64,000 bases of DNA from SAR202 cluster bacterium bin22 (GTDB lineage: Bacteria; Chloroflexota; Dehalococcoidia; Lucifugimonadales; UBA3495): the NCBI GenBank assembly GCA_002238505.1, contig MPMM01000002.1:186001-250000 (forward strand). The letters run 5' to 3'. How positions within the stretch are numbered: position 1 is the first letter of the stretch; every line of letters begins with the position of its first letter. The notes beneath the pieces were generated by a model. It was not told where the DNA came from. It did no database searches and saw only the letters and a program-made list of their open reading frames with translations. Both the position numbers and the translations under genes were made by a program. Below, in pieces: positions 1 to 64,000 of this stretch.

Positions 1-1813
1 GTTCTTCCATACGCTGGCGGCGCAGGTCGCCGGACGGGGTCGCGTTGGCTACCTCGACCCGCTCCTCAAATTCATCGTAGCAGACACCGCTGGAGCGGCT
101 GAAGCAGCTGTTCCGCAGGATGGCCTGCCTGGAGAAGTCCAGAGACTCGGTCGAGGTGGCCGGCGCGGTGATGTGCATTGAGGAGAAGTTGGGCATGCCG
201 GGGCCCAGGGTGAGGCACTTTTCGTGCAGGGTTGAGCCGGCAGCGGCCTCAAAGTCCTCGCGAGTGCGACCGTGGCCGCAGTTGGAACGACCGGTGCCAG
301 CGTGGATGGAGGACTCAACCACCAGCAACTCGACGTTGAATCCCACGTCACTCCAGAAGGTGATTACAGATTCGGCGTACTCTACGTCCTTTGGCACCCG
401 CTGGGAGCGGATATGCAGCTTGATCAGGCTGTCTTCCGCCTCCGGGTCATAGCCTACCTGGGCCATTAGCTCCATGGCCCGTTCCGGATCGTAGGGGTAA
501 CCGGCGGAGTTTTCCGGCGTAATACCTACGGTACCGGTCTGGGCGATGTTGCCATAGCATTCAAGGACGCCATCAAATATTTCCGCCATCACGGTTTCGC
601 AGTCGATGGCCAGGTTCAAGGCTTCCCGAATTTCCTTCAGGCGAAGCCAGGGATGGTGCACCGTGTCAATGGCGTAAACGTAGGCCTCGTTATTGGTTGC
701 GGAGACCCACTTGGGAGCCAGTTCACGGTCCTGGAAGGCGATTTCCGCCCAGTCAGCTTCTTGGGATGACAGAGCCGCAGCCCTGACCAGGGGCTCATTG
801 CGCCACTGCTGATAAAGGGTCTTGATGGTGGGGGCGCGTGAGTAGTTAGTTGCCGGGTTGGGATTGTACCCTTCGTAGGCTTCCAGTTCCACTTCCAGGC
901 CCGTGCGCCACTCTACGATTTTGTAGGGGCCAAGACCGACGGTGAAGCGTTCGACTTCGTCGGGCATTTCCTCTGGCAGGTCGGCGGCTGAACTCGCGCC
1001 CGTGACGTCAAGGAACCAGCCTACGTCCTGGAACTTGGTGAAAATGGTGGTGCGAGGAAGGATGGGGCACGCCTTGCCGCAGACTACGTCAAGGGTGTAT
1101 TCGTCCACCACTTCGCCACCGAACACGCCATGGAAGCTGAAGTCGTTGGAGTTATAGTGGCCGCTAGTTTCTTCGTCGCCGAAGAAGTCAATCCAGAAGG
1201 CGGCCTGCTCAGCATTCCAGGGAGCGCCGTTGTGGAAGGTGACACCCTGGCGCAAGTTGAACCGCCAGCGGTCAGCATCAATCTGCTCCCAGCCCTCTAT
1301 GCCGGTTAGCCCAACCACCCGGTAGTCGTTGTGGTCATCGATCCAGGTGAGGGGGTCGCTGGCGAGGTCGTCGCAAATGGTGTTCTGGATGTTGCCGCCG
1401 CAGTTGGCGCTGGCAGCGCCAATGGTGGTCGGTTCTTCCGCGGTGAGGAAGACCATGGAATCTCTGGCCGCTACAGCCGGCTCGGCGGGAACCGGAGTGG
1501 GCTGCGGAGCCGCAGTAGGCGCGGCAGCATCGGTTGATGTCTGAGGCGCAGGCGCTTCAGGCTGGGCCGCTTCCTGCATTTGTTCCGCAGGCTGGGCCGA
1601 CTCTTGCATCTGTTCCTGGGGCGCTTGAGTGGCAGGAATGGCCAAAGCCTGAGGCCTGGCGGTGTCAGGCTCCGCGGCGGGCGCTGCCGACCCGGAAGCG
1701 GGTTCTTCCGCGGTAGGAGAGCCGCACGCTACAGCAACCAGGGCCACCAGCGCCAGGATGGACATCAGCGCCCGGCTAAATCTGTATCGTCTTGCAGATT
1801 TGGTTGTTCTCAT
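1..1813 (-). CDS. ABC transporter substrate-binding lipoprotein, family 5 (3' end outside window)
   Basis: Extracellular solute-binding protein of the peptide/nickel/opine type (SBP_bac_5), which captures a substrate outside the membrane for an ABC importer. At least 604 codons are present and the gene runs off the left edge. The N-terminus (MRTTKSARRYRFSRALM) is followed by a hydrophobic stretch ending in a lipobox VAVAC, so it is probably a lipid-anchored precursor. Residues of about 35-115 form an Ala/Pro/Gln-rich linker containing repeated QEQMQE/AEQMQE units. The folded domain then shows the family pattern of a RWRFNLRQGVTFHNGAPW-type segment. The ATG at 1813 is preceded by GGAGGAGC, and a strong promoter lies about 115 nt further upstream. 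Cognate permeases are not in the window, so the substrate is unknown. Confidence 0.88.
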   Translation of the reverse strand, partial: MRTTKSARRYRFSRALMSILALVALVAVACGSPTAEEPASGSAAPAAEPDTARPQALAIPATQAPQEQMQESAQPAEQMQEAAQPEAPAPQTSTDAAAPTAAPQPTPVPAEPAVAARDSMVFLTAEEPTTIGAASANCGGNIQNTICDDLASDPLTWIDDHNDYRVVGLTGIEGWEQIDADRWRFNLRQGVTFHNGAPWNAEQAAFWIDFFGDEETSGHYNSNDFSFHGVFGGEVVDEYTLDVVCGKACPILPRTTIFTKFQDVGWFLDVTGASSAADLPEEMPDEVERFTVGLGPYKIVEWRTGLEVELEAYEGYNPNPATNYSRAPTIKTLYQQWRNEPLVRAAALSSQEADWAEIAFQDRELAPKWVSATNNEAYVYAIDTVHHPWLRLKEIREALNLAIDCETVMAEIFDGVLECYGNIAQTGTVGITPENSAGYPYDPERAMELMAQVGYDPEAEDSLIKLHIRSQRVPKDVEYAESVITFWSDVGFNVELLVVESSIHAGTGRSNCGHGRTREDFEAAAGSTLHEKCLTLGPGMPNFSSMHITAPATSTESLDFSRQAILRNSCFSRSSGVCYDEFEERVEVANATPSGDLRRQRMEE

Positions 1814-1934
1814 TTCCGTGCTCCTCCAGAGACATGCTTAGAGGTATGCGTAAAAAAACTATATTTCTGTTTGATTTCCTTTGCCTCTTACCTCCTCTCC
1901 TGAAAGAATGCTTCTTTAGAAAGAAGTTCGTGAC

Positions 1935-1963
1935 TTTATATAATAGTTATCATCCAAAGTCAA
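1935..1963 (-). promoter_or_regulatory. Sigma70-type promoter for the solute-binding lipoprotein gene
   Basis: On the minus strand TTGACT (1963-1958) is followed after exactly 17 nt by TATAAA (1940-1935). Predicted transcription would start near 1928, leaving a leader of about 115 nt. A palindrome CTTCTTTAGAAAGAAG (1911-1926) sits at the predicted start and could be an operator or a leader hairpin; that role is inference. Confidence 0.7.
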
Positions 1964-2567
1964 TTGCTTCCCACGGGAACGGTAAAAAGATGCCGAAATG
2001 TCCTGATATTTGTCAGAAGATGTTGCGAATAACGTTAATGTTGGTCGGGCATTGGCGTAAGGAGGTTTCAGCATAATTAGAAAGAGTGGAGGAAACCCAA
2101 CTGGGGCATTGTCAGCTTGAACTCCCTCTCCCAGAGCATCAATACTCTTAATCAAGGTTTTAAGGGACCGCCTGGGCCTCCCGGGTTCAGGAAGGGTATC
2201 AGCGGTATTCCAGGGTCAACGGTGTGGGGTCTCGGCGGATTTCGGCGTTGCGTTCCGTCAATTACAGGAATGGAAAAAGACGGCCTTTCGGGGATACCCA
2301 CTTGAGAGGGGAAGTGATGGGTGACTCGCTGGGGCCGCATGGTGACATAACTGAACCCCAATCATTCTGCCCAATTGTTAATGTCAGGGAGTCTTCCGAT
2401 GGAATGCAAAGCGGGTTCCACCCCTGCTGTGGGAAGGCAGCGTTCCGATTTAGTTGGCCTGGCGGCGTTACGGTAATGCGGACCATGGGCTGGGGCGGTT
2501 CGCGAACCGCCCCTGCGAGTATCAGGACAACCTTAAAAGGATACCCGCCGGTGGCTGCAGGGTCTGG
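1964..2567. other. Intergenic region without a supported gene
   Basis: About 600 bases between the divergent promoters of the solute-binding protein gene and guaB3. Only short overlapping open frames are present, without good ribosome-binding sites or recognisable products. The one clear structure is the 22-bp palindrome at 2492-2513. Confidence 0.6.
2492..2513. repeat. Perfect 22-bp palindrome, REP-like
   Basis: The arm GGGGCGGTTCG (2492-2502) is followed directly by its exact reverse complement (2503-2513). It resembles the G/C-rich inverted repeat at 24502-24522 in composition and intergenic position. No T-run follows, so it is more likely a dispersed repeat or protein-binding palindrome than a terminator. 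Confidence 0.6.
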
Positions 2568-2596
2568 TTGACTAACCCACAGCTATACGATAGATT
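2568..2596 (+). promoter_or_regulatory. Sigma70-type promoter for guaB3
   Basis: TTGACT at 2568-2573 and TAGATT at 2591-2596 are separated by 17 nt. Predicted start near 2603 leaves a leader of about 30 nt before the ATG at 2635. Confidence 0.55.
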
Positions 2597-2634
2597 CTAT
2601 TGATTAAAATCCCCGACTAGCGAGGTGTGCAGGG

Positions 2635-3768
2635 ATGTCAAGACGCCTGTTCAAAGAGTTGGAGCGGTCCTACGGCTTTGACGAAGTTGCCATAGTGCCC
2701 GGCAATGTGACCATAAATCCCGAATTGACATCCACGAAAATGACCATCGGGGAATGCACTTTTGATGCGCCCATGATGGCTTCAGCCATGGATGGCACGG
2801 TTTCTCCCAAGTTCGCTACTTTGATGGACGGACTGGGCGGTCTCGGTGTGCTCAACGGCGAGGGTCTTTACTCCCGCTACGACGACCCCTACGCCATCCT
2901 GGAAGAAATTACCTCGATGCCCCAGGAGGAGGTTACCCAATACCTCCAGCAGGTTTACGCGGAACCGATCAAGGACAACCTGATCGGCAAGAGAGTAGAG
3001 GAAATAAAAGGCGCAGGGTCCACCTGCGCCATTGCTTTTACCCCACAGAACACCAAGCGCATGTCCCCGGCGGCAGTGGAGGCTGGCGCGGACATCGTAG
3101 TCGTACAGTCCACGGTCACCACTGCCCGGCACCAGTCCCGCAGCTATCGGGGCCTGATTTTCGCGGAACTGATTGACTCGCTAAGCGTTCCGGTGGTAGT
3201 GGGCAACTGCGTCAGCTATGACGTGGCCATGGAACTGATGGAAACGGGCGTTGACGGAATACTGGTCGGCGTGGGGCCGGGCGCAGCCTGCACCACCCGC
3301 GAGGTGACCGGCGTGGGAGTCCCCCAGGTGAGCGCTACCCTGGAGTGCGCCGCCGCCCGCCAGGACTATTTCCATCGTACCGGGCGGTACGTCAATGTGA
3401 TTACCGACGGGGGCATCCGGACCGGCGGCGACATGTGCAAGGCCATCGCCAGCGGCGCCGACGGTGTAATGGTCGGGACGCCCTTTGCCCAGGCCGAAGA
3501 GGCTCCGGGTCGGGGCTATAACTGGGGTATGGCCAACGCCCATGCCGAGTTGCCCCGGGGCACCCGCATCAAGGTAGGGACCAGGGCTTCGTTGAAGGAG
3601 ATAATGTACGGTCCCACCTCGGTGACCAACGGCACCCAGAACCTGGTTGGCGCTCTTCAGGTAGCCATGGGTATGTGCGGGGCCTATACCATTCGGGACT
3701 TTCACCAGGCGGAAATGGTCATCGCCCCGGCCATCAAGACCGAGGGCAAGTTCTTCCAGCTTGGTTAG
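2635..3768 (+). CDS. guaB3: GuaB3-family IMP dehydrogenase-related protein
   Basis: A 377-residue (beta/alpha)8-barrel protein of the IMP dehydrogenase/GMP reductase superfamily. It lacks the CBS-domain pair of ordinary IMPDH and has the length of the actinobacterial and chloroflexal GuaB3 group. The start ([20 protein letters not shown]) is typical of that group. The catalytic loop is visible as [20 protein letters not shown] at about residues 211-230, with the Cys that attacks the purine C2. The phosphate-binding segment follows as [19 protein letters not shown], with [12 protein letters not shown] after it. Members are predicted to act in cytosolic purine nucleotide interconversion; whether this one oxidises IMP or reduces GMP is not decidable here. 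It has its own promoter and stands upstream of the selenoprotein gene with a 123-nt gap. Confidence 0.9.
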
Positions 3769-3891
3769 CGTTTCCTGCGTTCTGATTTAATGCTGACTGC
3801 ACAGCGGCGGGAGCCGGGCTGGTGAAAGCCGTTGCAAAGCAGCGCATGATCTTTCAGTCCTTTAGTAGAAGATTCCGGGAGGTTACAGGTT

Positions 3892-4434
3892 ATGGTTTCA
3901 GCGACCGGGACAATTCAGATTCTGGATCCCCGACCGGAGGATGTTCCTGAGGAGAGGGGACTCAGTTCCGAGCTTCCCAGCCTGGAAGGCAAGGTAATCG
4001 GACTGCTGGAGAACCGGAAGTACCACGCGGACTCGTTCCTGCTGGAATTGCAGCGGGTGCTGGAGGAGGAGTACAAGGCCAGGAAGGTGGTCTATGCCTC
4101 CAAATTTACCTTCAGCATGCCCTGCGCCGACGAAACGATAGACACCCTGGTGGAGGAATGCGATGTCGTTGTCCACGGCATCGCGGATTGAGGCTCCTGC
4201 ACGGCGTGGGGTCTCCACGACACAGTAGTAACCGAATCCCACGGGGTTCCGTCGGTCAGCGTCATTACCAGCTCATTCACGCGGGCAGCCCACGCCCGGG
4301 CTGCGGCATTGGGAATGCCGGGGGTGCGCATTGTGGAACTGCCCAGCCCCCTGGCGTCTCGCAGCGTCGAGGAAGTGCAGGCGATGGCCCACGAATATGC
4401 TGAAGAAATCGTGGGATTGCTGACCACCGGATAG
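3892..4434 (+). CDS. UGSC-family selenoprotein with in-frame UGA (Sec100)
   Basis: The frame opens at ATG 3892 after GGGAGG (3877-3882) and reaches a TGA at codon 100 (4189-4191). The same frame continues for 80 codons to TAG at 4432-4434, giving 180 residues. The residues around the TGA read HGIAD-U-GSCTAWGLHD, the signature that names the family annotated in databases as UGSC family (seleno)protein. The downstream half (VTESHGVPSVSVIT, RAAALGMPGVRIVELPSPLA) is protein-like and matches the family pattern as I recall it, so the TGA is read here as selenocysteine rather than stop. A SECIS-like hairpin lies at the expected distance. The U-x-x-C arrangement suggests thiol/selenol redox chemistry, but no activity is known to me. 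It lies 89 nt upstream of the AIM24-like gene, with a terminator between. Sec-insertion genes (selA, selB, selC, selD) are not in the window and must lie elsewhere. Confidence 0.88.
4192..4226 (+). promoter_or_regulatory. Bacterial SECIS-like hairpin downstream of the Sec UGA
   Basis: CGTGG (4205-4209) and CCACG (4215-4219) form a five-pair stem closed by the loop GGTCT (4210-4214). The loop begins 18 nt after the UGA. The E. coli fdhF SECIS, as I recall its sequence, has the same GGUCU apical motif at the same 18-nt distance. This supports SelB-dependent recoding. Lower-stem pairing is imperfect and was not computed. Confidence 0.75.
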
Positions 4435-4459
4435 CGCCAGAAGATAGTGAAACCCTTTT

Positions 4460-4492
4460 CCGCCGGAGTCTTTGGCTCCGGCGGTTGTTTTG
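4460..4492 (+). terminator. Intrinsic terminator after the selenoprotein gene
   Basis: CCGCCGGAG (4460-4468) pairs perfectly with CTCCGGCGG (4476-4484) around a 7-nt loop, followed by TTGTTTTGATT. It would end or attenuate transcription before the AIM24-like gene. Confidence 0.8.
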
Positions 4493-4523
4493 ATTAGGGA
4501 TAAATGGAGGAGGTAGATGTGAT

Positions 4524-5216
4524 ATGCAAACAGTGATTGAATTTGAAGCAAGCTACGCCATGCTTACCGTGGTACTGGAGCCGGGGGAGAGCATAAAGGC
4601 TGAACCCGGGGCCATGGTAGCCCAGCAGGATGTGGAAATGAAAACCGGTTCGGGAGGTGGCGGCCTTTTCGGAGGCATCCGCCGGATGCTGGGCGGAGAG
4701 TCTTTCTTTATCAATACCTTCACCGCCAACAGAGACGGAGGGCAGGTGTGCCTGGCGCCGTCCACTCCCGGCGATATTGGTTCCTTTGCTTTGCCGACGG
4801 GCCGGAACCTGTTTATTCAGTCCAGTTCTTTCCTGGCCTGTACCGATAATGTTCAGACGGACTCGCAGTTCCAGGGATTCCGCGGCTTCTTCAGTGGAGA
4901 GAGCCTCTTTTTCCTGCGGGCATTCTGCGAGCGGGGGGATGGCACGGTCTTTTACAACTCATACGGGGCAATCAAACGCCTGCCGGTGGAGCCAGGCAAG
5001 GAACTGGTGGTGGATACCGGTCATCTTGTGGCTTTCAGCGATGACGTGGACTATTCAATTGGCAAGGTGGGAGGCATCCGGTCACTGCTGGGCGGCGGCG
5101 AGGGTCTGGTGATGAAGTTTCGGGGCAACGGGCACGTGTGGATACAGACCCGCAACCTGGCGTCCCTGGTGGAGAAGCTGATGCCCTTCCTGCCCACGCC
5201 GGACAGGGGGCAGTAA
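4524..5216 (+). CDS. AIM24 / TIGR00266 family protein
   Basis: A 230-residue all-beta protein of the AIM24/TIGR00266 family. The N-terminal half contains EPGAMVAQQDVEMKTGSGGG and a glycine-rich GGLFGGIRRMLGGESFFINTF. A similar block recurs near the C-terminus (GKVGGIRSLLGGGEGLVMKF), matching the internal pseudo-repeat of the family. Its molecular function is unknown in bacteria; the eukaryotic relative is a mitochondrial protein. No signal peptide or membrane segment is evident. It ends 2 nt before the next start codon, so the two genes are almost certainly co-transcribed and coupled. Confidence 0.85.
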   Translation: MQTVIEFEASYAMLTVVLEPGESIKAEPGAMVAQQDVEMKTGSGGGGLFGGIRRMLGGESFFINTFTANRDGGQVCLAPSTPGDIGSFALPTGRNLFIQSSSFLACTDNVQTDSQFQGFRGFFSGESLFFLRAFCERGDGTVFYNSYGAIKRLPVEPGKELVVDTGHLVAFSDDVDYSIGKVGGIRSLLGGGEGLVMKFRGNGHVWIQTRNLASLVEKLMPFLPTPDRGQ

Positions 5217-5218
5217 GG

Positions 5219-6286
5219 ATGAATCCATTGTCCATCCAATCGCGCCGGGTGGAGGTGGAAGCCTCCTTCGACGCTATCCAGGACTACTACGAACAGCAGG
5301 GCTGGACCGATGGACTGCCCGTGGTCCCTGCCACCGAGGATCTGGTGCGCAAGATGCTGCTGCCCTATGGTCAGGACCCTTCGACCAGCCTGGGCGTGGT
5401 ACAGCCCCGGAATGCCAGGGTTACGCTGGAGAAGGTGGCCATTAACGCGGTCATGGCCGGGTGCAAGCCCGAGCACTTCCCGGTGGTGGTGGCGGCGGTG
5501 AAGGCGGCGATGCAGCCGGACTTCAACATAGCGGGCGTGCAGGCCACTACCGGTGGCGCGGCGCCGGTGGTAATTGTTAATGGTCCCATAGCACGGGAGC
5601 TGGAAATCAATGGCGATTCCGGATGCTTCGGACCGGGTTACCGCGCCAATGCTTCCATTGGCCGCGCCCTTAGACTGTTCGTGCGAAACGTGGCGGGGCT
5701 GATACCCGGTGAAATGGACAAAGCCACCCTGGCCCTGCCGGCCCGGTACACCTTCTGCTTCGCCGAGAACGAGGCCCGCAGCCCCTGGGAACCGCTTCAC
5801 GTGGAAATGGGGCTTGACCCTTCGGCCAGCATGGTGACCCTGATGGGAATGCGGGGGATGTACACGATAATGGAAAGCACCTCTCCCACGGGCATCCAGG
5901 TGCTGCGTACCCTGGTGGGTTCCCTCAGGACCATTGGCGTCTCCAACTATTACCAGACGGGCACGGGCGCGCAGTTGGCCCTGGTGCTGTGTCCTGAGCA
6001 TGCTGCAGAAATCCACGCCTCGGGCCTTTCCAGGCAGGATGTGCGGGAGTATATATTCCAGAACGCCCGAATGCCGCTGCGCCGGCTGGAGGGCATTGCC
6101 CACTATGGCAACCGCAATTGGCCCAAGTGGATCGATGAATCGGACCCGGATGCCATGATTCCAATAGTGGGATCGGCTGATGACGTGCTGGTAGTGGTTG
6201 CGGGAGGCGATGGGCGTCATTCAGCATGGCTGGCCGGCTGGGGCGTAACCAGGAGGACAACGGAGGAGATAGAGCGGCCCGAGTAA
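5219..6286 (+). CDS. Uncharacterised conserved protein, WTDGLPV type, likely partner of the UGSC protein
   Basis: A 355-residue cytosolic-looking protein. The open frame extends upstream, but the ATG at 5219 directly after the AIM24 stop is preferred because the extra 27 residues would overlap that gene. Visible blocks include YYEQQGWTDGLPVVPATED near residue 25, NAVMAGCKPEHFPVVVAAVK, GPIARELEINGDSGCFGPGY and NRNWPKWIDESDPDAM. From memory, proteins with the WTDGLPV(V/I)P block occur beside or fused to UGSC proteins, so the neighbourhood fits. Two cysteines (in AGCKPE and SGCFGP) are candidate functional residues. No catalytic family could be assigned. The reading of this and the UGSC gene as one redox system is inference. 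Confidence 0.75.
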   Translation: MNPLSIQSRRVEVEASFDAIQDYYEQQGWTDGLPVVPATEDLVRKMLLPYGQDPSTSLGVVQPRNARVTLEKVAINAVMAGCKPEHFPVVVAAVKAAMQPDFNIAGVQATTGGAAPVVIVNGPIARELEINGDSGCFGPGYRANASIGRALRLFVRNVAGLIPGEMDKATLALPARYTFCFAENEARSPWEPLHVEMGLDPSASMVTLMGMRGMYTIMESTSPTGIQVLRTLVGSLRTIGVSNYYQTGTGAQLALVLCPEHAAEIHASGLSRQDVREYIFQNARMPLRRLEGIAHYGNRNWPKWIDESDPDAMIPIVGSADDVLVVVAGGDGRHSAWLAGWGVTRRTTEEIERPE

Positions 6287-6353
6287 CAATCAAGAACCGT
6301 CCTGCTGGATGGTGTGATACAAGAGTCGGCGCGGTAACAGACGCGCCGCTCCA

Positions 6354-6385
6354 GCCTCGCGGAATAGACCGCGAGGCTTTTTGTT
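6354..6385 (+). terminator. Intrinsic terminator after the UGSC/AIM24/WTDGLPV cluster
   Basis: GCCTCGCGG (6354-6362) pairs perfectly with CCGCGAGGC (6369-6377) around AATAGA, followed by TTTTTGTTT. Confidence 0.85.
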
Positions 6386-6657
6386 TCGTGCAAAGGGCCA
6401 TTATTGTGGGCGCCCTGTGCCTATACATTTCATTAAACAATACTCATCATTTGTATTAGGCCTTAAAGAGGGTTTGCAAAAGCAACCCTTCGTCAAGGCC
6501 ATATCATCGGTAATCACAATGCACAATATTAGTTTAATAAGTATGTTATCTGGCATAAGCGTCAATATAGCTACGATAATGACACGAACTGGATCAATGG
6601 AGGGGCAAAAGTATTCAATAATGTGAAGAAACTTATATAATAGGGCGATAAAAAGCA
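6386..6657. other. AT-rich intergenic region with one hairpin
   Basis: Visibly more AT-rich than the flanking genes. One nested hairpin is seen: GGCCTT (6459-6464) with AAGGCC (6495-6500), enclosing GGGTTTGC and GCAACCC. No protein-like open frame was recognised. The hairpin could belong to a leader or small RNA, but no promoter was identified for it. Confidence 0.5.
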
Positions 6658-6686
6658 TTGACATACCTCCAAATAGCCGATATTAT
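6658..6686 (+). promoter_or_regulatory. Near-consensus sigma70-type promoter
   Basis: A perfect TTGACA (6658-6663) and TATTAT (6681-6686) are 17 nt apart. Predicted start near 6693 is about 23 nt upstream of the ATG at 6716. Confidence 0.75.
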
Positions 6687-6715
6687 ATATTCATCACGGT
6701 TATGGAGGGCCAAAA

Positions 6716-6973
6716 ATGATGGAGGAGCGGATATCCGGATTAGGCATTGGTGAAACTGACATTCAGGAGTGCCAGCATCACTGGGTAATCCAGGAAGCGG
6801 ACGGACCTTTCAGTTCAGGATTTTGCCGTCTGTGTGGGGCTCTGAAAGAGTTTAAGAATTATCTTGAGTCCTCCCACTGGGGTGACGAGAAGACGCGCAG
6901 CGAATCCCGCACCCCCCTGGTGGGCATACCCTCAAAGGCACGCGTAATGGTGGAAGATGACGAAGATTTCTAG
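6716..6973 (+). CDS. Small conserved protein with possible zinc-binding CxHH/CxxC motif
   Basis: An 85-residue protein with the segment ECQHHWVIQEADGPFSSGF followed by CRLCGALKEFKNY. The Cys-x-His-His and Cys-x-x-Cys pair, about 19 residues apart, could coordinate one zinc ion. The C-terminus is acidic (VEDDEDF). It follows a near-consensus promoter and GGAGGG at 6704-6709. From memory such proteins occur in Dehalococcoidia, but the function is unknown. The ATG at 6716 is followed by a second ATG at 6719, and either could serve. Confidence 0.7.
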   Translation: MMEERISGLGIGETDIQECQHHWVIQEADGPFSSGFCRLCGALKEFKNYLESSHWGDEKTRSESRTPLVGIPSKARVMVEDDEDF

Positions 6974-7418
6974 ATTCCGGGTTTCCTCCTTCCCGGGACC
7001 GAAATACGGGAAACCGGCGTAGTTTCCGGAGGCCTGCCATTACATCCCGAGGATGTAATGGCAGGCAATGAGGATGGGTTGGGCGGAGGATTAACCCCGG
7101 GTAAACCTGCAAGCACACGGTAGCCAGCCCCGGCAATAGAAAACCCCTGCAACTTCTTATCAAGGTTACCTTTCGCCGGGTAGCCTTTCTGGCATCAACT
7201 TACTGGCCTGGCCCGGTATCCCAACCGGCCGGCGGGGCGGCGTATGCCCGGTTTTGAGTTGCGGCGCTCTGCTGCCCTGCGCCTGAAGCTGACAGGCTGG
7301 AAACCGGGGACTCACCGAGGGAATTTCCTGTAGTCCATGCCTTGCCGAATGGACGATGGGTGTATTATGGTCAATTGGTACCAACTCTTACCCCTCGACC
7401 TGCGGAGGCCCTCGCCTT
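6974..7418. other. Intergenic region upstream of dnaE
   Basis: Contains a REP-like stretch (about 6975-7030, with TTCCGG/CCGG motifs), the long hairpin at 7032-7066, and a candidate dnaE promoter with TTGCCG (7342-7347) and TATTAT (7363-7368) spaced 15 nt. No supported gene was seen. Confidence 0.5.
7032..7066. repeat. Long perfect hairpin, 16-bp stem and 3-nt loop
   Basis: GCCTGCCATTACATCC (7032-7047) is exactly complementary to GGATGTAATGGCAGGC (7051-7066) around CGA. No T-run follows on either side, so it is not a standard terminator; it may be a remnant of a palindromic repeat. Confidence 0.7.
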
Positions 7419-10400
7419 TTGTTCACCCACCTGCACACCCACACCGAATACAGCATGCTCGATGGCATAAGCCGCATTCCCGACCTGGTTTACCAGGTTC
7501 GCGACATGGGAATGGAGTCTCTGGCCATCACCGACCACGGCAACCTTTATGGTGTGGTGGACTTCTACTCCGAGTGCAAGGAAGCCGGAATCAAGCCCAT
7601 TATCGGCTGCGAGGTGTACGTTGCCCACCGCAGCCGCCACGACCGCAACGCCTCCGAGCGCAGCCCCTACCACCTGGTGCTGCTGGCCAGGGATAACACC
7701 GGTTACCGCAACCTGATGCAACTGGTAACCAAGGCACATCTGGAAGGATTTCACTATCGCCCGCGCATCGACTGGGAATTGCTGGAGCAATACCACCAGG
7801 GCCTGATCTGCCTGTCCGGCTGCGCCTCGGCGGAAGTGCCCAGGCTCATTGCCGACGGAAGAATGGATGAGGCCCGCAGCAGGGTCCTGCAGTACCGGGA
7901 GTTGTTTGGGGAAGGTTATTTCCTTGAGTTGCAGCGGCACGAGCACGTCCAGCAACTGCCCGCCATTAACGAGGAACTAACCAGGCTGGGCGGAGAACTG
8001 GGAATCCCCATGGTGGTAACCAACGATGCGCACTACGTCCGCCAGCACGAGGCCCCTTACCAGGACCTTTACATCTGCATCCAGACCAACACCACGGTGC
8101 AGGACGAAAAGCGGCTGCGGATGGAGGACGATTCCTATTACATCAAGACGCCGGCGGAGATGGAAGCGCTGTTCTCGGATTACCCCGATGCGCTGCGCAA
8201 CACCCAGCTCATCGCCGATATGTGCCACGTGGAACTGGGCTTCGGCCAGACCCACCTGCCCAAGTACCCCACCCCCAACGACATGCCGGCCGACGAATAC
8301 CTGGCCCAGTTGTGCTGGGAGGGCTTCCGGCGGCGGTACCCCAGGCCCACGCCCGAGGCCGAAGAGCGGTTGAAGTACGAACTGGAAGTGATTCGCCATA
8401 CCCAGTTCGGCAACTATTTCCTTGTGGTCTGGGACATCTGCGACTTTGTCCACCGCAACCAGATAATGTTTGGCGTCAGGGGAAGCGCTGCGGCCAGCGT
8501 GGCTCTCTATTGCCTGGGCATCACCGATGTGGACCCCCTGGAATACCGCCTGGTGTTTGAACGGTTCCTGAACCTGGAACGGAAGGAAATGCCGGATATC
8601 GACATGGACTTCCAGGATGACCGCCGTGACGAAGTTCTGCACTACGTTATAGACCGATACGGCAGCGACCGGGTGGCCCAGATCATCACCTTCGGCACCA
8701 TGGGGGCCAAGGCTGCCCTGCGGGACGTGGGGCGCAGCCTCGGGATGAGCTACGGCGATGTGGACCGGATAGCGCGAATGGTCCCCTTCAAGACCCGCAC
8801 CCTGGATGATGCCTTGCGGGTGAATCCGGAATTCGTCAATACCTACGAGGCGGACAACGCCGTTCACGACCTGGTGGATAACGCCAAGGGCCTGGAGGGG
8901 ATTGTCCACCACGTCAGCACCCACGCCGCCGGCGTCCTCATCGCCGACGAACCACTGACGGAAACGGTGCCCCTGCAGCGTCCCTCGCGCGGAGACGAAA
9001 ACAGCCCGGTGTTGATGACCCAGTATTCAATGGACCCGGTGGCAAAGCTGGGCCTGCTGAAGATGGATTTCCTGGGCCTGACCAACCTGACCATCCTGGA
9101 CCGGGCCACCAAGCTGCTGGACGAGACCCAGGGCATCAAGATTGACCTGAGCCGCCTGTCCCTGGACGACAAGGAGACCTTTGAACTCCTGTCCTCGGGA
9201 AAGACCACCGACCTGTTCCAGCTGGAAAGCGCCGGAATGCAGCGGTATATCAAGGAATTAAAGCCATCGAACCTGGGCGATATCGCCGCGATGATTGCCC
9301 TGTACCGCCCGGGTCCAATGGAGCACATCGATACCTTTATCGACGCCAAGCACGGCCGCACGCCCATTACCTATCCCCATCCCAGCCTGCAGGAATTGCT
9401 GGACGAGACATACGGGGTAATCGTGTACCAGGACCAGGTATTGCTGATCCTGCAGCGGTTTGCCGGCTATTCGCTGGGCGAGGCGGACACGGTCCGCAAG
9501 GCCATGGGCAAGAAGATTGCCTCGCTGATGGCCGAAGAACGCGACCGATTTATCGACGGGGCCCTGGGCAAGGGATTCGATCGGCCGCTGGCGACCCAGG
9601 TGTTCGACCTGATCGAACCCTTCGCCGGCTATGCCTTCAACAAGGCCCACAGCGTCAGTTATGCCCTGATTTCGTACTGGACGGCCTACTTCAAGGCCCA
9701 CTACCCGCTGGAGTATATGTGCTCGGTGCTCAACTCCCGACTGGACAATACGGAACGGATTGTGAGTTCCATCAACGAGTGTTCCAAGCTCCAGATACCC
9801 GTGCTTCTGCCGGACATTAACCGCTCGGGAGAGTTCTTTACCATCGACAAGGAAAGCGGCCCCGTACCCAGCTTGCGGTTCGGGCTGGCCGCCGTGAAGA
9901 CGGTCGGGGAAGGCGCGGTCAAACCGCTGGTGGCGGAACGCGCGGAGAACGGGCCCTTCGATTCAATCGACGACTTCTGCCGCCGGGCCGACATGAGCGG
10001 ACTCAACCGCCGCACCCTGGAAAGCCTCGTAAAAACCGGGGCCTTCGACTGCCTGGGTTCCCGGGGAGCGGTTTACGGCGCGCTGGACCAGATTGTGGCA
10101 ACGGCCCAGCTGGAGACCCGTACCCGCAACTCGGGCCAGACCAGCCTGTTCGGCGGTATGGACCAGACCGACGCTCCCCAGGTGACCGGAATTTCACTAA
10201 ATGGCCTGGATGTCTCCAATGAGGAGAAGGCTGGCTGGGAGAAGGAATTGCTGGGCCTGTCCCTTTCCTACAATCCCCTCATGGCCCTGGCCAGTTCCGA
10301 CGTGGGCGACGGCATTAACTCCATAGACCAGCTGGACGAGGATATGCAGGGCCTGACCTACACGCTGGTAGGACACGTGGCCTCTGTCACGGAACGCTAT

Positions 10401-11174
10401 ACCCGGGAGCAGAAGAAGTTCCTGGTCGTCAATTACGACCTGCTGGGCGGCCAGGTAGAGGTTATCGTCTGGCCTGACGTGCTGGAGCGGACTGCCGAGA
10501 TGTGGGTTTCCGGCCGGCTGCTGAGAACTACAGGAAAGCTACGGCTGCGGGGCGACGGCTACTCCCTGGCATGTGAGCAGGTGTCAGCTTTTGTGCCCCA
10601 GGCGTCATCATCCGAAGAGGACGCGTCGGGGACCAAGGCCCCAGTCATCAAGGAGACCCCGGCCCCAGCCGCAATTCCGGCCAATGGGCACTCAAAGGGT
10701 GGAAACGGAAACGCCGCCGCGGGGGGCGCTCCCCGCAGGAATGGTGGAAACGGCTCTTACCGACACCAGGCCGGCGGCTCCTATCGCGCAGGAAGCAATG
10801 GTAACGGTAACGGCAACGGCAACGGCAATGGTAACGGTAACGGTAACGGCGGAAGCCACGGGTCGGGCGCCGGCGCCATTGCGGCCAGCATGACCAACGC
10901 CCGCACCGTATTTGTCGGAATCTCCGAGTCCGACGATCCCATAGAAGACGCTCACCTCTTGCGGGAAGTTATCTCAATGTTGCTGGAGTACCCCGGCAAG
11001 GACCGGGTCAACCTTGAGATCTACACCGAGGGCCGGCGCGTGGTTATGGACCTCCCCGTTGTAAGCACCGGCTACTGCGAGGATATGCGCCAGCGGCTGG
11101 AAGGTTTGCTGGGCGCCAACTCGGTGCTCCTCCAGGGAGCCGATGGACCGGACGTGGACGACGTCCCCTTTTAG
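7419..11174 (+). CDS. dnaE: DNA polymerase III subunit alpha (replicative polymerase)
   Basis: The catalytic subunit of the chromosomal replicase, about 1251 residues. The N-terminal PHP domain shows FTHLHTHTEYSMLDGISRI and ITDHGNLYG. The polymerase catalytic region contains PDIDMDFQDDRRDEV at about residue 392, followed by YALISYWTAYFKAHYPLEYM and the helix-hairpin-helix segment around NRRTLESLVKTGAFD. An OB fold follows (YTLVGHVASVTERYTREQKKFLVVNYD). A low-complexity Gly/Asn/Ser-rich linker at about residues 1060-1155, containing nine consecutive Asn-Gly pairs, then precedes a conserved C-terminal domain. Start choice: an ATG exists at 7356, but TTG 7419 has GGAGG ten nt upstream, matches the usual M-FTHLHTHTEYS start, and lies downstream of a candidate promoter that would place 7356 outside the transcript. 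The gene ends 348 nt before dnaG. Confidence 0.95.
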   Translation: MFTHLHTHTEYSMLDGISRIPDLVYQVRDMGMESLAITDHGNLYGVVDFYSECKEAGIKPIIGCEVYVAHRSRHDRNASERSPYHLVLLARDNTGYRNLMQLVTKAHLEGFHYRPRIDWELLEQYHQGLICLSGCASAEVPRLIADGRMDEARSRVLQYRELFGEGYFLELQRHEHVQQLPAINEELTRLGGELGIPMVVTNDAHYVRQHEAPYQDLYICIQTNTTVQDEKRLRMEDDSYYIKTPAEMEALFSDYPDALRNTQLIADMCHVELGFGQTHLPKYPTPNDMPADEYLAQLCWEGFRRRYPRPTPEAEERLKYELEVIRHTQFGNYFLVVWDICDFVHRNQIMFGVRGSAAASVALYCLGITDVDPLEYRLVFERFLNLERKEMPDIDMDFQDDRRDEVLHYVIDRYGSDRVAQIITFGTMGAKAALRDVGRSLGMSYGDVDRIARMVPFKTRTLDDALRVNPEFVNTYEADNAVHDLVDNAKGLEGIVHHVSTHAAGVLIADEPLTETVPLQRPSRGDENSPVLMTQYSMDPVAKLGLLKMDFLGLTNLTILDRATKLLDETQGIKIDLSRLSLDDKETFELLSSGKTTDLFQLESAGMQRYIKELKPSNLGDIAAMIALYRPGPMEHIDTFIDAKHGRTPITYPHPSLQELLDETYGVIVYQDQVLLILQRFAGYSLGEADTVRKAMGKKIASLMAEERDRFIDGALGKGFDRPLATQVFDLIEPFAGYAFNKAHSVSYALISYWTAYFKAHYPLEYMCSVLNSRLDNTERIVSSINECSKLQIPVLLPDINRSGEFFTIDKESGPVPSLRFGLAAVKTVGEGAVKPLVAERAENGPFDSIDDFCRRADMSGLNRRTLESLVKTGAFDCLGSRGAVYGALDQIVATAQLETRTRNSGQTSLFGGMDQTDAPQVTGISLNGLDVSNEEKAGWEKELLGLSLSYNPLMALASSDVGDGINSIDQLDEDMQGLTYTLVGHVASVTERYTREQKKFLVVNYDLLGGQVEVIVWPDVLERTAEMWVSGRLLRTTGKLRLRGDGYSLACEQVSAFVPQASSSEEDASGTKAPVIKETPAPAAIPANGHSKGGNGNAAAGGAPRRNGGNGSYRHQAGGSYRAGSNGNGNGNGNGNGNGNGNGGSHGSGAGAIAASMTNARTVFVGISESDDPIEDAHLLREVISMLLEYPGKDRVNLEIYTEGRRVVMDLPVVSTGYCEDMRQRLEGLLGANSVLLQGADGPDVDDVPF
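10797..10850 (+). repeat. Hexanucleotide repeat encoding (Asn-Gly)9 within dnaE
   Basis: Nine tandem copies of AAY-GGY hexamers lie inside the C-terminal linker. Because the unit is six bases, gain or loss of copies keeps the frame and only changes linker length. Confidence 0.85.
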
Positions 11175-11343
11175 CTCGACGCGCCAACCCTGAACTCCCT
11201 GCCCGGGCCGTTCTCCCGCGTGGCTAATGCCCGCCCGGGAATAGCCCGGTCTCCCCCGACTGTTGCGGCCGATGCCGGAACTTTTCCCACCTGGCGCCTG
11301 CGGTAAAGCTGGGACGTCTCATATAAGCATTCCATATAATTAC
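11175..11343. other. dnaE-dnaG spacer
   Basis: The 348-nt spacer between dnaE and dnaG holds the promoter at 11344-11372 and about 150 nt of leader before dnaG. No dnaE terminator with a clear T-run was seen and no gene was recognised. Confidence 0.5.
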
Positions 11344-11372
11344 TTGACATATTATATGGGGTGTGGTAGAGT
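11344..11372 (+). promoter_or_regulatory. Sigma70-type promoter for dnaG-rpoD
   Basis: Perfect TTGACA (11344-11349), a 17-nt spacer and TAGAGT (11367-11372). Transcription would start near 11379, giving a leader of about 145 nt before dnaG. Confidence 0.65.
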
Positions 11373-11522
11373 CCTAACATAGCCGTATTGCGCCCTTTTT
11401 CTGGCCTTGTTTCAGTAACCGGGGTTTCGCTGCCGGGTATCAGAGACAGGCGTTGATCCCAGAAATTTGTCCCCAATCTATTTTTGCAATGGTTAAAGGG
11501 CTGCGGCGGTGCCACCAGATAT

Positions 11523-13445
11523 ATGGCAGTTATTGACGACATAAAAGCCCGGCTGGACATACTGGATGTGGTATCCGGGTACGTTTCACTCCAGCGTTCC
11601 GGGAGGGCATTCAAGGCCTGCTGTCCTTTCCACCAGGAGCGGACGCCGTCCTTTTACGTGAACCAGGAGCGGCAGTCGTGGCACTGTTTCGGCGCCTGCG
11701 CTACCGGCGGGGATATTTTCGGCTTTATTATGAAGGCCGAAAACCTGGAGTTCCGGGAGGCGTTGCAACGCCTGGCTCAGCAGGCGGGAGTTGCCTTGCC
11801 CACGCGGGAGCGCCAGTCGGAACATGAAGATCTGTTTCGCCTGAACGAGGTGGCCCGGGAGTTTTTCCAGCAATACCTTGCATCGTCCATGGGTTCCGAT
11901 GCCCGCGCCTACGTGGAAGGGCGGGGCATAAACAAGGAGACCGTAAGCAAGTTTGAACTGGGCCTCAGTCCCAGGGATGGCCAGGGGCTGTTCAACCACC
12001 TCCTGAAGTCCGGCTTCACGCCAGAAATGACAGTCCGTGCCGGGGCGTCGTACCAGCGCCAGGACGGCGGCCACGTGGACGCGTTTCGGGGAAGATTGAT
12101 TATCCCCATTCGCAACGGACAGGGAGAGCTGGCCGGTTTCGGCAGCCGGGCGCTGGACGATTCCATGCCCAAGTACCTGAACACGGGGCGCACCCCGGTA
12201 TTCGACAAGGGGCGCACCCTCTACGGCATGTACCTGGCCCGGGATTCTGCGCGCCAGCAGGGCATTGTAATTGTTGAAGGATACATGGATGCCATTTCGG
12301 CCCACCAGCATGGCTACGATAACGTGGTGGCTTCCATGGGGACTGCCCTTACCGAATACCAGGTAGCCGAAGTATTGCGGACTACCCGGCAGGTCACCAT
12401 GGCGCTGGACGCCGACGCGGCGGGTCAGCAGGCCACGCTGCGAAGCCTGGAGTCCTCCTGGCAGGTTTTCCAGAACCGGCAGGTCTGGCAGTCGGGCGGT
12501 GCATCATCGCCCCAGCGGCAGGAAGACCTGAATCTCAGGGTGGCGATTCTTACCGACGGAAAGGATCCGGACGAGGTGATTCGCCAGTCGCCGGAGAAGT
12601 GGGAGGAACTGGTCAGTAACGGTGTGCCTCTTTTCGATTACCTGTTGCCGGCGCTTTCGGCCCAGGTGAATACTTCAACGCCGGAAGGCAAGGTGCGCAT
12701 GGTGGAGCGGGTCAGCCCCTTCATCTATGCGGTGAATGAACCTATCCTCCAGGACAGTTACCTCAGGAAACTGGCCGACTTTTTGGCGGTGCGTGATGAG
12801 ACTTTGCGGGCCACGTTGAACCGGCCCAACATGCGGCAGGCAGACTCCCGTTCTGCTAACGGAGCCAGGGGAAATGGAGCCAGGGCCAATAGCGCAGGCC
12901 CGGGGGAACGGCCATCCAACCGAAACGGTGTTGATCGTTCGGCGCTGCTGGCCGAGGAGCGTGACTCCCTGGACGAGCGCTGCCTGACCCTTCTGCTCCA
13001 GTTTCCGGACCTGGCCGAGGACCTTCCTGAGCTGGGCGGTTTGCCGCCCGAGTACTTCCGACGGCCGGAGAATCGGGAAATCTATGTTCAATTGACCCGG
13101 GCCTGGACGGAAGCGCCGGAAATGCTCATGCCGGATAACAGCCTGTCCGAGCAGACCAAGCGCTATCTGCTGCCCGAACTGGGAGAGCATGTCGAAAGGC
13201 TGGCCAGCAGGAAGCTGCCCCCCATGGAACCATGGGTCAGGAAGGACGAGTTTCACCAGGTGCTGGCCCGCATGGAGGAACGCCAGCTTAAGGAATTGAA
13301 AGCAGCTGAGCAAATTCGCTTCTCCGGTGATCTCACGGAGATTCCGGAAGAAGCGACTGAAGAAACCCTGAACCTTAACAGGAAGATCAAGGAGAACCAG
13401 GATTCCAGAGAACAATACTCACAAAAAGTATTGCGGGGAAGGTGA
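11523..13445 (+). CDS. dnaG: DNA primase
   Basis: Synthesises RNA primers for replication together with the replicative helicase. The predicted product is 640 residues. The N-terminal zinc finger is visible as CCPFHQERTPSF followed by WHCFGACATGGD; the last cysteine pair is spaced C-x3-C rather than C-x2-C, a variant I believe also occurs in other Chloroflexota. The TOPRIM domain follows with the Glu motif GIVIVEGYMDAISAHQHG and the Asp motif MALDADAAGQQA. A Ser/Asn/Gly-rich linker at about residues 440-475 separates it from the C-terminal helicase-binding region. The open frame begins at 11484, but ATG 11523 (MAVIDDIKARLD) matches primase N-termini. It stops 6 nt before rpoD, the classic macromolecular-synthesis arrangement. 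Confidence 0.95.
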   Translation: MAVIDDIKARLDILDVVSGYVSLQRSGRAFKACCPFHQERTPSFYVNQERQSWHCFGACATGGDIFGFIMKAENLEFREALQRLAQQAGVALPTRERQSEHEDLFRLNEVAREFFQQYLASSMGSDARAYVEGRGINKETVSKFELGLSPRDGQGLFNHLLKSGFTPEMTVRAGASYQRQDGGHVDAFRGRLIIPIRNGQGELAGFGSRALDDSMPKYLNTGRTPVFDKGRTLYGMYLARDSARQQGIVIVEGYMDAISAHQHGYDNVVASMGTALTEYQVAEVLRTTRQVTMALDADAAGQQATLRSLESSWQVFQNRQVWQSGGASSPQRQEDLNLRVAILTDGKDPDEVIRQSPEKWEELVSNGVPLFDYLLPALSAQVNTSTPEGKVRMVERVSPFIYAVNEPILQDSYLRKLADFLAVRDETLRATLNRPNMRQADSRSANGARGNGARANSAGPGERPSNRNGVDRSALLAEERDSLDERCLTLLLQFPDLAEDLPELGGLPPEYFRRPENREIYVQLTRAWTEAPEMLMPDNSLSEQTKRYLLPELGEHVERLASRKLPPMEPWVRKDEFHQVLARMEERQLKELKAAEQIRFSGDLTEIPEEATEETLNLNRKIKENQDSREQYSQKVLRGR

Positions 13446-13451
13446 CAATAT

Positions 13452-15197
13452 ATGGTAAGACGCAGCAAAGCTACCCAGGACATCAGCTCCGAGGATGATC
13501 TTTACGACATTAGTGAAGAGCGGTCCGACAGCGACAAGTTCCTCGGAATTCTTGGCACGGTGGTCAAGGATGAGGATGACCTGGTTGAAGGGTCGGGGGT
13601 GGCGGTAACCACCATCCCGCTGGTTGTGGAGTCGCCTGACGATCAGGACGACCAGGATGACCAGTGGCCCGCCGGCCGTCCCGAGGCTCTCAAAACGACC
13701 GGAACGGATGAGGGCCCTAATGAAACCGAAATAGAGGAAGAAGAGGAAAACGAGGAGCCCGACTGGGAGGCCGAGGCCGAGAGCCTGCAGGTGCTGGATG
13801 ACCCGGTGCGGATGTATCTCCGGGAGATAGGCCGGGTTGGACTGCTGGCCGCCAAGGACGAGCGGGAGCTTGCCCGCAAGCTGGAAGGCGAAAAGCACCT
13901 GCTGGCCCTGGGCAAGGAAGTGCTCGGTGAAGAGTACACCCATACCCTGGAGCGCGAGGTGCTGGAAGAGCGGCGCGGTCCCGACTTTGGGATCAAGGGC
14001 GAGAAGGTGGACCTGGGCCCGCTGCGGAGCCCCGACCTGCTCAGCAAGAAGATCCGGAAGGAGTTCAACGAGACCGGCCGAAACTGGGAGCTTGCGGAGA
14101 CCCTGTTGCGCCGACTGGTCGGCGCCACTGCTCTGGTGGATGCTTTGAGCGAATACCTGGAATTGCCGCGTAACCCGTCCCTGTCTCAGCTTATCCACGA
14201 CCCGGTTTTGGCAGATGCCATAGATGCCCAGGTGTCGGAGGACATGCTGGTCAGCCTGGCGGAGGACTTGGACATGGAGCGGGACGAGGTCTATCGCCGG
14301 GTGGTGAACCTGTCCCTGGACCGCTGGATTCTTGCTCCGGAAACGGCAAACGCTCTCGGCGACTGCACGCTGCTGCAGCTGGACGCCACCTTCAGCGAGG
14401 TCGGGTCGATGCCCGAACTGGCCAAGTACGAGCCGCTGTTCCGCAGTCGCTTCACCCACATCAAGGCGGACGGCGACCGGGCCCAGGCCCATTTGACGGA
14501 GGCTAACCTCCGCCTGGTGGTCAGCGTGGCCAAGAAGTACATTGGCCGCGGGATGGCACTGCTGGATATGATCCAGGAGGGCAACATTGGCCTGATTCGT
14601 GCGGTGGAGAAGTTTGACTACCGCAAGGGTTACAAGTTCAGTACCTATGCCACCTGGTGGATCCGGCAGGCCATTACCCGCGCCATCGCGGACCAGGCCA
14701 GGACCATCCGTATTCCGGTCCACATGGTGGAGACCATCAACAAGCTGATGCGGCAGCACCGCCGCCTGCTCCAGGAATACGGGCGGGAGCCAACTCCTGA
14801 AGAGATCGGCGCCGCCATGGAAATCGGGCCGGAAAAGGTCGAGGAGATCATGAAAATCTCCCAGGAGCCCGTCTCCCTGGAAACTCCCATCGGGGAGGAG
14901 GAAGACTCCCACCTGGGCGACTTCATCGAGGACCGAACGGCCCCTGCGCCGGCCGATGCCGCATCCTTCCAGTTGCTGAAGGAACAGGTATCCGAGGTAC
15001 TGGGCACCCTGACCGACCGGGAGAGCAGGGTCCTGCAGTTGCGGTTTGGCCTGGAAGACGGTCGAAGCCGGACCCTGGAAGAAGTCGGACGGGAGTTTGG
15101 CGTGACCAGGGAACGTATCCGGCAGATTGAAGCCAAGGCGCTGCGCAAGTTGCGCCATCCCTCCCGCTCCCGCAAGCTCAAGGACTTCCTCGAGTAA
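13452..15197 (+). CDS. rpoD: RNA polymerase primary sigma factor
   Basis: Directs RNA polymerase to housekeeping promoters; 581 residues. An acidic, low-complexity N-terminus (about 1-110, rich in Asp/Glu) precedes region 1.2 ([20 protein letters not shown] at about 115). A non-conserved insertion of roughly 200 residues follows. Region 2 ([20 protein letters not shown], then [20 protein letters not shown]) begins near residue 345. Region 3 includes [14 protein letters not shown]. Region 4 carries the -35 helix-turn-helix ([20 protein letters not shown]) near the end. It lies 6 nt downstream of dnaG and ends at a strong terminator. The near-consensus -35/-10 boxes seen across the window are what this factor should read. 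Confidence 0.95.
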
Positions 15198-15227
15198 GCC
15201 GGGACACGGGCTGTTGGTGACCCAGCC

Positions 15228-15260
15228 GAGGGAGGGGCGATCGCCCCTCCCTCTTTTTTT
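15228..15260 (+). terminator. Intrinsic terminator after rpoD
   Basis: GAGGGAGGGGCGA (15228-15240) and its exact reverse complement (15241-15253) form a 26-nt palindrome followed directly by seven T residues. Confidence 0.9.
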
Positions 15261-15462
15261 CTGCCCAATTGGAACCGTTGACTCTGCCGGTTCGTATATT
15301 AAATAGAGGACAAGTTGAATAGAACTGCCCAACATGGCGTCGAGAAATCGGTAACCCGGTAGCTGTCAGGTATAGATATCGTTGCCAGTTGGTGGTCTGG
15401 AGTTGCCGGTCTGCGACTTCGGTATCACCGCCAAACTCATGAATTGTTGCGTTATGATACCC

Positions 15463-15492
15463 TTGAGCACGCCAAAATTCGGGTGCTATACT
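15463..15492 (+). promoter_or_regulatory. Sigma70-type promoter
   Basis: TTGAGC (15463-15468), an 18-nt spacer and TATACT (15487-15492). Predicted start near 15499 leaves about 25 nt before GTG 15524. Confidence 0.55.
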
Positions 15493-15523
15493 CGGCCTAA
15501 TAGTTAGGTTGGGGGGTGATGAA

Positions 15524-15736
15524 GTGGAAGATTATACTTTGCCCAAGTGCATGAAATGCCAAGTGGGTCAACTGGTGCCCCTGTCAGATTACGGTGGACA
15601 GGGAGCGGCGGTGCATTACAAGGCCTGGGTCTGCATTAATCCTGATTGCGGATTCAACATCAAGATCCGAAACGGCGACATTTACCTTAATGAGCCGATA
15701 ACTCCTGGCGGAATGAATTCTGCCAGGGCCCGCTGA
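15524..15736 (+). CDS. Small zinc-ribbon-like protein
   Basis: A predicted 70-residue protein beginning VEDYTLPKCMKCQVGQLVPL. It has a CxxC knuckle (CMKC) and a second cysteine pair (CINPDC) about 33 residues later, suggesting a single zinc ribbon. There is no membrane segment. The open frame can be extended to a TTG at 15509, but GTG 15524 is better placed: a G-rich Shine-Dalgarno-like run lies just upstream and the predicted transcript start is about 15499. The function is unknown; its compact fold and own promoter suggest a small regulatory or RNA-binding protein, which is only a guess. Confidence 0.7.
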   Translation: MEDYTLPKCMKCQVGQLVPLSDYGGQGAAVHYKAWVCINPDCGFNIKIRNGDIYLNEPITPGGMNSARAR

Positions 15737-15898
15737 TCAGGCCTCCAACAACTGCTTCCCCGGTGATTGCCGTCTGGCGTCCGAGGGTGGAAGGGTGGTG
15801 CAAGGTGGGGAAAGAGAGGGCGGTAGACAGTACCCGTTTATAGCAGCGTTTTAATCCAAGCTCTTTTCATTCTATCTTTTGCTGGTTTTGGAGGTTAT

Positions 15899-16243
15899 AT
15901 GGAAGCTGGTTATGATTACACATTGTTAGGCAGCAGACCTCAGGGCAATGGCAGGTATATGCCCGCCCTGATGGTTGCGGTTCTGGCGGGCGTTTTGCTG
16001 CTTACGGGGCTCGCCTATTACGGATTTGCGTCAAATGCGGAAGCCGACCAGGTGGCATTGGCGGCCACGGCTGCCAGCGCGGACGCTGGGGTGACCGCTG
16101 ACTCGGGGGATACGGTGAATGCCGTAAAGTACACCCACGTCGTGGCCCGACCGTCCATTGACGAGATTGGCGCTCAGGAACTGTACCCCGCAGGGTTTTC
16201 CGATCCCGAACACTGGGTCAATCCCCTGGGATTTGAGGAGTGA
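15899..16243 (+). CDS. Small single-pass membrane protein, unknown function
   Basis: A predicted 114-residue protein. Residues of about 22-42 (PALMVAVLAGVLLLTGLAYY) form one transmembrane segment, preceded by a short hydrophilic N-terminus. An Ala/Asp-rich stretch (SNAEADQVALAATAASADAG) and a conserved-looking tail with RPSIDEIGAQELYPAGFSDP follow. Orientation is not certain. GGAGG lies ten nt upstream of the ATG (15884-15890 region) and a terminator follows. No family was recognised. Confidence 0.6.
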   Translation: MEAGYDYTLLGSRPQGNGRYMPALMVAVLAGVLLLTGLAYYGFASNAEADQVALAATAASADAGVTADSGDTVNAVKYTHVVARPSIDEIGAQELYPAGFSDPEHWVNPLGFEE

Positions 16244-16303
16244 CCTGGTTAGTCAATCGCCGAGGACTCTGACCTGAGGGCCCGGCAAATAGGGTAAATT
16301 AAG

Positions 16304-16335
16304 AAGGGCGGGAGATGAGCTTCCCGCCCTTTTTC
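16304..16335 (+). terminator. Intrinsic terminator
   Basis: AAGGGCGGGA (16304-16313) pairs with TCCCGCCCTT (16322-16331) around an 8-nt loop, followed by TTTCT. Confidence 0.8.
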
Positions 16336-16560
16336 TATGCAGCGCCAGTGGTTCGAGAATTCAGGTCAGGTCAAAGCTCCAGAATTCTGGTTCTCACGTC
16401 ACCCTTGAGCCATCCAAATCCGTCCCGGTGTCGCCGTTCAGGCTGCAAGAGCGTGTGGAACCAACTGTCTCCGGTGCACTGTGCTGAAGCCAGGGAGTGG
16501 GTGCCGGTTGGAAGGCCGAAGCAGGGTCAGTAAGGGGAAGGGTCCAGATGAAAGGGAGGG

Positions 16561-24572: not shown

Positions 24573-26294
24573 ATGGCTTCTGACCTTTCTACAGACGTGC
24601 TTGTCATCGGCGGCGGACCCGCCGGCAGCGCCGCCGCAACCATGCTGGCGCGCCAGGGATGGCAGGTGTTGCTGCTGGAGCGAGAACGCTTCCCCCGCGA
24701 CCATGTGGGAGAATCCCTGCTTCCCGCCAGCATCCCCATCCTGGAAGAACTGGGAGTCCTGCCGGCCGTAGAGGCTCAGGGCTTCGTCAAAAAGCTGGGC
24801 GCTACTATGGTGTGGGGACGGGACCGGGAGCCGTGGAGCTGGTTTTTTGGCGAGACTAACCGTCGCAACCCTCATTCCTACCAGGTGTGGCGTCCCACCT
24901 TCGACCACCTGCTTTTGGACAACGCGGCATCCAACGGCGTGGAAGTACGCCAGGGCTGGCGGGCCACAGAAGTCCTGCTGAGCCCCAGGACCCGTCATTC
25001 CGTCGAAGGCCGGAATCGGGAAAACGCTCCCCAACGACACACCCCCGACACAGAATCCTCGGCCCCGGTCGTGCGCTGCCTCGACACGGACGGAAATGAG
25101 CATCTCCTGCCCGCACGCTTCGTAGTTGACGCCTCGGGTCAAAACGGACTATTGGGAAGGCAACTGAATCTCCGCCAGTGGGACGAGTCTTTCCGCAACC
25201 TGGCCGTTTACGCCTATTACCAGGGCGCGGAACGCCTGCCTCCGCCGGCCGACACCAACATCTTTATCGAGTCCTATGCCCACGGCTGGTTGTGGACCAT
25301 CCCCCTGCACACCGGCCAGGCCAGTGTAGGCGCGGTGGTGGACCAGCGCATTGGGGAAGAACAGGTCAGGAATCTGGGGCTGGAGCGCTTCCTGGACGAG
25401 CAGCTGGACCAGGCTCTCTATACTACCGGAATGTTGAAGAATGCCCAGAGGGTGTCCGGCCCTTTCATCGTCAAGGACTGGTCCTATGCCTGCGACAACA
25501 TCGCCGGCGATGGATATGTGCTGGCCGGAGACGCCGCCTGTTTCATCGACCCCCTGTTCTCTTCCGGCGTTCACCTGGCCCTGATGTCGGGGGTGCTGGC
25601 CGCGGCCTACGCCACTACCGCCCTGCGCAATCCCGAAATGGGTCCCGACGCGGCCCGGGTTTACCAGGAACTGTACATGAAGGAGTACCACCACTTTCGC
25701 GAAATGGTGCGGCTCTTCTACTCCAGCAACCGCACTGTGGATTCCTACTTCTGGGAGGCGAGGCGTATCCTGGAAGGGCAGGACGGCGAAGACTCCGGAC
25801 TGTCTCCCCGGGCATCCTTCATCCAGGCAGTGGCGGGACAGCCCCCCCAGGGTTATGAGCGGATGGTGCTGGAACGGGGCGCGGCGCCAACGAAGTTCGC
25901 CGACAGTGTACGTGCCATCGAGGAAGATCGGGCAAGACGGCAGGCCGAAATCCATGGCTTTCTTGAACCGCGAAACGGCCAACCGCCACAGATTCTGGAC
26001 GCTGCGCCCAGCCTGCGCCCCGGGATTCGGGTGGAACGCAAACCGGTGCCAGGCGACGGGGTGTTCGACTGGGGCTACGTCCTGGTAACCGACGGCCATC
26101 CCGAGGGCTTGCCCTGCAGCAACCTGGTTGCCCGCCTGGCAACCATGATTGACGGCAATACCTCGGTCAGGAGCCTGTTAACAGTCTTGGCTTCGGAAGT
26201 GGAACCCGCCCAGCAGGAACAACTGCTGGGCAGCGTAGTAACTACTCTCCAGATTCTCTACGTTGACGGGACGATTGAGCGGCTGGGGTTTTGA
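24573..26294 (+). CDS. FAD-dependent oxidoreductase, tryptophan-halogenase-like, with C-terminal extension
   Basis: A 573-residue flavoprotein. The N-terminal FAD-binding motif is GGGPAGSAAATMLARQGWQV, followed by the GESLLP element. The segment GWLWTIPLHTG at about residue 238 matches the WxWxIP motif of flavin-dependent halogenases, and VDASGQNGLLGRQL and DGYVLAGDAACFIDPLFSSG are the usual second FAD motifs. Halogenase activity is not proven, because geranylgeranyl-reductase-like relatives share the fold. Residues of about 480-573 form an extra domain (VFDWGYVLVTDGHPEGLPC, later TTLQILYVDGTIERLGF) of PqqD/winged-helix appearance. An unusual segment at about residues 140-160 derives from a REP-like repeat (see 24990). 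Start: ATG 24573 is near the upstream inverted repeat, with only a weak Shine-Dalgarno. Confidence 0.82.
   Translation: MASDLSTDVLVIGGGPAGSAAATMLARQGWQVLLLERERFPRDHVGESLLPASIPILEELGVLPAVEAQGFVKKLGATMVWGRDREPWSWFFGETNRRNPHSYQVWRPTFDHLLLDNAASNGVEVRQGWRATEVLLSPRTRHSVEGRNRENAPQRHTPDTESSAPVVRCLDTDGNEHLLPARFVVDASGQNGLLGRQLNLRQWDESFRNLAVYAYYQGAERLPPPADTNIFIESYAHGWLWTIPLHTGQASVGAVVDQRIGEEQVRNLGLERFLDEQLDQALYTTGMLKNAQRVSGPFIVKDWSYACDNIAGDGYVLAGDAACFIDPLFSSGVHLALMSGVLAAAYATTALRNPEMGPDAARVYQELYMKEYHHFREMVRLFYSSNRTVDSYFWEARRILEGQDGEDSGLSPRASFIQAVAGQPPQGYERMVLERGAAPTKFADSVRAIEEDRARRQAEIHGFLEPRNGQPPQILDAAPSLRPGIRVERKPVPGDGVFDWGYVLVTDGHPEGLPCSNLVARLATMIDGNTSVRSLLTVLASEVEPAQQEQLLGSVVTTLQILYVDGTIERLGF
24990..25025 (+). 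repeat. REP-like repeat embedded in frame in a coding sequence
   Basis: The sequence CGTCATTCCGTCGAAGGCCG (24993-25012) and the following GAATCGGG carry the ATTCC-GAAG-GGAAT hairpin type seen at 34606-34625 and 41398-41415, with one arm mismatch. It sits inside the flavoprotein gene and translates as part of RTRHSVEGRNREN, between two conserved parts of the FAD-binding domain. Confidence 0.6.
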
Positions 26295-26662
26295 AGGCCA
26301 CTTGGGTAGTACACGGCTCCACAAACACTGTGGGTTGAGTCTTCTACATTCCTCGCGCCGCATTTTTCGCCCGCAAAGTTCTGGACATACCTGGCGTTGG
26401 GAAGTATGTCAGTATGGCAATAAAATAGCCACGAAGCCCCTGTCTGTGCCGGCAAATGAGGCCCGGAAACCACCAATGGCGCCCGTATGTGTTACTCAAC
26501 CGTGGGAGTATGCTCATAGACTTGCGCACAAACGTCAAGAACTAAAGCCTTGGTGTCCCATTCCATCGTCGATTTTGAGAATCCAACTGTCCCCGCTTTA
26601 CCGTGGCGAATCCTTTTGTATGAAGGTGAAATACAGTCGTTATCCGCATTGGCAGCATTGGT
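26295..26662. other. Intergenic region without a supported gene
   Basis: About 370 bases between the flavoprotein gene and the promoter of the next LLM gene. Open frames run through on both strands but none shows a good start and protein-like composition. No RNA gene was recognised. Confidence 0.5.
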
Positions 26663-26691
26663 TTGCCCCGAATCGGACGCTTGGCTATAAT
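26663..26691 (+). promoter_or_regulatory. Sigma70-type promoter with consensus -10
   Basis: TTGCCC (26663-26668), a 17-nt spacer and a perfect TATAAT (26686-26691). Predicted start near 26698, about 66 nt before ATG 26764. Confidence 0.7.
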
Positions 26692-26763
26692 GCCCGCAAA
26701 TCCCCTTTCGTAAACTCGCTGAAGCTTCGACCACAGCTTCTATCCATTTGCTATTGAGGTGGC

Positions 26764-28365
26764 ATGATGAGCTTGAACCTTCCTGACCGCATGAAGTTCG
26801 GTATCTTCCTCGGACCCTTCCACCGGGTTGGCGAAAACCCCACCCTGGCCATGGACCGGGACATGGAACTTATTGAGTGGCTGGATTACCTGGGCTATGA
26901 CGAAGCGTGGGTTGGCGAGCATCACAGCGCAGGCTGGGAAACCATCTCTTCCCCCGAACTGTTCATTGCCGCCGCCGCTGAGCGCACCAAGCACATAAAG
27001 CTGGGGACCGGCGTCATCAGCCTGCCGTATCACCATCCCTTCATGGTGGCCAACCGCATGGTGCAGCTTGACCACATGACCCACGGGCGGGTAATGCTGG
27101 GCGTTGGCCCGGGCGCCCTGCCAGGCGATGCCTACATGATGGGTATCGACCCCACCACCCAACGGGAAAAGATGGACGAGGCCATGGGCATCATCCTGCG
27201 CCTTTTTACCGAAGACGAGCCCATTACTTACAAGAGCGACTGGTTCGAGCTGCGCGAGGCCATGCTGCAGTTGAAGCCCTACCAGCGTCCCTACATGCCC
27301 CTGTCGGTGGCGTCGGTGCAGTCGCCGGCCGGCGTGGCCCTGGCCGGCAAGTACGGCGCTTCAGTACTGACCATCACCGTGCCGCGCGACCCATCGGCCG
27401 GCCCGTCAAATCTGGGAGCCCTGTGGGAGATTGCCGAAAATTCAGCCGCGGAGCACGGGAAAACGGTGGACCGGCATGAGTGGCGGCTGTCTGTCCCCTG
27501 CTACCTGGCTGAAGACCGCGACCAGGCCCTGGAAGAGGTTAAGCTGGGCGCGGGCCGCTACCTCCGCGAATACTCCGAGGGCACCAACGGGCGCAAAGCG
27601 GCCTTTGACGGCCCCCTGGAAGACGTTGCCGAGTTCATGCGGGACAATGGTTCCTGGATTATCGGCACGCCCGACGACTGCATTGAGGGCCTGAACCGGT
27701 TGGCCGAGCAGAGCGGCGGTTACGGCGGATTCCTGGTCCAGACCATCGACTGGGCGCCCCGCGACAAGATGCTGAAGAGCTTTGAGCTTCTGGCTCGTTT
27801 CGTTATGCCCCACTTCCAGGGCTCCACCCGCAGCGTCGCCGCCTCCAATCGCTGGGCCGCCGAACGCCAGGAACTCCTGGTCAGCGGGCGCGTCCGGGCC
27901 ATCGACCGCGCTCACCAGATCTATGCGGACAGGCAGGGCCCTGCCACCCAGCAAAATGGTTCAAGCCACAACGGCCAGAGCCAGGAGAGTGGCGCCGAGG
28001 CGAAAGAAGAGGTTCCGAGACCGCCTTCCCCCGGTAATGGCGCGGGCAGTACCGGTCAGGCTCGCCGGTCTCCCGGAACTACTCCGGATGGCGAGTTTGA
28101 ACTGCCCATCCTGGAAGTCCTCTTCGACCTGGGCGGAAGCGGTTCAACCGAGGACGTTTTGCAGGGAGTTGAGACCCTGATTGGCGGTTACTTCAGGGAA
28201 GGGGATTTCGAGGTTGTCGAAACCGGAACTCTCGCGTGGCGCAGGTCCTCCGAGGCTGCCCGCCAGACCCTCATCACTTTTGGCCTGGTCAGGGTGAACG
28301 CCGATGGCGACGCCTGGGAACTAACGGAGGAAGGCAAGCGGGAGGCGGCCAAGGCGAAGATTTAG
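26764..28365 (+). CDS. LLM-class oxidoreductase fused to an Mrr_N-like winged helix
   Basis: A 533-residue two-part protein. Residues of about 1-370 are a luciferase-like monooxygenase of the limonene/alkanal type: RMKFGIFLGPFHRVGENPTL, YDEAWVGEHHSAGWE, HPFMVANRMVQLDHMTHGRV and MLGVGPGALPGDAYMMGID. A low-complexity Ser/Gly/Gln-rich linker (about 390-440) is followed by a second domain of about 85 residues: ELPILEVLFDLGGSGSTEDV, TGTLAWRRSSEAARQTLITF and GDAWELTEEGKREA. This matches, by eye, the N-terminal winged-helix (Mrr_N) type otherwise found in restriction-endonuclease-like proteins. DNA or protein binding by that domain is inferred. The gene follows a consensus promoter. No partner flavin reductase is adjacent. 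Confidence 0.85.
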   Translation: MMSLNLPDRMKFGIFLGPFHRVGENPTLAMDRDMELIEWLDYLGYDEAWVGEHHSAGWETISSPELFIAAAAERTKHIKLGTGVISLPYHHPFMVANRMVQLDHMTHGRVMLGVGPGALPGDAYMMGIDPTTQREKMDEAMGIILRLFTEDEPITYKSDWFELREAMLQLKPYQRPYMPLSVASVQSPAGVALAGKYGASVLTITVPRDPSAGPSNLGALWEIAENSAAEHGKTVDRHEWRLSVPCYLAEDRDQALEEVKLGAGRYLREYSEGTNGRKAAFDGPLEDVAEFMRDNGSWIIGTPDDCIEGLNRLAEQSGGYGGFLVQTIDWAPRDKMLKSFELLARFVMPHFQGSTRSVAASNRWAAERQELLVSGRVRAIDRAHQIYADRQGPATQQNGSSHNGQSQESGAEAKEEVPRPPSPGNGAGSTGQARRSPGTTPDGEFELPILEVLFDLGGSGSTEDVLQGVETLIGGYFREGDFEVVETGTLAWRRSSEAARQTLITFGLVRVNADGDAWELTEEGKREAAKAKI

Positions 28366-28380
28366 TTCCTCGGTATTTAC

Positions 28381-28452
28381 ATGGATGGACAGGATTCACA
28401 GGATATGTGCGTTCACAAGTCGTGAACAATCCTGTCTATCCTGTCCATCCAT
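28381..28452. repeat. Large imperfect inverted repeat between convergent genes
   Basis: Outer arms 28381-28404 and 28429-28452 match over 22 of 24 positions when one is reverse-complemented. Inner GTTCAC and GTGAAC form an extra 6-pair stem. The arm begins ATGGATGGACAGGATTCACA. It lies between an LLM gene on the plus strand and another on the minus strand and may act as a bidirectional terminator, though no T-run is obvious; it resembles a widely dispersed palindromic repeat. Confidence 0.75.
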
Positions 28453-28467
28453 GTTTGAAATCCCCGC

Positions 28468-29424
28468 CTACAGCCCCTGGCCCACGGTGGCTATCAGGTT
28501 CAGGCTGCGTTCCATGGAGGCAGAGGCGTCGCCGCCGGCGGTGATGGGGTGAGCCAGGATTTCCGTGGCGCCCCAGTCGAACAATTCGCGCAGGCGCCCG
28601 GCCACCGTCTCCTCATCCCCGGACAGTACCACGTCCTCAATCATCCCGTCGCTCCAGGCGCTCTCCCGTGCCTCCGGGTGGCCCGAGGCGGCAAACATTT
28701 CCTGGTAAAAGGGTGAACGGGGGTAGTTGGCAAGCTGCGCCCTCGCCGCTTCCCGCACCTCCTCCGGGTTGTCGTGGACACAAACCGGGGCGTGGGCAAT
28801 CAGTGGAGGCACGTCACGGCCGCCAATGGCGGCGCCTCGCTGCATCTCTGGCAGCGCCACGTCCCGCAGGTACTGGCCGGGGCACACCCAGCTGATGGCC
28901 CCGTCGGCCACCTCGCCGCACAGCCGGAAAGACCGTCGCCGCAGGGCCGAGGCCATCACCGGTACGTCCGGGGCCGGCGCCCCGGGCAGCGACCCATGCC
29001 CGTGGTACTGGGTGCCGTCATAGTCCACCTGACCCTTCCACAGGAGTTCCTTGACCACCTGGATGTATTCCCGCAGGTTGGTCAGGGGAGCGTTGTGCTC
29101 GATGCCAAACATGGGCTCGATGCTGACCTTGTGGCTGGGCCCCACTCCCAGCCGGAATCGCCCCGGGGCCATCTGGGCCACCACCTGGGTCTGCGCCACC
29201 GCAACAATGGGGTGTCGCGGGTAGGTGGGGATGATGCTAGTGCCCATCAGGATGCGGTCAGTTACGGCCGCTGCCGCCGCGAAGGTGGTCAGGGCATCGG
29301 GCCCCGCGCCGCCGGAAGTCAGCCAGGCCGCCTCAATCCCCAGTTCCTCCAGGTGTTGAATGCGGGCCACCACGGTGCGGCTGTCTCCGCCCATGGCTGC
29401 CACGCCGATTCGTTTCTCTGCCAT
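28468..29424 (-). CDS. LLM-class F420- or FMN-dependent oxidoreductase
   Basis: A 318-residue luciferase-like protein, third in this region. Visible parts: GVAAMGGDSRTVVARIQHLE, GIEAAWLTSGGAGPDAL, LMGTSIIPTYPRHPIVAVAQ and GRFRLGVGPSHKVSIEPMFG. It is shorter than the other two and resembles F420-dependent groups (e.g. methylenetetrahydromethanopterin reductase-like). ATG 29424 has a GGAAGG stretch 10 nt upstream; a GTG at 29433 is an alternative. It converges on the LLM-Mrr_N fusion. Confidence 0.88.
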   Translation of the reverse strand: MAEKRIGVAAMGGDSRTVVARIQHLEELGIEAAWLTSGGAGPDALTTFAAAAAVTDRILMGTSIIPTYPRHPIVAVAQTQVVAQMAPGRFRLGVGPSHKVSIEPMFGIEHNAPLTNLREYIQVVKELLWKGQVDYDGTQYHGHGSLPGAPAPDVPVMASALRRRSFRLCGEVADGAISWVCPGQYLRDVALPEMQRGAAIGGRDVPPLIAHAPVCVHDNPEEVREAARAQLANYPRSPFYQEMFAASGHPEARESAWSDGMIEDVVLSGDEETVAGRLRELFDWGATEILAHPITAGGDASASMERSLNLIATVGQGL

Positions 29425-29634
29425 ACTTGTCACCCTTCCTGGTTGCTGATTTCGGGGAGAGTAGCATTGGCTTGGGGAATTGGCAACCGAGCGAGAAACA
29501 CAACGGCGTATTGAAGCGATGAGGCTATGGCAAACCTCTGGCTTCGCAAATGACCGTTTCCTGACGCCGTCAGTGGTTGGTTAATTGGTGCAAACTGACG
29601 GGGCCGGAGTCTTCCCCACCTACTCTTCCTGTTC

Positions 29635-29663
29635 TTGACACCCCAACTACCCCAACCTACAAT
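29635..29663 (+). promoter_or_regulatory. Near-consensus sigma70-type promoter
   Basis: Perfect TTGACA (29635-29640), a 17-nt spacer and TACAAT (29658-29663). Its predicted start near 29670 is downstream of the upstream-extended open frame (29635) and supports ATG 29692 as start of the following gene. Confidence 0.75.
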
Positions 29664-29691
29664 CCTGCCTATCGCTCGATTGGAGGACTCA

Positions 29692-30612
29692 ATGGCAAGC
29701 TGGGACTTTCAACTGGTTGCCGGTCCCTTTGGCAGCCCCACCGACGGGCCCGTGTGGGACGGGGAAGCATTGCTGTTTACCCAGCTTACTTTCCCATTTA
29801 ACGTCGCCAACAACCGTATCCTTCGGTACGATCCTGCCACTGGCGATGTAACCGACTTTCGTCGCTGGACCAACCGGACCATGGGCTTGGCCCTTTCCGG
29901 CTCCGGCGTCCTGTACGGGGCGCAAAGCGGTGGACGGAGGCTGGTCCGTTTCAATGCCGACGGCAGCACCTCGCCCCTGGCCCACAAGCTGGATGGCATC
30001 TACCACAACCAGCCCAGGGACCTGGTGGTGGACAGCCAGGACCGGATCTGGTTCTGCGACCCCCACGGCGACCTGCGGGAGGCCATGAATCCCCAGATTC
30101 ACGACAAGCTGGACCACGCGTCGGTCCTGCGCCTGGAAGCGCCGACCCTGGACGCATCCATTACCCGCATCACCTACGACACCGACTCCCCCACGGCCCT
30201 GTTGCTGTCTCCCGACGAGTCCACCCTCTACGTGGCCGAGAGCAGCGAAGAACCCAGCGGGCCGCGAGAACTGCGCGCGTACCCCATTCTGGAAGATGGT
30301 TCGGTGGGCCAGTACCGCTTGCTCCACACCTTTGGCAGCGACAGTGGCTCGGGACGTGGCGGCGTCCATCGCGGCATCTACGGCATGTGCCTTGATGGCG
30401 AGGGCAACGTGGTGGCAGTAGCCGGTGGAGAGGATGCGGGCCCCGGGCCCATGGCCTATGTCATCACGCCGCAAGGCCGTATCCTGGAGTCCCATTCACT
30501 GCCCGAAGCTCCTACCAACTGCGCCTTTGGCGGCTCTGGCTCTGCAGACCTGTATGTGACCACTAAAGGTGGCAGCCTGTTCCGTGCTTCCGGCGTCGGC
30601 CGTTATTCCTGA
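29692..30612 (+). CDS. SMP-30/gluconolactonase-like beta-propeller protein
   Basis: A 306-residue protein with SMP-30/LRE-type repeats: GPFGSPTDGPVWDGEALLFT, NNRILRYDPATGDV, QPRDLVVDSQDRIWFCDPHG and GIYGMCLDGEGNVVAVAGGE. Members are calcium-dependent lactonases or related hydrolases; the usual metal-ligand Glu at the N-terminus is replaced by Asp in DGPVWD. No signal peptide is seen, so it is probably cytosolic. GGAGG precedes ATG 29692, and an ideal promoter overlaps the codons of the longer open frame. It is likely co-transcribed with the following gene, as the gap is 66 nt with no terminator. Confidence 0.8.
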   Translation: MASWDFQLVAGPFGSPTDGPVWDGEALLFTQLTFPFNVANNRILRYDPATGDVTDFRRWTNRTMGLALSGSGVLYGAQSGGRRLVRFNADGSTSPLAHKLDGIYHNQPRDLVVDSQDRIWFCDPHGDLREAMNPQIHDKLDHASVLRLEAPTLDASITRITYDTDSPTALLLSPDESTLYVAESSEEPSGPRELRAYPILEDGSVGQYRLLHTFGSDSGSGRGGVHRGIYGMCLDGEGNVVAVAGGEDAGPGPMAYVITPQGRILESHSLPEAPTNCAFGGSGSADLYVTTKGGSLFRASGVGRYS

Positions 30613-30678
30613 CGATCTCCCGGGCGCGGTAAGGCATCGAATAACTACTACATTTGCACCTGAATTTGAGGAGGAAAC

Positions 30679-31530
30679 ATGGTTTCCGGACCCACCGCAC
30701 CAGACATGGAAAAGACTATCGCCCTGCTCCGCTCCGAGGCTGACGCGCTGGCCGAATTCCTGGCCGGTCTCGACACCGAGGGCTGGGGGCGTCAAAGCGC
30801 CTGCACCGCCTGGACGGTAGCCGATGCGGCGGCCCACATTGCCCAGGGTTCCCAGGGTTCTTCCCTGGCATTGACCCGCGCCCAGGACGACAACCCGGGT
30901 CCTCCGGAAGGGCAGCGTCTCCTGGATGCCGGCGACCGCGCCTCCGAAAGCACCGCAGACCGTGCCAGGCAATTCAGCGCAGGCAAGGAGGCCGCCGAAC
31001 TGGTCCAGGCATATCGGGAAGGGTCCGACCGCCTGGTGGCGACGGCCCTGGGACTGCGGCCCGAGGACTGGGAGAAGCCCTCCTTCCATCGGCGGGGTAT
31101 CATCCCGGTGCACGAGAACATCACCCGCCGAGTCCAGGAAATTGCCATTCACGGGTGGGATATCCGTTCCGCCTTCGATCCTGCCGCCGAAATTTCCGAG
31201 GCAGGGGCGCAGGAGATTGCCACCGTAGCCCACCGCTGGCTGGGGGTCTGTTTTGTACCCCTGGAGGGCGGCGCCAACGCCCGCTTCCGTTTCGAGGTCT
31301 CGGGCCCCAACGCCTTCAGCGAGGATGTGGTGCTGGAGGGTGATACTTTCCGAATTGAACCGGCCGGCAGCGCCGCCCCCGACGTAACCTTCCGCGCCAA
31401 TACCAGCGCCTACGTGCTCCTGATTTACGGGCGGCTGGACATTAGCTCCGGCTCAGTACCCGTCCAGCTGGAAATTGACGGCCCGCTGGAAATGGCGCTG
31501 CTCTTCACCCAAAGCTTCCAGGGGTACTAG
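30679..31530 (+). CDS. Maleylpyruvate isomerase/mycothiol-dependent-type protein (MDMPI_N/DinB fold)
   Basis: A 283-residue protein with the MDMPI N-terminal four-helix domain and a C-terminal SCP2-like domain. Features: CTAWTVADAAAHIAQGSQGS (first metal-ligand helix with His), EIAIHGWDIRSAF (second His) and the C-terminal DVTFRANTSAYVLLIYGRLD. The family isomerises maleylpyruvate with mycothiol in actinobacteria, but Chloroflexota are not known to me to make mycothiol, so it may use another thiol or substrate. GAGGAGGAAAC precedes ATG 30679. Confidence 0.78.
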   Translation: MVSGPTAPDMEKTIALLRSEADALAEFLAGLDTEGWGRQSACTAWTVADAAAHIAQGSQGSSLALTRAQDDNPGPPEGQRLLDAGDRASESTADRARQFSAGKEAAELVQAYREGSDRLVATALGLRPEDWEKPSFHRRGIIPVHENITRRVQEIAIHGWDIRSAFDPAAEISEAGAQEIATVAHRWLGVCFVPLEGGANARFRFEVSGPNAFSEDVVLEGDTFRIEPAGSAAPDVTFRANTSAYVLLIYGRLDISSGSVPVQLEIDGPLEMALLFTQSFQGY

Positions 31531-31566
31531 CGCGCAAATCCACGAGCATTTGAATACCCACAAATT

Positions 31567-31596
31567 AAAGGGCCGGGGATTTACCCCGGCCCTTTT
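31567..31596. terminator. Bidirectional terminator between convergent genes
   Basis: AAAGGGCCGGGG (31567-31578) pairs perfectly with CCCCGGCCCTTT (31584-31595) around ATTTA; the ends supply T-runs on both strands. Confidence 0.9.
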
Positions 31597-31620
31597 GGTT
31601 TGCCTCGTCAGCAGGGAAAT

Positions 31621-32313
31621 CTAGGCGGTAGCCCAGTCAACCCCGTTCAGCACGATCTTCTGGAATTCAGGAGTCTCAAAGCTGCGGCCGTCGTGGCCCA
31701 GCAGCAGGACGAATACCTTGCCGTCGCCGTAGCTGCGGGTCCAGGCCAGGGGGTAAGTCCCGCCAGCCATGAAGGTGGGCGAACGGTCCGGGCCCCAGGG
31801 CCAGGTGCCTTCCTCCGAATCGCCGGTCAGGAAAATATCGTTGCCCTCACCGTAGGCCAGGCCCATGTAAAGCTCGTCGTTGGTGGAGAAGTCAGACACG
31901 CCCGCAACCCCGGGGTGGCTGGCCTGGCTGACGTTCACCGTAAACTCGCCGTAGGGCGGGTGATAGCTGGTGCCGGTAATCCAGCCGCCGCCGGTAATCT
32001 GGTGATACTCGGGCCAGCTATTGGACAGGCAGGTGGAAATGTGGATGCAGACAAACCCCTTGCCGCTGCTGATGTAGTTGGCCATGCCTTCCCGCTCGCC
32101 GGCTTCCAGGGCCCAGTCGCCAAAGTCGGGGATGTTCTCCCGGCGGGTGTTGAAAACCAGGGCGTCGAAGCCGTTAAGTTCGTCGGCATTGGCCAGCACC
32201 GAGGCGTCCTCGGTCACCGTCACATCGTGCCCCGCGGCAGTAAGAAAGTCGTTAAGGATGGGAGTAGATTCCTCGTACGGGTGTCGGCCCCCGCTGATTA
32301 CTAGTAACTTCAC
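31621..32313 (-). CDS. ThuA-domain protein
   Basis: A 230-residue ThuA-like (trehalose-utilisation) protein of the class I glutamine amidotransferase-like fold. Blocks seen: KLLVISGGRHPYEESTPILN, GFDALVFNTRRENIPD, GKGFVCIHISTCLSNSWPEY, HPPYGEFTVNVSQASHPGVA and GTYPLAWTRSYGDGKVFVLL. No classical Cys nucleophile context is evident, as usual for this family, and catalysis is uncertain. A TATAAT box at 32369-32364 on this strand may belong to its promoter, though no good -35 lies 17 nt upstream. Confidence 0.82.
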   Translation of the reverse strand: MKLLVISGGRHPYEESTPILNDFLTAAGHDVTVTEDASVLANADELNGFDALVFNTRRENIPDFGDWALEAGEREGMANYISSGKGFVCIHISTCLSNSWPEYHQITGGGWITGTSYHPPYGEFTVNVSQASHPGVAGVSDFSTNDELYMGLAYGEGNDIFLTGDSEEGTWPWGPDRSPTFMAGGTYPLAWTRSYGDGKVFVLLLGHDGRSFETPEFQKIVLNGVDWATA

Positions 32314-32395
32314 TGAATCATACCTCCGGTACGGATTTTGGTAGCCTGGGTTGATGTCGGCCCATTATACAACAGGGTTTGAGGCTGGGTGAGGG

Positions 32396-33508
32396 CTACC
32401 CCATCACCCGACGGAAAAAGTCCAGCGCATTGCCGCCTACTATCTTCAAGATATCATCGTCCGAGTGGCCCCGGCTAACCAGGCCCCGGATGATGTTCTG
32501 GCCGTCTGCCGGCGATTCCAGCCCGTCCAGGTAGGGAGCCGGCAGGTCATCGTAGGGGCGGTTCAGGACGTAGTGGTGGAAGTCCACGTGGTCGCCCACG
32601 TTGGTATCGGTGCCAATGGCCACGTGGTCCACTCCCACCAGGTTCACCATGTAATCGTAATGGTCCAGGACGCAGTTGATATCCTGCTTGGGGTCGTCGC
32701 TCAGCGAATTGGGCACTGCGGTTATGGCGATCAGGCCACCCTTCCGGGCGCAGGCGACCAGTTCCTCGTCCCGACGGGTTCGGGTGGTGGGTCGCAGGGT
32801 GTACGAGGCGTTGTGGCTGAAGGTGATGGGCGCCTCGGAAAACTCGATGGCGTCCATGGCCGTGGGAATTGAGGCATGGGACACGTCGATGCACATGCCC
32901 AGTTGGTTCATCCGCCGCACTACCTCTACCCCGAACTCGCTCAGGCCACCGGCGTTGCGTTCGTTCTGCCCGTCGCCGATGTAGTTCTTGCGGTTGTAGG
33001 TGAGACCGGCCAGCCGCACTCCCGCGCTGTACAGAATGTCCAGGCGGTTGATGTCCTTTCCGATGGCCAGGTGCTCCAGGGTGGGCATGAATCCCGTTTT
33101 GCCCTGCTGCCGGGCGGCCTCGATTTCGGAAGCATTGGAAACCTTGACCACGTCTTCCTGCCGGTCCACGTCCGACAGCATCAGCCCCACTTCGGTGAGT
33201 ATGTCGTCAAACTCGGCGAAGGACATATCCGGGTTGCTGACCAGGCAGCGGAACATGTTGGCGGTGGTTACCGCCGTCCACCCGCCCTGCCGCACCGCCT
33301 CATAGCCCCAGCTGTAAACATTGGCTCGCAGGTATTCGGTCAGACGGCCCACGTCTTCTGGCAGAATCATCGGGTGCTGGTGGACGTCAATCATGGTGGC
33401 TTCTTCAGCCAGCCGCTGGTAGCGGGCTTCCTGTCCTGCATCCAGCGGCACCCGGCTGGAGGGGACGCGGTCAATTTCCCGGGCCAGGGGCAAATGCGGG
33501 GTAGTCAT
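32396..33508 (-). CDS. Membrane-dipeptidase-like hydrolase (peptidase M19 family)
   Basis: A 370-residue TIM-barrel metal hydrolase of the M19/renal dipeptidase family. N-terminal metal motif is IDVHQHPMIL (usual form H-x-D region modified to DVHQH), and IDVSHASIPTAMDAIEFSEA plus ITFSHNASY are typical. The C-terminal part has HYDYMVNLVGVDHVAIGTD. Most members hydrolyse dipeptides or similar amides in the cytosol of bacteria. The frame extends to 33583, but ATG 33508 follows AAGGGAG and gives a normal N-terminus. Confidence 0.83.
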   Translation of the reverse strand: MTTPHLPLAREIDRVPSSRVPLDAGQEARYQRLAEEATMIDVHQHPMILPEDVGRLTEYLRANVYSWGYEAVRQGGWTAVTTANMFRCLVSNPDMSFAEFDDILTEVGLMLSDVDRQEDVVKVSNASEIEAARQQGKTGFMPTLEHLAIGKDINRLDILYSAGVRLAGLTYNRKNYIGDGQNERNAGGLSEFGVEVVRRMNQLGMCIDVSHASIPTAMDAIEFSEAPITFSHNASYTLRPTTRTRRDEELVACARKGGLIAITAVPNSLSDDPKQDINCVLDHYDYMVNLVGVDHVAIGTDTNVGDHVDFHHYVLNRPYDDLPAPYLDGLESPADGQNIIRGLVSRGHSDDDILKIVGGNALDFFRRVMG

Positions 33509-33577
33509 GGCCTTACTCCCTTGGGGCGGGCTTCGCGCCCGGCTGGTTGAAGAGTTAATACCACAACGACTCTTTGC

Positions 33578-33598
33578 GGGCAAGGGCTATCCTTGCCC
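33578..33598. repeat. G/C-rich hairpin in a divergent intergenic region
   Basis: GGGCAAGG (33578-33585), GCTAT loop, CCTTGCCC (33591-33598). Not followed by a T-run; resembles the other REP-like palindromes in type. Confidence 0.5.
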
Positions 33599-33657
33599 CT
33601 GGTGGGTCAACAGTATAAGATAGGCGGGAATTTTCCCGTCTCCTTCAGGAGGAATTA

Positions 33658-34569
33658 ATGACCACCCCGGCCATAAAGCCCATAGACATACACATCCATC
33701 CCTTTACCCAGGAAACCTGCCTGGGACACGGGCCCTCCTATACCGAGGCCCACTACGACTTCTTTGGGCGCAGTCCCGAAGCCCCTCACCACGGCAAGCA
33801 GTTCATCACCATCGATGAGACCTACGAACACTTCCAGGAAGCCGGCGTTGACAAGGCCGTCATCGTAAATATGGTCTCCTACAACCAGTGGGGTAGGGCC
33901 CTTCCCAACGACTACCTGGCTCTCTATGCCGAGAAGTACCCGGACCTGTTCATACCGTTCGCCGGCGTGGATCCCCACATGGGTCCCCTGGCCCTGCGGG
34001 AGATTGAGCGGGCGGCCAAGGAACTGGGCTGCAAGGGCTTGAAGTTCCACCCCGCCTACCAGGAATTCTGTCCAAACGACAAGGAACTGATGTGGGACAT
34101 CTACGCCAAGTGCGTGGAACTGGACATAGCAATCCTGGTGCACACCGGCACCACCCGCATGACCCGCTGTACCATAAATGGCTGCCGTCCGGTAATGCTG
34201 GACGACGTGGCCACCGCCTTTCCGGACTTGCGCATCATCATGACCCACTTTGGCTGGCCCTGGACTGAGGAGGGCCTGGCCGTTTGCTGGCGCCACGAGA
34301 ACGTTTATATGGACCTCTCAGGCTGGCTGCCCCGCTACATCTACGCCACCCAGCCCATAGTTTTCCAGTACATGAACACCGTGCTGCAGGACAAGCTGGT
34401 ATTTGGCAGCGACTACCCCGCCATCAACCCCAAGGTGTGGCTGGACGATTACCAGAAGATTGTGGACAACGGCTTCGAATGGGGCGGCGCCCACCGCACC
34501 ATCAAATCGGAAGTGTACGAAAAGTTTGTCCGCACCAACGCCATCAAGGCTCTGAAGCTGGAAGGTTAG
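33658..34569 (+). CDS. Amidohydrolase_2 family protein (ACMSD-like)
   Basis: A 303-residue metal-dependent TIM-barrel enzyme. Metal-site motifs: IDIHIHPFTQETCLG at the start, GLKFHPAYQEFCPNDKEL, ILVHTGTTRMTRCT, IMTHFGWPWTEEG and LVFGSDYPAINP at the C-terminal edge (Asp ligand). The family decarboxylates or hydrolyses aromatic and ring-cleavage acids (e.g. ACMSD, gamma-resorcylate decarboxylase), which fits the neighbourhood of oxygenases, but the substrate is not known. AGGAGGAATTA lies directly before ATG 33658. Confidence 0.88.
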   Translation: MTTPAIKPIDIHIHPFTQETCLGHGPSYTEAHYDFFGRSPEAPHHGKQFITIDETYEHFQEAGVDKAVIVNMVSYNQWGRALPNDYLALYAEKYPDLFIPFAGVDPHMGPLALREIERAAKELGCKGLKFHPAYQEFCPNDKELMWDIYAKCVELDIAILVHTGTTRMTRCTINGCRPVMLDDVATAFPDLRIIMTHFGWPWTEEGLAVCWRHENVYMDLSGWLPRYIYATQPIVFQYMNTVLQDKLVFGSDYPAINPKVWLDDYQKIVDNGFEWGGAHRTIKSEVYEKFVRTNAIKALKLEG

Positions 34570-34601
34570 ATACAAGCATACCAGGAGCGTAGTCCTTCTT
34601 C

Positions 34602-34630
34602 CGTCATTCCGGCGAAGGCCGGAATCCAGG
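34602..34630. repeat. REP-like palindromic repeat
   Basis: ATTCCGGC (34606-34613), GAAG, GCCGGAAT (34618-34625), flanked by CGTC and CCAGG. This is the intact form of the repeat found degenerate at 24990 and twice at 41398-41490; its reverse strand reads as the familiar WIPAFAGMT-type spurious peptide. Confidence 0.8.
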
Positions 34631-34685
34631 TTCCCGTAGCGTGGAGTCCGGGGAGCGGGGCTGGGTCCAAATCAGGAGGTTTCCC

Positions 34686-36089
34686 GTGCTTAAAAACGCC
34701 GAACTCCACGACGTCCCCTTTTACTACAAGTCCATAGACTTTGAGGAACTGGTTCGGGAATACCCGCCCGCTCCGGACTTCTTCCGCGGTGTTTTCATGA
34801 TGAGCACCGAGGAAATACGTGCCCTGCAGGAGCAGCGGTTGAAGGGCGCGGTGGAACGGGCGTATAAGGTGCCCTTCTACAAGAGCAAGTGGGATGCCGC
34901 CGGTGTTGAACCCGGCGATATCAAGACCATCGAAGACATCAAGAAGGCGCCCATGTACACGGTGGAGGACATCCGCCAGAGCGTGGACGCCTACCCGCCC
35001 TTTGGCGACTACGTGGGTCGCGACGTGCTGGCCGGGGAGATTCCCTGGCGCATCCACTCCAGCGGCGGCACCGCCGGCGAGCCCCGCCCTACCTTTTACA
35101 CCCCCTGGGACCGGGAAGTTGGCAACATACTGCGCTCCCGCTCCTACTACTGGCACGGTTTCAAGCCCGGCGACGTGGTGATGAATACCCTGCTGTATTC
35201 CACCCACAACGCCGCCTACTCCGCCCATGAGGCCCTGTGGCAATGGCTGGGCTGCATCCCCGTCACCACCAGCGCCGGCGTCGTCACCCGCACTTCCCGC
35301 GCCCTGGAAATCGCGCAGAAGTGGCAGGTCAATGCTCTTATCGGATTCCCGGAGTACCTGATTCATATGTCCCAGGTAGCAAAGGAGATGGGGCTGGAAG
35401 TGGGCAAGGACCTGAAGCTGAAGCTCATCGAGTGTTTTGGCAAGTCGGACCTGGTCAAGGAGGCCTGGGGTGTTCCGGCCTTCGATACCTATGGTATGCA
35501 CGAGGTGCAGGCCATTTCCTCCGAGTGTCCCTATGGCGGCGGCCACCACATCTGGGAGGACGCCTTCATCGTGGAGATTGTGGACCCGGAGACCTACGAA
35601 CCGGTGGAGCCTGGCGAACTGGGCACCATGATCGTAACTGCGCTCTACAAGGAGAACTATCCCATCGTCCGCTACGACATCAAGGACGTTACCCGCCTGT
35701 GGCCCCAGGGTCAGTGCGAGTGCGGCAGCTGGATGCAGAAGATCGATCCCATCCACGGCCGTTCGGACTTCATGGTCAAGTTGCGGGGTGTCAACGTCTG
35801 GCCCGAGGGCGTCGGGACCATTGTCGCCACCAAGAGCGGCCTCACCGGCGAGTATTACTGCATCGTGGAACGCGCCGGCAACCGCGAGGAAATGACCGTG
35901 CAGGTGGAGCACACCCCCGAGTCCAGCGACCATGATTTCATCCAGCGGGACCTGGAGCGCACCTTCCGCGACCGCCTGAACGTTGGCATCAAGGTGGAAC
36001 TGGTGGAGCCGGACAGCCTGGCCCCCCTGACCGGCGTCGGAGTCTTGCCCAAGGCCCGCCGCCTGGACGACCGGCGCAAGTCCGGCTAG
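34686..36089 (+). CDS. Phenylacetate-CoA ligase-like AMP-binding protein
   Basis: A 467-residue member of the PaaK-type adenylate-forming ligases, which activate an aryl acid with ATP to an acyl-adenylate and transfer it to CoA. The core begins with the SSGGTAGEPRPTFYT-type phosphate-binding loop (here IHSSGGTAGEPRP) at about residue 118. Further motifs: FDTYGMHEVQAISSECPYGG (adenine-binding A5-like) and HGRSDFMVKLRGVNVWPEGV (hinge region). The frame opens upstream at 34641, but GTG 34686 (VLKNAELHD) has AGGAGG 6 nt upstream. Context: REP-like repeat and amidohydrolase upstream. Substrate probably a carboxylic acid from catabolism. Confidence 0.88.
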   Translation: MLKNAELHDVPFYYKSIDFEELVREYPPAPDFFRGVFMMSTEEIRALQEQRLKGAVERAYKVPFYKSKWDAAGVEPGDIKTIEDIKKAPMYTVEDIRQSVDAYPPFGDYVGRDVLAGEIPWRIHSSGGTAGEPRPTFYTPWDREVGNILRSRSYYWHGFKPGDVVMNTLLYSTHNAAYSAHEALWQWLGCIPVTTSAGVVTRTSRALEIAQKWQVNALIGFPEYLIHMSQVAKEMGLEVGKDLKLKLIECFGKSDLVKEAWGVPAFDTYGMHEVQAISSECPYGGGHHIWEDAFIVEIVDPETYEPVEPGELGTMIVTALYKENYPIVRYDIKDVTRLWPQGQCECGSWMQKIDPIHGRSDFMVKLRGVNVWPEGVGTIVATKSGLTGEYYCIVERAGNREEMTVQVEHTPESSDHDFIQRDLERTFRDRLNVGIKVELVEPDSLAPLTGVGVLPKARRLDDRRKSG

Positions 36090-36110
36090 AACCCCCCTTG
36101 GCTCAATAAA

Positions 36111-36161
36111 AAGGGCACGGACGCTTCCCGCAACCGGGAGGCGTCCGTGCCCTTCTTTTTT
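36111..36161 (+). terminator. Long-stem intrinsic terminator
   Basis: Arms 36111-36130 and 36135-36154 form a 20-pair stem with one G-U pair around CAAC, followed by CTTTTTT. It ends the plus-strand operon and separates it from the convergent dehydrogenase gene; the opposite-strand A/T tract makes bidirectional action possible. Confidence 0.88.
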
Positions 36162-36173
36162 GGTGGACTTCAT

Positions 36174-37253
36174 TCAGTCCAGCAGAACCGTAACCTTGAT
36201 GTCCTCCGGCGACCGCTGGAAGGCGGTTTGATACTCTGTCAGGGGAACCCGCCGATTCAGCATGCTGGCCGCGACTCCGGGCCATTCCTTCTCGAATTCT
36301 GACAGGTCGTCCACGCCGGCCTGAAAGTCAGCCAGGTTTGCGTTGACCGAACCAACCACCAGGCGATTTCCAGTAACCAGCGCATTGTTGAAGGCCCCGG
36401 AATCTATGGGGACGGCGTTCGCGCCGGCGGCCATGCCCAGCAAACACAAAACCCCGTTGTTCCCCAGTTGCTGGATGGCTTCAACGGCCAGGGGCGAATA
36501 CCCGGTGGCTTCCACGATGACATCCACGGGCCCCAGCGCCTGGGCAATGGCTGAGACCGGCACATCTGCCGTGTTGACGAAGGCCGCGCCGGTTTGCGAG
36601 GCAATGCTGGCTTTGGCGCTTCCAGGGGAGGCAATGTCGAATACCCAGGTATCGATTCCCCTTAGCCGGAGTAGCATCGCCGCAAGAAGGCCGATGGGCC
36701 CCGCGCCCAGTACCACCGCCTTCCGGGGAGCCCAGGGCAGCCGCTCCTGGATTTTCCATACCTGGCGCAGCCCCTTCTCGGGCACCGAAAGGGGCTCCAG
36801 CAGAGCCCCGACCGGGGCCAGCTGGGCAGGTACCTTGACGAGGAATCGTGGGTCTTCGGCGTAGTATTCCGCCATGTAGCCGTGGCGACCCGCAATGCCC
36901 CGCTCGGTAAAATCCCCCGTGAGGCACATATCGGTGTGCCCGCTCCGGCAGGGCCGGCAACGACCGTGGATACATGGCCGCCGCACCGTGGCCACAACGT
37001 AGTCGCCAGGAGAAAGGCTGCCAGCCGCACCCCCGGGATCAACGACCTGCCCAAGGCTTTCGTGGCCGATAATCAGGAAGTCGCTGCCGGACGGGGACTG
37101 GCAATGCATTCCTCCCACGATCGCCATGTCAGTGCCGCAAATGCCAACCTGCGTTACCCGCACCACGGCTTCATGCGCGGCAGGGTTCGGCTCCGGCGTT
37201 TCAATGGGGCGCAGGGAACCGCTGACTCCCGGGGTTACGGCCACCGCTCTCAA
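36174..37253 (-). CDS. Zinc-dependent alcohol dehydrogenase, glucose 1-dehydrogenase type
   Basis: A 359-residue medium-chain dehydrogenase. Catalytic zinc ligands are placed at GICGTDMAI (Cys) and IIGHESLGQVVDPG (His-Glu). Structural zinc is in the Cys-rich stretch RRPCIHGRCRPCRSGHTDMC with the following TGDFTERGIAGRHGYMAEYY. The Rossmann motif is AVVLGAGPIGLLAAMLLR. The TERGI.G.HG pattern resembles the archaeal-type glucose 1-dehydrogenases (Glc/galactose oxidation with NAD(P)). It is followed by GH15 in the same orientation, so both may act on glucose from an oligosaccharide. Confidence 0.85.
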   Translation of the reverse strand: MRAVAVTPGVSGSLRPIETPEPNPAAHEAVVRVTQVGICGTDMAIVGGMHCQSPSGSDFLIIGHESLGQVVDPGGAAGSLSPGDYVVATVRRPCIHGRCRPCRSGHTDMCLTGDFTERGIAGRHGYMAEYYAEDPRFLVKVPAQLAPVGALLEPLSVPEKGLRQVWKIQERLPWAPRKAVVLGAGPIGLLAAMLLRLRGIDTWVFDIASPGSAKASIASQTGAAFVNTADVPVSAIAQALGPVDVIVEATGYSPLAVEAIQQLGNNGVLCLLGMAAGANAVPIDSGAFNNALVTGNRLVVGSVNANLADFQAGVDDLSEFEKEWPGVAASMLNRRVPLTEYQTAFQRSPEDIKVTVLLD

Positions 37254-37319
37254 TGCTTTCCTCCGCCTTCAGTTTCCCACCCAGGAAAAAGACGTTTGCC
37301 GCGGCGGCCGTCCATCTGT

Positions 37320-39173
<1,854 letters not shown>

Positions 39174-39447
39174 TACCTTCCTCCCGATTTAAACTGCATT
39201 CCGGTTAGGAGGGGTTGGGGGGAACTGTTTCGGACGCTGGGTCGAATCCAGACCGAATCAAGCTCCCAAATTATCCAATTATTCGTCAAACAAATTACTT
39301 ATATTATTTATATCTTATCACTTGTATATTTGGCGTGTTGATACCATAGCGGGATTCGGGGAATTACGGAAAAGGGCCAGACCCGCTGCCACTCAGCATG
39401 AGATATCTACCGCCTATTCCGGCCTCTATGTCCTGCGAACGTTCAGG
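39174..39447. other. Intergenic AT-rich region
   Basis: About 270 bases with a run of AT-rich sequence around 39270-39335. No gene was recognised. It holds the upstream region of the GH15 gene (minus strand), but no clear promoter could be picked. Confidence 0.4.
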
Positions 39448-41133
39448 CTAAAGAGACCAGTTATCCGGAGCCTCCGGTGTGGGCAGGGGCCGGATAATGA
39501 CCTCACACAGGGCCGCCTGCCCCGCCTCGGTGGCCTGGATGCAGCGTCTCAGGGCCTCCGAAACCTCTTCGGGATTTTCCACCCTTTCGGAGTATGCCCC
39601 CAGCCCTTGGGCCACCTGGCTGAAGTTGCCGCCCAACTCCGCCATGGCCGGAGGCGCGGCGTTGGCCCGTTCCATGGCCATCAATCCCCCTCCGGTGCCG
39701 CCGTTGTTCAGCAGCACGGTAAGCGTGGGCAGGCCCATCCTTACTGCGGTCTCTATCTCCATTCCCACCATGCCGAAGGAAGCGTCGCCGATGACATTAA
39801 ACACCAGGTGGTCCTGCCGCCCCAGCTTGGCGCCCACGGTGGCGCCCATCGACCAGCCCATGGCCGCCATTCCGCCCATGCCGATGTAGTTTCGTGGTTG
39901 TCTGGCTTCCCAGAAAGGAGAAAGGTACCCTCTGCTGCCTCCCGCATCGTGCAGCGCGATGGTCCGGTCCAGGTCAACCAGCTTCATCAGTTCCTGGACG
40001 ACGCGGTATCCGTTGGTAGGCGCCGTCGTGTCATTGAACACGGGAGCCCATTCTCCAAGCCACTTGGCCCTGGCCTGCTGGATTTCGGAGACTATTTCCT
40101 CCTTGATTCCGCCACCGCCCGGGCCGATGCGGTCTCTCACGGCCTGGTTCAGTGATTGCAGGGTTAACCTGGCATCGGCGAGGATGGGCACGTCGGCAGG
40201 ATAGATCTTGTTCAGGTCCCCCGGGTCCGCGTTGACGTGGATAAGCTGGACCCCGGGCGGTATGGGACGGCCATCGGTGCCGTTGGGCAGGCGGAAGGAG
40301 TTGCCGACGGCAAGCACCGCGTCCGCCTTGCGGTTGATGTGCAGGGCCTGGCCGGATGCGTACTTGCTGCGCGGGTAAACGCCTCCTCCCAGGGACAGGG
40401 GATGATTCTCGGGGAAGGTGCCCTTTCCCACCAGGGTGGTGGCCACCGGCATGGACAGCATTTCCGCCAGTTCACGGGCTTCGTCCCAGGCCTCGGCTGC
40501 CAGGACCCCGCCCCCCAAGTTCAGGATGGGAAAGCTGGCATTTACCAGGATGTCAGCGGCCCGCTCAACGTCCGCCGGATCTGGGGCCGACTTGCGGCCG
40601 GGCCCCATCGGTTCATAGTTCAGAACTTCGTCCGGCGCTTCTGAGTTCAGCACGTCCGAAGGCATTTCCAGCACCACCGGTCCGGGGGTGCCGGACCTCA
40701 GTGCGGTGAAAGCGCGGCGCATGACGGCCGGAATGTCTTCGATCCTGGAGAAGGTACCCTTCCATTTCACAAAGCTGTCGAAAATGCTGGAGGGAGCTTC
40801 CTGCTGGATTTCCCGACCCATGCTGGCCAGCGGGTGCTGTCCCATCAGCAGCAGGACGGGGATGTTGTCGGCAAAGGCGCCGGCGATTCCGGTGAGGGTG
40901 TTGGTGGCGCCGGGCCCGGTGCCACAGAGGGCCACGCCAACCTTGCCCGTAGCCCTGGAGTATCCGTCGGCTATTTCCACTCCCTGCCTTTCGTGGCGGG
41001 CCGAAAACACCTTGATGGTAGCCGATTGGCGGAGGGCAGGCCAGAGAGGTTGTTCACCACCTCCGGCAAATCCCGTTATGTACTCGACCCCTTCTTTTTC
41101 CAGGGCATGGACGATGGCATCTCCTCCGCGCAT
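39448..41133 (-). CDS. Thiamine-diphosphate-dependent enzyme, acetolactate-synthase-like
   Basis: A 561-residue three-domain ThDP enzyme. The N-terminal pyrimidine-binding domain has the catalytic Glu context SARHERQGVEIADGYSRATG at about residue 47, after EYITGFAGGGEQPLWPAL. The central domain contains GVQLIHVNADPGDLNKIYPA. The diphosphate-binding motif is IGDASFGMVGMEIETAV with the downstream LTVLLNN, the usual GDG-to-NN type (here GDA). The overall plan matches acetolactate synthase and benzoylformate decarboxylase or oxalyl-CoA decarboxylase-type enzymes. Without the small subunit and full ilv set it is more probably a decarboxylase or lyase of catabolism. Confidence 0.85.
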   Translation of the reverse strand: MRGGDAIVHALEKEGVEYITGFAGGGEQPLWPALRQSATIKVFSARHERQGVEIADGYSRATGKVGVALCGTGPGATNTLTGIAGAFADNIPVLLLMGQHPLASMGREIQQEAPSSIFDSFVKWKGTFSRIEDIPAVMRRAFTALRSGTPGPVVLEMPSDVLNSEAPDEVLNYEPMGPGRKSAPDPADVERAADILVNASFPILNLGGGVLAAEAWDEARELAEMLSMPVATTLVGKGTFPENHPLSLGGGVYPRSKYASGQALHINRKADAVLAVGNSFRLPNGTDGRPIPPGVQLIHVNADPGDLNKIYPADVPILADARLTLQSLNQAVRDRIGPGGGGIKEEIVSEIQQARAKWLGEWAPVFNDTTAPTNGYRVVQELMKLVDLDRTIALHDAGGSRGYLSPFWEARQPRNYIGMGGMAAMGWSMGATVGAKLGRQDHLVFNVIGDASFGMVGMEIETAVRMGLPTLTVLLNNGGTGGGLMAMERANAAPPAMAELGGNFSQVAQGLGAYSERVENPEEVSEALRRCIQATEAGQAALCEVIIRPLPTPEAPDNWSL

Positions 41134-41559
41134 GGTTACCCTCCAGGCTGAAGATTGCGAAATTGCGGCTCTCTGGTCCCAATGCCGTGGATGATACGCC
41201 CAGCTACCGGGTGGGTCAACGTAATGGAAAGCGTGATGGAATCTGGCGCCACCCGTATATGTTCTTATACGCAGGAAAACCGCGGTTCAGATCCCGGGGG
41301 AATCCGAAGGCGTCCTTACCCTGGAATCTTGCGTTGACGAGGGAAGATGGCTGGTAGTTCAATAGCATTGCAATGAAGGATTGGGGCTTAACCGTCTTTC
41401 CGGCGAAAGCCGGAATCCAGGGCCCTTCCTGTACTTTGCGGCGACCTGTGGCAGCCTGTCTGGATTCCGGATCAAGGCCGGAATGATGATACAGATTCAG
41501 CAGCCACCGTTTCAAACCTGTTGGCCAATCAGCGCCAGGATTGATCGTTTCAGCCCTGG
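41134..41559. other. Intergenic region with REP-like pair
   Basis: About 425 bases upstream of the ThDP gene on the minus strand. Its main content is the REP-like pair at 41391-41490. Short frames here translate as WIPAFAGKT-type peptides and are not real genes. No other RNA or gene was recognised. Confidence 0.6.
41391..41490. repeat. Paired REP-like repeats
   Basis: TTCCGGC-GAAA-GCCGGAA (41398-41415) is followed 45 nt later by GGATTCCGGATCAAGGCCGG (41462-41481) and its AATGA edge. The two units are inverted relative to each other: GCCGGAATCCAG (41409-41420) faces CTGGATTCCGG (41460-41470). The pair forms a bigger palindrome of about 95 nt between the TPP gene and a dehydrogenase gene. Confidence 0.75.
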
Positions 41560-42603
41560 CTAAGGCAGTACCGCGCAGGCCCTCCCGGGCTGCTCCATGG
41601 CTGCAATGCTGTTCAGCACTTCTTCCGACTCTTCCAGTTGGCAGAGGCGGGTGACGATGGGGCGGATGCTGCCCTGGGCCACCAGTTCCACCGCCTCGGC
41701 CAGTTCCTGGCGGCTGCAGTACCGTGACCCCGTCAGCACCAGTTCGTTGCTGAGGGAACGGGAATTCAAGGGCAGGGAGGCTTCCCCGTCGTAGGACCCG
41801 ACAAACACCAGGCGGCCGCCCTTGCCCAGGCTGTCCAGGCTGGCCTGCATGGTGTCGGCAATGCCCACCATCTCCACCACCACGTCCACGCCCCGCCCGC
41901 CGGTCAGGCGGCGAGCCTCTTCGTCAAACCCCGTTTCTCGCGAATTGATAATCTCGTCCGCTCCGGCTTCCCGGGCCAGGGCAAGTTTCTCGGCGGAAAT
42001 GTCCACGGCAAAGACCCGCGCCCCCAGCACCTTGGCCATCTGGACCATGTGGATGCCCACGCCGCCGCCGGCGCCCACCACCAGTACAGTTTCCGGGGCG
42101 CGTACGTGGGCCCGCTCCCTTAGCACGTGGACCGGGGTAGCAATGGCATCCGCGGTCACTGCCGCGTCCACGTAGCCCATCTCCGGTGGTATGTGGCACA
42201 GGTTCCGTTCCGGCAAAACGACGTACTCCGCCAGACCGCCGTCAATCTGGCGGCCCACGTAGCCGGCGTGGTTGTCGCACAGGTCTTCCCTGCCCACGTT
42301 GCACCAGCGGCAGTTGCCGCAAGTCAGGTAGAAATACACGTTGACCCGGTCTCCGGCCTTGAAGGACGCCACGTTTGGTCCCGTCTCCACCACGTCCCCG
42401 GCAATTTCGTGCCCTATAATGCGGGGCACCTTGTCGGGAATCGTCCCTCGGCCGAAGCCCCTGCCGCGCAAATTCCAGACCAGGGTTAGACCCAGTCCGC
42501 AAGCCCGCACCCGTACCAGGACTTCACCGTTTCCGGGCTGTGGTACGGGAACGTCCTCCAGATTCAACGAACCGCCCTGCTCTCTCAACATCATTGCTTT
42601 CAT
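41560..42603 (-). CDS. Zinc-binding alcohol dehydrogenase family protein
   Basis: A 347-residue medium-chain dehydrogenase. It has IIGHEIAGDVVETGPNVASF with the His-Glu pair, the cysteine-rich structural zinc segment CGNCRWCNVGREDLCDNHAG (C-x2-C-x2-C-x7-C), and the Rossmann motif VLVVGAGGGVGIHMVQMAKV. The usual catalytic Cys at the N-terminal side is less clear: it reads RACGLGLTLVWN, giving a Cys in GCGL-type position. Substrate is probably an alcohol, aldehyde or ring-hydroxy compound. The open frame reaches 42687, but ATG 42603 has a GTGAGG-type Shine-Dalgarno and a normal start (MKAMMLREQGGSL). Confidence 0.85.
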   Translation of the reverse strand: MKAMMLREQGGSLNLEDVPVPQPGNGEVLVRVRACGLGLTLVWNLRGRGFGRGTIPDKVPRIIGHEIAGDVVETGPNVASFKAGDRVNVYFYLTCGNCRWCNVGREDLCDNHAGYVGRQIDGGLAEYVVLPERNLCHIPPEMGYVDAAVTADAIATPVHVLRERAHVRAPETVLVVGAGGGVGIHMVQMAKVLGARVFAVDISAEKLALAREAGADEIINSRETGFDEEARRLTGGRGVDVVVEMVGIADTMQASLDSLGKGGRLVFVGSYDGEASLPLNSRSLSNELVLTGSRYCSRQELAEAVELVAQGSIRPIVTRLCQLEESEEVLNSIAAMEQPGRACAVLP

Positions 42604-43199
42604 GTCAGCCTCACCAAAACCTGCGGACCCTTTATTACGCCAGCGAAATTTGAGAATTGAACGGACATTTACATAAGCTTCGTCCACCGTAGATTATAGG
42701 TTGGAAGCTGACCGGAAACCATACATTGGTCTGCCTTGAAACCGTGGAGTGGCCCCGCCTTCTCTGCAGGGCCGTCGCATTGCCGGTTTGGGGCCAATCC
42801 ATCGTTCTTGAGCCGTCAGCAACCTCGCACCTGGAGCGGCCCTGCTTCAGCTTTCAATTAAGCAGCGAAGCCACCGTGTGTGATTGCCCTTACGTTCTTC
42901 ATTGAACCTGTTTCAATCCTCAACTACTGACAATCCGGCCTTTTCAGCTTGCATGATCCTTGTTTACCATGAGAACAAGTTGAGAAAAACATGGGAAGGT
43001 CGGTTTGCTTTGTTCTCTTGCCCAAATTCCTGGAACCGGAAAATGGTGGAATTTCCCGTCACCAGCCTTTCATTTGCCCAATTCTCCAGATACAAAATCA
43101 CTGGGAATGACTGGAAATAACAGGAGATTCTGTTTTTTTCGGGGGCGCTGAATACGATGCTGTATCTGTATCGCCCCAACCAGGCCCTGTCACCGGGTT
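42604..43199. other. Divergent intergenic region
   Basis: About 600 bases between the dehydrogenase (minus) and SDR (plus) genes, AT-richer than its surroundings. No protein-like open frame was found. The region must hold regulatory sequences for both genes, but only the plus-strand promoter at 43200 is clear. Confidence 0.5.
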
Positions 43200-43229
43200 T
43201 TGGTCCGAGTCCCCCGGGTGTTGTAAAAT
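43200..43229 (+). promoter_or_regulatory. Sigma70-type promoter for the SDR gene
   Basis: TTGGTC (43200-43205), an 18-nt spacer and TAAAAT (43224-43229). Predicted start near 43236, about 68 nt before ATG 43304. Confidence 0.5.
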
Positions 43230-43303
43230 GCCGTTCGACCACATTGGCGCCAGCGAAAATCGAAAATATGCAACCGGCGCGTGCCGGTTCAGGAGGAAAG
43301 GGC

Positions 43304-44065
43304 ATGGATCTGGGATTAGCGGAAAAGGTGGTGTTCATTACCGGCGGCGGCCACGGCATCGGTCGAGCCTTTGCCCTGGCCTTTGCTGAGGAGGGCTCCT
43401 CAATAGCAATTGCCGAACTGGACCAGCAACGGGCCGAATCAACGGTCACCGACATTCGTGAGCAGGGAGGCAACGCCATTGCCGTTCCCTGCGACGTGAG
43501 CGACAGTTCCCTGGTGCAGGCGGCGGTGGCCCGCACCGTGGAAGAGTATGGCAAGATCGATATCCTGGTGAACAACGCCGTCAGTCCCAACCTGACCGGT
43601 TCCCTGGAAGAACTGGACGACATGGACTGGGACCACAACTTTGATGTCAACGTAAAGGGCAGTTTCTACTGCTTCAAGGCGGTAGTTCCCCATATGAAGG
43701 AACGCCGCTACGGCAAAGTTGTGAGCATGGCCTCTATTGTGGGGCGGCGGGGTTCGGCGGAGCCCACTTCGGCGGCCTACTCCGCCTCCAAGGCCGGCAT
43801 CATCGGTCTGACGGCGACAATGGCGCGGGAACTGGGTCCCCACAACATCAACGTTAATGCCATCGCCCCGGGCAGCATCAACACCCCTCGCTGGCGCGAC
43901 GCCCGGAACGACGAGCAGGTCAACCGCACCGTCAACGCCACCGCCCTGAAGCGGCTGGGCGAGGCCGATGACATTGTCGGCATGTGCCTGATGCTGGCGT
44001 CAGACCGCTCATCCTTCATCACCGGCCAGGTGGTAACCATAGACGGCGGAATGCTGTGCATGTAA
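43304..44065 (+). CDS. Short-chain dehydrogenase/reductase
   Basis: A 253-residue classical SDR. Cofactor motif is TGGGHGIGRAFALAFAEEG (TGxxxGxG form), NNAVS follows at about residue 90, and the catalytic Ser-Tyr-Lys set appears as SMASIVGRRGSAEPTSAAYS followed by ASKAG (Tyr155/Lys159 region). The C-terminal GQVVTIDGGMLCM matches typical fabG/FabG-like 3-ketoacyl reductases, but the neighbourhood suggests a catabolic diol or alcohol dehydrogenase. AGGAGG lies upstream of ATG 43304. Confidence 0.88.
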   Translation: MDLGLAEKVVFITGGGHGIGRAFALAFAEEGSSIAIAELDQQRAESTVTDIREQGGNAIAVPCDVSDSSLVQAAVARTVEEYGKIDILVNNAVSPNLTGSLEELDDMDWDHNFDVNVKGSFYCFKAVVPHMKERRYGKVVSMASIVGRRGSAEPTSAAYSASKAGIIGLTATMARELGPHNINVNAIAPGSINTPRWRDARNDEQVNRTVNATALKRLGEADDIVGMCLMLASDRSSFITGQVVTIDGGMLCM

Positions 44066-44108
44066 TGGGAAGCGGCGGGAGTGAAGAAGTTCCTGGCGTC
44101 CGACGCCC

Positions 44109-45563
44109 CTACTCCATTTCCAGGAATTCCTGCACCCACTCGGTAGCGGGTTCCTTGTCGTAAAGGCTGTACAGCACCGCCGCGTTGCGGATGTGGTCGC
44201 CGCCGAAATACCGCTCGTACAACACTTGCCTGGAGGCAAACGAACTGCAGCAGGTATCCCAGGCCAGGCGGAACAGGCGTACCCGCTCCTCGGCAGTGGC
44301 GGTATCCGTGTCCAGGTACTGGCGAATGTCGTCGGCCAGGGGGCCGTTAAGGTCGGCCTCGGTGGGCAGCGCCATCAGGCTGCTGGAACCCAGGAAGTGC
44401 ATAATCTCTGCCATGCGGGGGTACATCTGGATGAAAAGGCTGCGGGCCACCAGCAGGGGCATGTAGGGCGGGCACATCACGCCCCACTGGTCCACCTTGG
44501 CCTCCACTTCCGCCGTCTTCAACAGGGCACGGGTAATTTCCAGGTTCTGGATAACCTCGGCCACCATCTGCTGCACCTGTTGCAGCTGAGTGGAGCCCAG
44601 GGTCCGCGTCATCAGGTTGGCCAGGCCCAGCATGAACTCGCACTTGACCACGTTCTTGGTTACCACCTGGTGGCCGGTATGAGCGTTGCGGTTGGTGGCC
44701 TCGGCCCAGGTGTTGGCCAGTTCAACGTCGCCTAGCAGAAAAACTCGTTCCCAGGGCACCAGCACGTTGTTGAAGAAAACCACCGCGTCCATTTCCTCGA
44801 ATCGGGAGCCCAGCGGGTGGTCAAAGTGGGAGCGGCCCAGGTCGAAGCTCTCCCGGCACATGAACTTCATTCCAGGAGTGTTGCAGGGCAGGGCGAACCC
44901 GAAGGCGTAGCGTTCCCCGGCATCCCCCGGCAGACGGTGGGTGCGTGCCGGATAGACTATGATCTCGTCCGACAGGGGCCCCAAGGTGGCCAGCACCCGC
45001 GCTCCGTTCACCACGATGCCGGCATCGGTCTCCTTGACCACGGCCAGCGCTACGTCCGTGCGGTCTTCCAGGGCGGTTCCCACGGGATTGCGGCTGCGCT
45101 GCAGGTTCACCAGGGTATGGGTCAGGGTCAGGTCGTTTTCCCGGATGTGCTCGAAATAGCCTTCGATGTTCTGCTTGAACTCGGGGCGGTTCTGGCCGCA
45201 GAACTCACTGGCCGCCGCCATGGACATCACGGCCACGTTCAGGAAGTCCGGCGTCCGGCCCATCATGCCCCGGGTAATCCGGGCCCAGTGACGGATCATC
45301 CTGCCCCGCCGGTTCAGGTCGTCATGGGTCCTGGGGATTATGAATGACAATCCAACCTGGTCCCCGGTTGATGGGGACTTGAAAGTCATCTCGGGCCCGA
45401 TTTCAGGATGGTGTTGCAGGTCGTAAAGGGAAGCCAGGGTACGCGCGCCGTTGGCCAGAGTGGGGTGGGAAGTGGGGTCCTTTATCCGCTGGCCCTCCAT
45501 GTAAATCTCAGGTGGGGACTCCCGCAGGCGTTCCAGGTAGTCCGCTCCCGTCCTGGCTGGCAT
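44109..45563 (-). CDS. hpaB: 4-hydroxyphenylacetate 3-monooxygenase-type oxygenase (HpaB)
   Basis: A 484-residue FADH2-dependent hydroxylase, the large component of a two-component system that ortho-hydroxylates phenols. Seen: TGADYLERLRESPPEIYMEG at the start, AVMSMAAASEFCGQNRPEFK, HTLVNLQRSRN, and the EMDAVVFFNNVLVPWERVFL segment near the flavin site. The C-terminus ends in ATEWVQEFLEME. The reductase partner (hpaC) is not in the window. Genes on the two sides (SDR; Rieske and LigB) suggest that it feeds a catechol-type intermediate into ring cleavage, which is inferred. Confidence 0.85.
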   Translation of the reverse strand: MPARTGADYLERLRESPPEIYMEGQRIKDPTSHPTLANGARTLASLYDLQHHPEIGPEMTFKSPSTGDQVGLSFIIPRTHDDLNRRGRMIRHWARITRGMMGRTPDFLNVAVMSMAAASEFCGQNRPEFKQNIEGYFEHIRENDLTLTHTLVNLQRSRNPVGTALEDRTDVALAVVKETDAGIVVNGARVLATLGPLSDEIIVYPARTHRLPGDAGERYAFGFALPCNTPGMKFMCRESFDLGRSHFDHPLGSRFEEMDAVVFFNNVLVPWERVFLLGDVELANTWAEATNRNAHTGHQVVTKNVVKCEFMLGLANLMTRTLGSTQLQQVQQMVAEVIQNLEITRALLKTAEVEAKVDQWGVMCPPYMPLLVARSLFIQMYPRMAEIMHFLGSSSLMALPTEADLNGPLADDIRQYLDTDTATAEERVRLFRLAWDTCCSSFASRQVLYERYFGGDHIRNAAVLYSLYDKEPATEWVQEFLEME

Positions 45564-45627
45564 AAGGAACCTCCTATCTAATGCAAGGTGCGAACTGGCT
45601 CTCGGAAAAGCAAACGGGCCTTGTTCG

Positions 45628-46161
45628 TCAATGATTAACGAATGTGTTATATGGGGTGCACAATCTTAAGTGGGCATAAACCTCGAAAATAGCCTGCTCG
45701 CACGGGTTCGTTATTTCAACTACTTGCACGCGCATTTTCTGAACTCCCTGCTTGGCTTCGACGAAAAAGCGCTGAAAGTCTCGCTCACTCTTAATCGTGC
45801 CAATTTTTAGGTTCCTAAATTCCTCGTTCTGCCACAAATCTCTCATTGAGCTGAATTGGTACTCGCGGTGCCTTCTCTTAAAGAATTTTTCCTTGGCTAA
45901 AATGCAAGCAAACGCAGCAGAGTTGGCAGAACTTCCTTTTCGTCCGTGAATTTGCAGCCTAGTGATAAGATTGTCGCTTCGGCCTACGTACATCGGCCTG
46001 GACCAATTCCAGAATAGGTACACGCCTGAATTGCTAGCGCATATCTCACCGCAAGACTTACTAATTTCACTTCTTTCAATCAGCTTGCAACTTATGAGCT
46101 CCTCAAACCGGATGTGCAAATTCTTAAGTATCTCGTCAAGCTCAAGTCGGGAGGTTGACAT
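45628..46161 (-). CDS. GIY-YIG nuclease-fold protein, likely acquired
   Basis: A 177-residue protein with the GIY-YIG core: GVYLFWNWSRPMYVGRSDNL (GVY and YVGR), then TRLQIHGRKGSSAN with conserved Arg. The rest of the catalytic Glu is possibly in NPCEQAIFEVYAHL. It is visibly AT-richer and has different codon use from the flanking oxygenase genes, so it may have been inserted between them. A full ribosome-binding site is hard to place. Endonuclease activity is plausible but unproven; homing or repair roles cannot be distinguished. Confidence 0.75.
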   Translation of the reverse strand: MSTSRLELDEILKNLHIRFEELISCKLIERSEISKSCGEICASNSGVYLFWNWSRPMYVGRSDNLITRLQIHGRKGSSANSAAFACILAKEKFFKRRHREYQFSSMRDLWQNEEFRNLKIGTIKSERDFQRFFVEAKQGVQKMRVQVVEITNPCEQAIFEVYAHLRLCTPYNTFVNH

Positions 46162-46179
46162 AGTCTAAGCTCCTAATTT

Positions 46180-47475
46180 CTAACTTGTAACTTGTGCACC
46201 TGGGTGCATCAACTCCAGCATCTCCTCCTTCCAGTGGGAACCCTTGGGCAGTATCCCCTCGATGGCCCGGGCGTTGTAGTAAGTGGGCGCCACGCCTGGG
46301 GGCGTTCCGCCGTCGGCCACCGTCTGGACGGCCTGGAACAGAAGGCGGCGCGCCTGGATGATTGCCATGTCGCTGCGGGTGAGGTTTTCCCGGCTTCGGT
46401 TCACGATGGGGCCCATGCTCTCCTGTACGGCTACGTCCTGGGCGTTGATGCCGTTGATGCCGGTGAAAGTCTCGTACTTCTGCACCTGCCGGTCGATCAG
46501 CCAGTCGTTCTCCCGGTTGCCCTTGCTTCGAAAGTCGGGCAGCATATCGTCGGGCCCTCTGCCGTAACCCCGCTCAAACTCCACAAAGTCGTCGTCGGTA
46601 ATGGGCTCGGGACCGAAGCTGTACACCCAGTTGTAGATCATGCAGTTGGAGTCGTCCATGGGCACCCACATGTGGCCCGCGATCATCTGCTGGGCGGCCC
46701 CTCCCTTGTACGCCGACTGGCGGGGGCGCGCCTGATGGAAAGGCATAACGTACTGGTAGGTCCGCACAAAGTCGCCCCTCTCTCCCAGGTCGCGGATGCC
46801 CACGTACCGGAAGCCGTAGTCGGTTACGTCCACCTCCAGCGAGGGAGCGCCGCCGGTAACAAAGTCGGTGTTGACCCCGATGCCCGGCTTGTTGGTGTCC
46901 ACGGTAATAGTGCGATGCAAGATAGGAGCGTGGGCCGTGTCTATGCCACCCTCCAGGGCCTGGAGCCAGTTGCAAGCCTGCCGGTTCTTGGAGATCTTCC
47001 GGTGGGTCTCGGGTACGGTGGCCCACTCAAAGTTTGGCGGTGGCGGTGGCTGGCTACCTTCCTCGCCCATGTACGCCCAGATCACCCCGCCCTGCTCCAG
47101 CGTGGGATATGACTTGATACCCACCTTGGTGTGGTAGTCGCTGTCCGGCGGTTCATTCATCATGTCGAGGCAGTTGCCCTCGACGTCGAACTTCCAGCCG
47201 TGATACACGCAGCGCAGGCCGCATTCCTCGTTGCGGCCCAGGAACAGGGACGCCAGACGATGGGGGCAGTATTCGTCCAGCAACCCCACCCGGCCGCTGG
47301 TATCCCGAAAGGCCACCAGGTCTTCCCCCAGCAATCGTACTCTTTGGGGAGGGCCGTCCGGCTCCGACAGTTCCGACGACAGCAGGGCCGGCATCCAGTA
47401 GCAGCGCATAACGTCACCCATCGGGGTGCCCTGGTCGGTTCGGGTAAGGATTTCATTCTCGGCGTGGGACAGCAT
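46180..47475 (-). CDS. Rieske-type ring-hydroxylating oxygenase alpha subunit
   Basis: A 431-residue oxygenase. The Rieske [2Fe-2S] motif is CPHRLASLFLGRNEECGLRC followed by VYHGW (CxH...CxxH) at about residue 70. The mononuclear iron motif is GGIDTAHAPILHR (Asp-x2-His-x4-His) around residue 180. It resembles phthalate 4,5-dioxygenase-type and carnitine oxygenase-type alpha subunits. A reductase is not adjacent. ATG 47475 follows AAGGAGG; an upstream extension to 47496 is possible. Together with the extradiol dioxygenase it could start and complete ring opening. Confidence 0.9.
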   Translation of the reverse strand: MLSHAENEILTRTDQGTPMGDVMRCYWMPALLSSELSEPDGPPQRVRLLGEDLVAFRDTSGRVGLLDEYCPHRLASLFLGRNEECGLRCVYHGWKFDVEGNCLDMMNEPPDSDYHTKVGIKSYPTLEQGGVIWAYMGEEGSQPPPPPNFEWATVPETHRKISKNRQACNWLQALEGGIDTAHAPILHRTITVDTNKPGIGVNTDFVTGGAPSLEVDVTDYGFRYVGIRDLGERGDFVRTYQYVMPFHQARPRQSAYKGGAAQQMIAGHMWVPMDDSNCMIYNWVYSFGPEPITDDDFVEFERGYGRGPDDMLPDFRSKGNRENDWLIDRQVQKYETFTGINGINAQDVAVQESMGPIVNRSRENLTRSDMAIIQARRLLFQAVQTVADGGTPPGVAPTYYNARAIEGILPKGSHWKEEMLELMHPGAQVTS

Positions 47476-47518
47476 CTTGATCCTCCTTGGCAACACTTAT
47501 ACCAAAGTCAGGTGGCTA

Positions 47519-47914
47519 TCAGCCCTGTTCTTGTTCCAAGTTGGGGAGTTCGCACCCGATCTCTTCCAGGTCCGCTCCCCAGCTATCATACAGATCATCC
47601 ATTTCATCAATGGCCCGCATCTTCTCGCGGTTGCTGGCGTCCAGGTTGTTCTGCAGCGAATCGGTAAGTTCTTCCATCCTGTCGGAATTGGTTTCCATTA
47701 CTCTTGTAGCTTCACTGCCACCGGAGAACACCTCATCAACAGAACACTTGAGGTTTGCCACCGCTATTGCTGCAATTCGGTAGATGGATTCTTCCGCTGC
47801 CTGGGTCACCTCTTCATCGGAGGGGCCGCATCCCACATTGAGCGCCAGCAGCATGGCCAGGATTATGGGAGCAGCTTTGCCAGGCGATAACCTGCTGAAT
47901 ACGCCTAGGTCCAC
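47519..47914 (-). CDS. Small lipoprotein, unknown function
   Basis: A 131-residue protein with a signal peptide (SPGKAAPIILAMLLALNVGC) ending in a lipobox LNVGC, and an acidic mature part (GPSDEEVTQAAEESIYRIAA, DEVFSGGSEATRVMETNSDR). The start is uncertain: GTG 47914 overlaps the dioxygenase gene by 10 nt, and TTG 47935 is an alternative. It is co-oriented with the dioxygenase upstream and the Rieske gene downstream. Function unknown. Confidence 0.6.
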   Translation of the reverse strand: MDLGVFSRLSPGKAAPIILAMLLALNVGCGPSDEEVTQAAEESIYRIAAIAVANLKCSVDEVFSGGSEATRVMETNSDRMEELTDSLQNNLDASNREKMRAIDEMDDLYDSWGADLEEIGCELPNLEQEQG

Positions 47915-48894
47915 TGGGCAAAGCCCATGGCACAACCGGTTCCAGCCGGCGAGCGGTAGCAGGGCACGTAATCCACCACCTTCATATCCAGGTGTTCAAC
48001 TGCTCCAGCAACGGCAATCCAGTTGCGGATTTCCGAGTTGCCGGAATTAAGCTTGTCCCGTGGGATGGAGGCAAGTGCCCCGGCGTCCCGATTTTCCATT
48101 GCCTTCAAGACCTGGTGGTCCAGGTCCTCGTCGATGACGAAGTGGCTCAGCCCACCGGAGGCCACAACGGCAATTCGGGCGTCGTTCTTCCACTCCTGTA
48201 TTGCGGCGCGCACGGCCTGCCCCAACTCGTAACACCGCTGGGGCGTAACCTGGTTGGGGGGATAGTAGGTGTTGACCATTATGGGGAGGGCAGGAATAGG
48301 CTTCTGCCGCAATATCCGTTGGTACAAATAGCCAAAGGCGTGGCCCATACCCTGACCGTCGGGCAATCGCCGTGAATGGGAGACGTCAAACTTCTGGTCA
48401 ACCAGGTATTCAATGATGTGTCGCCCCAGGTCGGAGGCGATGGGGTAGTCAATTTCGCGGTCGGCGAACCAGCCCCAGGCGTTAGCCTTTCGGAAGGCGG
48501 GCGCAGCATCCGGAATATTGACGGGGACATTACGGAGGGTGTCTCCCCAGTAAACCAGCATAGCCGGCATGTTGCCTTCGTTAAACAGTTCAAGCTGGTC
48601 GTCGCCGATCATAACCACAATGTCGGGCGCCGTCGCTTCCAGGGTTGAACCCAGGGTGGCTATCCCCTGCTGGCACGCCTGGTATCTGGTCTCCATGGTG
48701 TCGGCGCCCAGTTCCTTATCAATGACTGCCCGATCCACTGTGGACAGCAACTCTTCAAAAGAATATGGCTTACCATCAGCGGCCCACAATTCCTGGTGGC
48801 GCTTGTCACCCTCGCCATAGGGCAGCCACATTTCCGAGGGGGTACTGAGTTGCGGACTGTGGGAAGATCCCAGTCCCAGGACGATATCAGCCAT
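47905..48894 (-). CDS. Extradiol ring-cleavage dioxygenase, LigB type
   Basis: A 329-residue class III extradiol dioxygenase (LigB/protocatechuate 4,5-dioxygenase beta type). The start IVLGLGSSHSPQLS carries a conserved His near residue 12, and later His appear in NTYYPPNQVTPQRC and ASGGLSHFVIDEDLDHQ; the family binds Fe(II) with two His and a Glu. Opens catechol-type rings in meta position. The frame extends to 48933, but ATG 48894 has a GGAGG element just upstream. It lies in the same direction as the Rieske oxygenase gene. Confidence 0.87.
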   Translation of the reverse strand: MADIVLGLGSSHSPQLSTPSEMWLPYGEGDKRHQELWAADGKPYSFEELLSTVDRAVIDKELGADTMETRYQACQQGIATLGSTLEATAPDIVVMIGDDQLELFNEGNMPAMLVYWGDTLRNVPVNIPDAAPAFRKANAWGWFADREIDYPIASDLGRHIIEYLVDQKFDVSHSRRLPDGQGMGHAFGYLYQRILRQKPIPALPIMVNTYYPPNQVTPQRCYELGQAVRAAIQEWKNDARIAVVASGGLSHFVIDEDLDHQVLKAMENRDAGALASIPRDKLNSGNSEIRNWIAVAGAVEHLDMKVVDYVPCYRSPAGTGCAMGFAQWT

Positions 48895-49196
48895 TGTTGC
48901 CTCCGTTTCCTGCAATGCCCCCTGGGGGATCAATAGTTTCAGGTCGAGTCTATCCCCGGGTTTTAAGGGTTTGGCTTGAGTTTAGCACAGGCACGGGCTT
49001 CGTTAAACGAAGAAGCTGAAGGCAGGGAAGGTCTGCTGCGGCGATGGCAATGACGGTCGCTACCCTGCACGTGAATTTGGGGGTGGGGCAGGCAGTCCGT
49101 CAGGCTGGAGGTCAAGAGTTGTCCCCGTTGCGTAGGCCGGTAATTTGGTAGAATTGCCTTCGATGCAATTCTTACTCCGTAGCAAGGGAGGAAACC
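48895..49196. other. Divergent intergenic region
   Basis: About 300 bases between the LigB-type gene (minus) and the S51 peptidase gene (plus). No gene recognised. A weak plus-strand candidate promoter (TTGCGT 49128-49133, TAGAAT 49149-49154, spacing 15) lies 43 nt upstream of ATG 49197. Confidence 0.4.
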
Positions 49197-49874
49197 ATGG
49201 CTGGACCGATTGCACTGGTTGGGGGAGACGAATTTCGCCGCTACTGCGGAGAGATGGACCAGGAGATTATGGCGGCTACCGGTAAGAATCCTGCCCGAGT
49301 GGTTGTGCTTCCTACCGCCGCAGTGAACGGTCCCGTGAAGGCCGCCCACGACGGGGTTACGCACTTTTCCGGGCTCGGTGGAAACGGTCAACCGTTGATG
49401 ATTCTTGACAGGGAGCAGGCCAACGATTCTGAGATGGTTCAGAGGCTTGCCGGGGCTGAGGTTATCTACTTCACCGGCGGGAATCCCAATCACCTCCTGG
49501 AAACCCTGCAGGGTTCCCGGTTGCTGGATGCCATAACCGAAGCCAGGGCAGGGGGAGCGATACTGGCGGGTTCCAGCGCGGGTGCAATGGTAATGGGTTC
49601 GGTAATGCGTAGGCCACGGGCCGACGAGTGGGTGACCGGACTGGGAATCGCCCAGGGCATTTGCGTTCTGCCTCATCACGAGCGCAGCAATCCTGCGGAG
49701 GTGGCCCCGCTAATCGAGGATCACCTCTCGGACAGCATGGTCATATACGGTATCGACGCCCAGACCGCATGCCTGGGTAGCCCCGGCGATTGGAAAGTTA
49801 TTGGCCACGGCAAGGTGACGGTGTACCGGCAGGATGGCTGGCAGGTGTATCAGTCGGGTGAAACCATCAGGTAG
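49197..49874 (+). CDS. Peptidase S51 family protein (cyanophycinase/dipeptidase E-like)
   Basis: A 225-residue Ser peptidase-like protein. Family marks: ARVVVLPTAAVNGPVKAA, EVIYFTGGNPNHLLETLQGS, and the nucleophile region AILAGSSAGAMVMGSVMRRP (Ser in GSSAG). Later GLGIAQGICVLPHHERSN has the His pair typical of the family. It is probably cytosolic, as no signal peptide is present. Substrate is an aspartyl dipeptide or cyanophycin-like polymer; not decidable. AGGGAGG precedes ATG 49197. Confidence 0.83.
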   Translation: MAGPIALVGGDEFRRYCGEMDQEIMAATGKNPARVVVLPTAAVNGPVKAAHDGVTHFSGLGGNGQPLMILDREQANDSEMVQRLAGAEVIYFTGGNPNHLLETLQGSRLLDAITEARAGGAILAGSSAGAMVMGSVMRRPRADEWVTGLGIAQGICVLPHHERSNPAEVAPLIEDHLSDSMVIYGIDAQTACLGSPGDWKVIGHGKVTVYRQDGWQVYQSGETIR

Positions 49875-49892
49875 GGACGGGGTGGCTCCGGG

Positions 49893-50513
49893 CTATCCTC
49901 TGCGCTCCCTCAGCGCGTCCCACACTTCCTGGGGACGGGAACCACTGGCGGCCAGGAGGACCAGGGTGTGGTACAGCAGGTCGGCTACTTCCCCCGCCAG
50001 ACCCTCCCGGTCGTCCTGGACTGCCGCCAGGGCCGATTCTCCGGCTTCCTCGATGACCTTTTGGGCCACCCTTGCCACGCCGTCCTGGAGCAGACGTACG
50101 GTGTAGCTGCCTTCGGGTTGCTCCCGCTGGCGGTCCTGGATGAGGGCAAACAGTTCGTCCAGAATGCCGGAACCAGTCTCAATCACTTCATAGTCTTCGG
50201 GCAAGTCGTCCATGCTGGTGTAGAAACAGGACACTTCGCCGGTGTGGCATGCCGGGCCGTCGGGTTCAACCTTGAGCAGTATGGTGTCGGCATCGCAGTC
50301 CACGTAAGCTTCGCGCAGGTTCAGATAATTGCCTGAGACCTCCCCTTTATGCCACAAGTCCTCCCGACTGCGGCTGTAGAACCAGACCTGCTCGCCTTCC
50401 ACCGTGCGCTTCAGCGACCCTGGATTCATGTAGCCCAGCATCAGGACCTCGCCGGTGTTGATGTCCTGGGCAATGGCCGGGACCAGGCCCTTTTCGTTCA
50501 GCTTGACTTTCAT
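49893..50513 (-). CDS. hisIE: Bifunctional phosphoribosyl-AMP cyclohydrolase / phosphoribosyl-ATP pyrophosphatase
   Basis: A 206-residue fusion that catalyses steps 2 and 3 of histidine synthesis. The N-terminal HisI domain shows VLMLGYMNPGSLKRTVEGEQ, WFYSRSREDLWHKGEVSGNY and ECD-type DADTILLKVEPDGPACHTGE (metal-binding Cys/His). The C-terminal HisE domain is the helical nucleotide pyrophosphatase part (AQKVIEEAGESALAAVQDDR). It is the last gene of a hisF-HAD-hisIE set. ATG 50513 begins a standard N-terminus. Confidence 0.93.
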   Translation of the reverse strand: MKVKLNEKGLVPAIAQDINTGEVLMLGYMNPGSLKRTVEGEQVWFYSRSREDLWHKGEVSGNYLNLREAYVDCDADTILLKVEPDGPACHTGEVSCFYTSMDDLPEDYEVIETGSGILDELFALIQDRQREQPEGSYTVRLLQDGVARVAQKVIEEAGESALAAVQDDREGLAGEVADLLYHTLVLLAASGSRPQEVWDALRERRG

Positions 50514-50582
50514 GGCTGTTTACCTCGTGCCGCGATAGTTGAAGGGTTGTTGCGTCGCCGGAAGCTCATGCAGATATGACGG

Positions 50583-51278
50583 CTAATCTTCCAGGACTGT
50601 AGTCAGGTCCAGAAGGCTGGTTATCTGGTAGTCTGGGACGGGCAGATCCGGGTCGGGGTCGGTGCCGGCACGGTTGATCCAGACGGCGCCCATTCCGGCC
50701 TCCTGTGCCCCCTTGATGTCTTCCAGTTGCCGGTCACCCACGTAAACCGCTTCTTCCGGCTTGACGCCGATCCTGCCAAGCAGGGTATGAAACAGTTGGG
50801 GATTGGGCTTGTAGGATTGCCCGCCCTCGGAGGACATGGTCGCGTCAAAGGGGAAAGCCAACCGGTCCAGCACAGGATCCAGAAAACAGTCGTCGGCGTT
50901 GGAAAGGACTACCACGCGGTATTTTTCAGACAGCGCTTCCAGGGCTTCCCGGGTCTCTGGATAGGGGTCCCGCTCGCCCATGTTGCTGATCCAATAGTCC
51001 GAGGCTGCTTCGGCATCGCCGGCCAGCCCCAGGGCGCGAAATGCTTCCACGAACGCATCCCGCCAGGCTGTGGTGTAGGACTGAAAGGGATACTTGGAAT
51101 CGCTGCGGGTGGTGCGAAAGCTGCCGCAGGCGTCCAGCCAGGCCTCGTTCAGCGTGGGTACCGACACGTCGAGATTCTGCTGCTCAATGATGGCCCCCAT
51201 GGCTGCGTCCCAGTGTTCGGGACTGTCCTGAAACAGGGTGCCGAAGGCATCAAATACAACCGTGGTTATCTTGGACAT
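50583..51278 (-). CDS. HAD-superfamily hydrolase between his genes
   Basis: A 231-residue HAD-like phosphatase. Motif I is VVFDAFGTLFQDS (DxFGT, nucleophile Asp), motif II is VVVLSNADDCF, and motif III/IV are SYKPNPQLFHTLL and YVGDRQLEDIKGAQEAGMGA. Domain I/IA cap type (haloacid dehalogenase-like). It lies between hisF and hisIE in the same direction, so it is a candidate for the missing histidinol-phosphatase step, but other substrates are possible. The frame extends to 51509; ATG 51278 is preferred because the longer one runs into hisF. Confidence 0.85.
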   Translation of the reverse strand: MSKITTVVFDAFGTLFQDSPEHWDAAMGAIIEQQNLDVSVPTLNEAWLDACGSFRTTRSDSKYPFQSYTTAWRDAFVEAFRALGLAGDAEAASDYWISNMGERDPYPETREALEALSEKYRVVVLSNADDCFLDPVLDRLAFPFDATMSSEGGQSYKPNPQLFHTLLGRIGVKPEEAVYVGDRQLEDIKGAQEAGMGAVWINRAGTDPDPDLPVPDYQITSLLDLTTVLED

Positions 51279-51339
51279 GGGATGGCTGATTCTCCTCCCT
51301 GAAATGGTAGGTTGTCGCGGTGACGTTAAATACCAGGCT

Positions 51340-52173
51340 CTAATCTGCCGTGGGGCGGATCGGTATGCCTCTGGAGCCCAGGTATTCCTTGGCCTGAGAA
51401 ATTGTGTAAGTCCCGTAGTGGAATATGGATGCCGCCAGGACAGCATCCGCCTGGCCCCGGTCCAGGGCGTCGTAAAGGTGTTCCAGGGTGCCCGCGCCGC
51501 CGCTGGCAATGACGGGCACCGGGACCGCGCCGGAAATTGCTGCCGTCAAACCCAGATCGTACCCCGCCAGTTGACCATCGGCATCCATGCTGGTAAGCAG
51601 GATCTCTCCGGAGCCTCGCTCCACCGCCTGAATAGCCCACTTTACGGCGTCGATGCCGGTGGGGTTGCGGCCCCCGTGAGTAAAGACTTCCCATCCGGAG
51701 GTATCGTCCAGGGCGATGGATGGATCGACCTCTCGGTAGGAGGGAGCCCCATCGCGTATTTGCTCTGTATGTACTCTCTTGGCGTCTATTGCTACGACGA
51801 TGCACTGGCTGCCGAACTGGGCTGCCCCGTCGCCGATAACCTCGGGGTTGTTGATCGCGGCAGTGTTGATGGAGACTTTGTCTGCCCCCGCATTCAGCAT
51901 GCGGCGCATGTCTTCCAGGGTTCGGATGCCGCCCCCGACCGTCAACGGTATAAAGACCTGCTCCGATACCCGCTGGACCACGTCAACCATGGTATTGCGG
52001 GAGTCGGCGCTGGCGGTAATGTCCAGAAATACCAGCTCATCGCCGCCTGCCTGGTCGTAGAGGGCAGCCAACTCCGCAGGGTCGCCTGCGTCCCGAATAT
52101 TGACGAAGCTGGTCCCTTTGACCACTCGGCCGGCATCCACATCGAGGCAAGGTATGATTCGTTTGGTCAGCAT
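51340..52173 (-). CDS. hisF: Imidazole glycerol phosphate synthase cyclase subunit
   Basis: A 277-residue (beta/alpha)8 cyclase that, with HisH, forms imidazole glycerol phosphate and [25 protein letters not shown] contains the catalytic Asp, and the second catalytic Asp is in [18 protein letters not shown]. Phosphate-binding loops include [20 protein letters not shown] and [20 protein letters not shown]. No hisH is in the window. It is followed by HAD and hisIE with short gaps. Confidence 0.95.
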
Positions 52174-52294
52174 TTGACACTCATTGATTAACGTCTTCTT
52201 GTCTTTGCCTGGAAAAGTATATCATTTTCTGCCATAGTCTTTGATGGAATTCGACACAGTTACTGTTACTGGTCTGTCTCCGTTTTAAGATTGG

Positions 52295-52323
52295 TTGGCA
52301 GCCCTCATACCTTGGGCTACAAT
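52295..52323 (+). promoter_or_regulatory. Sigma70-type promoter for the GlcG/HbpS gene
   Basis: TTGGCA (52295-52300), a 17-nt spacer and TACAAT (52318-52323). Predicted start near 52330, about 22 nt before ATG 52352. Confidence 0.7.
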
Positions 52324-52351
52324 TAGCCATCTTTAGCCAGCGAGGTGCAAC

Positions 52352-52747
52352 ATGGCAATTAGCCTGGAAGAGGCCAACAGCATTATAGATGGGGCCCTGG
52401 CCCACGCAGCGGAATTGAACATCAAGATCAGCGCGGCAGTAGTGGACAACGGCGGCCGACTGATCGCCATGAAACGAATGGACGGAGCCATCTGGGCCAG
52501 CGCCTACGGGTGCCAGGGCAAGGCGGTGGCTTCCGCCGCTTTCGGCCGGAACAGCGGTGAGATGCAGGAGCGGGCAACCCAGCCTACCCCGGCAGGGATT
52601 AATGCCGCTTCCGGCGGGGAAATGATTATGGGCCAGGGGGCCGTGCCCATTATTCGAAATGGCGCTATTGAGGGCGCGTGTGGAGTAGGCGGCGGCACCA
52701 GCCAGCAGGATGAAGACTGCGCCAGCGCCGGCGTGGGACAGCTTTAG
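52352..52747 (+). CDS. GlcG/HbpS-family heme-binding-like protein
   Basis: A 131-residue GlcG/HbpS-like protein with the pattern EEANSIIDGALAHAAELNIK, SAAVVDNGGRLIAMKRMDGA and GCQGKAVASAAFGRNSGEMQ. Members are often found in glycolate, propanediol or aromatic catabolic clusters and bind heme or degrade cobalamin-like ligands; the role here is unclear. The C-terminal ACGVGGGTSQQDEDCASAGV is typical. No signal peptide. Own promoter and a good terminator make it a single-gene transcript. Confidence 0.85.
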   Translation: MAISLEEANSIIDGALAHAAELNIKISAAVVDNGGRLIAMKRMDGAIWASAYGCQGKAVASAAFGRNSGEMQERATQPTPAGINAASGGEMIMGQGAVPIIRNGAIEGACGVGGGTSQQDEDCASAGVGQL

Positions 52748-52781
52748 CTCTTCCCTTCCAAGGTATGCCCTGAGATTCATT

Positions 52782-52820
52782 GAGGCCGGCAACTTGTTGC
52801 CGGCCTCATCTGTTTCCTTT
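52782..52820 (+). terminator. Intrinsic terminator
   Basis: GAGGCCGGCAA (52782-52792) pairs perfectly with TTGCCGGCCTC (52797-52807) around CTTG, then a U-rich tail ATCTGTTTCCTTTT. Confidence 0.7.
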
Positions 52821-52963
52821 TCCCCGGTATGGGCAGCCTCTCTCCAGGAAAATCGCAGCCGAAAGACTTTAGATATGAACTCCCGCGCGTGGAACTTCAG
52901 GGGCATGGATATTGATGACTCAGCAGACGGCTTTGACCAGCCCGCCAGCAGCGAAGTAAAGGT

Positions 52964-53671
52964 TCAGGGCACGAATGCCAGGACCGAGGCAGGCGACCCG
53001 CTGCCTCCCTCCAGCCGCAGTATCCCGATTACCAGCATGGTCCCCGTTGGAGGAAGCTGGTCCAGGTTGCAGAGGTTTTCCAGCACCAGGCGCTTCCGTT
53101 CCAGCACTCGCCGATTGATGGAGAAATCGGTGTCACGACCACCGTCAACCCCGTGAGTATCTATGCCAATTCCGGCCACGCCCCTCTGGGTCAGCAGCAC
53201 GCCGGTCGCTTCCGCACTGAAGCCCGGGAAATTCAGGGAACCGTCCTCCTCCAGCCCGAGATAAGCCTCTAAATCCGTCCATCGCTCTTCCCAGCCCGAC
53301 CGAAAAATGGCCAGGCATTGGGCAGGAATGGGACCGTGGTCTCGCTCCCACTCCAGGAGCACGTTTACTCCTAACCGATAGTCGGGGTTGGCGAGCGCCC
53401 GTGGCCGCGCGTCTATGACTATGGCTGGAACCACAAAGCTGGAAGGTGGGTATTCGTCGATGCTGGCGCCGCCGGGATGGAAGCTGGCCGGGGCATTGAC
53501 GTGGGTGCCGGTATGTTCGCCCAGGGAGAAGCGCCGCAGGAAGAAGCCGTCTGTGTCGGGGTGTGCCAGCGTTTCAAATTCAGGAACAGGGTCGCCGGGC
53601 CAGCAAGGCGCCGAAGGGTTCAGGGGGTGGCTCAGGTCAACTATGCGGCGGTTCAGGAAGTCAGAGTTCAT
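52964..53671 (-). CDS. Cyclase family protein (kynurenine formamidase-like)
   Basis: A 235-residue protein of the cyclase/KynB family. It begins NRRIVDLSHPLNPSAPCWPG, and the metal-binding motif GEHTGTHVNAPASFHPGG (HxGTHxDxPxHF form, here HTGTHVNAPASFH) is at about residue 51. GIGIDTHGVDGGR comes near the end. KynB hydrolyses N-formylkynurenine; other members are esterases or amidases. It is not next to other kynurenine genes, so the substrate is unknown. Confidence 0.85.
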   Translation of the reverse strand: MNSDFLNRRIVDLSHPLNPSAPCWPGDPVPEFETLAHPDTDGFFLRRFSLGEHTGTHVNAPASFHPGGASIDEYPPSSFVVPAIVIDARPRALANPDYRLGVNVLLEWERDHGPIPAQCLAIFRSGWEERWTDLEAYLGLEEDGSLNFPGFSAEATGVLLTQRGVAGIGIDTHGVDGGRDTDFSINRRVLERKRLVLENLCNLDQLPPTGTMLVIGILRLEGGSGSPASVLAFVP

Positions 53672-53719
53672 AATAACGTGGTCAAAGGGGCGTCAGGGCA
53701 TTTACAGAATGAGCGTGGA

Positions 53720-54508
53720 CTAAAGCTCGTCTTCAGACTCTCCTCCAAGGCGACCGAGAAAGACGTCGGTGAGAATGTTGGTTTCCTGGACGGACTGCGG
53801 GGTGCCACTGTGCACCAGGCGACCCTTGTCAAGGACATAGGCGCGATTGGCAATGTCCAGGACACCGTTGATGTTGTGCTCAACTACGAAGATGGTGGTC
53901 TGGAGCTTTTCGTTGATTTCGTGGACCTTCTCGAATACCTCTTTAACGATGATTGGAGCCAGTCCGAGGGTGGGTTCGTCCAACAGCAAGGCTTCGGGGT
54001 TGGCCATTAGCCCTCGGCCCAGGGCCAGCATCTGTTGCTGCCCGCCGGACATCTGGCTGGCCATATCCCGCCGCTTATCGTAGAGAACGGGAAAAAGTTC
54101 CAGCACTGAATCCAGCCGCCGCTGCTGTTCCGCCCGGTCATTCAGGTAGAGGCAGCCGAGTTCCAGGTTTTCCGAAACAGACAAATGGGTGAACACGCGC
54201 CGTCCCTGGGGCACGAAAGAAATTCCCTGCTTTACAATCTCGTGGGTAGCGGCCATAAGGGGCGCCCCGCGCCAGAAGACCTGGCCGCCGGTTACGGGAG
54301 CCAGTCCCATGATGGCTTTCAATACGGTTGACTTCCCGGCCCCGTTGGGTCCCATAACTGCCGCCAGTTCTCCCGTGGTCACTCCCAGGCTGACGTTCTG
54401 CAAGGCTGCTACAGCCCCGAAGTGGACCGACACATCCCTTAACTCGAGGGTCATGCCCTCGCTGGCTGTGTGCGGCCTGATTTCGGTTGTGGAAGAATGC
54501 TGTTCCAT
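53720..54508 (-). CDS. livF: Branched-chain-type ABC transporter ATP-binding protein (LivF)
   Basis: A 262-residue ATPase. Walker A GPNGAGKST, Q-loop, signature SGGQQQMLALGRGL, and Walker B EALLLDEPTLGLAP are present. It follows livG at 41 nt, and the set livH-livM-livG-livF runs on the minus strand. The first residues (MEQHSSTTEIRPHTASEG) are a short N-terminal extension; a start at ATG 54454 (MTLELRDVSV) is an alternative. Supplies energy for import of branched-chain amino acids, amides or short organic acids. Confidence 0.92.
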   Translation of the reverse strand: MEQHSSTTEIRPHTASEGMTLELRDVSVHFGAVAALQNVSLGVTTGELAAVMGPNGAGKSTVLKAIMGLAPVTGGQVFWRGAPLMAATHEIVKQGISFVPQGRRVFTHLSVSENLELGCLYLNDRAEQQRRLDSVLELFPVLYDKRRDMASQMSGGQQQMLALGRGLMANPEALLLDEPTLGLAPIIVKEVFEKVHEINEKLQTTIFVVEHNINGVLDIANRAYVLDKGRLVHSGTPQSVQETNILTDVFLGRLGGESEDEL

Positions 54509-54548
54509 GTTGCAGTCACTTCAGGGACTACGCACTCGCAGTCGATCC

Positions 54549-55307
54549 TCAGGTTCCCAAATAAGCTGAAATTACTTCCGGCTGGTTCAGGACATCTTCA
54601 ACTTCGCCAGCAAGGAGCAGTTTGCCTCCGTCCAGAACAATCAGATGGTCGGCCATTTCCCGCACGATTTCCATGTTGTGGGAAACGAAAATTATGGTGC
54701 GTCCCTGCTCCCGCATACCCTTGAGAAGCACCTTAACCCGTTCCAGCATCTGGGGGAACAAGCCGGCAAAAGGTTCGTCCAGGAGGTAAATGTTCACGTT
54801 CAGGGCCATCGCCCGTCCGATCTCCAGAAGCTTGCGCTGCCCGTAAGACAGGTCCATGGCCAGTGCGTCCCGCTTTTCCCACATGCCCACTTGCTCCAGG
54901 ATTTCCTGCGCCCTTGCCCGATACTGGCGGTTAGTTCGCTCAAATACCGCAGCCCAGAACTTGCGAGTGGTCAGCACTACCAAAATGTTGTCCAGAACGC
55001 TGATCTGGTCAAACAGGCGAACCTCCTGGAAGGTTCGGGTAATGCTGTGATCGGGCGTCTCATAAGCGTGGATAGTCCGAAGCCGCTTCCCATCTATGAC
55101 GACGATCCCTTCGTCCAGGGGAAGAGTACCGCTGAGCAGGTTTATCAGGGTGGATTTTCCGGAACCGTTGGGCCCGACGATACTGGTCACGCCCCGCCGG
55201 GGAATGGAAATACTAAGGCCGTCAACGGCCGAGACTCCCCCAAAATGCTTGGAGATGTCAAGGGTTTCCAGGATGTAGTTGTCCCTTTGGCCGGGAGATT
55301 CACTCAT
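54549..55307 (-). CDS. livG: Branched-chain-type ABC transporter ATP-binding protein (LivG)
   Basis: A 252-residue ATPase with Walker A GPNGSGKST, signature SYGQRKLLEIGRAM and Walker B NIYLLDEPFAGLFP. It overlaps the end of livM by 4 nt (ATGA), so translation is coupled. The frame extends upstream to 55478, but ATG 55307 is the natural start. It forms the second ATPase with LivF. Confidence 0.93.
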   Translation of the reverse strand: MSESPGQRDNYILETLDISKHFGGVSAVDGLSISIPRRGVTSIVGPNGSGKSTLINLLSGTLPLDEGIVVIDGKRLRTIHAYETPDHSITRTFQEVRLFDQISVLDNILVVLTTRKFWAAVFERTNRQYRARAQEILEQVGMWEKRDALAMDLSYGQRKLLEIGRAMALNVNIYLLDEPFAGLFPQMLERVKVLLKGMREQGRTIIFVSHNMEIVREMADHLIVLDGGKLLLAGEVEDVLNQPEVISAYLGT

Positions 55308-56359
55308 AGCTTGAACCTTCCAACTAGGCCTTGCGGCCTGAACATCATCAATACTACCAGCAGTACCCCCAGGACCACCTGGCGTGCCTGGCCCACGTAT
55401 TCCTGGGGCAGGAAGGGCAGAAAGCGCATGCCCTCCTCCAGCAGCACGAAGGCGAGAGCCCCCAGCAGGGACCCCCATATGGTGGCCAGTCCGCCGAGAA
55501 TCACAATTGAAACCAGCAGAATAGACTCAAGCAGGATAAATGAATTAGGGTCAATGAACGTAGTCCAACTGGAGAACATGCCGCCGGCCAGTCCCGTCAT
55601 CATGGCCGATATCACCCAGACAGCAAGCTTGTAATGGGTAGCGCGGTACCCAAAGACCTCTGCCACCTGTTCGTCCTCGCGAATGGCTTTCAGCACCCTG
55701 CCGAAGGAAGACGAAACGATAAACCAGGATATTCCCACGACAATGGCCAGCAGGACCAGGGAGACCAGCATCAGTTCCAGTTCAGTGTCGAACACCCAGT
55801 TGCCAATCTGGGGACGGGCAACGTCGTGAATGCCAAAAGCCCCGCGAGTCAGTGCCCTGAAGTTGAGAAATACGTTGAAGGATATTATTGCAAAGCCAAA
55901 GGAGACGAGAACGTATATGTCGTCGCGGAACCGGTTGAAGGCTATGCCCACCAGCAGAGCAACCAGGCCGGCGACCAGAACAGCCACGGGCAGAGCGGCG
56001 AAGAAGGGCCAGCCGAAGGTTGGAATCTCCCCGGTGCGCAGGTTCTCGTAGGCAGTGGTGGAAGTCAGAATGGCCACGGTATATGCCCCCAATCCAAAGA
56101 ACCCAATGTGGCCGACGGAAAGCAGCCCCGTATATCCCACCACCAGGTTAAGGCTTATCGAGAGCATGGCCCAAATGCCAAATACGGTGCCCAGAGTTAC
56201 CGCGAATGTTGCGCCCTTCAACACCATGAACACCAGGGCGCAGAGGATGATAAGCAAGTTGGCCCACAGTTCAATGTTGCCCCGAGACAGAGTCAAAGCT
56301 TCACGGGGGTTCCGCAAAACCGTTGTGATTCGCTGCCAGCCTGGTGGTCTCATCATCAC
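55304..56359 (-). CDS. livM: Branched-chain-type ABC transporter permease (LivM)
   Basis: A 351-residue polytopic membrane protein with about ten hydrophobic segments, including IELWANLLIILCALVFMVLK and GTVFGIWAMLSISLNLVVGY. The conserved GYTGLLSVGHIGFFGLGAYT and AIREDEQVAEVFGYRATHYK segments are diagnostic of LivM. It forms the transmembrane pore with LivH. Four-nt spacing and overlap patterns show operon membership. Confidence 0.93.
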   Translation of the reverse strand: MMMRPPGWQRITTVLRNPREALTLSRGNIELWANLLIILCALVFMVLKGATFAVTLGTVFGIWAMLSISLNLVVGYTGLLSVGHIGFFGLGAYTVAILTSTTAYENLRTGEIPTFGWPFFAALPVAVLVAGLVALLVGIAFNRFRDDIYVLVSFGFAIISFNVFLNFRALTRGAFGIHDVARPQIGNWVFDTELELMLVSLVLLAIVVGISWFIVSSSFGRVLKAIREDEQVAEVFGYRATHYKLAVWVISAMMTGLAGGMFSSWTTFIDPNSFILLESILLVSIVILGGLATIWGSLLGALAFVLLEEGMRFLPFLPQEYVGQARQVVLGVLLVVLMMFRPQGLVGRFKL

Positions 56360-56363
56360 AGTT

Positions 56364-57713
56364 CTACTTCCTCGGCAGGAGGCCCCGGGGCCAGAAAGAA
56401 AGGAAAAGGATTAACAGCCCGAATGCCACCACGTCCTTCCACTCACCAGCCAGGTCCCAGATTGCGAACTGTTCGATCAGACCCAGCATGAAACCGCCCA
56501 GTATGGCGCCGTACAGGTTGCCAATTCCCCCTACGACGGACGCTATCCAGCCCTTCAGCATGAGCAGCAAACCCATGCGGGGTTGAATGGCGGTGTCATG
56601 GCCGCTGAGTATTCCCGCCATTGCCGCGAAGGCGGCGCCAACGAAGAAGACGATGGCGATAATGACAGTAGTATTGATGCCTACCACCCTGGCTACTTCT
56701 TCGTCGTCGCCGATGGCGCGTACGGCCCTGCCAAAAGAGGTCCACTTCAGGACTGACAAGAGCGCTAGGAATCCGACAATAGCCACTCCAATGGCGAAGA
56801 AATTGAAGCCCTTGATATTTGCTCCGCCAATGGTCCACGGGACACTGCCGAAGGGGTCGGGCAGGGGCCGAGGCGCGCTTTGGAAAACAATGGAAATGCA
56901 GGCAGTAAGAGCCAGAAGAATGCCCAGGGAGGCCACCAACATAATCAGTGGAGACCGGGACCGCTGGCGCATTCTAACGTACAAGCCCCGATAAAGAGCC
57001 AGACCTACCGTGCCGGCTATAAGACAGGAAACCGCCCAGGAGAGATAAAGCTTACTGCCCGGAGAGTTCACCAGGAAGATCCCAATGTAGATAGCCAGGG
57101 CCGCACCGATCAAGACTGCAATGGCCTGGAAAGCCAGGTGACCTCTTCCCCCATTCAGCCTTTCGAACAGTAACCTGAGGCCCCAGATTGCTGCGACCCC
57201 GACAATTAAAGCTGCGACCGGGCCGAAAGTAACGTGGAGGTGGCTGGGAAAGGTCAAGACGAGCCCGGTGTAAGCCCCGAGTGCTATGGCCAGCAGCCCG
57301 CCGACTATTCTGAGCGTCGTGGGATCTACTCGCTCTCGGAGCCTGCTGTAAAGGATCGCGTGAAGCACCCAGGCAGCCACTCCGGCAACTACGAGGGCCA
57401 GAATAATGTTAACGACAGGAGTGTTGACCTGGTATTGACCGCCCAGCCATTCCTGCGACCTCAGGTAGAACACGCCGTAGGCTCCCAGGGCTGCTGCGGC
57501 GCCGTAATAGAGGTCGAAGAACCAGACGGTGCTGTAAACCAGGGTGAAACCGATGGCCATCAGGGCGTAAACCGCCCCTACCGAGAGCCCGTTGAAACCG
57601 AACTGCATAGCCTGTTCGGGCGAAGAAATAGACCGCCAGCCAATGTATATGAGCACAATGGCTACAAGGAGAAAGGCTATCAGTCTTTCCTTGCGGGAAA
57701 AGTAGTTCAGCAA
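56364..57713 (-). CDS. livH: Branched-chain-type ABC transporter permease (LivH), enlarged
   Basis: A 449-residue permease. LivH proteins are usually near 290 residues. Standard parts are LSVGAVYALMAIGFTLVYST at the start and SFGRAVRAIGDDEEVARVVG plus GNLYGAILGGFMLGLIEQFA at the end. Between residues of about 110 and 270 there are four extra hydrophobic segments (for example IILALVVAGVAAWVLHAILY and FGPVAALIVGVAAIWGLRLL), which lengthen the membrane domain. Such long LivH are seen in some Chloroflexota, from memory. It is the first gene of livHMGF, with livK 322 nt upstream. Confidence 0.9.
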   Translation of the reverse strand: MLNYFSRKERLIAFLLVAIVLIYIGWRSISSPEQAMQFGFNGLSVGAVYALMAIGFTLVYSTVWFFDLYYGAAAALGAYGVFYLRSQEWLGGQYQVNTPVVNIILALVVAGVAAWVLHAILYSRLRERVDPTTLRIVGGLLAIALGAYTGLVLTFPSHLHVTFGPVAALIVGVAAIWGLRLLFERLNGGRGHLAFQAIAVLIGAALAIYIGIFLVNSPGSKLYLSWAVSCLIAGTVGLALYRGLYVRMRQRSRSPLIMLVASLGILLALTACISIVFQSAPRPLPDPFGSVPWTIGGANIKGFNFFAIGVAIVGFLALLSVLKWTSFGRAVRAIGDDEEVARVVGINTTVIIAIVFFVGAAFAAMAGILSGHDTAIQPRMGLLLMLKGWIASVVGGIGNLYGAILGGFMLGLIEQFAIWDLAGEWKDVVAFGLLILFLSFWPRGLLPRK

Positions 57714-57974
57714 AGGGTTTCTCGCCAGTTCTGATACGTTTATTCCAGTTTAACCTGTTTCAGCATCAGTTTCTCGCCTGCGCCAGCCGGGAGCGCCTGT
57801 CATTCGGGAATGCTGTCCGGTTGTCCAAATTGCGCCGATCTTAGATCCAGACGGGGAGTTACCATTTAAAGGGCGAATAGCAATGTGGTAGCGCTTCGAA
57901 GGTGAAGATCAAGGATCAGGTATGACTACTCGATCAATCGTCCAGGCAAAATCTGACTGGCCGATTTAAAACTT
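57714..57974. other. Intergenic region upstream of livH
   Basis: About 260 bases between livH and the livK terminator. No clear sigma70-type promoter for livH was found; expression may come from partial read-through of the livK terminator. No gene recognised. Confidence 0.4.
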
Positions 57975-58007
57975 GGGGATTGGCCCAAACTTGCGTGGCC
58001 AATCCCC
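57975..58007 (-). terminator. Terminator/attenuator between livK and livHMGF
   Basis: GGGGATTGGCC (57975-57985) pairs perfectly with GGCCAATCCCC (57997-58007). On the minus strand the hairpin follows livK and is trailed by AAGTTTT; the plus-strand side has a T-run. It allows high expression of the binding protein and lower expression of the membrane components. Confidence 0.75.
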
Positions 58008-58035
58008 TTTTTTATTTGGCTTGCAACTGTCCCGG

Positions 58036-59217
58036 TTATGGCGTTGGGGCGGCACCGAGGACTTTGTAGCCATTGTTTTCCTCGGTCCTTTCGTTGAGGG
58101 GCAGAACTTCTACCACTGCGTTCGAAAGCCCCACCACCTCGCCGTTGCTGTCGAAGGTGTAGCCGTCCCCGATGGTGCCGCTCCAAGACAGGCCGTAGAG
58201 GCAATCCCTGAAGCCATCGGCGTCCTGATCGTCGCCGGTCTGCTCCAGACAGTGGGCCGCAATGTGGACCGTGTCATAAGCCGACCCGATAAACCAGGGG
58301 AGAGTCACGTAACCGTATCGGGTCCGGAAGTTGTCAAGGAATTCTTTTCCCTTCTGGGTTTCCAGGTCAGGGCTGGGGATGATGGCCTTGACGCCGGTAG
58401 CGCTATCCCCGGCAATTTCCAGGGCAGTGGTGCCGGTGGGGACTACTTCAGTGTAAAAGGGGCCCGTGTACCCCAGTTCCCGAGACTGCTTGATGATGGT
58501 GCCGCCGGTGAACTCGGACTGGGCTGCCAGCAGGATTGCGTCCGGATTGGCGCCCAGGAGCTTGGTCAACTGGGTCCTGAAATCGGTAACGTCGGAGGCG
58601 TACTTTTCACTGGCGACAACTGAGCCCCCCAGTTTTTCAAACTGTTCCACTGAGGTTTTCTGGACGCCCTCGGCGTAATCGGTACTTTCGTTGATGGTGG
58701 CGAGAGTACGGACTCCGTCAACCCACATGGTATTGCCGGCATCTACTCCCAGTTTTGCGTCGTTGATGGCGGTGCGGAAGATGTAGTCACCTGCACCTTC
58801 AATGTCAGGGCTGGTTGCTGATGCGGAGAAAAGAACAACGCCGTCTTCTTCCGCAAGAGGAGCTGCCCCGAGCATGGCCCCACTGCAGGAGGTTCCCAGA
58901 ATGATCTTGACACCGTCCACGTCGGTCAGCTTGTTGTAGGCGGTGATGGCGTCCTGGGCTCCACACTTGGAGTCTTCAACGACCAGTTCCATGGGCGTAC
59001 CGTTGATGCCGCCGGCATCATTGATTTCCGCTACAGCCATTTCCTTGGACTGGTTAATTACCGTACCGTAAGTTTCCCCGGGGCCGGTGAGAGACTCCAT
59101 TACCCCAATTCTGAACGTGTCGTCATCAGATTGGCCCAGGCCGCAGGCGACGCTGACCAGACCCAACAAAGCCAGCAGGCTTGCAGTAGCCGCTATTCGA
59201 TACACTAGCTTGTTCAT
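58036..59217 (-). CDS. livK: Branched-chain-type ABC transporter substrate-binding lipoprotein (LivK)
   Basis: A 393-residue type 1 periplasmic binding protein (Peripla_BP_6). It has the signal MNKLVYRIAATASLLALLGL with a lipobox SVAC, so it is lipid-anchored. Mature blocks: IGVMESLTGPGETYGTVINQ, IILGTSCSGAMLGAAPLAEE and SATSPDIEGAGDYIFRT. Ligands of the group are amino acids, amides or small aromatics. The frame extends to 59289; ATG 59217 has GGAGGGG just upstream. It has its own promoter and terminator. Confidence 0.93.
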   Translation of the reverse strand: MNKLVYRIAATASLLALLGLVSVACGLGQSDDDTFRIGVMESLTGPGETYGTVINQSKEMAVAEINDAGGINGTPMELVVEDSKCGAQDAITAYNKLTDVDGVKIILGTSCSGAMLGAAPLAEEDGVVLFSASATSPDIEGAGDYIFRTAINDAKLGVDAGNTMWVDGVRTLATINESTDYAEGVQKTSVEQFEKLGGSVVASEKYASDVTDFRTQLTKLLGANPDAILLAAQSEFTGGTIIKQSRELGYTGPFYTEVVPTGTTALEIAGDSATGVKAIIPSPDLETQKGKEFLDNFRTRYGYVTLPWFIGSAYDTVHIAAHCLEQTGDDQDADGFRDCLYGLSWSGTIGDGYTFDSNGEVVGLSNAVVEVLPLNERTEENNGYKVLGAAPTP

Positions 59218-59260
59218 CCCATCCCCTCCTTGGTTTTCTGTGATACCTAGCATCTTTTTT

Positions 59261-59289
59261 ATCATACCTTGCGATGCAGTGGCAAGCAA
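59261..59289 (-). promoter_or_regulatory. Sigma70-type promoter for livK
   Basis: On the minus strand TTGCTT (59289-59284), a 17-nt spacer and TATGAT (59266-59261). Predicted start near 59254, about 37 nt upstream of ATG 59217. Confidence 0.65.
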
Positions 59290-59627
59290 AGGCCATTTAC
59301 ATCGTTAAACTAGGTAAAATGGCTGGAAGAAATGCCCGAGATGTGGGATGAAATACCGGAACTGGCGTTGGTAGCATGAACCGTTAACTGGCGCGCCGGG
59401 GTACCGAATCCCAATGCTAGATTATAGGTTATCAATATGACCAGCCGCCGAGATATCAGGCCCAGTGTACCCAGAATCTCCGCCCCTCGATGGGCGGATT
59501 TTTTGTGCCTTACTCCTGGCCTGCAAGCTTTCTGCAAGCGAAGTTCGCATCGGGAACGCGGCCCCCCTCTTTTGCCACCTCATTCTCTCAGACTTCGATT
59601 ATTGGTTTTACGGAGGGAGGCACACGC
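59290..59627. other. Intergenic region at the edge of the accessory segment
   Basis: About 340 bases. The only clear structure is the terminator-like hairpin at 59479-59504. TAGATTATAG near 59416 is a possible -10 region for a short transcript ending there. No coding sequence was supported before 59628. Confidence 0.4.
59479..59504 (+). terminator. Terminator hairpin with no annotated gene upstream
   Basis: TCCGCCC (59479-59485) pairs with GGGCGGA (59492-59498), followed by six T residues. It faces the plus strand, yet the gene just upstream (livK) is on the minus strand. Confidence 0.7.
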
Positions 59628-59792
59628 ATGATTGAGATGACCTACGCGCAGTTCTACTACCTCATCCTTGCTACAGTAGCAGCAACAGGAGCCGTGTTCG
59701 GCCTGATCATATTGGCAGGAGACCTGCTTGGTGAAGGAATAAGAAGCTGGTTACGAAGCAAGCGACAGCCAATGCCAGAAGAAGCCGCCTAA
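59628..59792 (+). CDS. Small single-pass membrane protein
   Basis: A predicted 54-residue protein: a short N-terminus, one hydrophobic helix (FYYLILATVAATGAVFGLII) and a basic C-terminus (SWLRSKRQPMPEE). GGAGGG lies upstream of ATG 59628. It overlaps an opposite-strand frame (59707-60033) over 86 nt, and only one may be real. The strong ribosome-binding site favours this one. Confidence 0.5.
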   Translation: MIEMTYAQFYYLILATVAATGAVFGLIILAGDLLGEGIRSWLRSKRQPMPEEAA

Positions 59793-60033
59793 GACCTGTA
59801 TTATCCTTTTCGTAGTCGGCTGGCCTTGGCGCGCGCGGCTCAGCGGTTCCTGCTTGCTGGGCAGTAACGTTGCTCCGGTTCTGGTTCTGGTTTGTGCCCT
59901 TCGCGGTTAATGCCCACCTCACTAAGAATGCTATGCCGGCCACGAAGAACGCTATTCCCAGTGTGCCCCAGAGAGTAATCATGTACTTTCTCCACCTTTC
60001 TTCACCGCGACCGTGCCTGGGATTGGACGACAT
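59707..60033 (-). CDS. Possible two-segment membrane protein overlapping the opposite strand
   Basis: A 108-residue frame with two hydrophobic segments (ITLWGTLGIAFFVAGIAFLV and RRLLLALAVACFVTSFLFLH) and a hydrophilic loop (TNQNQNRSNVTAQQAG) between. It overlaps the 59628 frame on the other strand. Coding cannot be settled from sequence alone; its length and consistent two-helix plan are in favour. Confidence 0.45.
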   Translation of the reverse strand: MSSNPRHGRGEERWRKYMITLWGTLGIAFFVAGIAFLVRWALTAKGTNQNQNRSNVTAQQAGTAEPRAPRPADYEKDNTGLRRLLLALAVACFVTSFLFLHQAGLLPI

Positions 60034-60059
60034 TTTAGACGCCGCCCAACTTGGATCAT

Positions 60060-60506
60060 TCAGCCAAGCAAATTAATCACCACAGACCCCACACTTACGA
60101 CCAAAGCTGAGATTGCCACAGCTAGAGGGAACCAATTCTGGCTTATCCAGTTCCTCGCGGGATGCTCAAGTTCGTCCAAGAGTTCGTAACCCTCTGACGT
60201 TATCACCAGATAGTATATACGGGCCCACTCCAAGATTGCGTCTTTTTCAGGAATTTGTCTCTCGCTAACAGTTTCGGACTCGTCCAAAATTTCGATATGT
60301 TGACCGGTCATACGGCCCAGGCTGCTGTAGGCCCACTGGAGGCTGATGTCCACGTCCTTCACTATTTTCAAGAATTCATCCATGAACGGGTCAAAGAACA
60401 TGTAAGCAGAGTGGGAGTAGCTGAGATCACCAGCAATGTATAGGTCTCCCTCAAAGTCCTCGATTGCCCTCAATATTTGCCGACGAAAGCGGTCTTGCTT
60501 GTTCAT
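60060..60506 (-). CDS. Hypothetical protein with C-terminal membrane helix
   Basis: A 148-residue protein. It is mainly hydrophilic with a DELEHPARNWISQNWFPLAV segment followed by a terminal hydrophobic helix (AISALVVSVGSVVINLLG), typical of a tail-anchored or single-pass membrane protein. ATG 60506 follows AGAAGGTGG. No family was recognised. It belongs to a set of small, probably accessory, genes. Confidence 0.6.
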   Translation of the reverse strand: MNKQDRFRRQILRAIEDFEGDLYIAGDLSYSHSAYMFFDPFMDEFLKIVKDVDISLQWAYSSLGRMTGQHIEILDESETVSERQIPEKDAILEWARIYYLVITSEGYELLDELEHPARNWISQNWFPLAVAISALVVSVGSVVINLLG

Positions 60507-60739
60507 TTTCCACCTTCTTTTGGTCTAACGTGCCTCTTGGTCCCGAGCTACTATGTAAAGGCACTCTGGCGGACTATTCGTTATAAGAGCTGGCCTTAGC
60601 GTGTGTTAAGGAAATGACAGCCAACGAAAGGCGGGTGGTTTTGGAGGCTGTGGAACGAACTAAAGCAAGGCCCAGCTTAGTAACTGGGCTGTTGTTGTTT
60701 GTCCGGTGCTCGGGTGCCCCCCACTTAGCTTGTGATTTG

Positions 60740-60955
60740 TCACAAGTTAAGCAATGTGGCCACAAACTGTGTTCTGGCGTAGAAGGCCCGGGACGTGCTG
60801 CCGTGGCCACTGCCTTTTGTGCGGGGCTGGATAAGCGTTCCCATGTACCCCGTCAAATGGCCGAAACCCTGTTCTCTGATAACATTGCGAACCAGGTCGT
60901 AGTCGGCCTTGACTGTTGCGTAGGTGTCCGCGTCATCCAACACGAACGACGTCAC
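60740..60955 (-). CDS. Short hypothetical protein, possibly degenerate
   Basis: A predicted 71-residue protein from GTG 60955 (VTSFVLDDADTYATVKADYD, ending RTQFVATLLNL). An alternative TTG start lies at 60967. It has a protein-like composition and lies in the same direction as the 61028-61258 gene, but no ribosome-binding site is clear. A hairpin CTTGTGA-TTTG-TCACAAG (60729-60746) overlaps its end. Confidence 0.35.
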   Translation of the reverse strand: MTSFVLDDADTYATVKADYDLVRNVIREQGFGHLTGYMGTLIQPRTKGSGHGSTSRAFYARTQFVATLLNL

Positions 60956-61027
60956 GCCATGTAACAACGAATGAATTCATCCTTGATGTCGTTCTCCCAC
61001 TTGCAAGGGCAGTAACAGGAGGCTCCG

Positions 61028-61258
61028 TCAATTTCTTATGCGGGGACTCAATGTTTCCCTGTCTATGCAGAAAGTGTGGATGTTCTCTTCCGCCCCCAGA
61101 CTTGCCACAATCCTGCGGGCGGCGTCAAGTGTCAGGGTCCCGAACCAGAACTCCGCGGGCGACGCCTTCACAACGGGGTTTGTCCAGGTGCAGTCTTTCG
61201 TGTGAATCGTGCCGGACCTCCGACTGCCGCCTCCGTCTATGTTCACGAAGAAGTCCAT
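61028..61258 (-). CDS. Small hypothetical protein
   Basis: A 76-residue protein starting MDFFVNIDGGGSRRSGTIHT and containing KDCTWTNPVVKASPAEFWFG and ARRIVASLGAEENIHTFCID. GGGGAGAGAAG precedes ATG 61258, a good ribosome-binding site. No membrane segment; no known family recognised. A short in-frame Cys-rich segment (ESCYCP-type) follows in another frame downstream, without a start codon. Confidence 0.55.
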   Translation of the reverse strand: MDFFVNIDGGGSRRSGTIHTKDCTWTNPVVKASPAEFWFGTLTLDAARRIVASLGAEENIHTFCIDRETLSPRIRN

Positions 61259-61381
61259 CTTCTCTCCCCTTGGCTTAGGCTCCCCAAGTCAACACCCAGA
61301 GCCGCACATGTAGTTTCCGCATTCTACCATAACCCAACCTCGATAATTGACAGGCTATCATCCCCTATGGTGCAATGGGGT

Positions 61382-61486
61382 TGCGACACTTCCTCGGGCC
61401 TCCTGGAGCTACAAAAGAGCGCATCCCAACGGCGTGGGTTCAGCCCCATGCCCCCTGTCGCGCTCTTTGTTTGGGGAAGTGTCGCA
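61382..61486. repeat. Nested inverted repeat of about 105 nt, possible structured RNA
   Basis: Outer arms TGCGACACTTCC (61382-61393) and GGAAGTGTCGCA (61475-61486); inner arms AAAGAGCGC (61414-61422) and GCGCTCTTT (61460-61468); innermost GGCGTGGG with CCCCATGCC. It lies between opposite-facing small genes. Confidence 0.65.
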
Positions 61487-61519
61487 GCTAACCCATCCTA
61501 GTTGCAGGGGGCACCCTTT

Positions 61520-62020
61520 TTGACCAGACTTTTTCCGCTTCTGACTCTTCTTTTCCTGTTCCTCTTCGTTTTCCTCGTTGGATGCTCAACATTGGCCTCT
61601 GGCCTTAGTGGTTCAGACTGCGAAGGTTGCCAGAACGTCCGCGAGATTCAGGACACCTACAAGGCCAACCCGATCCGCGCCGAGAACAAGTACATCGGGG
61701 AGCGCATCAGGATTGGCGGCGTCGCTGAGTCCATTGAAGGATCAGGAATCCTCTCCTCCATCGACCTCAGGAACAACTCCGAAATCCGCATGATTGCCTG
61801 GGGCTGGGCGACTGCTGGCCGACACCCCGACGCACACCGCGCTTGGGAGAAATGGGTGGCGTCCCACGACATTGGGGATGTGGTTGAGGCCGATTGCGTG
61901 GTGATCGGGATTGGTACAGGCTTCGGCTCCCAGGGTCCGGCGAGGGTTAGCACGGAGGATTGCGTGCCTTTTGGGGTCAACTTGTTGGACCAGGGAACGG
62001 ACGAAGGGGGGAGTAATTGA
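61520..62020 (+). CDS. Lipoprotein with tRNA_anti-like (OB-fold) domain
   Basis: A 166-residue protein. The signal-like start (LTRLFPLLTLLFLFLFVFLV) is followed by a lipobox LVGC, then an OB-fold-like domain of the tRNA_anti-like type (AENKYIGERIRIGGVAESIE, ILSSIDLRNNSEIRMIAWGW, GDVVEADCVVIGIGTGFGSQ). Start is uncertain: TTG 61520 has CAGGGGG upstream; TTG 61502 is also possible. Such small lipoproteins are often of unknown function. Confidence 0.6.
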   Translation: MTRLFPLLTLLFLFLFVFLVGCSTLASGLSGSDCEGCQNVREIQDTYKANPIRAENKYIGERIRIGGVAESIEGSGILSSIDLRNNSEIRMIAWGWATAGRHPDAHRAWEKWVASHDIGDVVEADCVVIGIGTGFGSQGPARVSTEDCVPFGVNLLDQGTDEGGSN

Positions 62021-62034
62021 AGAAGGGAGTCAAG

Positions 62035-62196
62035 ATGGAAAACGCTATCAGAATCACCATCATTTCCGTAATTGTTGTTTATGTCATTCTCACGCTTTAC
62101 CACTTGAGCAACGGTTTCGATTTTGGCAGTGCCCTCGGGGCGTATTCCTTGACTTCCGAGTGTTGTTTGTCTGTTTTGGGGAGTGGGGCGAGATGA
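62035..62196 (+). CDS. Small single-pass membrane protein
   Basis: A 53-residue frame: MENAIRITIISVIVVYVILT forms a transmembrane helix, followed by SNGFDFGSALGAYSLTSECC. GAAGGGAG precedes ATG 62035. It follows the lipoprotein gene by 14 nt and overlaps the next short frame (ATGA), suggesting an operon. Confidence 0.5.
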   Translation: MENAIRITIISVIVVYVILTLYHLSNGFDFGSALGAYSLTSECCLSVLGSGAR

Positions 62197-62276
62197 AGGA
62201 ATTCATCGCCCGCCCTGCTGTCCTCCGGCGAGACATTGGAGGGTTAGCCCTGGACATGGGCATGTGCCAGCAATAG
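62193..62276 (+). CDS. Very short putative peptide (27 residues)
   Basis: The ATGA overlap with the previous frame and the sequence MKEFIARPAVLRRDIGGLAL suggest a possible translated peptide. Its length gives little support; it may be noise. Confidence 0.3.
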   Translation: MKEFIARPAVLRRDIGGLALDMGMCQQ

Positions 62277-62309
62277 GCGTGGGCTTGGAGGGCTTGGAGG
62301 GCTTGCACC

Positions 62310-62474
62310 ATGAGAGTTATAGCGCGGGTCAACATTCTAGGGTTCATATTGGCCGGGGCTGTGGCCACAGTGACTTTGGGCCGACGAGGTCTTGTCTACA
62401 CCCTCGCGTTGGCAATATCCGGGTGCGGAGTCGCCGTTGCCATTTACAAAGGAAACAGGGGTTTGAAATCATAA
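62310..62474 (+). CDS. Small membrane protein
   Basis: A 54-residue frame with two hydrophobic segments (NILGFILAGAVATVTLG and YTLALAISGCGVAVAIY). It precedes the 62492 gene by 17 nt. Three direct copies of GGGCTTGGA-like units (62279-62307) lie just upstream. Function unknown. Confidence 0.45.
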   Translation: MRVIARVNILGFILAGAVATVTLGRRGLVYTLALAISGCGVAVAIYKGNRGLKS

Positions 62475-62491
62475 GCCAAAGGAGGTTGTTT

Positions 62492-63277
62492 ATGCAGAAT
62501 CGTTACGTTGGCGACGTGGGGGATTTTGCGAAGCACGGATTACTCCGCTATCTTTCCGGTGAAACTGCGGACGACGAGGGAGACCGGCTCAGGCTGGGAG
62601 TCATCTGGTATCTGAGCCACGACCCAAGGGAACACAACGGGGACGGGCGGTATATTGACTACCTCAAGCGGACAGCTAGGGACGACAAAAGCGAATATAT
62701 AGGTTGTGACCCTTGCCTGTGGGAGAAATTGAGAGATTTGGTCTTTGCGGATGCAAGGTGTGTTCACTGTGCCGAGGAAGCCGAACTTCTCCCTAAAGAC
62801 GCGCTCTATTACAGCCCTTTGTTCTATTTTCCAAGAGATATAAAGCCAGCGACAAGGCGGAGCGCCAGGGCGGAGTGGTTCGCCGGTGCCCACAAGACAA
62901 TGAAGGACGCCCAGCTTGTGTGTGTAGACCCGGACAATGGGCTTATTCCAAAGAGCGTTGGCCTTCACTCGGAGAGAGGGCCAAAGTACACGTGCCTCAA
63001 CGACCTAAAAACCCTCTGGGACGATAACAAGAGCTTGGTGATGTACCAACAGAGCGTGATGGACAAGAAGGGCCACGAGATGGTCAGAGCCAAGAAAACG
63101 GAACTAAAAGAAGGACTTGGACTAGACCGGGACCCGATAGCCTTGTGGTTCAGCAGGGGTACGGCCAGGGTGTTCTTTGTAGTTCCCAGACCCGTACACA
63201 GAAAAGCCATTGAGACAAGGATAATAAGTATGGCTAACACCCAATGGTTCAAGCACCGCCATTTCCTGCAAGTCTGA
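62492..63277 (+). CDS. Uncharacterised protein with MQNRYVGDVGDF start
   Basis: A 261-residue protein. Landmarks: MQNRYVGDVGDFAKHGLLRY, RLGVIWYLSHDPREHNGDGR, SPLFYFPRDIKPATRRSARA and QLVCVDPDNGLIPKSVGLHS. From memory such proteins form a widely scattered family of unknown function. AAAGGAGG precedes ATG 62492 and the frame extends upstream without support. A role in mobile-element or defence context is possible but not shown; no catalytic motif was identified. Confidence 0.65.
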   Translation: MQNRYVGDVGDFAKHGLLRYLSGETADDEGDRLRLGVIWYLSHDPREHNGDGRYIDYLKRTARDDKSEYIGCDPCLWEKLRDLVFADARCVHCAEEAELLPKDALYYSPLFYFPRDIKPATRRSARAEWFAGAHKTMKDAQLVCVDPDNGLIPKSVGLHSERGPKYTCLNDLKTLWDDNKSLVMYQQSVMDKKGHEMVRAKKTELKEGLGLDRDPIALWFSRGTARVFFVVPRPVHRKAIETRIISMANTQWFKHRHFLQV

Positions 63278-63326
63278 AAAAGAAAGCTGTCTGCACAATC
63301 ACAATAAAGGCAGGTGATAAAGAATA

Positions 63327-63356
63327 TTGACACATTGGCATTGCTTATGTTAGAAT
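63327..63356 (+). promoter_or_regulatory. Near-consensus sigma70-type promoter for the transposase
   Basis: Perfect TTGACA (63327-63332), an 18-nt spacer and TAGAAT (63351-63356). Predicted start near 63363, about 23 nt before ATG 63386. Confidence 0.7.
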
Positions 63357-63385
63357 TTAGGTAAGTAAAGGCATAGGGGGTGCCG

Positions 63386-64000
63386 ATGACAACGAACACC
63401 GCAATTGGAACCCAGGACAACGACGACCTAAACCCCAACCGCCGGGCCGGGCCTCCCACTTGGAAAGAAGAAAACGATGTTATTGGCATCGAGGAATTTT
63501 TCGGGTTCTGGCCCACGGAGGCCAGTGCTCTTGAGTGGTACGAAAACCACAGGTGGCGGGATGGCCTCCGTTGCCCCCGGTGCGGCGGCACGGGTTGTTA
63601 CAAGGTTGCCTCGGGTAAACCCCTTAGCCACAGATGCCGTGAGTGCAAGAAGTATTTCAGCGTGAAGATTGGGACGCCAATGGAGCACAGCAACCTATCC
63701 GTTCGCAAGTTCCTCCTCTACATACACTTCATGCTCACCGAGAGCAAAGGCAGTTCTGGTCGCAAGATGCACGCATCCCTCAAAACCGGCCTACGCACGG
63801 CCTGGTTCCTTGGTCAAAGGGTGCGCCGCATGGCCAAGGACACGGAGCTTCCGCTCCTTTCGGGCCTCGTCCAGATCGACGAGACCTATTTCGGCGGAAA
63901 GTTCAAGAACATGCCCAAGAAGAGGCGGAAGAAGTACGGTGGGGACGGCATGGCCAACAAGATCGCTATCATCGGGGCGATTGACGAATATGGCAACGTC
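63386..64000 (+). CDS. IS1595-family transposase (3' end outside window)
   Basis: A transposase of the IS1595/ISXO2-like group, cut by the window end after 205 codons. The N-terminal zinc ribbon is CPRCGGTGCYKVASGKPLSH followed by RCRECKKYFSV. The first catalytic acid is in the conserved stretch VQIDETYFGGKFKNMPKKRR, near residue 170. The second and third DDE residues lie beyond the window or at its edge. AGGGGG lies near ATG 63386. The outer inverted repeats were not identified. Confidence 0.85.
   Translation, partial: MTTNTAIGTQDNDDLNPNRRAGPPTWKEENDVIGIEEFFGFWPTEASALEWYENHRWRDGLRCPRCGGTGCYKVASGKPLSHRCRECKKYFSVKIGTPMEHSNLSVRKFLLYIHFMLTESKGSSGRKMHASLKTGLRTAWFLGQRVRRMAKDTELPLLSGLVQIDETYFGGKFKNMPKKRRKKYGGDGMANKIAIIGAIDEYGNV

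Follow-up and report, generated by a model that had tools for sequence, protein, structure and literature searches.

A UGSC family selenoprotein gene from a SAR202 bacterium and the two-part enzyme proposed for it

In the genome of SAR202 cluster bacterium bin22 a frame of 180 codons is broken by one TGA. Is this codon a stop, or is it read as selenocysteine (Sec), and if it is read, what would the whole protein do? The DNA considered here (the window) is a stretch of 64,000 nt from assembly GCA_002238505.1, contig MPMM01000002.1, positions 186,001-250,000 of the forward strand. All window coordinates count from its first letter (Table 1). An earlier note, made from the letters alone, had called this gene a UGSC-type selenoprotein. 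The UGSC family dates from the selenoprotein surveys of 2007-2008, and no function has been given to it since. We argue that the earlier reading is correct, and that the gene probably encodes one half of an enzyme for the cleavage of small carbon compounds.

Table 1. Features of the UGSC locus in window coordinates
Feature	Position	Strand	Remarks
UGSC family selenoprotein gene	3892..4434	+	180 residues, Sec at residue 100, TAG stop
Ribosome-binding site GGGAGG	3877..3882	+	9 nt before ATG; from sequence
UGA codon, almost certainly read as selenocysteine	4189..4191	+	U/C there in nearly all homologs; genome's Sec machinery
Bacterial SECIS hairpin	4205..4219	+	covarying stem and constrained loop codon across 123 relatives
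Partner gene, P family (P0002)	5219..6286	+	355 aa; adjoins or is fused to UGSC at nearly all loci
AIM24/TIGR00266 gene between UGSC and P	4524..5216	+	profile matches; judged outside the system
GuaB3 IMP dehydrogenase-related gene	2635..3768	+	kept upstream of UGSC in the two closest relatives

The reading frame and its UGA codon

The TGA is the only one in the frame, and it leaves 99 residues before Sec100 and 80 residues after it. The earlier note had described an otherwise open frame with the flanking residues D-U-GSCT, and the sequence bears out both points. It had also judged the 80 codons after the UGA to be protein-like. They are indeed conserved in relatives, with differences mostly at third codon positions. 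In this part 61/80 residues are identical to those of locus L112 and 63/80 to those of L113, and the differences at the three codon positions number 17/16/36 and 14/10/35 respectively.

The UGA could be taken as a genuine stop, or as a recent nonsense mutation with the downstream half decaying. Standard gene calling would end the gene at this codon and report a 99-residue product, as the earlier note had said. However, the downstream codons are conserved with the bias described above. The host genome has three further UGSC genes with one TGA apiece, so the same UGA is found in four paralogs, and it recurs at 135 collected UGSC loci. The note had proposed a search for the Sec-insertion genes, and they are all present in this 4.39-Mb genome: a tRNA-Sec with anticodon TCA (67.5 bits), SelA (542 bits), SelB (348 bits) and SelD (386 bits, with an in-frame TGA of its own). 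It is hardly conceivable that the UGA is a stop here. The host SelD (contig C57:40142-41065, L018) is, given its own TGA, probably a Sec-containing selenophosphate synthetase.

From end to end the translated 180-residue frame fits the UGSC (seleno)protein family, both as NF041046 (144 bits, cut-off 125) and as PF24696 (174 bits, cut-off 25). Nearly all homologs have U or C at the Sec site, as the earlier note had anticipated. The window protein has the same motif and the same Sec position as the rest of the family, and no difference was seen. It is an ordinary member of an already known selenoprotein family. The note had named three findings that would speak against it, namely homologs that end at the UGA, a lack of conservation downstream and the absence of Sec genes, and none of these holds. 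The partner gene, the GrdB link and the paralog families described below go beyond that note. This confirms 3892-4434 as a true selenoprotein gene, and judged from sequence the insertion of Sec at its UGA is next to certain.

The cysteine forms of the family are also worth considering. SelA was sought in ten genomes with a clear motif. It is present in full in 7/7 genomes with a Sec form (UGSC or UGSS), and there is no full SelA in the three genomes with the Cys form CGSC (L132, L136 and L166). On a larger scale, selA is found in 31/32 UGSC-bearing Chloroflexota genomes against a background of 243/301. This co-occurrence is weakly consistent with Sec use, since selA is common in Chloroflexota. 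The UGSS motif occurs at L138:5257-5766, L157:5402-5902 and L140:728-1234, all in genomes with SelA. There the Sec is kept and the second Cys has become Ser. This implies the second cysteine is dispensable in these proteins, which fits Sec as the lone nucleophile.

The hairpin downstream of the UGA

The hairpin reads CGUGG-GGUCU-CCACG, with its stem at 4205-4209/4215-4219 and its loop GGUCU at 4210-4214. Its loop and spacing are probably those of the E. coli fdhF SECIS, as the earlier note had said. The earlier note had started the hairpin 18 nt after the UGA. That distance is right for the loop (GGTCT in the DNA) and wrong for the hairpin as a whole, whose stem starts 13 nt after the UGA. The note had also suggested a comparison with the bacterial SECIS model, and the loop, the 5-bp stem and the 18 nt all agree with that model (PMC13188914). 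The model sets an upper limit of -7.5 kcal/mol on the free energy (PMC13188914). The 41 nt after the UGA reach -11.3, which is within this threshold, and the 25-nt hairpin stretch alone gives -7.1, which is slightly short of it. Folding energy was dropped as evidence for the hairpin, as with a z of -0.07 to -0.59 it does not stand out from shuffles.

The hairpin was compared across the 123 loci of UGxC type among the 135 Sec-type loci collected. A complete 5-bp helix at +14..+18/+24..+28 is found in 111/123 of them. When codons are permuted among sequences with the same amino acid, column by column, the mean is 64 of 123 and the maximum is 76. When codons are redrawn from usage elsewhere, the helix appears in 19 on average. 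The pair types of the stem vary among the loci (GC, CG, AT, TA and GT), and its variants include CGTGG/CCACG, CGTGC/GCACG, CGGCC/GGCCG, CGTTG/CAACG and CCTGG/CCAGG. Since the pair types vary, the stem has undergone compensatory changes. The codon at the loop position is constrained too. Serine is AGT there in 92/92 cases vs 6/52 elsewhere in the same stretches of sequence, glycine is GGT in 11/11 vs 17/143 and cysteine is TGT in 9/10. In both collected Cys-form sequences the loop-position codon is TGC. The hairpin is maintained beyond the demands of the protein sequence, via compensatory changes, in the 123 UGxC relatives. This in-frame hairpin would recruit SelB, and SelB would bring Sec-tRNA-Sec to the UGA. 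Ribosomes that fail to recode would release the 99-residue fragment.

The partner family and the paralog set of JACPQD01

The window protein that we assign to the P family has no credible match in Pfam, NCBIfam or PDB sequence searches. The host genome has four copies of P, one near or fused to each of its four UGSC genes. We surveyed 301 sampled Chloroflexota genomes, found UGSC in 32 and examined 62 UGSC copies. At 61/62 of these P has the strand of UGSC and either adjoins it or is fused to it, and at 59 it is within 400 bp (median gap 77 bp, with many fusions). The reverse survey scanned 84,980 species genomes for P and gave >580 loci, the best 80 of which were analysed. They are spread over Chloroflexota, Betaproteobacteria, Rokubacteria, Binatia, Deltaproteobacteria, haloarchaea, Neobacillus and others, and UGSC is nearby at 73 of these best 80, across phyla. 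Three of the seven without a nearby UGSC are at contig ends. Contig ends do not explain the remaining four (L114, L149, L167 and L177), and their genomes carry UGSC elsewhere.

A natural UGSC-P fusion is predicted to fold as one confident unit (pLDDT 94.3, pTM 0.93). A PDB fold search with this fusion gave matches that cover mainly the UGSC half. hhalign gave no distant link between UGSC and P, and P does not match PF09338, the pyruvoyl subunit family of glycine reductase (GrdE), which works with GrdB alongside GrdA and GrdCD. On the evidence of gene order and fusion we think it highly probable that UGSC and P would form an obligate two-part enzyme.

At the window locus the two genes are separated by the AIM24 gene. 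It was considered as a component of the system and rejected: in L113 nothing of its size lies between UGSC and P, and the ORF at that place in L112 is unrelated to it. For the GuaB3 neighbor upstream we found no evidence that ties its function to UGSC.

Other fusions were seen as well. One separate UGSC-P fusion subfamily (L096-L101 and L103-L108) has the motif USTC and a hairpin in a different register (GGCGGUCGCC). At L169:4026-4541 a degenerate UGSC is fused to P with GEGGNPT in place of the Sec motif, and SelA was found in that genome as a fragment only, at a contig start. L162:5368-6990 in Neobacillus bataviensis LMG 21833 is a Sec-type fusion, and there is a full SelA in the genome.

The largest set of paralogs is in JACPQD01 (Chloroflexi bacterium NC_groundwater_644, 5.0 Mb), the genome of L135, L151, L153, L155 and L177. 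It has at least 150 UGSC matches, with 150 of 208 candidates scored, and among the matches listed 4 have no in-frame TGA. SelA is present. A subset of 800 kb (L222-L261) was studied in detail, and it contains 71 UGSC and 71 P genes. The TGA is found in 70/71 of these UGSC copies, and P is on the same strand within 2 kb of 70/71. Strong SECIS-like hairpins are found in 83% vs a mean of 36% and a maximum of 50% for synonymous redraws. Thirteen UGSC copies fall within 60 kb of one contig. One might suspect strains that were assembled together. However, pairwise identity in the subset has a median of 27% and only one pair exceeds 90%, so strain co-assembly is disfavored. We also asked about a dedicated solute-binding protein for each unit. 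An SBP_bac_5 gene is within 500 bp of 47/71 units vs a mean of 32 and a maximum of 45 for random positions. This enrichment is modest because such genes are very dense in JACPQD01, and the idea was set aside.

The most selenoprotein genes reported in one bacterial genome is 63 (PMC13188914), and the most in any organism is 96, in Emiliania huxleyi (PMC7539508). If the JACPQD01 set is real it would exceed the count of any organism reported. It would also give selenium a major catalytic part in how some uncultured Chloroflexota turn over carbon. We give an even chance to the broader scenario in which UGSC and P are a large, modular group of selenoenzymes, specific for their substrates and using Sec as GrdB does, that is strongly expanded in some Chloroflexota, with well over 130 in JACPQD01.

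There are practical consequences as well. Ordinary gene callers truncate the UGSC gene itself. P, found at >580 genome loci, is listed in neither Pfam nor NCBIfam, so annotation leaves it without a name.

Fold, chemistry and comparison with known systems

The UGSC family has no assigned function (PMC13188914). A 2008 ocean survey proposed a thioredoxin-like thiol oxidoreductase with a UxxC redox pair, and that motif is retained in most members. The structural argument disagrees. AlphaFold, run with 49 relatives, gives the window protein a model (pLDDT 94.6) in which strands and helices alternate five times in Rossmann-like order. Sec100 is placed between strand 92-98 and helix 101-116 (strand 3/helix 3). 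Its closest structural counterparts have Rossmann, receiver and lumazine-synthase folds, with no Trx fold among them, which is short of a formal exclusion. Pfam gives no Trx family match, and the UGSS variants do without the second cysteine. The thioredoxin-like proposal is improbable in our view, and we prefer a Rossmann-like Sec protein. The best match to a natural protein, tied with others, is chain H of PDB 8s7v, the methyl-coenzyme M reductase activation complex (Z 11.4, 129 residues, 2.9 A), and this chain is possibly a relative.

The one specific lead to chemistry comes from GrdB. Residues 89-178 of UGSC align by hhalign with the Sec domain of full-length GrdB-like proteins, Sec on Sec, at P 7.8e-9, a pairwise value rather than one from a database search and one that rests on a small GrdB alignment. 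The value is 6.7e-5 when the CGSCT motif is masked, and the reversed and column-shuffled controls do no better than about 0.05. The GrdB model PF07355 did not match any of 45 UGSC members at E 1; its domain ends just before the Sec of GrdB. Since UGSC lacks the PF07355 match and aligns with the Sec domain, we call it, by sequence comparison, a relative of the GrdB Sec domain and not a GrdB.

The host genome has two short proteins that resemble the C-terminal part of GrdB. In L200 (contig C39:37378-37788) the Pfam GRDB match ends exactly at an in-frame UGA (UPLCTHT). The other is at C53:155111-155596 and is known from its GrdB-like match region alone. Both are probably further selenoproteins missed by callers.

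UGSC would be the catalytic half of the two-part enzyme, Rossmann-like and homologous to the GrdB Sec domain. P most likely completes the active site and binds the substrate. Sec100 would attack a polarized carbon and expel the leaving group, as in GrdB, and the resulting selenoether would then be reduced by thiols. In glycine reductase the substrate is bound by protein B, which also sets ammonia free; the UxxCxxC motif of protein B likely meets GrdA (PMC13188914). Genes near UGSC loci encode TctC receptors, SBP_bac_5, CoA-transferases, MmgE/PrpD, TPP enzymes and asparaginases. These uptake and catabolic neighbors support a substrate-cleaving role. An anti-phage role was considered, and there is no PADLOC match.

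One can also suppose that UGSC works with P while Sec serves as a ligand to a metal or cofactor, or as a nucleophile in hydrolysis or isomerization, rather than in reduction. Many non-redox enzymes share this arrangement, in which a reactive residue follows a strand of a Rossmann-like fold, and the neighbor genes are catabolic and not specifically redox. However, GrdB is a reductase, and its similarity to UGSC is the sole specific lead, which points to reduction. We consider a non-reductive Sec unlikely, though a serious competitor. UGSC-P probably breaks small carbon compounds, most likely by substrate-specific reductive cleavage with Sec as the nucleophile. That this follows GrdB chemistry proper is an argument by analogy, and we rate it a coin toss. 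The sequences themselves show a kept Sec codon with the machinery to decode it, a maintained hairpin, the pairing with P and a likeness to GrdB, whereas insertion of Sec in the cell, complex formation, the nucleophilic chemistry and the substrate are all things that we infer here. The whole explanation, a SelB-decoded Sec in a UGSC-P enzyme with GrdB-like bond cleavage, is nonetheless the best one and in our judgment a rather likely one. Given a fixed partner, the homology to GrdB and a confidently predicted fold, what UGSC does can now be tested directly.

We found no prior report of the P pairing, the GrdB relationship or the large paralog set in the literature covered, which leaves out Haft and Tolstoy 2025, possibly on UGSC. 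As far as we checked, the pairing, the relationship and the paralog record are undescribed. Among several domain fusions described from the Global Ocean Sampling selenoproteome (PMC2398784) are the UGSC/Unknown_1 proteins, which join a UGSC domain to an unnamed domain just as the UGSC-P fusions do. Unknown_1 is probably the P family. What differs is that the pairing found here is near-universal, whether fused or separate.

Among the closest known systems are protein B of glycine/sarcosine/betaine reductase (GrdB) and PrdB of D-proline reductase, and the direct comparison was made with GrdB. GrdB and UGSC both have Sec followed by GxCT at the same place, and the helix downstream, the GIPxV strand and an H-P segment align. 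However, GrdB is larger, at about 430-460 residues, and its N-terminal half is long, whereas UGSC has 180 residues, a P partner and no PF07355 match. GrdB-like proteins have been proposed to attack even C-F bonds, as in the monofluoroacetate-cleaving FarB/FarE (PMC10838667). Like the pair that we propose, FarB/FarE combines a substrate-specific Sec protein with a partner, and its Sec is proposed to attack a C-X bond. FarB and FarE are true homologs of GrdB and GrdE, whereas the UGSC pair has just the Sec domain in common with them.

Follow-up and report, generated by a model that had tools for sequence, protein, structure and literature searches.

The UGSC selenoprotein and its uncatalogued partner W as candidate halves of a GrdB-like selenoenzyme in SAR202 Chloroflexota and other hosts

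The window analysed here, a stretch of 64,000 nucleotides from contig MPMM01000002.1 of SAR202 cluster bacterium bin22, carries three consecutive genes on the plus strand at positions 3892-6286, as a preliminary description of this DNA had stated. They encode a selenoprotein of the UGSC family, a member of the AIM24 family and a protein with the motif WTDGLPVVP, in the following called W (Table 1). The stop codon of the AIM24 gene and the ATG of W are spaced by only 2 nt. The order of GuaB3, UGSC and W genes was also found at two loci outside the genus (L085 and L086). A scan of the window against Rfam gave no match.

Table 1. Features of the UGSC-W locus, in positions of the window
Feature	Position	Strand	Evidence and remarks
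GuaB3-family IMP dehydrogenase-related gene	2635..3768	+	TIGR01304, 419 bits; syntenic context, outside the enzyme
UGSC selenoprotein, 180 aa, Sec at residue 100, putative GrdB-like Sec domain	3892..4435	+	PF24696/NF041046, read-through, hhalign
In-frame TGA as selenocysteine codon	4189..4191	+	Aligned-codon comparison; SelB and tRNA-Sec in genome
Bacterial SECIS-type hairpin just 3' of the UGA	4204..4220	+	Comparative test, 116 homologues
Intrinsic-terminator-like hairpin between UGSC and AIM24 genes	4460..4484	+	11 bp stem, T-rich tail; conserved in genus
AIM24-family gene	4524..5216	+	PF01987, 215 bits; genus-specific neighbour
W protein (WTDGLPV type), 355 aa, uncatalogued UGSC partner	5219..6286	+	Pairing and fusion; without Pfam/NCBIfam family
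Terminator-like hairpin 3' of W	6353..6378	+	10 bp stem, T tail

Under the standard code the UGSC gene stops at the TGA at 4189-4191; when TGA is read as selenocysteine (Sec), the frame is open to the TAG at 4435 and the UGSC motif occupies residues 100-103 of the product (Sec100-G-S-C103). The product lies above the curated cut-offs of both catalogued UGSC families, with 174 bits for PF24696 (cut-off 25) and 144 bits for NF041046 (cut-off 125), and has the same UGSC motif and UGA. The host genome encodes SelB (348 bits, cut-off 242) and a tRNA-Sec with the anticodon UCA (67.5 bits, cut-off 47). At the Sec codon, database sequences and relatives read TGA 134 times and TGC three times, and locus L139 holds a further Cys form. 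Hosts of the Cys forms are Natrialba, sphingomonads and a Binatia MAG, with TGC occurring in Sec-less lineages. For 116 distinct genes, the 51 nt counted from the UGA had a mean folding z, obtained by comparison with synonymous-codon shuffles, of -1.29 against -0.11 for a control stretch (p 2.5e-12). Of the 7 pairs of the SECIS hairpin, which spans positions 16-32 when the U of the UGA is taken as position 1, 6.33 are formed in these homologues, whereas synonymous-codon shuffles reach 4.39 (sd 0.12). Compensatory G-C/C-G exchanges occur in the hairpin. The window's gene forms 6 of the 7 pairs and has the apical loop GUC; minimum-free-energy folding of this sequence alone was no better than for shuffles. 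A selenocysteine in the window's UGSC is thus credible. It is hardly conceivable that UGSC is a 99-residue protein ending at the TGA, where mechanical ORF calling halts, with a remnant frame downstream, since nearly all relatives keep the protein beyond the TGA, SelB, tRNA-Sec and the hairpin are all found, and the equivalent codon is TGC in Natrialba and sphingomonads.

The link between UGSC and W, which the preliminary description had drawn from their adjacency, is very strongly borne out by neighbourhood conservation. The window's genome holds four UGSC genes (all with TGA) and four W genes, each W adjoining a UGSC, and one of the four pairs is fused in a single reading frame. Among 201 genomes of the phylum, UGSC was detected in 19 and W in 20, with all 19 in common (Fisher p 1e-25, relatedness ignored). 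Of the 55 UGSC genes of the phylum, 50 have a same-strand W gene before or after them at a distance of 35-808 bp; for the other five, the contig yielded no W. The pairing recurs in a set of 80 loci from databases, whose hosts are Beta-, Gamma-, Alpha- and Deltaproteobacteria, Chloroflexi, Rokubacteria, Methylomirabilota, Binatia, Nitrospinota, Acidobacteria and a haloarchaeon: 90 of 96 W copies there are paired with a UGSC, at a median gap of 108 bp. Three of the six unpaired copies are at contig ends, and the other three (L087, L141 and L150) have no UGSC nearby although their flanks are intact. Fusions of UGSC and W were found in 46 frames including repeats, about 28 of them non-redundant. 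The distance matrices of 119 UGSC-W pairs correlate with r 0.83 (permutation maximum 0.10), a value to which shared species history contributes. UGSC and W are therefore a near-obligate pair. Copy numbers reach 12 UGSC and 11 W per genome.

Some individual loci deserve mention here. One Chloroflexi contig carries three UGSC-W fusion genes in tandem (L129:5323-10693). In three other fusions (L045, L053 and L143) the Sec position is changed, the motif reading TRSG, MGVT and GGNP, and these are possible non-catalytic paralogues. One of the three unpaired W proteins with intact flanks (L087:8037-9041, L141 and L150) is 64% identical to the W of the window.

The preliminary description had included AIM24 as a third partner, and on this point it was not sustained. 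The second gene clearly belongs to the AIM24 / TIGR00266 family (215 and 208 bits), and the five genomes of the genus, the only ones in which AIM24 adjoins the pair, all have it between UGSC and W. None of the 80 outside loci contains AIM24. Among 20 relatives W was found in 15 and AIM24 in eight, and outside the genus no AIM24 match was near a W match; the AIM24 genes of neighbouring relatives are elsewhere on the chromosome. The slot between UGSC and W holds a different gene in L085 and is empty in L086. The terminator that had been noted between the first two genes is confirmed as a terminator-like hairpin with an 11 bp stem at 4460-4484 (CGCCGGAG...CTCCGGCG), which is kept within the genus while its surroundings vary. 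As AIM24 stands between UGSC and W only in this genus and a terminator follows UGSC, it is probably an insertion, a lineage-specific passenger outside the module, and was rejected as a module member. That all three genes form one functional operon is quite improbable: the 2 nt gap before W and the constant order across the genus would fit, but the conserved terminator divides UGSC from AIM24, the slot is differently filled or empty in L085 and L086, AIM24 is missing from the 80 other loci, and the non-genus relatives with W have AIM24 elsewhere or not at all. The different gene in the L085 slot is at L085:7236-7976, and the window's genome contains a second AIM24 gene (G000:C23:53045-53641) remote from the UGSC-W pairs.

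The Sec region of UGSC can be related to that of GrdB, the substrate-cleaving component B selenoprotein of glycine, sarcosine and betaine reductase (PF07355; compare PrdB and FarB). Profiles of 63 UGSC and 12 GrdB sequences from the phylum, compared by hhalign, gave a probability of 96.5 and a pairwise E of 7.3e-10, with Sec aligned on Sec. The alignment covers about 94 columns and includes the common motifs U-G-[ST]-C-T, E/G.P and HP. The controls on the same data gave E values of 0.087 for UGSC-GrdE, 0.54 for W-GrdB and 0.29 for W-GrdE. Searching a pool of 13,406 frames with the GrdB C-terminal profile retrieved 140 of the 171 UGSC frames at E<10, the best at 3.8e-7. The likeness is confined to columns 327-424 of the GrdB alignment; UGSC, with about 170 aa, resembles only the C-terminal part of GrdB, and PF07355, which describes the full-length domain, was absent among the matches listed for the 63 UGSC members. 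Judged by these profiles, the Sec region of UGSC is homologous to that of GrdB.

Structure prediction of a natural fusion (L129:7389-8993) resulted in an AlphaFold model with a mean pLDDT of 93.7 and a pTM of 0.93. In its UGSC half, strands and helices alternate in a Rossmann/flavodoxin-like order and Sec is placed in the loop after strand 3. Among the PDB matches listed for this model only Rossmann/flavodoxin-like folds appear, mainly covering the UGSC half; by sequence, no credible PDB relatives of UGSC, W or GrdB were found. Taking profile and model together, the Sec domain of UGSC is predicted to be GrdB-like with a Rossmann-like fold, rather than thioredoxin-like; that no thioredoxin fold appears among the listed matches is by itself no proof of this.

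GrdB-like genes also occur in other forms in this phylum. The genome of the window has two short ones, L165 (G000:C39:37378-37788) and L167 (G000:C53:155111-155596), which match only positions about 182-347 of the PF07355 profile, and many genomes of the phylum have short forms of this kind. Another Chloroflexota genome (G173, loci L169-L205) contains nine GrdB copies, in several loci with a GrdE-type gene beside GrdB, an expansion that is unusual outside classical Stickland fermenters.

For W, neither Pfam nor NCBIfam provided a family match, and no Pfam family was convincingly recurrent among 86 W relatives. Nine residues are invariant in these 86 sequences (G32, A74, A80, G81, C82, G122, N144, E183 and W190). 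The two cysteines that the preliminary description had singled out differ in this respect: that of AGCKPE (C82) is present in 86/86, whereas that of SGCFGP (C136) is kept in only 23/86. A third cysteine, C180, is found in 75/86. AlphaFold models W alone with a pLDDT of 94.8, so that the structure prediction proposed earlier gave a confident model, but it led to no convincing known fold. Foldseek against the PDB returned a single match below 1e-3, a fumarase subunit (E 7e-5, prob 0.91, TM 0.25). In VIA, comparison with class I fumarase gave Z 3.8-4.7 over 183-194 residues, the best Z overall was 4.9, and the similarity to Toblerone-fold hydrolases was lower still. A class I fumarase requires three cluster-binding cysteines, and W, with only C82 invariant, does not conserve such a set. 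Also W as a homologue of GrdE or GrdB was discarded, as the profile comparison gave no match in either case.

The neighbouring genes of the outside loci encode tripartite tricarboxylate receptors (TctC), enoyl-CoA hydratases, family III CoA-transferases, luciferase-like monooxygenases, MmgE/PrpD proteins, acyl-CoA dehydrogenases and amidases. The window genome's own UGSC-W paralogues are near genes for HpaB, luciferase-like proteins and CoA-transferases. These catabolic neighbours point to a role in breaking down organic acids or their CoA esters, and the many copies with differing neighbours suggest that they act on different substrates. Sponge-associated and marine Chloroflexi as well as Sphingomonads are among the hosts, which so extend beyond anaerobes of the kind that use glycine reductase.

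We consider it about an even proposition (probability near 0.5) that UGSC and W are two subunits or domains of a selenoenzyme working like component B of glycine reductase. The systems for comparison would be the component B that cleaves the substrate in glycine reductase, its counterpart in D-proline reductase and the fluoroacetate reductase FarBE, with reductive cleavage of a C-N (or C-F) bond as the reaction. In GrdB-type enzymes the selenolate of the Sec is the nucleophile that attacks a polarised carbon in the substrate. It expels an amine in the case of glycine and proline, fluoride expulsion from fluoroacetate is proposed for FarB, and a thiol releases the selenium adduct (PMC10298544, PMC10838667). 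Because the Sec environment of UGSC is the same as that of GrdB, such chemistry is the leading model. Here, the substrate would be a small, organic-acid-like molecule with a polarised carbon; on attack of this carbon by the selenolate of UGSC, an amine, hydroxyl, halide or similar leaving group would be expelled. Cys103 of UGSC, Cys82 of W or both may then resolve the adduct as a selenenylsulfide, from which an outside dithiol would restore the selenol. Substrate binding and specificity would be contributed by W, in place of the GrdE/PrdA-type partner of the glycine and proline reductase component B; the profile alignment of W with GrdE gave E 0.29.

Several observations speak against a GrdB-like enzyme. 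Profile comparison shows no homology of W to GrdE or GrdB, and a pyruvoyl-forming site could not be recognised in W. The hosts are not only anaerobes, some UGSC proteins (L045, L053 and L143) are without both Sec and Cys, and the three W genes with intact flanks (L087, L141 and L150) are without a nearby UGSC. Moreover, kinship of the Sec region is no proof of common chemistry.

It was proposed in the preliminary description that the module is a redox or repair system, and in its sharpest form this would make UGSC-W a thioredoxin-like UxxC thiol/selenol oxidoreductase for disulfides or peroxides. The UxxC motif, with Cys103 in 59 of 63 sequences, and the invariant Cys82 of W would suit such an activity, and a survey of 2008 labels UGSC as 'likely Trx-like' (PMC2398784). 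We nevertheless regard this as unlikely, since the predicted fold is Rossmann/flavodoxin-like, with only such folds among the matches listed, the kinship is to GrdB, and catabolic neighbours and numerous copies are unlike a housekeeping redox protein. With a GrdB-like Sec domain and catabolic neighbours, a redox or repair role is unsupported as such. Less probable still is a lyase, isomerase or transferase of CoA-ester catabolism, in which Sec would serve as nucleophile or base without net redox change and W as a fumarase-like or cyclic-amide-hydrolase-like scaffold. The CoA-ester enzymes among the neighbours and the weak fold similarity that Foldseek gives for W and class I fumarase (E 7e-5, prob 0.91) are in line with this. 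However, a TM-score of 0.25 and a best Z of 4.9 are at chance level, W has one invariant cysteine against the three of the fumarase iron-sulfur cluster, and non-redox Sec catalysis is rare.

As a selenoprotein family, UGSC is already known; PF24696 and NF041046 list this selenoprotein by itself and without an assigned function, whereas here it is half of a pair with W. The GOS selenoproteome survey of 2008 reported UGSC fused to an 'Unknown_1' domain (PMC2398784), so that the earlier judgement of the system as undescribed was only partly right. 'Unknown_1' may be W; the accessible part of that survey gives neither the trans pairing nor a mechanism. In a literature search that had most subscription papers outside its coverage, we found no report of the trans pairing, the W family or the GrdB kinship, and no paper on selenoproteins in SAR202. 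Priority for these three points is not certain.

Our results suggest that the GrdB-like pair of UGSC and W is a widespread, uncharacterised selenium enzyme for small-molecule breakdown. UGSC is recast from a 'thioredoxin-like' protein into a GrdB-like half of a putative two-part enzyme whose other half is named, which makes an open question directly testable. More tentatively, and at less than even odds, UGSC-W may represent a new architecture among the Sec-nucleophile reductases, the third after those of glycine/betaine and D-proline reductase, with W in the place of GrdE/PrdA. If true, a minimal GrdB-like Sec domain would be combined with a new partner fold and have multiplied in environmental bacteria into many copies, each specific for its substrate, with a Cys form in a haloarchaeon; organic acids or CoA esters would be cleaved at C-X bonds in organisms that are not thought of as Stickland users.
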